Virus record (IMG/VR): IMGVR_UViG_3300010885_048176
Coordinates: 1 to 26,531 of that record
Direction: 5' to 3' (one strand)
DNA length: 26,531 bases
From: a virus
The position numbers and the translations under genes were made by a program. The notes under the pieces were generated by a model. The model had not been told where the DNA came from. It searched no databases and saw nothing but the letters and a program-made list of their open reading frames with translations. Below are positions 1 to 26,531 of the stretch, one piece after another (positions within the stretch are counted from its first letter, which is position 1; every line of letters begins with the position of its first letter).

Positions 1-139
1 CACAGCTAAATGCTTCGTGTCCTAATTTGCGTAATTCCTTTGTAACAGATTGGCTTTCCTCACAAGCAACAAGCACTCGGAGAACGCCAGCCGATAACAC
101 GGGCTTGGCAAAATGGCTGTTTAGTTCTTCTATCAACAT
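1..139 (-). CDS. DNA cytosine methyltransferase-like protein (N-terminal fragment)
   Basis: The minus strand opens with ATG at 137-139 and stays open for 46 codons to the window edge, so the C-terminal part is missing. Residues 20-46 (RVLVACEESQSVTKEL, then RKLGHEAFSC) match the opening of a family of phage SAM-dependent enzymes usually annotated as DNA cytosine methyltransferases. There the first beta strand, the E-S-Q loop and the second strand form the SAM-binding start of a Rossmann fold. The catalytic Pro-Cys region would lie outside the window, so activity cannot be judged. It is the last visible gene of a minus-strand cluster and may protect phage DNA from restriction. The family call is from memory of the motif. 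Confidence 0.6.
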   Translation of the reverse strand, partial: MLIEELNSHFAKPVLSAGVLRVLVACEESQSVTKELRKLGHEAFSC

Positions 140-176
140 TCGTTTTTAATTTTAAAGTTTAGTAATTCTATTTAAG

Positions 177-206
177 TTCGGGTTTAGCCACTTCGCCAAG
201 CCCGAA
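177..206 (-). terminator. Weak hairpin downstream of the 211-561 gene
   Basis: TTCGGG (177-182) and CCCGAA (201-206) can form a 6-bp stem with an 18-nt loop, beginning 4 nt after the stop codon of the minus-strand gene 211-561. The sequence after it on the minus strand is AT-rich but has no clean run of U, so it may be a leaky terminator or an mRNA-end hairpin. Confidence 0.3.
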
Positions 207-210
207 AACG

Positions 211-561
211 TTAGCGGTCATTGCCTAACACTTCAATCATATCTAAACTCCTTTGAAACGGGTCACCCCTTCCTGTTGTCAATAAAATTATTTCGTATCG
301 CGGTGGTTCAAGTGCATCATTCCAATACACTTCAAATCCTTTTACAGTAGTTTTCTTGCCGTATAATTTTATTTTATCTCCCCTTTCCAATCTCGGCAAC
401 GAACCGCTAACATCGGGTTGGGCTAAATTTTTAACCTCCATTTTCACTTTAATCAAAAAGTGGTATTCGTCAGAAGTTTCACAGAAAGATTTTATCTTTT
501 CCAAGTTAGATTCTCTTGCAACAACTTTGTTACACGCTTTACAGTAATAGTAGTTTATCAT
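211..561 (-). CDS. Hypothetical phage protein with N-terminal CxxC
   Basis: A 116-residue protein of unknown function. The first residues hold YYYCKAC (C7, C10), with a third Cys at position 27, which suggests a degenerate zinc ribbon, though a fourth clear ligand is lacking. Residues 59-110 are rich in short beta strands (GDKIKLYG, then TVKGFEVYW, then RYEIILLTTG). It sits in a minus-strand cluster with a methyltransferase fragment downstream and two very small genes upstream. No promoter box lies directly before it, so it is probably co-transcribed from the promoter at 842-874. I do not recognise a family. Coding is supported by full use of the frame and by its position in a compact cluster. 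Confidence 0.65.
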   Translation of the reverse strand: MINYYYCKACNKVVARESNLEKIKSFCETSDEYHFLIKVKMEVKNLAQPDVSGSLPRLERGDKIKLYGKKTTVKGFEVYWNDALEPPRYEIILLTTGRGDPFQRSLDMIEVLGNDR

Positions 562-580
562 ATTCTCTTATTTTAATCGG

Positions 581-697
581 TTAAAAACTTCGCCAACCCA
601 TTAGCGTTAGAAAGAATTTCCTTCGCTCCCCTAACTCACCCTCCATATCTGCAACCCACCTTGACGCTGCGTGAAGGTCTTGCCGGTTCCTTTTCAT
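581..697 (-). CDS. Small hypothetical protein (38 aa)
   Basis: A short frame of 38 residues. Its ATG (695-697) overlaps the TGA of the upstream 694-837 gene in an ATGA junction, the coupling type seen throughout this window. The product begins MKRNRQDLHAASRW and ends in MGWRSF; it is basic and amphipathic, with a predicted helix over residues 5-30. It fills most of the gap between its two neighbours. Function is unknown. The stop-start overlap is the main support, and chance cannot be excluded at this length. Confidence 0.45.
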   Translation of the reverse strand: MKRNRQDLHAASRWVADMEGELGERRKFFLTLMGWRSF

Positions 698-837
698 TTT
701 ACTTCTATGAATTTTACTCCATCAATTAAAACCTCTTTCACTTTATCTTTAGCAATTTGTTGGTAAGCCCAGGCAGTTGTCTTTTTGTGTTTCTTCGCGT
801 AGTTAGCAACCGTCAATAATTGTGTTTCTTTTTTCAT
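694..837 (-). CDS. Small winged-HTH / excisionase-like DNA-binding protein (47 aa)
   Basis: The 47-residue product reads LLTVANYAKKHKKTTAWAYQ, then QIAKDKVKEVLIDGVKFIEVK. This is the layout of MerR/excisionase-type helix-turn-helix proteins: a first helix (TVANYAKKH), a turn, a recognition helix (TAWAYQQIAKDK) and a beta-hairpin wing (EVLIDGVKFIEV). Such proteins bind DNA as small regulators or directionality factors. The start is well supported: a TATATTTG box ends 4 nt upstream, with a TTTG 21 nt before that box. It heads a minus-strand cluster and is divergent from the VRR-NUC gene at 941. It could autoregulate the cluster. No integrase is visible, so a role as a true excisionase is not supported. 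Confidence 0.65.
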   Translation of the reverse strand: MKKETQLLTVANYAKKHKKTTAWAYQQIAKDKVKEVLIDGVKFIEVK

Positions 838-841
838 GTTG

Positions 842-874
842 CAAATATAGAATTATAAATTTAAAACTACCAAA
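842..874 (-). promoter_or_regulatory. Bacteroidetes-type promoter for the left minus-strand cluster
   Basis: On the minus strand TTTG (874-871) is followed after 21 nt by TATATTTG (849-842), matching the Bacteroides consensus TTTG-N19-21-TAnnTTTG. The ATG of the 47-aa gene begins only 5 nt after the last G, so the transcript is expected to be leaderless or nearly so. Confidence 0.7.
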
Positions 875-928
875 TTATTTTCAAACTATTTTCAAACGCC
901 CAATGAAACCGCCCTAAATTTATTTTTG

Positions 929-936
929 TAGATTTG
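929..936 (+). promoter_or_regulatory. TAnnTTTG -7 box of the VRR-NUC gene
   Basis: TAGATTTG lies with exactly 4 nt between its last G and the ATG at 941. I see no good TTG at the -33 spacing. The match and spacing repeat those of three other genes in the window. Confidence 0.5.
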
Positions 937-940
937 CGGG

Positions 941-1294
941 ATGGCGAGAATATTCGAAGAAAGCAGACTGCAAATAAACTGCGTTAAATGGTTTGACTAC
1001 TCCTATCCACGATTCAAACTCAATCTTTTCAGTATCCCAAATGAGGGCGCAAGAACTGTTGCCAATGGAGCGCGAATGAAAGCACAAGGCAGGCGTTCGG
1101 GTGTTGCTGATATTTTTTTCGCTTTTGCCAACTACGAAAAACACGGGCTATTTATAGAATTCAAATTCGGTAAAGGGAAACAATCAAAGGAGCAACTCGC
1201 CTTCCAAACCGCTGTCGAAAAAGAGGAATATCAGTATGAGGTCGTAAACGATTTCGACCAGTTCAAAAACCTTATCGAAAAATATTTGTCGTAA
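941..1294 (+). CDS. VRR-NUC domain nuclease
   Basis: A 117-residue stand-alone VRR-NUC (PD-(D/E)XK superfamily) nuclease, a family common in phages and linked to processing of branched or damaged DNA. Visible motifs in order: the N-terminal acidic/Gln helix with E6, E7 and Q11; the FSIPNEGARTVANGARMKAQ block (30-49); RRSGVADIFF with catalytic D57; FIEFK with E73 and K75 forming the E-x-K of the active site; and a C-terminal Q85 helix. Length equals a minimal VRR-NUC domain. It is transcribed from its own TAnnTTTG box, divergent from the left cluster and convergent with the HNH gene (18 nt between stops). Together with the HNH protein and terminase it may process replicated or recombining phage DNA before packaging; that role is inferred. 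Confidence 0.85.
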   Translation: MARIFEESRLQINCVKWFDYSYPRFKLNLFSIPNEGARTVANGARMKAQGRRSGVADIFFAFANYEKHGLFIEFKFGKGKQSKEQLAFQTAVEKEEYQYEVVNDFDQFKNLIEKYLS

Positions 1295-1312
1295 AATTAG
1301 GTTTTGTAAAAA

Positions 1313-1813
1313 CTACTTAGCCGTTAAATCTCTTCCATGCTCTAAGCTGTGGCAATCTTCACAAAGAGTTACAATATACCAATGCGGAACTTCCCAAATA
1401 AATTTACCACGAGCATATTTTAGATGATGTGCGTGTAGTGTTTTTTCAACTGAACCACAATTAACACACTTGTAGTTATCTCTATTAAGAACGAATAACC
1501 TAAACTTTTGCCAATTGGGGTGTAGGTATTGCTCGTTGTATGTAATGCTATTAGATACAGGCACAAAATCAAATTTGCCCATACGCTGCTTTACCTTCGT
1601 CTTTACCTTGCCTCCATTAGCTAACCTTCTTTTAAAGTGGTAATCTTTAAGTGAAAGAAATTTGTCTATCGCATCTTGCGTAACTTCTTTTCCAACCAAT
1701 GCTTTCATCCATCCCTTAGTGAATGAAGTTACACCGAGTGCAATCATTTGTTCGTTGTTCCATCCATTGTTCGAACTTTTCCCTTGTTCAATTATTTCCT
1801 TTGTGAGTTTCAT
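1313..1813 (-). CDS. HNH endonuclease
   Basis: A 166-residue protein with a C-terminal HNH nuclease domain. C116/C119 and C151/C154 form the two zinc CxxC pairs around the beta-beta-alpha metal fold. HAHH (127-130) carries the catalytic histidine, and CHSLEH (154-159) supplies the last helix. Residues 1-60 form a separate helical module with a GW..EQ..ALGV..FTKGW pattern, perhaps a DNA-binding part. HNH proteins encoded next to terminase are required for DNA packaging in several cos phages (for example HK97 gp74), but here the gene is on the opposite strand from the terminase. Its only visible promoter (2262-2290) is about 450 nt upstream, beyond the structured intergenic region, so its expression may depend on that leader. 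An in-frame TGA 9 nt upstream supports the chosen start. Confidence 0.85.
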   Translation of the reverse strand: MKLTKEIIEQGKSSNNGWNNEQMIALGVTSFTKGWMKALVGKEVTQDAIDKFLSLKDYHFKRRLANGGKVKTKVKQRMGKFDFVPVSNSITYNEQYLHPNWQKFRLFVLNRDNYKCVNCGSVEKTLHAHHLKYARGKFIWEVPHWYIVTLCEDCHSLEHGRDLTAK

Positions 1814-1850
1814 AGTTATTCAGTTTAGTCAAGTAACCGCCTATATCCTT

Positions 1851-2255
1851 AGCAAGGGGATTTTGTTCTTGCTTTGGTTTCCTACTGCTATTTATTCTTA
1901 CAGTATTCAGTGCTAATTACAGATGTCCGAATATCTATCGGTAGTGTAGTAGCTTCCTCAGCTTGCTTTTAGTCGTAGGTTGACGCGGTTGATTCATTGC
2001 CTACACTTCTACTACACCAATGTTTCCTTGAGCCAAGTTTTACCCACTCTCAAGTTCTAATCTGATTAACGTTCTACTTTGATTTAACCGGTTATGATAG
2101 CGATTGCCGAGCAAACAAGTTTAAGACGGCAATAATAAATAGTGAGTGTGTATAAAAAACAAACCCGAAAAGTGGTAGTTTTTCGGGTTAGGGAAAGAAG
2201 GTTTATTTCCTTTCATTAACCCTTGACTGCTACCACGACACTCAAGAGTTATTAT
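1851..2255 (-). ncRNA. Candidate structured RNA / long regulatory leader in the gene-free gap
   Basis: No protein gene is convincing in 1814-2363. Instead the stretch holds many perfect inverted repeats: 2132-2138/2249-2255 and 2143-2149/2238-2244 (a 7+7 bp closing helix); 2162-2171/2180-2189 (10 bp); 2172-2178/2230-2236 (7 bp, loop to downstream); 2185-2190/2217-2222 (6 bp); 2103-2109/2127-2133 (7 bp); 2027-2032/2049-2054 (6 bp); 1944-1952/2009-2017 (9 bp) with 1975-1979/2000-2004 inside; 1985-1990/1835-1840 (6 bp, long range); 1883-1887/1901-1905; and 1851-1856/1868-1873. The 9-bp helix extends by a G.U and a U-A pair only in the minus-strand RNA. A TATATTTG box at 2262-2269 would start transcription just outside the outer helix. 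Two loops of the 2160-2236 region extend slightly better on the plus strand, so strand is likely but not certain. It does not match tmRNA, RNase P RNA or intron signatures I can recall. Confidence 0.5.
2153..2189 (-). terminator. Intrinsic terminator / attenuator hairpin in the HNH leader
   Basis: On the minus strand a perfect 10-bp stem (AACCCGAAAA with TTTTCGGGTT, 8-nt loop) is followed by TGTTTTTTAT, a canonical intrinsic terminator about 65-100 nt after the promoter at 2262-2290. Both its stem and its loop can instead pair with upstream leader sequence (2217-2222 and 2230-2236), which would melt it, as in transcription attenuators. Confidence 0.65.
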
Positions 2256-2261
2256 GTGCGG

Positions 2262-2290
2262 CAAATATAAAAACCTTTTTTTAATCCAAA
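2262..2290 (-). promoter_or_regulatory. Putative promoter of the HNH leader / structured RNA
   Basis: TATATTTG on the minus strand (2269-2262) is a perfect -7 match. TTTG at 2290-2287 lies 17 nt upstream, slightly shorter than the usual 19-21. It points toward the structured region and the HNH gene. Confidence 0.5.
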
Positions 2291-2342
2291 GAAATATTTT
2301 ACCAATCTCGCCAACTTTTTAACATTCGAATTCGCATCAAAA

Positions 2343-2359
2343 TAAATTTGCTACTTTTG
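2343..2359 (+). promoter_or_regulatory. Two tandem TAnnTTTG boxes before the terminase operon
   Basis: TAAATTTG (2343-2350) and TACTTTTG (2352-2359) stand in tandem before the ATG at 2364. The second leaves 4 nt before the start codon, the same spacing as at three other genes. No clear -33 TTG is present. Confidence 0.45.
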
Positions 2360-2363
2360 AAGT

Positions 2364-2798
2364 ATGGCAAAAGGAAAGTTTACTCCTAAATTGTTCGATG
2401 AAATATGCAACCTAATTGCTTACTCAGACAAAGGTTTAGTTACAATCTGTAAATCTAAAGACTTGAACGCCAATAGTTTTTACGAATGGATTGCAAAAGA
2501 CAAAGAATTGGGCGACAAATACGCGCGGGCGAAAGAATTACAAGCTGAATTCTTAGCAGAACAGATAATTTTGATTGCTGACGATAGCAGTAAAGATGAA
2601 GTTCCGATATTTGGCGAAGAAGGTGAAGGATTAGGAACGCGCACCGATTATGAAAATATTCAACGGTCAAAATTAAGAGTTGATGCCAGAAAATGGATTG
2701 CATCTAAGCTATTGCCTAAAAAGTATGGCGACAAAGTTCACCAAGACATTTCTATAAACAAAGCTGGTTTAGACGCTATTGAAGAAAGCTATAAATAA
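2364..2798 (+). CDS. terS: Terminase small subunit (Sf6-type fold)
   Basis: A 144-residue small terminase subunit, which recognises phage DNA and hands it to the large subunit for packaging. Residues 5-45 form a helix-turn-helix-like region (lvTICKSKDLNANSFYEWIA). The middle holds YARAKELQAEFLAEQIILIADD (54-75), a helical oligomerisation segment. The C-terminal RSKLRVDARKWIASKLLPKK, then YGDK (102-125), is the hallmark of the Sf6-like terminase small subunit family. It lies directly upstream of the large subunit with TAA immediately followed by its ATG, as expected for a two-subunit terminase. The upstream gap with many inverted repeats could also contain the packaging start site. Confidence 0.88.
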   Translation: MAKGKFTPKLFDEICNLIAYSDKGLVTICKSKDLNANSFYEWIAKDKELGDKYARAKELQAEFLAEQIILIADDSSKDEVPIFGEEGEGLGTRTDYENIQRSKLRVDARKWIASKLLPKKYGDKVHQDISINKAGLDAIEESYK

Positions 2799-4163
2799 AT
2801 GCTTCGATTAAAAAAAGATTGGTTTAATCCACTCTATTTCCACCTTCTAAAATATATTGAAGTTCCTACTATCCGTAAGATAATGATTTACGGAGGGAAG
2901 TCGAGTGCAAAGACTTTCTCCATTGCTCAACTGCTATCAATAAAGGCATACACACAAAAAGCGAGTAGTATTTGTTATCGAAAGGAGCAAACTACTATAA
3001 AAACAACGCTTAAGCCAGCATTTGTAAAATCTATTGAGGGCTGTTATCTGCAAAATGTAACCGATGTAATGGACTTTCAAATAAATTCGGTTAGTGATGC
3101 AAAAATAGTTTTCAGAGGGCTTGACACCGAGGGCAAAGTAAAGGGGATTGAGGGGTTTAAATACTTACTGTTTGATGAATTAGACCATTACACAGAGGAA
3201 GAATGGTTGCAGGCGAATCTATCGTTACGCGGAATAGAAAACCAAAAGTTATTCGCTACATGGAATCCGGTAGATGAAAATATTTGGATAAAAAAAGAAC
3301 TTGACACTTACCAATGGACTGATTTGCCTTTAATTGTTGACGATAATCAACACAGTAAATTAGATGATGGCTCATCAGTTCAACTTAGTAATGATGGTAA
3401 AATTTTGCTGATTAAAACAACATACTTAGATAATAAATGGGTGGTTGGCGGTGATGGCTACGGAGTGCGCGATGAAAATCTGATTGATGAATATTTGAAG
3501 CTCAAAGATTACAACGAAAACAGCTACAATGTAAACGTATTAGGACAATGGGGAGTAACAAACAAAGACGGTAAATTCTGTTGGGCTTTTCACTCAGGAC
3601 AAATAAAGTCAACTACTCATGACCCCGAAAGAACTACATGGGCAACGTTTGATTTTAACGTAAACCCTATGACCTGTTCAGTTGTTCAGGTGTTTCACGA
3701 GATAAAAACAATACGCGCAATAGAATCTATAAAACTCGAAAACAGCAATGTTTATGAGATGTGTGAAAGGTTGAACGCAAGTTACCCAGGTGCTTTATGG
3801 ATGATTACCGGTGACGCTTCCGGCAATTCACATTCGGCAATGGTTAAAGATAATCTGACTTACTACCAAATCATTCTAATGCAAATGAATTTGAGTATGC
3901 AACAGATGCAAGTTCCTACTGTAAACCCGAGAATTGAAGACAATAAAATAGTAGTGAATGCGGTTCACAAATTATGGACTGTTGAAATTGACCCTGTGAA
4001 TTGTGCTGAATTGATTTATGATTTGCAGTATGTTGAAGTGGATGGAATGGGCAAGATAATAAAGGACAGAACATCTAAAGCAAAGTTTGCAGATTTTCTT
4101 GACGGCTGGCGGTATATCCTGAACATAGCGGTGAAGCCATACATGAACATTCTCGGGTTCTAA
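2799..4163 (+). CDS. terL: Terminase large subunit (ATPase and nuclease)
   Basis: A 454-residue packaging motor. Residues 32-39 (GGKSSAKT) are the deviant Walker A typical of large terminases; YLLFDELD (123-130) is Walker B with the catalytic Glu; TWNP (154-157) is the coupling motif. The C-terminal RNase-H-like nuclease shows ATFDFNVNP (D285), MITGDASGN (D339) and FADFLDGWRY (D432, D435), the three acidic positions that bind metal. Length and layout fit Terminase_3/PBSX-type proteins. It cuts concatemeric DNA and drives it into the prohead through the portal, which is encoded unusually far away at 13077. The start at 2799 directly abuts the small subunit stop. Confidence 0.93.
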   Translation: MLRLKKDWFNPLYFHLLKYIEVPTIRKIMIYGGKSSAKTFSIAQLLSIKAYTQKASSICYRKEQTTIKTTLKPAFVKSIEGCYLQNVTDVMDFQINSVSDAKIVFRGLDTEGKVKGIEGFKYLLFDELDHYTEEEWLQANLSLRGIENQKLFATWNPVDENIWIKKELDTYQWTDLPLIVDDNQHSKLDDGSSVQLSNDGKILLIKTTYLDNKWVVGGDGYGVRDENLIDEYLKLKDYNENSYNVNVLGQWGVTNKDGKFCWAFHSGQIKSTTHDPERTTWATFDFNVNPMTCSVVQVFHEIKTIRAIESIKLENSNVYEMCERLNASYPGALWMITGDASGNSHSAMVKDNLTYYQIILMQMNLSMQQMQVPTVNPRIEDNKIVVNAVHKLWTVEIDPVNCAELIYDLQYVEVDGMGKIIKDRTSKAKFADFLDGWRYILNIAVKPYMNILGF

Positions 4164-4217
4164 AATAAATTTAAGCAAACAGTATTTTTTTTTATTTTCG
4201 TAAAACAATTTATCTAA

Positions 4218-4589
4218 ATGGATTTGCTCCAAAACTGTTCCGACTGTTATCAATTTACTTTATCGCAGTTTCCGGCAACTATTACAATTATTGAAGCTAT
4301 CGCTCCATCTACTCCGTTTTATATATGGATTACCGATAAGTTCGGGAATGTTTATTGCACAGATGCGATTACTACTGATTCAAGTGGAACGTTAATAATT
4401 GACGAAACGCAAATGGAAACGTTTCCAACGGGATGGTTTTGTAAGGATGCGGGTTCGTTTAAGATTGAAGCGAAACCGATTGCGCCTTACTATTCAGAAA
4501 CAACAACGTTTACTTTTAATGAGGTTGCTTACGATTGTATATGGGTTGATTTCGCTTTTAATAACGCCCCTAAAACTGCGATTGTATGA
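4218..4589 (+). CDS. Hypothetical phage protein, beta-rich
   Basis: A 123-residue protein without signal peptide or membrane segment. It alternates short hydrophobic strands with polar turns (FYIWITDKFGNVY, then GTLIIDETQ, then GSFKIEAKPI), as in a small beta-sandwich or immunoglobulin-like domain. The pattern of an ideal-transfer strand followed by D-x-x-G turns resembles small virion decoration or tail-associated proteins of Bacteroidetes phages, but no family is certain. It follows terL after 54 nt and shares an ATGA overlap with the next small gene. A near-consensus box (TATTTTCG, 4193-4200) may give it its own promoter. Confidence 0.7.
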   Translation: MDLLQNCSDCYQFTLSQFPATITIIEAIAPSTPFYIWITDKFGNVYCTDAITTDSSGTLIIDETQMETFPTGWFCKDAGSFKIEAKPIAPYYSETTTFTFNEVAYDCIWVDFAFNNAPKTAIV

Positions 4590-4714
4590 TTTTCAAGCAC
4601 TACTACCATACTGGAACAGACCATGAGATAAATGAACGTTTCTATAAAAATAAATGCTGTCTGTTTGGTAATTGGTATCGCTGCGAAACCGTTCAATTTG
4701 AAGAAATAAAATAA
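4586..4714 (+). CDS. Small hypothetical protein (42 aa)
   Basis: A 42-residue frame joined to both neighbours: its ATG overlaps the TGA of the preceding gene (ATGA), and its TAA overlaps the ATG of the next gene (TAATG). This double coupling makes coding likely. The product starts MIFKHYYHTGTDHEIN and contains KCCLFGNWYRCETV, with three Cys and many aromatic residues. It has no membrane segment. Function unknown; it is one link in a chain of small genes between terminase and tail chaperone. Confidence 0.6.
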   Translation: MIFKHYYHTGTDHEINERFYKNKCCLFGNWYRCETVQFEEIK

Positions 4715-5016
4715 TGGAACTACTACTATTCTGCATTCAGGTATCTCTTGCGTGTCTGACTATTCATGTGGCTATTGCACACAATGGAATGATTTTTAAT
4801 TTCCTTGCACCTATTTTAGAAACATCATTACCAGAATGGTTTAGAAAGCCGTTATATGAGTGCATGGTGTGTATGTGTTCATTTTGGACAGTGTTTTTTT
4901 GGGTTGCATACGTTAAGCCGGTAAGCTGCGAACTTATTTTTGCTGTGTTAATCGTAGGGGGAATCAATAAACTGATTTGCGCATTTTTGGAACGGTCAAC
5001 AGATTACGGTTGCTAA
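4714..5016 (+). CDS. Small membrane protein with Cys cluster
   Basis: A 100-residue protein with three likely membrane segments: about 1-23, 54-68 and 72-92. Between the first two lies a conserved-looking motif LYECMVCMCSFWTVFFW with C50, C53 and C55, which I associate with a recurring small membrane protein of Bacteroidetes phages. Size and topology would allow a holin, but there is no adjacent endolysin and the Cys motif is not a holin hallmark, so I leave function open. It overlaps the preceding gene by one base, and the next gene starts one base after its stop. Confidence 0.7.
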   Translation: MELLLFCIQVSLACLTIHVAIAHNGMIFNFLAPILETSLPEWFRKPLYECMVCMCSFWTVFFWVAYVKPVSCELIFAVLIVGGINKLICAFLERSTDYGC

Positions 5017-5017
5017 T

Positions 5018-5269
5018 ATGACACATAAACAAGCAACAGATTATGTTACCGGATTAGGGCTTGACACAGATAAATGGTATGGATGCCAGTCGTGCGGAGG
5101 TTGTTCGAGCAAGAAGATAAAGTGCAAAAAAATTGGCGGTTATGAATTGCAGTTACTTTATCCGAGAGGACGGTATAATTTGTTCAAGGCAGGCAAACCG
5201 ATTAAGGGAGGCTTGATTTCTAACGTAGTAAATGATTTAAAGGAATATGATGTTACAGTCGCTATATAA
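5018..5269 (+). CDS. Small Cys-rich hypothetical protein
   Basis: An 83-residue protein with a Cys-rich loop, GCQSCGGCSSKKIKCKKIGG, carrying C23, C26, C29 and C36, which could hold a metal. The rest is basic and forms a short beta-hairpin (GYELQLLYPRGRYNLFKAGK) and a C-terminal helix. No enzyme motif is visible. It overlaps the downstream tail-chaperone-like gene by 23 nt, so the two are probably translated together. No family recognised. Confidence 0.65.
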   Translation: MTHKQATDYVTGLGLDTDKWYGCQSCGGCSSKKIKCKKIGGYELQLLYPRGRYNLFKAGKPIKGGLISNVVNDLKEYDVTVAI

Positions 5270-5903
5270 GAAGCTCAAAGGCGAAACAAAATTCCCTACC
5301 GCAACGAAGCACATCGTAAAAGAGGCTTTCGAAGTTGGTGGGGTAAAGTATTTTGAGTTTGATACAACCGCAAATCTTCCATATAAGCGCGGGTTGAAAT
5401 TCCTTTCTGTTTATGATGAACTGAGTATGAAGTGCGATAGGTATTACTTGCAAAAACACTGCGAGGCAATTGATAAAATATTAAGCGGAACGGTAAGCGT
5501 GAAAGAATACAGTCAAATTCTCATGCTTAACAACCAAATGAAAGAACGCCTTACATGGGTTTATCAGGAAGACTTGGTTTACAAAATTGCATCGGTAGTT
5601 TTCTTTGACGCTAACGAAAACCCCGATGACTGGGAATGGGAATACGCTTTAAAGAAAATTGAACATTGGAAGAAACACGAAGGTGTAGGCACTTTTTTTT
5701 TGCACGAGCCAATGCAGAGATTAGTTCCCTTTTTAAACGCATCCGCAGTGAGTGTAGAGAACTATTCCCAAGTGCAGGTAGCGCAAGACACAACACAGTT
5801 GGAAAATCTCTTGCAGATATTGTCGGACGTTCAGAAGATAAATTTACCGACCTTTACCGAGCGTATATTCTCGGAGGAGATGAAACAAAGTTTGCAGGAG
5901 TAA
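5247..5903 (+). CDS. Tail assembly chaperone-like protein (unshifted form)
   Basis: A 218-residue protein that stands immediately upstream of the tape measure, the position of the gpG-type tail assembly chaperone in siphoviruses. The N-terminal 150 residues are mixed alpha/beta (YFEFDTTANLPYKRGLKF, YYLQKHCEAIDKILSG, DANENPDDWEWEYALKKIEH) with no membrane segment. A run of nine T lies at codons 149-152. In frame 0 translation continues 67 residues past it and ends at 5903. The family assignment rests on position and on the apparent frameshift, not on sequence similarity that I recognise. Downstream sequence up to the tape measure is open only in the -1 frame. Confidence 0.7.
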   Translation: MMLQSLYKKLKGETKFPTATKHIVKEAFEVGGVKYFEFDTTANLPYKRGLKFLSVYDELSMKCDRYYLQKHCEAIDKILSGTVSVKEYSQILMLNNQMKERLTWVYQEDLVYKIASVVFFDANENPDDWEWEYALKKIEHWKKHEGVGTFFLHEPMQRLVPFLNASAVSVENYSQVQVAQDTTQLENLLQILSDVQKINLPTFTERIFSEEMKQSLQE

Positions 5904-6001
5904 CAGACACAACCTATGAGTTCTTTGTTAAGCTAAACAAGGCACTTACTACAAGAAAAAAGAACCCCATAAAACCAACGGGGAATGGCAAGCGACAATG
6001 A
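5247..6001 (+). CDS. Tail assembly chaperone, -1 frameshift fusion (gpGT-like)
   Basis: If ribosomes slip -1 on the T run, reading passes from codon 151 (TTT, 5697-5699) to TTT at 5699-5701 and continues for 100 more residues to TGA at 5999-6001, giving about 251 residues. The shifted part (KSLADIVGRSEDKFTDLYRA, then YILGGDETKFAG) looks like genuine coding sequence. It fills the 81-nt gap between the unshifted stop and the tape measure and overlaps the tape measure start by 17 nt. In lambda-like phages the same slippage makes gpG and gpGT, which coat and recruit the tape measure. The alternative is one missing T in a homopolymer, which would make this the only product. Confidence 0.6.
5693..5701 (+). 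promoter_or_regulatory. Slippery run of nine T (-1 frameshift site)
   Basis: In frame 0 the codons are ACT TTT TTT TTG. T TTT TTT is a valid X XXY YYZ heptamer that permits full re-pairing after a -1 slip. I see no strong stem within 5-10 nt downstream; the nearest is TAGTTC (5722-5727) with GAACTA (5759-5764), which is probably too far and weak. Confidence 0.6.
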
Positions 6002-8354
6002 TGTAGTCATAAACTTTATCGGCAACACTACTCAATTACAGGAAAGTTTAAAAGGAGTTGACCAAGCAGTAATCAATACCGGCAAGGTTTCTGTTGCTGC
6101 TTTTAATGAGTTCAATAAAGCTAATCAACAGGTTGAAAATTCAACCAAAAATGTTTCCGACCAATTCAAGGAACTAACAAAAACAATTGCCGCTGGAGTT
6201 ATTGAGGAGGTTGCAGTTGCCGCCAAAGACGCTTCTATAAATTTTCTTTCATTAAGAACACAGCTTATAAATGCAAAGGAAGGTCTATATCAATTAGAGC
6301 AACAGGGCAAGAAAAATTCAAAGGAGTGGTATGAACAACGCGCCCTAATAGAAAAATTAGCAGTAGCAAATCAAAACTTAAATAAATCAATTAAGGACTT
6401 AGGTTCCAACACCAAAGTATTTTCAGGACTTCTTGAAGGTGTTAGAGGTGTGGCTGCGGGTTTCGAAGTTGCCAAAAGTGCCGCAATGTTATTTGGCGCA
6501 TCACAAGAACAGGCAGAGCAAGCAATAAAAAAATTAGTTCCGGTAATGGCTGCTTTGCAGGGATTGCAGGAATTGCAAATAATAACTTCCGAAGAATCAA
6601 CTGCTGTTTTACTTGTTGAGAAAGGGCAACGTTTAGCAAATGCAGCAGCTATTCAATTACAAACAGCAGTAGAGTCTGAAAATATAATTATAAGCAAAGC
6701 GGCAACCGCTGCGCAATGGGCTTTAAATGTCGCAATGGAGGCAAACCCGATAATGATTGTTGTGGGGGCTTTAGGCGCGGCAGTAGCAGCTTTACTTTAT
6801 TTTACAAGCGGCATGGAAGATGCAACTGATGCGCAAAAGGATTTCAATAAAGAGATTGATAGCGCTGATAAAAAACTACAAGATTCTTACGTGAAAAAAA
6901 TGCAGCTTACTGGTGAACTAACAGAGCAAGAGGCAAAGGCATATCAAATAACGCTTAATAGTGTTAGAGAAAAAATGGCACTTGACAGTAAGGCAAATGA
7001 AGAAAAGAAAAAGAACCTTAAAGACTACGCTCCGGATAAAGCGGCAAAACTAAATGCCGAAATTGACAAACAAACTGCGGAACTATCTTTGAAAATTGAA
7101 GAGCAAAGGCAGTTGGGATTGTATAACTTGAGGCAAGAGGCACTCAATAGTTTAGCCGAACAAGAAGCATCCGATAATCTTAAAAGGCAAAAAGAACAAC
7201 AGCAAAGAGCTAAAGCGGCAAAAGATGCAAAATTAAAAGAATGGCAAGAGGCGCAAAAGGCATTAGATGAATTAGTAGCTCAATCAATTGCAGATGAAAA
7301 TGCTCTTTATGATGAGCAGTCTAAGCGAACAATTGCGCGGATGAAAAATGAGGCGCAAAACCTTTCAAATGAAAAGGATAAACTTTCTTTTATCGAGGAT
7401 TTTTACACCCATAAAGCAGAAATTGAAAATGCTTTTGAATCTATGTCATTTGAAGAGTTTCAGGAGTGGGAAAAGAAAAAGCGAAAGGAGTATAAAGAAA
7501 CTGCCGATGCAGAAAAAAAACAACTTGATGACTCTGTAAAAGCAAAAGAAAAAGCACAAGCTGAAAAAACCGCATTGATTAAAGAGGGCGCAAAAGTCGC
7601 CATCCAAATAGCGCAAACCGTTGCCGATGCAATTTTCACGATTCAGAAAAACAACCGTGATGCTGATTTATCGGCTGAACTTTCGTTGCTTGACCGTAAA
7701 AAGGAACGCGAGTTATCAAACAAGCATAATACAGCCGCACAAATAGAAGCTATCAATGCGAGATACCATCGTATTGAAGCAGCAGCAAAACTAAAAGCAT
7801 GGAAAGCAGACCAAGAAGCGGCAGCTACACAGGCGGGAATAAAAATGGCTTTAGGCGTTGTAAACGCATGGGCAACATCTTCATCATGGATTCAGGCATT
7901 GATTCAAACAGCAGCAGTTGTAGCAGCGGGTGCGGCTGAAATAGCGGTTATTAAATCGCAGAAACCACCACAGTTTGCAGCGGGAACAGAATATGTTCAA
8001 TTGAACGGTGCGCCACGTGGAACAGATACGATTCATGCGATGGTAAACGAAGGGGAAAGAATTGTGCCTACGCATATCAACGAACAACTTAAAGGGGTTG
8101 CAAATGAAGATTTGCCGGCACTTGTTCAGGCAGCTTTGTATTCACCAATGCCACACGCGCCAGAAATGGGAGGCGTTAGTGTAGTGGTTAAACAAGATGC
8201 AATTGATTACAAGAAAATGGCTAAGGCGATTGCTACTGAAATAGCGGCAAACCCGACAACACATATCAATATTGACAAAGGAGGTTTTTCAGTTCACCTA
8301 CGCGATAAGCAAAGGCATGTCGAGTTACTAAATAACAGATATGCGAGTAAGTAA
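5985..8354 (+). CDS. Tail tape measure protein
   Basis: A 789-residue protein that sets tail length and is expected to leave through the tail tube with the DNA. After a short beta N-terminus (VVINFIGNTTQLQESLKGVD) come long Ala/Gln/Lys-rich helices. A hydrophobic segment ANPIMIVVGALGAAVAALLY lies at 253-272, and further coiled-coil stretches run from about 280 to 620 (EQQQRAKAAKDAKLKEWQEA). A second hydrophobic helix follows (IQALIQTAAVVAAGAAEIAV). The C-terminal motif FAAGTEYVQLNGAPRGTDTI, then HAMVNEGERIVP, recurs at the end of tape measures from Bacteroidetes phages. At about 1.5 angstrom per residue this would specify a tail near 120 nm, an inference only. It lies right after the chaperone with a small overlap. 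Confidence 0.88.
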   Translation: MASDNDVVINFIGNTTQLQESLKGVDQAVINTGKVSVAAFNEFNKANQQVENSTKNVSDQFKELTKTIAAGVIEEVAVAAKDASINFLSLRTQLINAKEGLYQLEQQGKKNSKEWYEQRALIEKLAVANQNLNKSIKDLGSNTKVFSGLLEGVRGVAAGFEVAKSAAMLFGASQEQAEQAIKKLVPVMAALQGLQELQIITSEESTAVLLVEKGQRLANAAAIQLQTAVESENIIISKAATAAQWALNVAMEANPIMIVVGALGAAVAALLYFTSGMEDATDAQKDFNKEIDSADKKLQDSYVKKMQLTGELTEQEAKAYQITLNSVREKMALDSKANEEKKKNLKDYAPDKAAKLNAEIDKQTAELSLKIEEQRQLGLYNLRQEALNSLAEQEASDNLKRQKEQQQRAKAAKDAKLKEWQEAQKALDELVAQSIADENALYDEQSKRTIARMKNEAQNLSNEKDKLSFIEDFYTHKAEIENAFESMSFEEFQEWEKKKRKEYKETADAEKKQLDDSVKAKEKAQAEKTALIKEGAKVAIQIAQTVADAIFTIQKNNRDADLSAELSLLDRKKERELSNKHNTAAQIEAINARYHRIEAAAKLKAWKADQEAAATQAGIKMALGVVNAWATSSSWIQALIQTAAVVAAGAAEIAVIKSQKPPQFAAGTEYVQLNGAPRGTDTIHAMVNEGERIVPTHINEQLKGVANEDLPALVQAALYSPMPHAPEMGGVSVVVKQDAIDYKKMAKAIATEIAANPTTHINIDKGGFSVHLRDKQRHVELLNNRYASK

Positions 8355-8355
8355 C

Positions 8356-8544
8356 TTAATAAATAGTTCTTTCAACCCAACTGCAATGAGTGTATGGTGC
8401 GCTGGATTCGCCATTACAGAGATAAACTGTTTCTGTCTGTGTATAATTAGACGTTACAGTCTTTTCAATGCAACGTTGGCACATCTGCGTTTTCTTACAC
8501 GAAGCAAAAGAAATAAGAATGAGGAAAGCAAGTATTGTTTTCAT
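8356..8544 (-). CDS. Small lipoprotein, antisense in the tail operon
   Basis: A 62-residue protein with a textbook lipoprotein signal: MKTILAFLILISFASC, hydrophobic core at 4-13 and lipobox with Cys16, followed by KK. The mature part has four further Cys (QMCQRC, YLCNG, HCSW) that could form disulfides outside the inner membrane. It lies on the minus strand in the 213-nt gap between tape measure and tail-tip genes, with a TACTTTTG box 4 nt before its ATG, so it is expressed apart from the virion operon. Small phage lipoproteins may act in superinfection exclusion or as spanin-like lysis partners; neither can be decided here. The plus strand of this gap shows no better gene. Confidence 0.65.
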   Translation of the reverse strand: MKTILAFLILISFASCKKTQMCQRCIEKTVTSNYTQTETVYLCNGESSAPYTHCSWVERTIY

Positions 8545-8548
8545 GGCT

Positions 8549-8556
8549 CAAAAGTA
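8549..8556 (-). promoter_or_regulatory. TAnnTTTG box of the lipoprotein gene
   Basis: TACTTTTG on the minus strand ends 4 nt before the ATG at 8544. No clean -33 TTG is present (TTTCG at 8577-8573 is the nearest). The spacing repeats that of three other genes. Confidence 0.5.
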
Positions 8557-8567
8557 AGTAAAATATA

Positions 8568-11333
8568 ATGAACGAAAGGTTTACCCTTATTGATTACACA
8601 ATTGACCCTTTGGGGGTTTATAAGGTTATTGAAGAGCCGGTAGGTTGGGATGCTATTAAACTACGCATTGCACGTGATGAAGATTGGCATGGATTCTTCA
8701 ATTTTATAGACGATTCGGTAAATTCTTTAGAGTTTGATTTTAATGCGTTTACTATACTTCAAGACGCGTATCAATTACAGGGAGCTTTAGCCAATGTTCA
8801 TTTACTTATTGAGTTTCAATGTGCCGAAGGAGATTCTTACGAACAGCTTTATTTAGGTCGTTTTGTTTTTAGCAGTTACAAAGCTATTTGTGGCGACCGT
8901 TGTTTTTCTACGTGTAGCGTTGAGGCGTTAGACTGCCTGATGATTTTCCGTAACCGTTACGACCAACAGGTAGATTTAGATTCTCTCAATTCGTTTGATG
9001 ACGAACCTGTTTTGCAATCGGTTGTTATTGATGCAACATTTGCGGTAAGTGGCGGGGATAACACCATTGATTTTATAGGGGATTACGAATGGATGACACT
9101 CGGAATGCCTTTAGTAATTACGGGAACTGCGTCAAATAACTCAACATTCACTATTATTTTAGTGGCGCATTCTATTGATTCATCTTCGGTAGCTCATACA
9201 GTAGTTACAGTAACGGAAACCGTAGTTAATGAAGCATCTGTTTCGGCAACCGTTGGCGCAACCTTTCCAATGCCTAATCTTACGGCTTACGCTGCACTAA
9301 ATAAGGAAATTACTATTCCATCGAAAACCATTAAGTTAGTTAGCCAGTGGAGGGCAAATGCTGATACTACTTATACCGATACTAATCTCGTTCAATCATC
9401 GCTTATTACTCCTAAAATTGAAAGGTTGGCATTTACTCCCGATTGGGCTAATGTAATTTCTGAAATTGACAATACTTTAGTCGGAGAAGGAATTTTTATT
9501 GACGGAACAGGAACTCCGAGTTATACATTTGACCAGGCAAACCCACCTGACAATCTTATTTACTTTACTGGTCAAAATGGTGGAGGAACATTAGGTTGCA
9601 CTGGGGATATAACCATAGAATTAAATTTTAACTACAAGATTGAGTTTAGTAGTTGTCTTGTTTATGAGTTAAAAATGTATATAGTTAAGGACTTTGATTT
9701 CAACGCGCCTTACACAGGGCAGACAACCGGTCCACAACAATGGGTATGGGATTTAATTGTAGACCCGTTCAACTTCAATGTTTTTAATCAAACTATTACT
9801 ACAAGTATTCTACAGAATGAAAACATCTACATATTTTTTACGATTACATATTCATGTGGATTAGATGCAGGTCAGTTAAGCCTTTCATTTAAAAACACAA
9901 ACTTTTTCAAGGTTTCCATTGATTCAGTTTGCGACCCTTCGCCCGCTAATGTTTACCTGATAAATGAAACACTTGCACGATGCACCGAGGCAATTACAAA
10001 TGATTGCATGACGGTTTACTCCGATTACTTCGGGCGAACTGATGCGCAACCTTATGCAAGCGATGTAAACGGATGTATGGGGTTCAGAAGTATTTCAAAT
10101 GGTTTAAAAATTCGTAATGCGCCATCGCCAAACGGATTTAGTTCGCCTCGAATGACAGTGAGCATGAAAGATTGTTTCGATGCGCTGAATGCAACAGATA
10201 ATATCGGGATGGGATTGGAGGACGACCCGAATAGACCAGGACAGAAACTAATCAGAGTTGAACCGGTTCATTATTTCTACAATGATTCTGTTTTACTCAC
10301 GTGCGACCACATAAGAACTGTAAACCGAGATGTTGACCCTTCTATTATTTATTCAAAATACAGAGGCGGTTACGCGCATTTCGAGACGTGGAACGCTAAC
10401 GGATTGTTTGACCTTTATGCGGGCAGGGAATATAGAACCGAACTTTCCGAGCTAAAGAATGAACTCGAAAGGGTTTGTAAATTCATTGCTTCTGATTATG
10501 CTATTGAAGTAACACGCAGGCAATACGGAACAACAACAAGCGATTGGCGGTATGATTCAGATATATTCTTCCTGTGCTTAGCGAACCTACTTATTGGCTC
10601 TATAAAATGGAAAACAGATGGCGGGGCAGGCGATACCGGCTTCTTGTTAGTGAATGTAGATTACACAGCATACTTTCAGGCTGGTGATACAATTGTGATT
10701 TCAAACACATCGTATAACAACGGAACATATACGGTTGTTTCATCCACATACGATATACTTGGGAATACATTTGTTGTTGTTTCCCCAGACGTTTTATTTA
10801 ACAATACAGACCCATCCGCACATATTTATAACCTAACTAAAGCACTTCCATTTTTAAACGTTAAACAAGGCATAGTTAGTGGCTCAAATGTTCTTTTCCC
10901 TGAATCGGTAATCAATTATGAGATTGTTCCTTCGCGCAATGCAATGAGATGGTTAAAAACTATTCTACAAAGCTACCGTCAGTATTTAACAGGAAAACTT
11001 AGATTTACAAAAGGAACTGGCAATATAGTTGGTCAGGGTTTGGTAAATGATGATACCGGATGCCGAATAGAGAATCAACTTATTCAGGAGAAAATGGATA
11101 TTGATTTGAATTTGTTCGAAACTCCCGAAGATAACTATCCGATTTTTTTTCCTGAATTGGTAAAGTTCGAATATCCTTTATCGTATGCCGATTACCTTAA
11201 TATTATTGCAAACCCTTATGGACTAATTGGTTTCCAATGTGGTGAAAACGCAGTTGAATACGGTTGGATTGAAGATTTACAGTATAGCCCATACGAAGGG
11301 ATGGCAGAATTTACTTTAAGAACTAAAATTTAA
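8568..11333 (+). CDS. Large tail / baseplate structural protein
   Basis: A 921-residue virion protein without signal or membrane segment, placed directly after the tape measure where siphoviruses encode distal tail and tail-associated proteins. The N-terminus (IDPLGVYKVIEEPVGWDAIK, then RDEDWHGFFNFIDDSVNSLE) resembles an opening shared by tail proteins of Bacteroidetes phages. Residues about 140-560 are rich in Thr/Ser and beta strands (VVIDATFAVSGGDNTIDFIG). A helical stretch GREYRTELSELKNELERVCK lies near 615-640, and a compact alpha/beta end closes the protein. No hydrolase or peptidase motif is visible. Likely role: tail tip or baseplate hub, inferred from position and size. Confidence 0.7.
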   Translation: MNERFTLIDYTIDPLGVYKVIEEPVGWDAIKLRIARDEDWHGFFNFIDDSVNSLEFDFNAFTILQDAYQLQGALANVHLLIEFQCAEGDSYEQLYLGRFVFSSYKAICGDRCFSTCSVEALDCLMIFRNRYDQQVDLDSLNSFDDEPVLQSVVIDATFAVSGGDNTIDFIGDYEWMTLGMPLVITGTASNNSTFTIILVAHSIDSSSVAHTVVTVTETVVNEASVSATVGATFPMPNLTAYAALNKEITIPSKTIKLVSQWRANADTTYTDTNLVQSSLITPKIERLAFTPDWANVISEIDNTLVGEGIFIDGTGTPSYTFDQANPPDNLIYFTGQNGGGTLGCTGDITIELNFNYKIEFSSCLVYELKMYIVKDFDFNAPYTGQTTGPQQWVWDLIVDPFNFNVFNQTITTSILQNENIYIFFTITYSCGLDAGQLSLSFKNTNFFKVSIDSVCDPSPANVYLINETLARCTEAITNDCMTVYSDYFGRTDAQPYASDVNGCMGFRSISNGLKIRNAPSPNGFSSPRMTVSMKDCFDALNATDNIGMGLEDDPNRPGQKLIRVEPVHYFYNDSVLLTCDHIRTVNRDVDPSIIYSKYRGGYAHFETWNANGLFDLYAGREYRTELSELKNELERVCKFIASDYAIEVTRRQYGTTTSDWRYDSDIFFLCLANLLIGSIKWKTDGGAGDTGFLLVNVDYTAYFQAGDTIVISNTSYNNGTYTVVSSTYDILGNTFVVVSPDVLFNNTDPSAHIYNLTKALPFLNVKQGIVSGSNVLFPESVINYEIVPSRNAMRWLKTILQSYRQYLTGKLRFTKGTGNIVGQGLVNDDTGCRIENQLIQEKMDIDLNLFETPEDNYPIFFPELVKFEYPLSYADYLNIIANPYGLIGFQCGENAVEYGWIEDLQYSPYEGMAEFTLRTKI

Positions 11334-11338
11334 GCATA

Positions 11339-12208
11339 ATGAGTTACTACTCCTTTTCCTCCCCACCATTTTCTTTCATGGACGTTCAGTCTCCATCTGA
11401 TGAATACTGCGGTCAAACAGATTATCCATGTATTCCAGTTATGTTTTTACAAGAAATGCAGTTTCAGGTAATTTGCGAGACTGATGACCCTGATTTTTTA
11501 GACCTTAGCATTATTGCTTCAGTAGATACCGATTGCGGAAGCAGCGGGATAAACAAGCCGGAAAACTATACTTCTACATGGACACAAATTTCAGGTTATG
11601 GAGAACCATTAAAATTTGTAGGGAATTTTGGATTTAATAGTTCTATTATATTTTCCGATTATCCAACAGCGACATGCTTTTTCATAAGCATTTATATTGG
11701 TAGTGGAGATAATTATGAATTTCAATATTGCTTTACTCAATGCTTCACAAAAATAGCAAGTGGCAATGAATGTTATACGACTGTATATTCTTACGCTGGC
11801 ACATCAAACTCTTTTGGATTCTATTACACAAACAATGACGGTGATAACTTCTACAATCAGATTAGATTGCCTACCTATTTACATTCTCCGGTAAACGCGG
11901 AAGAGCAAAAAAGCTATGCTAAAAGCGATGGCGATATAAGAAAAATTATGCACCGAATATGGAAAGACTTCAACGTTAAAACAGATTTTTTCCCTGCTGG
12001 ATGGATTGAAAAGTTTACAATTATGACAGCTCATACAGGATTATTTGTAACTGATTTTTATGGTGGCGTAAATGGGTTTATGGTAAGAACTGAAAAAGTT
12101 GACATTGATTGGAAAGAAGATGATATGCCAATTTACAAACTTGCTCAGGCAAAAACAGTATTAAGATTGGCAGAACCTCGGCAAACACTAAATTCAAATT
12201 GCACATGA
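11339..12208 (+). CDS. Tail-associated virion protein
   Basis: A 289-residue protein starting 5 nt after the previous stop. It is beta-rich, contains about a dozen Cys, mostly before residue 150 (CGQTDYPCIPV, TDCGSSG, CFFISIY, YCFTQCFTKI), and has no signal peptide. The second half (SFGFYYTNNDGDNFYNQIRL, then KIMHRIWKDFNVKTDFFPAG) resembles a block seen in small tail proteins of Bacteroidetes phages that follow the large tail protein. Its TGA overlaps the ATG of the glycosyltransferase gene. A role in the tail tip or in receptor contact is plausible from position. I do not recognise a named family. Confidence 0.6.
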   Translation: MSYYSFSSPPFSFMDVQSPSDEYCGQTDYPCIPVMFLQEMQFQVICETDDPDFLDLSIIASVDTDCGSSGINKPENYTSTWTQISGYGEPLKFVGNFGFNSSIIFSDYPTATCFFISIYIGSGDNYEFQYCFTQCFTKIASGNECYTTVYSYAGTSNSFGFYYTNNDGDNFYNQIRLPTYLHSPVNAEEQKSYAKSDGDIRKIMHRIWKDFNVKTDFFPAGWIEKFTIMTAHTGLFVTDFYGGVNGFMVRTEKVDIDWKEDDMPIYKLAQAKTVLRLAEPRQTLNSNCT

Positions 12209-13080
12209 TAGCAGAAAGGGGAATTGTAATTATCGCTTTAGGCAATCCGCAATACGGGCGCATGGCTGCAAATTTAGCGGCATCTATACGCTATAAGGAT
12301 AGAGAAGTAAACATTCATTTGGTTTACTCAGGAGATGCGCTTAATCATCTTACCGACCAACACAAATCCATGTTCAGCACATTTGCAGAATGTCCGAAAG
12401 AATTTTATACCAAGAACGGTAAAGAAGTTTTTTTAAAGGCAAAGACCTGTATTTATGAACTGTCTCCATTTGAAGAAACAATTCTTTTTGATGCCGACAT
12501 GATTTGTTTTCCGGTAAAGCCAATTTCGCAAATGTTTGACGAATTCAGAGAAGTTGATTTCACCATACAAAACAGAGGCTTTTGCGAATTGAGCAAAGAT
12601 GAACTCAGTAAAACATATTCTTTATGGTGCGATATTAACGAGGTAAAAAAGGTTTACCAAACAACAGGCAGATTCTATCAGTTGGCAAGTGAGTTCATTT
12701 ATTTTAAACGCACCGAAGAAAACCAAAAATATTTCTCCCTTGCTCGTGAAGTATTCGACAATCCTAAAGTAAAAGCAACGGAGTTCGGGATGGATATACC
12801 GGATGAACTTGCATTTGACATTGCATCCGCTGTATTGGCACATTATCCGCACAAAGATAATTACGTGGTGGTTTATTGGAGCATAGCAGATAAACAAATG
12901 CAATGGACAGATATTCTGCATAAGTATTGGGGATATTCGATTGGAGGAAATGTAATTCCCGAGTCTACTTTACAGCGGTATAATCAGCTTGCACAGAGTC
13001 AGGCGCGTGGATTAGGATTACCCTTTCATTACAAGGCATACAATAAAAAAACGTGGAATAAACAAAGACAATCAAAATGA
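12205..13080 (+). CDS. GT-A fold glycosyltransferase between tail and portal genes
   Basis: A 291-residue sugar transferase. The N-terminus GIVIIALGNPQYGRMAANLA is a Rossmann-like nucleotide-sugar half; ETILFDADMI carries the D-x-D metal motif at D96 and D98; later IPDELAFDIASAV and PFHYKAYNKKTWNKQ resemble acceptor-side motifs of phage enzymes of this type. I chose ATG at 12205, which makes an ATGA overlap with the preceding gene, over a TTG six bases earlier. It overlaps the portal ATG by 4 nt on the other side, so it is locked into the structural operon and probably made late. Substrate is unknown; glycosylation of a virion protein would fit. Confidence 0.72.
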   Translation: MIAERGIVIIALGNPQYGRMAANLAASIRYKDREVNIHLVYSGDALNHLTDQHKSMFSTFAECPKEFYTKNGKEVFLKAKTCIYELSPFEETILFDADMICFPVKPISQMFDEFREVDFTIQNRGFCELSKDELSKTYSLWCDINEVKKVYQTTGRFYQLASEFIYFKRTEENQKYFSLAREVFDNPKVKATEFGMDIPDELAFDIASAVLAHYPHKDNYVVVYWSIADKQMQWTDILHKYWGYSIGGNVIPESTLQRYNQLAQSQARGLGLPFHYKAYNKKTWNKQRQSK

Positions 13081-14927
13081 TTTCAACAGACACAGCAAAA
13101 AACCTTACCGATGCAGTTTTGCTCGAATACTTCAAAGGCAGAAGACGCTCGCCTATTTATGACGAATGCGTAAAAATGTATCATGAGTTAAAAATTCATG
13201 CTGACGGGCTTTATCCAACTAAGTTGATTGAAGAGCGCAGACCACATGAATCCGCCTCTATTCACGATTACAGAAAAAAGATTTACCAAAGCAAAACAAA
13301 AGAAACGTTTAACTCGGTAAATACTTCATTGGATAAAATTCGCAGGAGTTCCGATTGGACTATTGAGTATGATACTGAAAATAAACCCGCTTCAATCAAA
13401 GAAGGAGAAACGCTTTTCGATTACTGCGAAGAGGATTTTCCATATTACACATCACTCACCAATTGGGTGTTTGGCGTGTTGAAGAAGGAGTATTTGATAG
13501 ACCCTAATGGAATAATTGTAGTTTGCCCGTTATCAGAACCGGTAACAGACCAGGAATATCTCAAACCTTACCCCATCATTTTCAACAGCGAACAGATTCT
13601 TGATTACATCGAAAATCAGTATGCTGTTTTGAAATCACTGAACAAGTATAAATACACTGATAGTAAGAGCGAGAAACAGCAGGGCGAAATGTGGTATGTG
13701 GTAAAGAGCGATGTAATTGAAACGTGGGCAGAAGTTAATACAGACAAAACAATTTCATTAGTTGGCACTTACACGCATAACCTCGGCTACATTCCTATTA
13801 TCAGAATTAAAGCAGTGTTCCTTAATTCGCATGAAGAGTATTCAGTTTGGGAAAGTCGCATAAACTCAATAGTTCCATCCCTTAATGAAGCAGTGCGTGA
13901 ATATTCTGATTTACAGGGCGCAAGGGTTGGTGCTATGTATCCTGAAAAATGGGAATGGCAATCACAGCCATGTCAGGGATGCAAAGATGCGGCTGGAATT
14001 TCTACGGGCAAGATTTTAGAGCAATACGGGAAGCAGCAAAAGTCGAGATATATTACATGCCCTTCATGTCAGGGAACAGGAACACAGGGCGTATCCGGTC
14101 CATACAAAAAATTCATCGTTCGCAGTTCTAAGCAAAACATGGGCGAAACACCTGCGCCAATTCCTCCGTTTGGTTATGTTCCAAAGGGCGATGTAGTGGC
14201 AATTGTTGACGCTATGGATAAAAGCGTTTCGAAACATAAATACGAAGCTCTATCATCTATCAACATGCAATTTCTAATGCAAGTTCCATTATCTATTTCG
14301 GGCGATGCAAAAATGGTTGACCGAGATGAATTGAACAATTTCGTTTACAGTATTGCTGAAGACCTTATCCGCATAATGGATGAAATCTATTGGATGATTG
14401 CAGACTATCGTTATCGCACTTTAGTTCCTGACAAGAAAAAGCGCAAAGAGCTATGCCCTGAAATACCTGTCCCGCAAAAGTTTGATTTGCTTTCCTCACA
14501 GTATTTAATTCAGGAACTTACACAAGCTGGGCAGTCAGGTTTAAGCGATATTTCTTTAAAGGCATTTGAAATAGATTTCTGTTCAAAGAAATTTGCCGAA
14601 CAACCCGAGGTAAAGGAAGAATTAGAATTGAACTTCAAACTTGACCCGTTAGCAGCTAAAACAGAAGATGAAAAGTTGGCTATTAAGCAGGGAGGCGGTT
14701 GCCGTGAAGTTGATTATATTATTTCGTGCAATATTGGTTTCTACATTAAAAAGGCATTGGCAGAACATAAAGACTTCTGCGAAATGAAATTGGATGAGCA
14801 AATGACTGTTTTAGAAGGTTACGCGGATAAGGTTGTTTCAAGCAATTCATTAAAGGAGAATACAATGAAAAAACAACCCGATATTACCAATGTAATTCCA
14901 ATACGTCAAGAAGGGGGCGCAGAATAA
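13077..14927 (+). CDS. Portal protein with zinc-ribbon insertion
   Basis: A 616-residue portal-type protein, which forms the ring at the capsid vertex and docks the terminase. Evidence: length, the immediate downstream minor head protein, a helical N-terminus (YDECVKMYHELKIHADGLYP), a central beta/alpha core (IPIIRIKAVFLNSHEEYSVW, SIVPSLNEAVREYSDLQGAR), and a long helical C-terminal half (SIAEDLIRIMDEIYWMIADY). Unusual: CQGC at 299-302 and CPSCQGTG at 328-335 make a treble-clef or DnaJ-like zinc pair inside the protein, close to the expected wing/clip region. I do not know of this in classical portals. It shares an ATGA overlap with the glycosyltransferase gene. Portal is the best fit; no search was run. 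Confidence 0.75.
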   Translation: MISTDTAKNLTDAVLLEYFKGRRRSPIYDECVKMYHELKIHADGLYPTKLIEERRPHESASIHDYRKKIYQSKTKETFNSVNTSLDKIRRSSDWTIEYDTENKPASIKEGETLFDYCEEDFPYYTSLTNWVFGVLKKEYLIDPNGIIVVCPLSEPVTDQEYLKPYPIIFNSEQILDYIENQYAVLKSLNKYKYTDSKSEKQQGEMWYVVKSDVIETWAEVNTDKTISLVGTYTHNLGYIPIIRIKAVFLNSHEEYSVWESRINSIVPSLNEAVREYSDLQGARVGAMYPEKWEWQSQPCQGCKDAAGISTGKILEQYGKQQKSRYITCPSCQGTGTQGVSGPYKKFIVRSSKQNMGETPAPIPPFGYVPKGDVVAIVDAMDKSVSKHKYEALSSINMQFLMQVPLSISGDAKMVDRDELNNFVYSIAEDLIRIMDEIYWMIADYRYRTLVPDKKKRKELCPEIPVPQKFDLLSSQYLIQELTQAGQSGLSDISLKAFEIDFCSKKFAEQPEVKEELELNFKLDPLAAKTEDEKLAIKQGGGCREVDYIISCNIGFYIKKALAEHKDFCEMKLDEQMTVLEGYADKVVSSNSLKENTMKKQPDITNVIPIRQEGGAE

Positions 14928-14933
14928 AAGGAC

Positions 14934-15839
14934 ATGGCACAAGAAACAATTCAGAAACTAATCAATACTATTGATGATGCGGTAAACGATTTCAATTCGT
15001 CCATACCAGGCATTCAGAAACAGATTGCGAGTGAACTTGAATTGTTTGTAAAGGATTTGGATTTGCAGAACGGAAACATAAAAGCAAGTGTTGCCAATAT
15101 CAGAAAAATTGCTGCGTTCAAAGACCGTATTTATACTATCATCAAAAACTCCGATTATTCTGAGAAGCTCGATAAATACATTACGGCTTTTAATGAAGTA
15201 GCTGTGCTGCAAAACAAATATTTCACAAGTATTTCAAATGAGTTTAAGCCTACTGCGCTACTTAAAGAAGTTACCAAACAAAGCATTGACGCAACAGTTG
15301 ACGCGCTAACGGAACAGGGGTTAAACTCAAATTTGATACAACCAATTCACGATATTCTACTTACCAATTCAACTACGGGGGGAAGTTATCAGGATATGGT
15401 TAATCAGTTGCGTGAGTTTATGACAAAAACCGATAGTGGGGTTGGTGAATTAGAGCGATATGCAAAACTTATTACTACCGATTCAATAAATCAATTCTCT
15501 GCACAATACACGAATATTGTTGCTAACGATTTGGGGCTTGACTGGTTTATGTATGATGGTTCACTAATTAAAACTTCACGAGCATTTTGTGAGGCGTGTG
15601 TAAAAAAGAAGTATATACATCGCTCCGAATTTCCCGATTTGCTTAAAGGAGATTTCCCCGAGTTTAAAGAAGAGGGTGGGGAGATTTACGATAAAACAGG
15701 ATTGCCATCGGGCATGATTGAGGGAACGAATAGTAGTAATTTCCCCGTATTGCGAGGTGGTTATAATTGCGGTCATCAATTGATACCTGTTAGTTCCGCT
15801 GTTGTTCCTGAATATGTAAAAGCAAAACTTAGTGCCTAA
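14934..15839 (+). CDS. Minor head protein (SPP1 gp7 / Mu gpF-like)
   Basis: A 301-residue head morphogenesis protein. The first 200 residues are helical. The C-terminal third carries the signature of the Phage_Mu_F / minor-head family: TSRAFCEACVKKKYIHRSEF (Cys and aromatic block), then GGEIYDKTGLPSGMIEGTNS, then FPVLRGGYNCGHQLIPVS, where the N-C-x-H-x-L-x-P end is typical. Members bind the portal and are packed in small number inside the head. It follows the portal by 6 nt, with an AAAAGGA sequence before the ATG, one of few Shine-Dalgarno-like stretches here. Confidence 0.82.
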   Translation: MAQETIQKLINTIDDAVNDFNSSIPGIQKQIASELELFVKDLDLQNGNIKASVANIRKIAAFKDRIYTIIKNSDYSEKLDKYITAFNEVAVLQNKYFTSISNEFKPTALLKEVTKQSIDATVDALTEQGLNSNLIQPIHDILLTNSTTGGSYQDMVNQLREFMTKTDSGVGELERYAKLITTDSINQFSAQYTNIVANDLGLDWFMYDGSLIKTSRAFCEACVKKKYIHRSEFPDLLKGDFPEFKEEGGEIYDKTGLPSGMIEGTNSSNFPVLRGGYNCGHQLIPVSSAVVPEYVKAKLSA

Positions 15840-16035
15840 AGTTTCACTTGACATTTCTATAAAATTCTATTGGATTGAATCTGATGGCGATTGCAGTAAG
15901 TGTAACGCTTGCGAAGAGTCTATCTATGGCAAAATGTTTACGTTGGCTATTTCGGTTGAGAAAAAACAAAAACAAACGAAGGTTAGAATTTGTCAGCCGT
16001 GTTTTGAGTTGCAAGAATCTTTTTATACCGGCTAA
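15832..16035 (+). CDS. Small double-CxxC protein (putative zinc ribbon)
   Basis: A 67-residue frame with DCSKCNACEE near the start and ICQPCFEL near the end: two CxxC knuckles about 30 residues apart, as in a zinc ribbon. The only start that keeps both knuckles is GTG at 15832, overlapping the previous TAA by 8 nt. GTG is uncommon, but this window also uses it at 16413. The end overlaps the minus-strand HTH gene by 53 nt, so the two transcripts are complementary at their 3' ends. Function unknown; nucleic-acid or protein binding is possible. Confidence 0.6.
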   Translation: MPKVSLDISIKFYWIESDGDCSKCNACEESIYGKMFTLAISVEKKQKQTKVRICQPCFELQESFYTG

Positions 16036-16252
16036 TTGTTCCGTCCGAACATTTTAATTCTTTCTTAATCACAGACCAGCGAACCTTATCTTTTAACGCC
16101 TGAATTATTTTGTCTTTGTTCGGATGAACGAGCGTAACTTTAATTCCTAATTTCTTTCTGTAATAGCAAAGAGTTGAAGATGGAATATTCTCAATGCCAA
16201 CTTTGTTTTTAATATCCGTTGCAGAAATTTTCCTGTTTACATAACTCCTCAT
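15983..16252 (-). CDS. Small protein with two HTH-like segments
   Basis: An 89-residue basic protein. Residues 9-34 (KISATDIKNKVGIENIPSST, then LCYYRKK) and 46-80 (KDKIIQALKDKVRWSVIKKE, then CSDGTISRYKK) each read as a helix-turn-helix, the second resembling a homeodomain-like fold. It is the last gene of the minus-strand glycosylation operon; its ATG overlaps the TGA of the preceding small gene. It may be a regulator of that operon or of the convergent structural operon, which it overlaps by 53 nt. Specific function unknown. Confidence 0.65.
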   Translation of the reverse strand: MRSYVNRKISATDIKNKVGIENIPSSTLCYYRKKLGIKVTLVHPNKDKIIQALKDKVRWSVIKKELKCSDGTISRYKKILATQNTADKF

Positions 16253-16413
16253 CTCTTAAACTCAAATTTAAACCTCGGTGAAACAATTACTTCAACTGTA
16301 TGAAATTCTTTCAACAGATTTTTGCAGTAAGCATCCATGAAATACTCCAACGATACATCGGGGCATTCAATTTTATGCAGTTGCTTAATCTCTAATAGCT
16401 GAAATGATTTCAC
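16249..16413 (-). CDS. Small hypothetical protein (54 aa)
   Basis: A 54-residue frame that exactly fills the space between two operon genes: a GTG start overlapping the upstream TGA (GTGA), and a TGA stop overlapping the downstream ATG (ATGA). The product runs KSFQLLEIKQLHKIECPDVS, then LEYFMDAYCKNLL, and ends in a basic strand RFKFEFKR. It is mixed helix and strand, with no signal or membrane segment. Coupling on both sides is the main argument that it is real. Function unknown; it could be an accessory piece for the adjacent glycosyltransferase. Confidence 0.55.
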   Translation of the reverse strand: MKSFQLLEIKQLHKIECPDVSLEYFMDAYCKNLLKEFHTVEVIVSPRFKFEFKR

Positions 16414-17099
16414 TTTGCTAATTGTTTTTTAAACCAAATTGAACTCTCATTGTTAGGACGCTTTGCAATAAACTTTTCTATTAAGGCGGTTGTGTATTCG
16501 TTGTGAGTAACAGCATCCAACAAACTCAACGTTGAACTTCCTAAATGCCTTACTACGCTCGATGAAATAAGCGCGTGCCTAACTTTAAATTCTTTTAGCT
16601 GCTCCGCGTATTCGTTATCAGCAAACCAAAACGGGAAATCTTCATTTATCTTTCCGATGATGCCATATAATTTACGGTTAGTCATTATGCACCATCCACT
16701 CATGTGATGTTTGTTGTTATATCCGAAATCAACAGGCAACGTTCTGCCAACAGTTGAATCGGGACATTTAGGGCAAGCTGATAAAAGATTATACTTCTGC
16801 ATGATTGGAATCATATTGCTGCACCACCCCTTTTTAAATTCCAAATCGTTATTGCACAGGCAAACGTATTCATTCGAAGTCATGCTGATTCCGATATTCA
16901 TAAACCGGTTGTAGTTGAACGGTTCTGTTATGTAGTGCATCGTGCAGTTGTTGTAAATAACGCCTTGCTCCTGTTCAATAACAAGAATATTGAAGCTAAT
17001 TTCTGATTCACTCGTATGGCAACTATTAATGGTTCTTTGGGTAAGTTCCAATAGCATTTGATTGCGTGCGTGAGATAGGATGATGATGTCAACAGTCAT
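16410..17099 (-). CDS. Family 2-type glycosyltransferase
   Basis: A GT-A enzyme of the GT2 type. I start it at ATG 17099 (MTVDIIILSHARN, the usual first strand of the fold), which gives 229 residues and an 11-nt overlap with the methyltransferase gene; the earlier in-frame start adds a hydrophobic tail without family counterpart. Motifs: VIEQEQGV (nucleotide-sugar side), NRFMNIGISMTSNEYVCLCN, then NDLEF (metal-binding NND at 83-85), HHMSGWCIM, and FPFWFADNEYAEQLKE with a catalytic-base-like Asp. No membrane anchor, so it is probably cytoplasmic. Fourth sugar transferase of the minus-strand operon; donor and acceptor unknown. Confidence 0.8.
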   Translation of the reverse strand: MTVDIIILSHARNQMLLELTQRTINSCHTSESEISFNILVIEQEQGVIYNNCTMHYITEPFNYNRFMNIGISMTSNEYVCLCNNDLEFKKGWCSNMIPIMQKYNLLSACPKCPDSTVGRTLPVDFGYNNKHHMSGWCIMTNRKLYGIIGKINEDFPFWFADNEYAEQLKEFKVRHALISSSVVRHLGSSTLSLLDAVTHNEYTTALIEKFIAKRPNNESSIWFKKQLAK

Positions 17100-17790
17100 A
17101 AGTAGCAACAAAGGTTTGATAATCAATAATCTCAATAGTGTATCCGTTGTTCGTGAACCGCTTAATCAATTCTTCGCGGCATTCATCCATTCCGTAGTTA
17201 TTAGTCGGATGACATTCCACAAAGAAGTTCCGAACTTTACCTTTTGTCTTTTTCAGTTCGGAATCGGTAAGCGCAAATATTTCTCCTCCTTCAATATCGC
17301 ATTTGATGAAATCAATAATAGGTTCTCCAGTATTTTTTATGAACGTTGATAATGTTGAAGTCTTTACAGTAATTTTGCCGTTACCGTATCCATTCTCGCT
17401 TGTAATTTTATTCTCGGTGCTGTGACCTGTCATAAACACAGCGGTTCCAACTTTGTCGCTAAGTGCATCGGGAGAGTAATCAGCAAAGCAACTGCCTTGA
17501 TTCGGTTCAATCAATTCAGTAAGCAAACTCATGTGTGCGGGCGTAGGCTCAACGCAGTATATTTTTTTACACGCAGGCATAAAGTATAAAGCTGTCAAGC
17601 CCACATTCGCACCAAAATCAATTACTACCAAATCTTTTTTACCCTCAAACCATTTGGCATACATGCCCGAATTAATTTGATTCAGGATAGTATTTGCGTG
17701 ATTAATAGGTATTGAAAAATGTTGCTCCATTGCAGGAGAGATTTCAATGTTTCTTTTCGTGCCGTTTGGCGAGTTGATTGAGATTGTCAT
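17089..17790 (-). CDS. FkbM-family methyltransferase
   Basis: A 233-residue class I SAM-dependent O-methyltransferase of the FkbM family, whose members often methylate sugars of surface glycans. DLVVIDFGANVGLTALYFMP (53-72) is the glycine-rich motif I; CVEPTPAHMSLL with E81 is the ribose-binding strand; IIDFIKCDIEGGE (158-170) is the diagnostic FkbM block. Full length, no signal peptide. It lies in the glycosylation operon 7 nt after a small coiled-coil gene and overlaps the following glycosyltransferase. Most likely it methylates a sugar added by its neighbours, perhaps capping a chain. Confidence 0.87.
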   Translation of the reverse strand: MTISINSPNGTKRNIEISPAMEQHFSIPINHANTILNQINSGMYAKWFEGKKDLVVIDFGANVGLTALYFMPACKKIYCVEPTPAHMSLLTELIEPNQGSCFADYSPDALSDKVGTAVFMTGHSTENKITSENGYGNGKITVKTSTLSTFIKNTGEPIIDFIKCDIEGGEIFALTDSELKKTKGKVRNFFVECHPTNNYGMDECREELIKRFTNNGYTIEIIDYQTFVATYDC

Positions 17791-17797
17791 TGTGTTA

Positions 17798-18025
17798 TTA
17801 TTTTAGATTTTCGAATTGTTTTTTCAATGATTTTAATTCAGAGTTTAGGTGCTTCAAAAGGCACTTCTTAATTTTGTCAAGTTGAGCAACAGAATAAATA
17901 CCAATATTGATTGGTTTGGCAGCACTGTTCATGCCCTTATCATTTTCTATTTGACCAATAGCACCTTCAATTTCGAGTATTGATTGATTCAATTCATGTG
18001 CAGTATAGTATGTTTCAATTTTCAT
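17798..18025 (-). CDS. Small coiled-coil protein
   Basis: A 75-residue hydrophilic protein: YYTAHELNQSILEIEGAIGQ followed by IYSVAQLDKIKKCLLKHLNS and ELKSLKKQFENLK. Heptad-like spacing of Leu/Ile suggests two helices that pair with each other or with a partner. No signal or catalytic motif. It sits between glycosyltransferase and methyltransferase genes with gaps of 4 and 7 nt, so it is a true operon member. Function unknown. Confidence 0.65.
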   Translation of the reverse strand: MKIETYYTAHELNQSILEIEGAIGQIENDKGMNSAAKPINIGIYSVAQLDKIKKCLLKHLNSELKSLKKQFENLK

Positions 18026-18029
18026 GTTC

Positions 18030-18794
18030 TTAGTTTATAATTGATTGAATAAATGAATGAGTTGATTCGGGGAATACATCGGTATATTTTTTCTTACCGC
18101 TGCCATGTGCAAAGTGATACGCTTTAACGGGCTTGCCTTCCAACATTAGCCGTCCGTTTTCTACATAGCAGTTCTTTTCCTTGTTGATAATGGAGCATCC
18201 ATACCATTGTGTGTGTCCTCTGAAACGATAATCATAATCACCGTCAAGAACTTTTATTTTGTAAGGGTAAGTATGTGCAACGATATTCAGCACATCGTTT
18301 TCAAAGCAGACAAATTTATTGTAATGTTTCTGTGTTGCATATTCGTAATGCTTCCAAAATTGTTTACTCGGTGAAGCAATTAAACCGCCTTGCAAAAAAT
18401 GTTTTTCATCAACTAACCAATTCGGATTTCCGTTACCGGTTATTCCGCTGCTTACTTTTATACCTACAAGATTATCGGTTTCGTTAAAGTTTGCAGGGCA
18501 AGCCACATCATAATCAGCGGCAAGTATTTCACCAAGTGGAGCGAGTATATAGTGGTCGGCATCAATATTTACAACCAAGTCGTATTCCTCACTTAGTATG
18601 CGCCCGAATGTTGCTTTAGCGTTGTAATAGTTCACTCCTTCGCGCTGCATATCGCGCTCATCGAATATTTTCAATTCTATGTCAGGGTGAAACTTTTTGA
18701 AGCTGTTGACGAAACCTTTAAAATCTAAATTGCGCGAATTGTTTACGCTTCTTTGAATGATGCTGTCGCAGATGGTGAAGAAGATTGTTTTCAT
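18030..18794 (-). CDS. GT-A glycosyltransferase (GT8-like)
   Basis: A 254-residue sugar transferase. MKTIFFTICDSIIQRSVNNS opens the first strand. FGRILSEEYDLVVNIDADHY carries D-x-D at D78/D80. The middle has FLQGGLIASPSKQFWKHYE and the end AYHFAHGSGKKKYTD, where the His and Gly-Ser-Gly loop resemble the C-terminal motif of GT8-like enzymes that binds the donor diphosphate. No membrane segment. Upstream it overlaps a 68-residue gene by 4 nt. It is one of four transferases here that differ in fold type, which argues for a multi-sugar chain rather than a single modification. Confidence 0.8.
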   Translation of the reverse strand: MKTIFFTICDSIIQRSVNNSRNLDFKGFVNSFKKFHPDIELKIFDERDMQREGVNYYNAKATFGRILSEEYDLVVNIDADHYILAPLGEILAADYDVACPANFNETDNLVGIKVSSGITGNGNPNWLVDEKHFLQGGLIASPSKQFWKHYEYATQKHYNKFVCFENDVLNIVAHTYPYKIKVLDGDYDYRFRGHTQWYGCSIINKEKNCYVENGRLMLEGKPVKAYHFAHGSGKKKYTDVFPESTHSFIQSIIN

Positions 18795-18997
18795 AATAGG
18801 AATAATAAAAATTTACGCAAGTCGTTTATGTCAGAAATATTGTTTAGAGAAACGCCATGATAGTTATCATATTCCCTTACAAAAGTTGCTTTGCCATCAA
18901 CAAGTAAAAAATTGTATCTTGGATATTTATTGTGAATCCATCCATTTTCGAATTCTGCATATACAAAACCACTACTCTCTAATTCTTCATTTGTCAT
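18791..18997 (-). CDS. Small hypothetical protein (68 aa)
   Basis: A 68-residue protein with 4-nt overlaps on both sides. It contains VYAEFENGWIHNKYPRYNFL, then LVDGKATFVREYDNYHGVSL, strands rich in aromatic residues, and ends in a helix DINDLRKFLLFLL. No signal peptide or known motif. It resembles small beta-rich phage proteins of unknown role. The tight overlaps support coding and co-translation with the flanking glycosyltransferases. Confidence 0.6.
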   Translation of the reverse strand: MTNEELESSGFVYAEFENGWIHNKYPRYNFLLVDGKATFVREYDNYHGVSLNNISDINDLRKFLLFLL

Positions 18998-19824
18998 AAA
19001 ATAGATTTTGCTTTTTCAATAAATAACCTCGTTTCCTCCAAAGTTTCCTTTTCAATTTTCAATAACTCTTCCTTTACTAAATGCCGAGTAGTTAAAGCAT
19101 GTTTCAAATCGTTCATCCCGTATGCAATGCCGTATTTAAAGTAAGGGAATCCGCTTTTCCATTGTTCGGCACTTATTCCTTCAATAGGCATTACCACACT
19201 CACACAGCCGCACAAAGCAGCCATTACGTTTAGCCACGTTGCGCCATCGTAACTGATAAACATTTCACACCTGTTAAACACAGCGGATAAATATTCATTG
19301 CCGCCTTTGCTCGGGTAATCGTCCAGTTTTGTAGCAGTTTCAGAATGTGCGTTGTGTTCTTTATCGTTGCCCTTTTTTATCAGATAGCAATCGCCTTTCC
19401 TTTCCCCTCGGTAATCTCTGAAAATTTCTAAGTTCAATTCAACAGCGCGTAATTCGCCATGAACTGTTTGCTCGTTACGCAAATTAAAATGAGAGGCGTA
19501 TTTGTAAATCAAATCATTCGCTCCGAAAATTCCAAACTCACCGTAGTTTCTTATATGGTAAAGTATCCATCGCGTAATGTGTTTAGCGTGAAAAGGATTT
19601 CCGCATGTTACCTCGGGATAAATTGCCATTGCTCCTTCATATTTGCATAAATGAACTGCCTCGCGCTCGGTAACCATACGCCCGCCATAAGCAGGGTTCA
19701 TTTTAGAAGTCATGATGTAACTTTCCTCACCGAGTAAAGCAATGTTATGTGCAAGTTTATGAAGGGCAACACAGCCGCCTCCGTTGGGAGTATAGTCGCC
19801 AGGTGCGTAGATTACGAATTTCAT
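18994..19824 (-). CDS. GT-B fold glycosyltransferase-like protein
   Basis: A 276-residue protein with a GT-B-like layout. The N-terminus MKFVIYAPGDYTPNGGGCVA followed by LHKLAHNIALLGE has the Gly-rich first loop and helix of GT4-type enzymes. The second half has YLSAVFNRCEMFISYDGATW and LCGCVSVVMPIEGISAEQWK, strands that normally bind the nucleotide sugar. It is shorter than typical GT4 proteins (about 350-400), and the usual E-x7-E motif is not clear, so it may be a minimal or divergent member. It shares 4-nt overlaps with neighbours in the operon. Confidence 0.7.
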   Translation of the reverse strand: MKFVIYAPGDYTPNGGGCVALHKLAHNIALLGEESYIMTSKMNPAYGGRMVTEREAVHLCKYEGAMAIYPEVTCGNPFHAKHITRWILYHIRNYGEFGIFGANDLIYKYASHFNLRNEQTVHGELRAVELNLEIFRDYRGERKGDCYLIKKGNDKEHNAHSETATKLDDYPSKGGNEYLSAVFNRCEMFISYDGATWLNVMAALCGCVSVVMPIEGISAEQWKSGFPYFKYGIAYGMNDLKHALTTRHLVKEELLKIEKETLEETRLFIEKAKSIL

Positions 19825-20417
19825 CTTCTATTACTTGTTGATTGTTGCGTAAATAAATAATTGTAAAGCACTTTATCAATTCGCTCTTGTGTTTTTATAA
19901 GCGGTAAAACACGTTTAGCAAAATCAGCATCTTCGCCAAATGAAACATTCTGATATGGAACTTGCAAAGCTATTTCTCTTTTGAATACCATTAAATGATT
20001 TGGTATGCGATAATACATTTGTGAAGTGTTTGAATCCTGTTTGTATTCAATACCATACTTCACTTGCTTATCCTTTCGACCGTTTACGAATCGAATAGCA
20101 TCAAACACAATGCAATCGGGCTTAGTTGCCATTTTAGAAAGTATCTGTGGAATGTAATCGCGCTCAACTGTATCATCATCATCAATAAACGAAACATAAT
20201 CACCGCTTGCAAGATTCATGAGTTTGTTTCGTTTTTCACCTATACTCATTTGCCTATTATCGGTAAGAATAAGCACCTCGCAGTCTTCGTTCCAATACTT
20301 TTTAATGTTTGGTTCAGTATGTGTGCTTTCGTCACCAATAAGCAAAGTGTCAAGCAACCTTCTTAAAAAGACTTCACGACCGGTAATTGAGCAAATAAGA
20401 ATTGATAGTTGCTTCAT
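19821..20417 (-). CDS. Family 2 glycosyltransferase
   Basis: A 198-residue GT2 enzyme. LSILICSITGREVFLRRLLD is the first strand and helix; GEKRNKLMNLASGDYVSFID, then DDD (D79-D82) gives the metal-binding D-x-D in the classical GDYVSFIDDDD setting; NHLMVFKREIA is the acceptor strand; GEDADFAKRVLP (161-172) supplies the ED catalytic-base motif. Compact single domain, no membrane anchor. First transferase of the minus-strand operon, overlapping a zinc-ribbon-like gene by 4 nt. Confidence 0.85.
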   Translation of the reverse strand: MKQLSILICSITGREVFLRRLLDTLLIGDESTHTEPNIKKYWNEDCEVLILTDNRQMSIGEKRNKLMNLASGDYVSFIDDDDTVERDYIPQILSKMATKPDCIVFDAIRFVNGRKDKQVKYGIEYKQDSNTSQMYYRIPNHLMVFKREIALQVPYQNVSFGEDADFAKRVLPLIKTQERIDKVLYNYLFTQQSTSNRR

Positions 20418-20620
20418 TTAATTGTCTTTGATATTTCTCTTGACTTCTCCTTTTTCATAGATGTAGTATGCCATGCAGAGCAACCATCGCAGTAATAAAT
20501 ATTTGTAAGTTTTTTACTTAATCTATTTCTGCCGATATGGTTTTGCTCTTTTAAATGCGCCTTAGCCAATTCGCGTGTTACAAATCGAATTTTGCCACAT
20601 CTTTTAAATGATGAGTTCAT
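20414..20620 (-). CDS. Small zinc-ribbon-like protein
   Basis: I start it at ATG 20620, which overlaps the TGA of the RHH-like gene (ATGA), rather than two codons upstream; this gives 68 residues. MNSSFKRCGKIRFVTRELAK opens and YYCDGCSAWHTTS closes the motif: one Cys near the start and a C-x2-C-x3-H group, a pattern seen in small basic proteins common in Bacteroidetes phages and plasmids. It probably binds zinc and perhaps nucleic acid. Lying between a putative RHH repressor and the first glycosyltransferase, it may be regulatory. Confidence 0.6.
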   Translation of the reverse strand: MNSSFKRCGKIRFVTRELAKAHLKEQNHIGRNRLSKKLTNIYYCDGCSAWHTTSMKKEKSREISKTIK

Positions 20621-20781
20621 CCGCAATTATTTTGAATCAGTTTATAAATAGCTTCGGAGTGGCTAACGTAATCCCGTTTCTTATTGTTGGATAGAATCTT
20701 CCTTTTCGTTTCGCACATTTTATCCCAAACTTCATTTGGAATATCTTTCAGTAGAATCGCTTTTGGTTTTTCATCTGCCAT
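20617..20781 (-). CDS. Small ribbon-helix-helix-like protein (54 aa)
   Basis: A 54-residue frame at the head of the minus-strand operon. The order strand-helix-helix fits a ribbon-helix-helix (Arc/CopG-type) protein: AILLKDIP (strand, 8-15), NEVWDKMCETKRKILSN (helix, 16-32), SHSEAIYKLIQNN (helix, 40-52). Such proteins bind operators as dimers through the paired strands. It is first in the operon, divergent from the scaffold-capsid promoter, and coupled by ATGA to the next gene. An autorepressor for the divergent 20782-20884 region is a reasonable inference. Confidence 0.6.
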   Translation of the reverse strand: MADEKPKAILLKDIPNEVWDKMCETKRKILSNNKKRDYVSHSEAIYKLIQNNCG

Positions 20782-20806
20782 AACACCATATTATTTTTAA
20801 TAATCG

Positions 20807-20815
20807 CAAATATTA
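20807..20815 (-). promoter_or_regulatory. Imperfect promoter box of the glycosylation operon
   Basis: On the minus strand TAATATTTG (20815-20807) resembles TAnnTTTG with one extra base. No clear -33 TTG precedes it. It lies 25 nt before the first gene of the operon and is the best candidate in the divergent gap. Confidence 0.35.
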
Positions 20816-20830
20816 TAAAAGAAAATGGAA

Positions 20831-20862
20831 TTGTAAAATATACTTTCAACAAATTACTTTTG
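20831..20862 (+). promoter_or_regulatory. Strong Bacteroidetes-type promoter of scaffold-capsid genes
   Basis: TTG at 20831-20833 is followed after 21 nt by TACTTTTG (20855-20862), a full consensus match. The scaffold ATG lies 22 nt downstream, leaving a short AT-rich leader. Capsid genes need high expression, which fits a strong dedicated promoter. Confidence 0.75.
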
Positions 20863-20884
20863 GCGTGAAATAAAAATTCAATCT

Positions 20885-21760
20885 ATGGCAGCTTTGCTAC
20901 TACGAGACCTCTTAAAATCTCTAATCACTAAGGCAGGACTTGACATCACAGATGCAAAATTTGCCGATGCGCTTAGTGTAACCACCGAAATAAAAGACGG
21001 TGAAGGGTTAGCGGAGTTCGTCAATGGTGCAATGAGTTTCGAATCAGCAAAAAACAATCCGGCTCTTGAAGTTCACTTCAAAGGCAAAACTCTTTCCCCT
21101 ATGGAGGGAGAATTGGAAAATATCATGAACGAGTATGAATTGGATGATGCAACAAAAGCTGAATTGAAGTTAGAGAAATCAACTTATAAAAAAGTTGGTG
21201 CTATAACAAAGAAAATTGCAGAACTAACAAAGCAGAAAGCAAGCGCAACCAGCGGAGATAAAAAACTGTTACAGGATGAAATCAACAAACTGAATCAGTC
21301 AATGCTTACGGCTAAAACAGATTTCGAAGCGCAGGTTAAGAAAATAAAAGAAGATGCAGAAGGAGAGATATTGAATTTTGCAATTGGCTCGGAGTTGAGT
21401 GCAAAAACTTACTCCGAAGCCATACCGGAAACTATTCGCTTAACAGGTGCGAATGATTTGCTTCAAAAAGAACTTGCTGCTAAAGGTGTAAAAGCCGTAA
21501 GAGATGGCAAAACAATAAAACTCGTCATGGCGGCTAACCCCGAAATGGCATACTTTGAAAACAATAAAGAAGTCACTTTCAGCGATTTTGCTACCTCAGC
21601 GATTCGCCCTATGTTAAAAGTTTCGGATGCTGGCTCACCGCCACAACCGCCTACCACTCGAATCATCACAGACCCGAAGGTAAACAAAGGATTGAAAGCG
21701 GTTTCCGACTTCAACTTAGAACAGGCTAAACAATTCGAGGACAACTCGAAAGCCGCCTAA
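20885..21760 (+). CDS. Capsid scaffolding-like protein
   Basis: A 291-residue protein directly upstream of the major capsid gene, the usual scaffold position. A globular N-terminus (LLLRDLLKSLITKAGLDITD) is followed by a long charged coiled coil, about 85-165 (KKIAELTKQKASATSGDKKL, LNQSMLTAKTDFEAQVKKIK), which is typical of assembly scaffolds. It then has a C-terminal part with Gly and Pro (SDAGSPPQPPTTR) and a basic/acidic tail. The C-terminal half (LAAKGVKAVRDGKTIKLVMA) resembles scaffold-like proteins of other phages, and no protease active site is apparent. Expected role: nucleate prohead assembly and then leave. Confidence 0.72.
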   Translation: MAALLLRDLLKSLITKAGLDITDAKFADALSVTTEIKDGEGLAEFVNGAMSFESAKNNPALEVHFKGKTLSPMEGELENIMNEYELDDATKAELKLEKSTYKKVGAITKKIAELTKQKASATSGDKKLLQDEINKLNQSMLTAKTDFEAQVKKIKEDAEGEILNFAIGSELSAKTYSEAIPETIRLTGANDLLQKELAAKGVKAVRDGKTIKLVMAANPEMAYFENNKEVTFSDFATSAIRPMLKVSDAGSPPQPPTTRIITDPKVNKGLKAVSDFNLEQAKQFEDNSKAA

Positions 21761-21770
21761 GTAATATCCC

Positions 21771-21789
21771 TTGTGACTAACGGTCACAA
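21771..21789 (+). promoter_or_regulatory. Perfect 7-bp inverted repeat between scaffold and capsid genes
   Basis: TTGTGAC and GTCACAA flank a 5-nt loop, beginning 11 nt after the scaffold stop and ending 12 nt before the capsid start. No U run follows, so it is unlikely to terminate. It could protect a processed capsid mRNA end or bind a protein. Confidence 0.45.
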
Positions 21790-21801
21790 ATCAACAACAC
21801 A

Positions 21802-22917
21802 ATGGCATCAGGCTTTGCACCTTACCTCCTCAAATCAATGGCTGAATTTGCAGGAGCGGACGACCCCGAATACAAATTAACAGCAACAGGATTTCTTAAA
21901 ATGCTTCTTGCATCAAATGCAGTGCGTGGAGGTTCGGTTCTTAAAACGAACTTACCAAGCGGACAAACAAGACAGGTTCAAATTAAATACCGTCCTCGTG
22001 CTACCGAAGCAATCATCAAAGAAACTGACGACTGCGACATCAATTATGCTCCGGCATATCTTGAAACAACTCTTACTATCCCGCGCACTGTAAAAACAGG
22101 AATTTATCTGTCTTTTGAAGATATGCGCAAATACGAAGCGGATGCCATTCAATCAAAAAGTTTAGGCAAACCTTCAACAACTTTGGCGAAAGAACTTGTT
22201 GACCGAGTAATGAGTGCTTCAAATGCACTTTTGACCGTAATCGACAAACGCCTTGAAACCGATGTGGTTTGGGGAAAAAATATTGTTACCGGTTTGGCTA
22301 CAGCAACAACTTTGAACATCAACAAGGACGCAACCAAGTTCGATGTGAACACAGGTATCGGAAAATTATTGGCTGATGCCGATGTAAACGAAATGTTCGG
22401 TATGCGCCATATCGTTGGCTCGGGATTGTTCAACAACTACCAGCGTCAATTGATTGGTGCAGGTCTTGGACAGAACGGAGTAAACAACGCACAGTTTGAA
22501 GCTGAATACAAATGGTATTTAGATTTGTTCGCATCTGCTAACGCAAACTGGGGAACAAACGCAATCGGAGTATTTGATTTGGAGGCAATAGGTTTTGCCG
22601 ACATTGACAAATTCGTTGGAGCGTTCAGCGGCACTTTAGGAACTTCACAATTGTTTCAAGCACAGATTCCGGTTATAGGCAACCAAAACGATGGAACGCT
22701 TAACGGAATGACTTTCGATATGCAGTTGAAGCCTATTGAGTGCCCTACTGTTCTCTTGAATGATTACGGTTCAGAAACAACCTTCGATAAGGGTTACGCG
22801 CTTTACATCACTAAAAACTACGGCTTGTTCCAAGTTCCAAGTGATTCTTACGCAGTTGCTGACCGCATGAGTGGAAACAACGGAGCTTTACTTTACACGG
22901 TTACAAACAACGTTTAA
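21802..22917 (+). CDS. Major capsid protein
   Basis: A 371-residue capsid protein, identified by order (scaffold, capsid, then connectors), by strong own-promoter context, and by composition: soluble, no Cys-rich or catalytic motif, mixed alpha/beta with a long loop (LPSGQTRQVQIKYRPRATEA) that could be an E-loop, a helical spine (TTLAKELVDRVMSASNALLT), and a C-terminal beta-rich part (NYGLFQVPSDSYAVADRMSG). The fold is presumably HK97-type. No separate prohead protease gene is visible, so maturation may not require one. A terminator follows 7 nt after the stop. Confidence 0.8.
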   Translation: MASGFAPYLLKSMAEFAGADDPEYKLTATGFLKMLLASNAVRGGSVLKTNLPSGQTRQVQIKYRPRATEAIIKETDDCDINYAPAYLETTLTIPRTVKTGIYLSFEDMRKYEADAIQSKSLGKPSTTLAKELVDRVMSASNALLTVIDKRLETDVVWGKNIVTGLATATTLNINKDATKFDVNTGIGKLLADADVNEMFGMRHIVGSGLFNNYQRQLIGAGLGQNGVNNAQFEAEYKWYLDLFASANANWGTNAIGVFDLEAIGFADIDKFVGAFSGTLGTSQLFQAQIPVIGNQNDGTLNGMTFDMQLKPIECPTVLLNDYGSETTFDKGYALYITKNYGLFQVPSDSYAVADRMSGNNGALLYTVTNNV

Positions 22918-22923
22918 AAACTG

Positions 22924-22953
22924 AAAGAGCAACCCCGTAAGGTTGTTCTTTTC
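22924..22953 (+). terminator. Intrinsic terminator after the capsid gene
   Basis: AAAGAGCAACC (22924-22934) pairs with GGTTGTTCTTT (22941-22951) through an 11-bp stem including one G.U, with loop CCGTAA and ending in a T-rich tract (TTCTTTT). It would separate abundant capsid mRNA from the downstream connector and tail genes, perhaps with partial read-through, since no clear promoter follows. Confidence 0.7.
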
Positions 22954-22958
22954 AAAAT

Positions 22959-23032
22959 CGTGGGGTGGCGCAGTTGGTTAGCGCGATGGACTCATAATCC
23001 ATAGGTCATTGGTTCGAGTCCAATTCCCGCAA
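22959..23032 (+). tRNA. tRNA with CAU anticodon (Met; initiator-like)
   Basis: A complete cloverleaf of 74 nt. Acceptor: CGTGGGG with TCCCGCA. D arm: GCGC/GCGC with a 9-nt loop. Anticodon arm: ATGGA-CTCATAA-TCCAT, anticodon CAT at 22993-22995. Variable loop: AGGTC. T arm: ATTGG-TTCGAGT-CCAAT. Discriminator A at 23032, followed by CTA instead of CCA, so the tail would be added by the host. Position 1 is C opposite A72, a mismatch that marks bacterial initiator tRNA; the anticodon stem has two of the three initiator G-C pairs (third is A-U), and pair 11:24 (C-G) is elongator-like. Elongator Met or lysidine-modified Ile2 remain possible. Confidence 0.92.
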
Positions 23033-23040
23033 CTATAAGC

Positions 23041-24069
23041 ATGGAATGTCTGAAAGATTATATCGGGTTAAGGTGGGCTAACGGAGCAGAACCGGTAAGC
23101 GGTTTATATGTAAACGACTTGCCCGGCATCTCGATAAAATCAATTGACAAGACGGCTAATGATGAACAGGTAACGTTCTTTGAGGTTTGGGAAAGCATAC
23201 AGCGCAGGGCTTTGCAGCGGTTTACTACCGATGTTCAAAATCGTTTTTCTACTCGATACAATTTGCGCAGAGTAACCGAAAATACCACGTGGAACAAACA
23301 GGTAGACACTAACACGAACCAAACTGCGGCAAGTGCCGAATACAGAGGGTTTGATATTCAGATGGGGGTTCCTCAATTGCAGGTAAGTAACTTTCAGGGA
23401 TGGGTTTCGCCAATGCAGGTTATTAACGTGCAAACGGTTTATATTTATCTGAAAGAAGCCAAAACAATTCCTTTGAAGTTCTTCAGCATTATAAACGGGT
23501 TTGCTACCGAGGTTTATTCAAAAAGCGTTACCGGTGCTGCGGGGTGGAATGAAGTTCAGGTGAACAGAGATTTTTACGATGTAATGCACTTGTTTGTAGC
23601 TTACGATGGTTCGGACATAGAATCACCGTATTTGCCGCTCGATTGGACTTACGACTATTTCTATTCGTCCGTTTTTATCACTTCGTGGGATGCAAGTTCA
23701 AGAATAATGGCTTGCAAATCTACGTTGGTAGATGCAGGTGTTTTGACTTATTTGAATAATACTTACGGAATGGCAGGTATTGTTTCGGTTCGTTGTAAAT
23801 ACGAGGGGATTATCTGTAAAAACAAATCGGTTATATCAACTGCCTTATGGTATTTGATGGGTGCTGAATTGTTAGCAGATAGAATTTACACCGACCGATT
23901 AAATCGTTACACCACTATTGACCGCGAAATTGCAAAACAGTTACGTGCAGAGTTCGAAGAAAGATACAACGTTGAACTGCAGTTGGCTTTGGATGGTATA
24001 AATATTCAGGTTTCAGACCCTTGTATTGATTGTAACGGACAGGTAATTTTAGCAGATTCACTACCATGA
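23041..24069 (+). CDS. Conserved structural protein, probable head-tail connector
   Basis: A 342-residue protein starting MECLKDYIGLRWANGAEPVS, then GLYVNDLPGISIKSIDKTAN. This opening recurs in a conserved virion protein of Bacteroidetes phages that lies next to the capsid and tail genes. The middle is beta-rich (VIYVKEAKTIPLKFFSII-like strands). The C-terminus is helical (IDREIAKQLRAEFEERYNVE) and ends with a DPCIDCNG motif. Position between the capsid gene and tail-completion genes suggests an adaptor or neck role. It overlaps the next gene by 4 nt. The exact role is not established. Confidence 0.65.
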   Translation: MECLKDYIGLRWANGAEPVSGLYVNDLPGISIKSIDKTANDEQVTFFEVWESIQRRALQRFTTDVQNRFSTRYNLRRVTENTTWNKQVDTNTNQTAASAEYRGFDIQMGVPQLQVSNFQGWVSPMQVINVQTVYIYLKEAKTIPLKFFSIINGFATEVYSKSVTGAAGWNEVQVNRDFYDVMHLFVAYDGSDIESPYLPLDWTYDYFYSSVFITSWDASSRIMACKSTLVDAGVLTYLNNTYGMAGIVSVRCKYEGIICKNKSVISTALWYLMGAELLADRIYTDRLNRYTTIDREIAKQLRAEFEERYNVELQLALDGINIQVSDPCIDCNGQVILADSLP

Positions 24070-24623
24070 TAAACGTAAGTGTTGATTTCGGGAATTTGAG
24101 CGTAGGTGCGGAGCTTTTAAAATCTCTTTCACCTGGCGGGCAACTTTACGATACTACTCTTAGAACAGTAGCAACGTCCATGTTAGGCGTAGTTAAAAAC
24201 CGCATACATGAAGAGGGTAAAGATGCAAGCGGGGGGCAGATTGGGAACTATTCGAAAGAATACATGGCAGTAAGAACTGGACAATTCAAGTCGAACGGGG
24301 TAAAAACCAAAGGCAAGAATAAAGGAGAAACACGACCGACTGGGGTGTTCACAAAAGGTAAACAAAAAGGGCAGCCACGCCCCCAATATAACCGAACAAG
24401 CGATACGAGAGTAGTAATCAGCTTAACGCGCCAAATGGAAAATGATTTTGTGGTTATTGCTACGGCTGACGGTTATGGATTGGGATATAATAACCCCGAC
24501 AACAAAAAGAAGGTTGGCTATGTGGAGAACACTTACAAGAAAAGTATTTTTTCATTGACCGAAGGAGAGGCAACACAAGCCGTTGCAATTGCGCAAAAAA
24601 CTATAAACGATGCCATTTCTTGA
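24066..24623 (+). CDS. Virion morphogenesis / tail completion-like protein
   Basis: A 185-residue basic protein. TTLRTVATSMLGVVKNRIHE, then EGKDASGGQIGNYSKEYM, reads like the core of phage head-tail joining proteins (gpS / HK97 gp10-type), which have a helix followed by G-x2-G and Y-x2-Y-x5-R. Residues 75-105 are very Lys/Gly-rich (KTKGKNKGETRPTGVFTKGK), a flexible positively charged loop. The start overlaps the previous stop by 4 nt and the end overlaps the next gene by 14 nt. Function is inferred from motif and order. Confidence 0.65.
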   Translation: MINVSVDFGNLSVGAELLKSLSPGGQLYDTTLRTVATSMLGVVKNRIHEEGKDASGGQIGNYSKEYMAVRTGQFKSNGVKTKGKNKGETRPTGVFTKGKQKGQPRPQYNRTSDTRVVISLTRQMENDFVVIATADGYGLGYNNPDNKKKVGYVENTYKKSIFSLTEGEATQAVAIAQKTINDAIS

Positions 24624-25233
24624 CCAACAGATAACGGTAGTAAATCAGGAGCTTCTTAAAGTTGCGCTGAATGATGCCCGCTTTGAATCCGGTCGGTTTA
24701 ATTCACTCGCGGGTGAAGTTATAAGAGATGGCAAAACGTTTCCCTGTATTATGTCACAGGATGCCGGCAAAGGAGGATATGAAGCACTTGACTTAGCGGT
24801 AATAGACGACACGGTTCCGATTCAGATTTACCATAAAGTTCTTGCAAAGCGTTATGAGTTAAATGTTCAAGGGCAGAAATCGGAGTATGGCGACCGAAAT
24901 AAATATGTAAAGGAAACAGTGTTAGTTAAAATGGTTGTGTTCGGTAAATTTTCAGCATTGAACGTTACAAATGAGCAACTCGAAGCAATTATTACAACAA
25001 ACTTTCCCGACAACATAAGTAAGGGAGATAATTCATTGGCAGACTCATTAAATCTTGATAGCCTTACCTACGCGATGCAATCCACAAACTTTTTGAGCAA
25101 ATCGGTATGGCAGGAAGAATACACAGGATACGAGTTCAAGCTTGCACCAGAAGATATTTTCTTCTCAATAAACTATACCATTAACAGCACGTGGCGAAAG
25201 GGATGTTTTCAATTATGTAACTGCTTAACTTAA
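24610..25233 (+). CDS. Conserved hypothetical, probable tail terminator/completion protein
   Basis: A 207-residue protein with no signal peptide or catalytic motif. N-terminus FLDQQITVVNQELLKVALND; centre VPIQIYHKVLAKRYELNVQG; end EEYTGYEFKLAPEDIFFSIN. It lies between the morphogenesis protein and the probable tail tube gene, where siphoviruses normally encode the tail terminator or a tail completion protein. The alternating strands and length fit, but no specific family is recognised. It overlaps the upstream gene by 14 nt. Confidence 0.6.
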   Translation: MPFLDQQITVVNQELLKVALNDARFESGRFNSLAGEVIRDGKTFPCIMSQDAGKGGYEALDLAVIDDTVPIQIYHKVLAKRYELNVQGQKSEYGDRNKYVKETVLVKMVVFGKFSALNVTNEQLEAIITTNFPDNISKGDNSLADSLNLDSLTYAMQSTNFLSKSVWQEEYTGYEFKLAPEDIFFSINYTINSTWRKGCFQLCNCLT

Positions 25234-25271
25234 CCAAAATAAAATTTTTCACTTAAATAAAAATCAAAAAA

Positions 25272-25811
25272 ATGGCATACTATCCATCAACTTGTAACCC
25301 TTTAGACCAACACAATTGCGACCCTTGCGAGCATATTGAGTTAGGTAAACTGCGTTCAGCGGCTTTCATTTCGAATGCTTTTACATTTACAGACCCAACA
25401 GACCCAACAGAATGGGCAGCAGGTATTGCCTCGGGCGACATTTTCATTATTCCAGAAACTCACGGGGAAGTTCCTCTTCCATCGCCTAAGATGGGCGCAG
25501 GTTTTGGAAATACCGTTGAGCAACTTTTGGCTTACGATTTTACTGCAAAGTATTTTGACCCGAATTTCGCAAGCAACGCCACATGGTATAATGCGATTAA
25601 AAAGAATCGTAACTTTAACTTTGCATGGAGGACTGAAACGCAAACTTACATTTCCACAAATACCGTTACAATTGTTCCAGGGTATCAGGTGCAAGACGAT
25701 TTAACTTCAATGGTAACATGGGAAGTTGGGTTGAAATGGCAGGCGCAGGACTTATCAGAACCGTTCAATACTCCTGAAGGAATATTTGACGAGTGCTACG
25801 TGCCTGCATAA
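25272..25811 (+). CDS. Probable major tail (tube) protein
   Basis: A 179-residue protein. The Cys-rich start CNPLDQHNCDPCEHIELGKL is followed by beta-strand-rich sequence with a tail-tube-like order: AAFISNAFTFTDPTDPTEWA, then VPLPSPKMGAGFGNTVEQLL, then MVTWEVGLKWQAQDLSEPFN. Repeated three-fold TDPTDPTE comes from a short tandem DNA repeat at 25390-25408. Position after the terminator-like gene and before a fibre-like gene supports a tube protein. Gene length matches small siphovirus tube proteins. It lies about 17 kb from the tape measure, contrary to common gene order. Confidence 0.65.
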   Translation: MAYYPSTCNPLDQHNCDPCEHIELGKLRSAAFISNAFTFTDPTDPTEWAAGIASGDIFIIPETHGEVPLPSPKMGAGFGNTVEQLLAYDFTAKYFDPNFASNATWYNAIKKNRNFNFAWRTETQTYISTNTVTIVPGYQVQDDLTSMVTWEVGLKWQAQDLSEPFNTPEGIFDECYVPA

Positions 25812-25829
25812 AAATAAATTCGTTTTAGT

Positions 25830-25855
25830 GTGCGTTGATGTGAAAGTCAGCGCAC
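25830..25855 (+). terminator. Hairpin after the tail tube gene
   Basis: GTGCGTTGA (25830-25838) pairs with TCAGCGCAC (25847-25855), 9 bp with one U.G and an 8-nt loop. It is followed by CTTAAATTAT rather than a U run, so termination is likely partial. It may stabilise the end of an abundant tube mRNA. Confidence 0.45.
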
Positions 25856-25874
25856 CTTAAATTATAAAAGCCGT

Positions 25875-26531
25875 ATGAAGAAAATACTCACAGTTCTTTT
25901 CAGCTTTATTTTTTTTCACGGCATGTCGCAAACGGTATTCGACCCGAATGCTAAAAAGATAGTGCTGTTTTATCTATCCCCAACAGTTTACATTGTCGAT
26001 ACTGTTCCATTAAACACACACCTTATTTTATGGAGGCTTAATCCTGCGGCAAATGATACTTTCGGGTCAATTACTTTGCAGGATGATTCGCGCACAATGG
26101 CGAAGTTTAATTTTCTGCAAACTTCATTTTCAAGTAATCAGGAGCTTTACAATTACGTAATCAACTATTCAAAGGATACCTATAAATTAGGCGCACAACC
26201 AACATACAGGCAGAACCATTTTGGGTTTCAGCCTTTGACATCGCTAAGTCAAAGCAGTGCAAGTGTTGGTCAGGTTCCTGTTTGGAATGATACGAATTGG
26301 GTAGCAAAAACAGTTTATGGTGCTACAGGAGCTACTGGCGCAAATGGTTCTGTTGGGGCTACTGGGGCAGTCGGAGTGACAGGTTCGCAAGGGGCAACGG
26401 GCGCAACAGGAGCGGATGGGGCATCTATGTCTATTTGGAAATATCTTGCCAAAACAACTACGACATCAGGCTATCCTTCAAATGGAAGGGTTCAATGGAA
26501 TAATTCAACACAAATATCTTCAACCGCATTA
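25875..26531 (+). CDS. Collagen-repeat fibre-like protein with signal-like N-terminus (truncated)
   Basis: The frame is open from ATG 25875 to the window edge (219 codons), so the C-terminus is missing. Residues 1-19 (MKKILTVLFSFIFFHGMSQ) look like a Sec signal peptide, with a cleavage-like site before Q19. Residues 20-145 are beta-rich (VPLNTHLILWRLNPAANDTF). Residues 149-184 are twelve uninterrupted G-x-y triplets (GATGATGANGSVGATGAVG), a collagen-like rod typical of phage tail fibres and some surface proteins. A trimeric fibre or tail-tip adhesin after the tube gene is the best guess. A Sec signal would be odd for a virion part assembled in the cytoplasm. Confidence 0.75.
   Translation, partial: MKKILTVLFSFIFFHGMSQTVFDPNAKKIVLFYLSPTVYIVDTVPLNTHLILWRLNPAANDTFGSITLQDDSRTMAKFNFLQTSFSSNQELYNYVINYSKDTYKLGAQPTYRQNHFGFQPLTSLSQSSASVGQVPVWNDTNWVAKTVYGATGATGANGSVGATGAVGVTGSQGATGATGADGASMSIWKYLAKTTTTSGYPSNGRVQWNNSTQISSTAL

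Follow-up and report, generated by a model that had tools for sequence, protein, structure and literature searches.

A candidate attenuating leader with a loop-complementary terminator upstream of an antisense HNH endonuclease gene in a putative Bacteroidota phage

The gap between the HNH and terminase genes of the window (the whole 26,531-nt stretch of viral DNA that was analyzed) appears, from its sequence, to hold a compact, strongly structured RNA of ∼105 bases, bounded by a promoter and a terminator of its own, and not a large ornate RNA. Our current hypothesis, to which we give a probability of about one half, is that the element is the attenuating 5′ leader of an antisense, free-standing HNH cassette in a Bacteroidota phage, and the ∼105-nt RNA is probably a built-in brake on the HNH gene. 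The evidence is computational throughout and consists of a promoter consensus, hairpins, a terminator sequence, loop complementarity, fold energies, and the layout of a second locus on another phage contig, L015. From these we infer transcription, termination, the kissing contact, switching, and HNH control. The features on which the argument draws are listed below in the order in which a minus-strand transcript would meet them, preceded by the divergent boxes of the plus strand.

2343-2359, plus strand: divergent promoter-like boxes, TAAATTTG (2343-2350) and TACTTTTG (2352-2359), shortly upstream of the gene for the terminase small subunit.
2287-2290, minus strand: TTTG, the -33 element of a Bacteroidota-type promoter, separated from the -7 box by 17 nt and assigned from the sequence and the published consensus.
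2262-2269, minus strand: -7 box TATATTTG, a match to TAnnTTTG.
2217-2251, minus strand: hairpin H1, with a 10-bp stem of UAACUCUUGA (2251-2242) and UCAAGGGUUA (2226-2217).
2121-2216, minus strand: 31-aa open frame MKGNKPSFPNPKNYHFSGLFFIHTHYLLLPS, running from between H1 and H2 across the terminator.
2193-2214, minus strand: hairpin H2, 7 bp, GAAAGGA (2214-2208) with UUCUUUC (2199-2193).
2154-2189, minus strand: predicted intrinsic terminator H3, with a stem of AACCCGAAAA (2189-2180) and UUUUCGGGUU (2171-2162).
2172-2178, minus strand: terminator-loop CUACCAC, a perfect 7-nt complement of GUGGUAG in the H1 loop (2236-2230) and a candidate 7-bp kissing interaction.
2132-2149, minus strand: 3′ strands of the outer two-part helix (partner 2238-2255), downstream of the terminator, from repeats and folding.
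1814-2131, minus strand: remainder of the leader to the HNH start codon, with chance-level structure in the whole-contig scan.
1313-1813, minus strand: free-standing HNH endonuclease of 166 aa, a ∼60-aa N-terminal domain followed by the HNH domain.

A preliminary description of this DNA had placed a near-consensus promoter just outside the outer helix. The consensus match is real, but its type is that of Bacteroidota and not of sigma-70, the Bacteroidota consensus being TTTG at -33 and TAnnTTTG at -7 (PMC7366714). In the intergenic DNA of the contig TAnnTTTG was observed nine times, against 3.1 expected. Transcription is predicted to start at ∼2257, about 5 nt past the -7 box and at the foot of H1. 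Together, the promoters and the phage relatives lead us to infer a Bacteroidota host. A second TATATTTG box is located at 842-849, and 4 nt later there is a 47-aa ORF, MKKETQLLTVANYAKKHKKTTAWAYQQIAKDKVKEVLIDGVKFIEVK (694-837, minus strand), which by eye is helix-turn-helix-like.

The preliminary description had further read the gap as one large structured RNA built from a series of inverted repeats. Most of these repeats exist. The two-part 14-bp helix (2132-2138 with 2249-2255, 7 bp, and 2143-2149 with 2238-2244, 7 bp), the 9-bp repeat (1944-1952 with 2009-2017), and the long-range 6-bp pairing (1985-1990 with 1835-1840) were all recovered, and the 7-bp hairpin near 2103-2133 is present with its register one base off, ATTGCCG pairing with CGGCAAT at 2127-2133. 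However, they do not amount to a single ornate RNA of ∼420 nt, and the excess of folding is confined to 2132-2258. The minus strand of this ∼127-nt segment folds with a z of -4.7, and 0 of 200 shuffles were as good. A scan of both strands of the whole contig covered 882 strand-windows of 120 nt, among which those at 2161 (z -4.8) and 2101 (z -4.3) of the minus strand ranked second and fourth, the other two of the top four being a tRNA locus and a coding-sequence window at 17161. The remaining 320 nt are at chance level. From 1801 to 2100, z ranges from -1.3 to +0.9 whichever strand is folded, shuffled versions of 1814-2131 fold equally well, and 7-11 of 200 shuffles contain a repeat like the 9-bp one at 1944/2009. 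Over the entire 449 nt, z is -1.7 for the minus strand and -1.9 for the plus strand. What is retained is a structured minus-strand RNA beside a promoter. The gap had also been said to hold no convincing gene; no gene of at least 60 aa lies wholly inside it, and an 84-aa plus-strand ORF (1662-1916), antisense to HNH, overlaps its edge.

Other features of the window were also noted. The tRNA locus is a tRNA-Met (CAT) at 22959-23033 on the plus strand, between two structural-module genes and just after a 371-aa gene (21802-22917). At 17161-17280 (minus strand) the fold z of -4.6 falls within the coding sequence of an FkbM-type methyltransferase (17089-17790); glycosyltransferase-like and FkbM methyltransferase genes form a minus-strand block at 16410-20417 inside the structural module. 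A symmetric two-strand fold signal with a z of about -3.4 was detected at 25741-25860, where a gene ends at 25811, and is probably a bidirectional terminator after that gene.

Within the folded segment, two elements had been missed by the preliminary description. The first is a perfect 10-bp hairpin (2162-2171 with 2180-2189) followed on the minus strand by TTTGTTTTTT. This hairpin, H3, has the loop ACUACCAC and the tail UGUUUUUU at 2161-2154. It reads as a terminator on the minus strand only, with 10 perfect pairs and a U-run, and no other terminator-like stem in the scanned 2.2 kb is as long. The second is the 7-nt complementarity between its loop and that of H1, which is 15 nt long and contains GUGGUAG (2236-2230). 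A kissing terminator was defined as two hairpins whose loops complement each other over 6 nt or more, together with a terminator tail; the H1/H3 pair fits this definition, and none of 40 strand-windows shuffled from the contig yielded such a pair.

Growing transcripts were folded length by length by minimum free energy, with energies that are pseudoknot-free. H1 and H2 are the first to form. At ∼90 nt the best fold is a rod in which GUGGUAG pairs with CUACCAC and GGGUUA with UAACCC around H2 (-26.5 kcal/mol). The H1-H2-terminator fold then takes over for lengths of 97-122 nt (-32.4 kcal/mol), and at 127 nt, with 2132-2149 made, the rod with the outer two-part helix is best again (-33.3 kcal/mol). 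The terminator and rod folds are near-equal in computed energy; a kissing contact would tip the balance further toward the terminator fold. As judged from computed energies, the terminator and antiterminator folds are mutually exclusive, and in the sequence a promoter, an intrinsic terminator, and a downstream gene stand on one strand. The modeled succession of folds is consistent with the pattern of an attenuator, with putative switching.

In the mechanism that we propose, the dedicated promoter would start transcription at the foot of H1. H1, H2, and then the strong terminator would be made, and the terminator loop could kiss the H1 loop over 7 bp. Most transcripts should stop as ∼105-nt RNAs. 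At ∼90 nt the antiterminator-like rod would be the preferred fold, and if the polymerase moved past the U-run, strands 2132-2149 would complete a rod with a stability equal to that of the terminator fold. The leader would either keep HNH expression low or couple HNH to a signal that holds the rod, be it a protein, an RNA, or translation of the short frame. The 31-codon frame may be a candidate leader peptide, but AT-rich DNA not uncommonly contains ORFs of that size.

The terminase is of the Terminase_3/Sf6 small-subunit type (PF20901). In the Flavobacterium phages lotta8-1 and FPSV-S27, which are distant relatives at ∼30% in TerL, a VRR-NUC gene stands directly before the terminase small subunit gene. 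In the window 1.07 kb lies between the two, and this space holds the opposite-strand HNH gene, its leader, and a fresh plus-strand terminase promoter. Because the distant relatives have VRR-NUC adjoining the terminase small subunit without this block, the HNH gene and leader look like an endonuclease cassette that was inserted at the junction of the VRR-NUC and terminase genes. An HNH gene between genes that are adjacent in relatives is the arrangement of a homing cassette, with the reservation that these relatives are distant (∼30% in TerL). Searches with TerL and the structural protein found no near phage relative that lacks the insert.

The same layout, as read from the sequence, precedes a homologous HNH gene in L015, so that the arrangement is seen at two loci only. 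The L015 protein (40% identity over 164 residues) was the one other full-length HNH homologue that the searched collections yielded; further ones were found neither in viral contigs (four queries) nor in ∼1,190 genomes of three phyla, genome contigs, phages, or plasmids. The L015 leader folds with a z of -4.6 over 297 nt, reaching -7.5 in 120-nt windows. Its promoter, read from the sequence, is sigma-70-like (TTGCTC-16-TATATT), and its H1 is GATTTGAA-CCGTGAA-TTCAGATC. The apical loop of a larger terminator-like hairpin, TTCACGG, complements the H1 loop perfectly over 7 nt, and TTTTT follows. The two RNAs show no sequence similarity, with 229 of 500 shuffles aligning equally well, and their topologies differ: the leader in the window has H2 and the rod alternative, whereas in L015 the kissing hairpin is located inside a longer terminator stem. 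A single rule that covers both leaders, applied to all loci collected (3.5 Mb of strand sequence), returned three hits, namely the two leaders and one chance site; this rarity is somewhat flattering, since both leaders were already known when the rule was framed. We tentatively raise, with the odds against it, a new leader-RNA class with a kissing-locked terminator, which would travel with the N-domain/HNH family across unrelated phages with its architecture kept and its sequence turned over. If the class were real, phage genomes could be searched for similar leaders by a rule that does not depend on sequence.

Other relatives of the HNH protein were considered in parts. Upstream of partial relatives that lack the N-terminal domain, strong structure is mostly absent. 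In three partial homologues (L188, L189, and L192) the 250 nt ahead of the gene contain folds with z between -3.8 and -4.8, which may be ordinary terminators. The N-terminal domain alone (42% over 51 aa) occurs in a short hypothetical gene (L201, 2489-2788) on many Salmonella and E. coli plasmids. The plasmid copy is apparently a truncated fragment, and no comparable leader was found by the N-terminal-domain gene on the enterobacterial plasmids.

Sequence searches with the RNA itself returned no homologue in the collections searched. By blastn against phages and plasmids the gap gave chance matches only, and the exact 18-mer of the terminator arm had 10 matches in viral contigs, all unrelated. 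A covariance model (R1), in which one sequence was entered twice for lack of a homologue, had eight matches in 395 Bacteroidota genomes at E 0.0025-0.08 per genome, which does not exceed the chance expectation. Close phage relatives were not found via TerL and a 921-aa structural protein, and a profile search with TerL brought up distant loci throughout, 80 viral and 80 from genomes, in none of which the block was seen. With the Rfam covariance models, the gap had no match at the gathering thresholds and only noise at E values up to 10; the sole match of gathering score in the window is the tRNA at 22959.

Several other explanations of the element have to be weighed. It could be a stand-alone regulatory sRNA of ∼105 nt (2257-2154) that is transcribed from its own promoter, ends at its own terminator, acts in trans on phage or host mRNAs, and lies near HNH by accident. 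A promoter with a terminator is the signature of Bacteroides intergenic sRNAs (PMC7366714), and the distance of 340 nt from the terminator to the HNH start, of which 320 nt are unstructured, counts against an attenuating leader because an RNA that ends at the terminator might stand alone as an sRNA. However, an incidental neighbor would not explain why the L015 HNH gene has the same layout upstream, and an antisense-target scan with whole-RNA duplexes gave no discriminating target. We regard the stand-alone sRNA as an unlikely but serious alternative. We give less credit to an ordinary promoter and terminator that simply end antisense transcription, with the loop complementarity and rod as coincidences. 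Every piece is commonplace by itself and, under looser rules, a 7-nt loop-loop match appeared in 1.4% (window) and 3.1% (L015) of shuffles and so is not vanishingly rare, but this explanation must let the z of -4.7, the outer 14-bp helix, the start at the H1 foot, and the recurrence in L015 all coincide.

The remaining explanations are much less probable. The repeats could be a packaging DNA element (pac or cos), lying 100-230 bp before the gene for the terminase small subunit (PF20901), by which it would be bound. We consider this improbable, as a minus-strand RNA is the only reading under which the asymmetric U-run and the promoter box make sense, and relatives of the large terminase have no such block before their terminase genes. 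In Sf6 the pac site lies inside the small-subunit gene, which also counts against a packaging site here. The likeness to phi29 packaging RNA suggested in the preliminary description likewise found no support, with no Rfam match and a terminase of another type. A guide or scaffold RNA working with the HNH protein, as omega RNA (HEARO) does with IscB, is more doubtful still. An RNA lies upstream of the HNH gene at two loci, and the NCBIfam model closest to the HNH domain is IscB (E 2.3e-8), but the match scores 33.5 bits against a curated cut-off of 175, is limited to residues 72-162, and spans little past the generic HNH stretch; the 166-aa protein lacks RuvC and the other IscB parts, and no Rfam HEARO match was obtained. 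A large ornate RNA of the ROOL/GOLLD kind at ∼1851-2269 is the least probable explanation, as most of the listed repeats exist but the terminator ∼100 nt past the promoter would cut such an RNA, 1814-2131 is at chance, the total z is -1.7 to -1.9, and Rfam gives no match.

Comparison with known systems places the putative attenuating leader of the HNH cassette among regulated endonuclease genes. With ROOL and GOLLD it shares being a candidate non-coding RNA borne by a phage; unlike them it is far smaller (a fold excess of ∼127 nt and not several hundred), has no family match, and leaves most of the claimed region unstructured. With HEARO/omega RNA it shares the position of a structured RNA upstream of an HNH gene, while differing in the absence of RuvC and of a family match and in carrying an intrinsic terminator. 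6S RNA was rejected as well, with no Rfam match and a rod that is only loosely 6S-like and holds a terminator. In attenuators and terminator riboswitches, the terminator and antiterminator folds exclude each other, differ little in energy, and lie a short distance past the promoter. The leader in the window resembles them in its two exclusive folds of near-equal energy close to a promoter, and differs in having no known aptamer, T-box, or Rfam match. To our knowledge, a loop-loop contact that uses the terminator loop is unusual among attenuators.

Restrained expression lets selfish endonucleases persist more easily in phages. The free-standing homing endonucleases of T4-type phages are restrained by their own promoters, terminators, and RNA hairpins (PMC2988022). 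In the known T4-like cases, either the ribosome binding site is hidden or a weak terminator lies inside the coding region (PMC2988022). The T4-like genes mobE, segB, segF, and seg43 (PMC2988022) share with the HNH gene a free-standing phage endonuclease between genes, its own promoter, and hairpins or terminators that limit expression. Unlike these cases, the leader described here stands apart from the coding region, and its strong terminator, for which the H1 loop is a candidate kissing partner, lies 340 nt ahead of the HNH start codon. A terminating leader with a loop-loop contact would extend the short list of mechanisms known for such restraint, and by analogy the regulated homing endonucleases of T4-like phages are the closest precedent for it.
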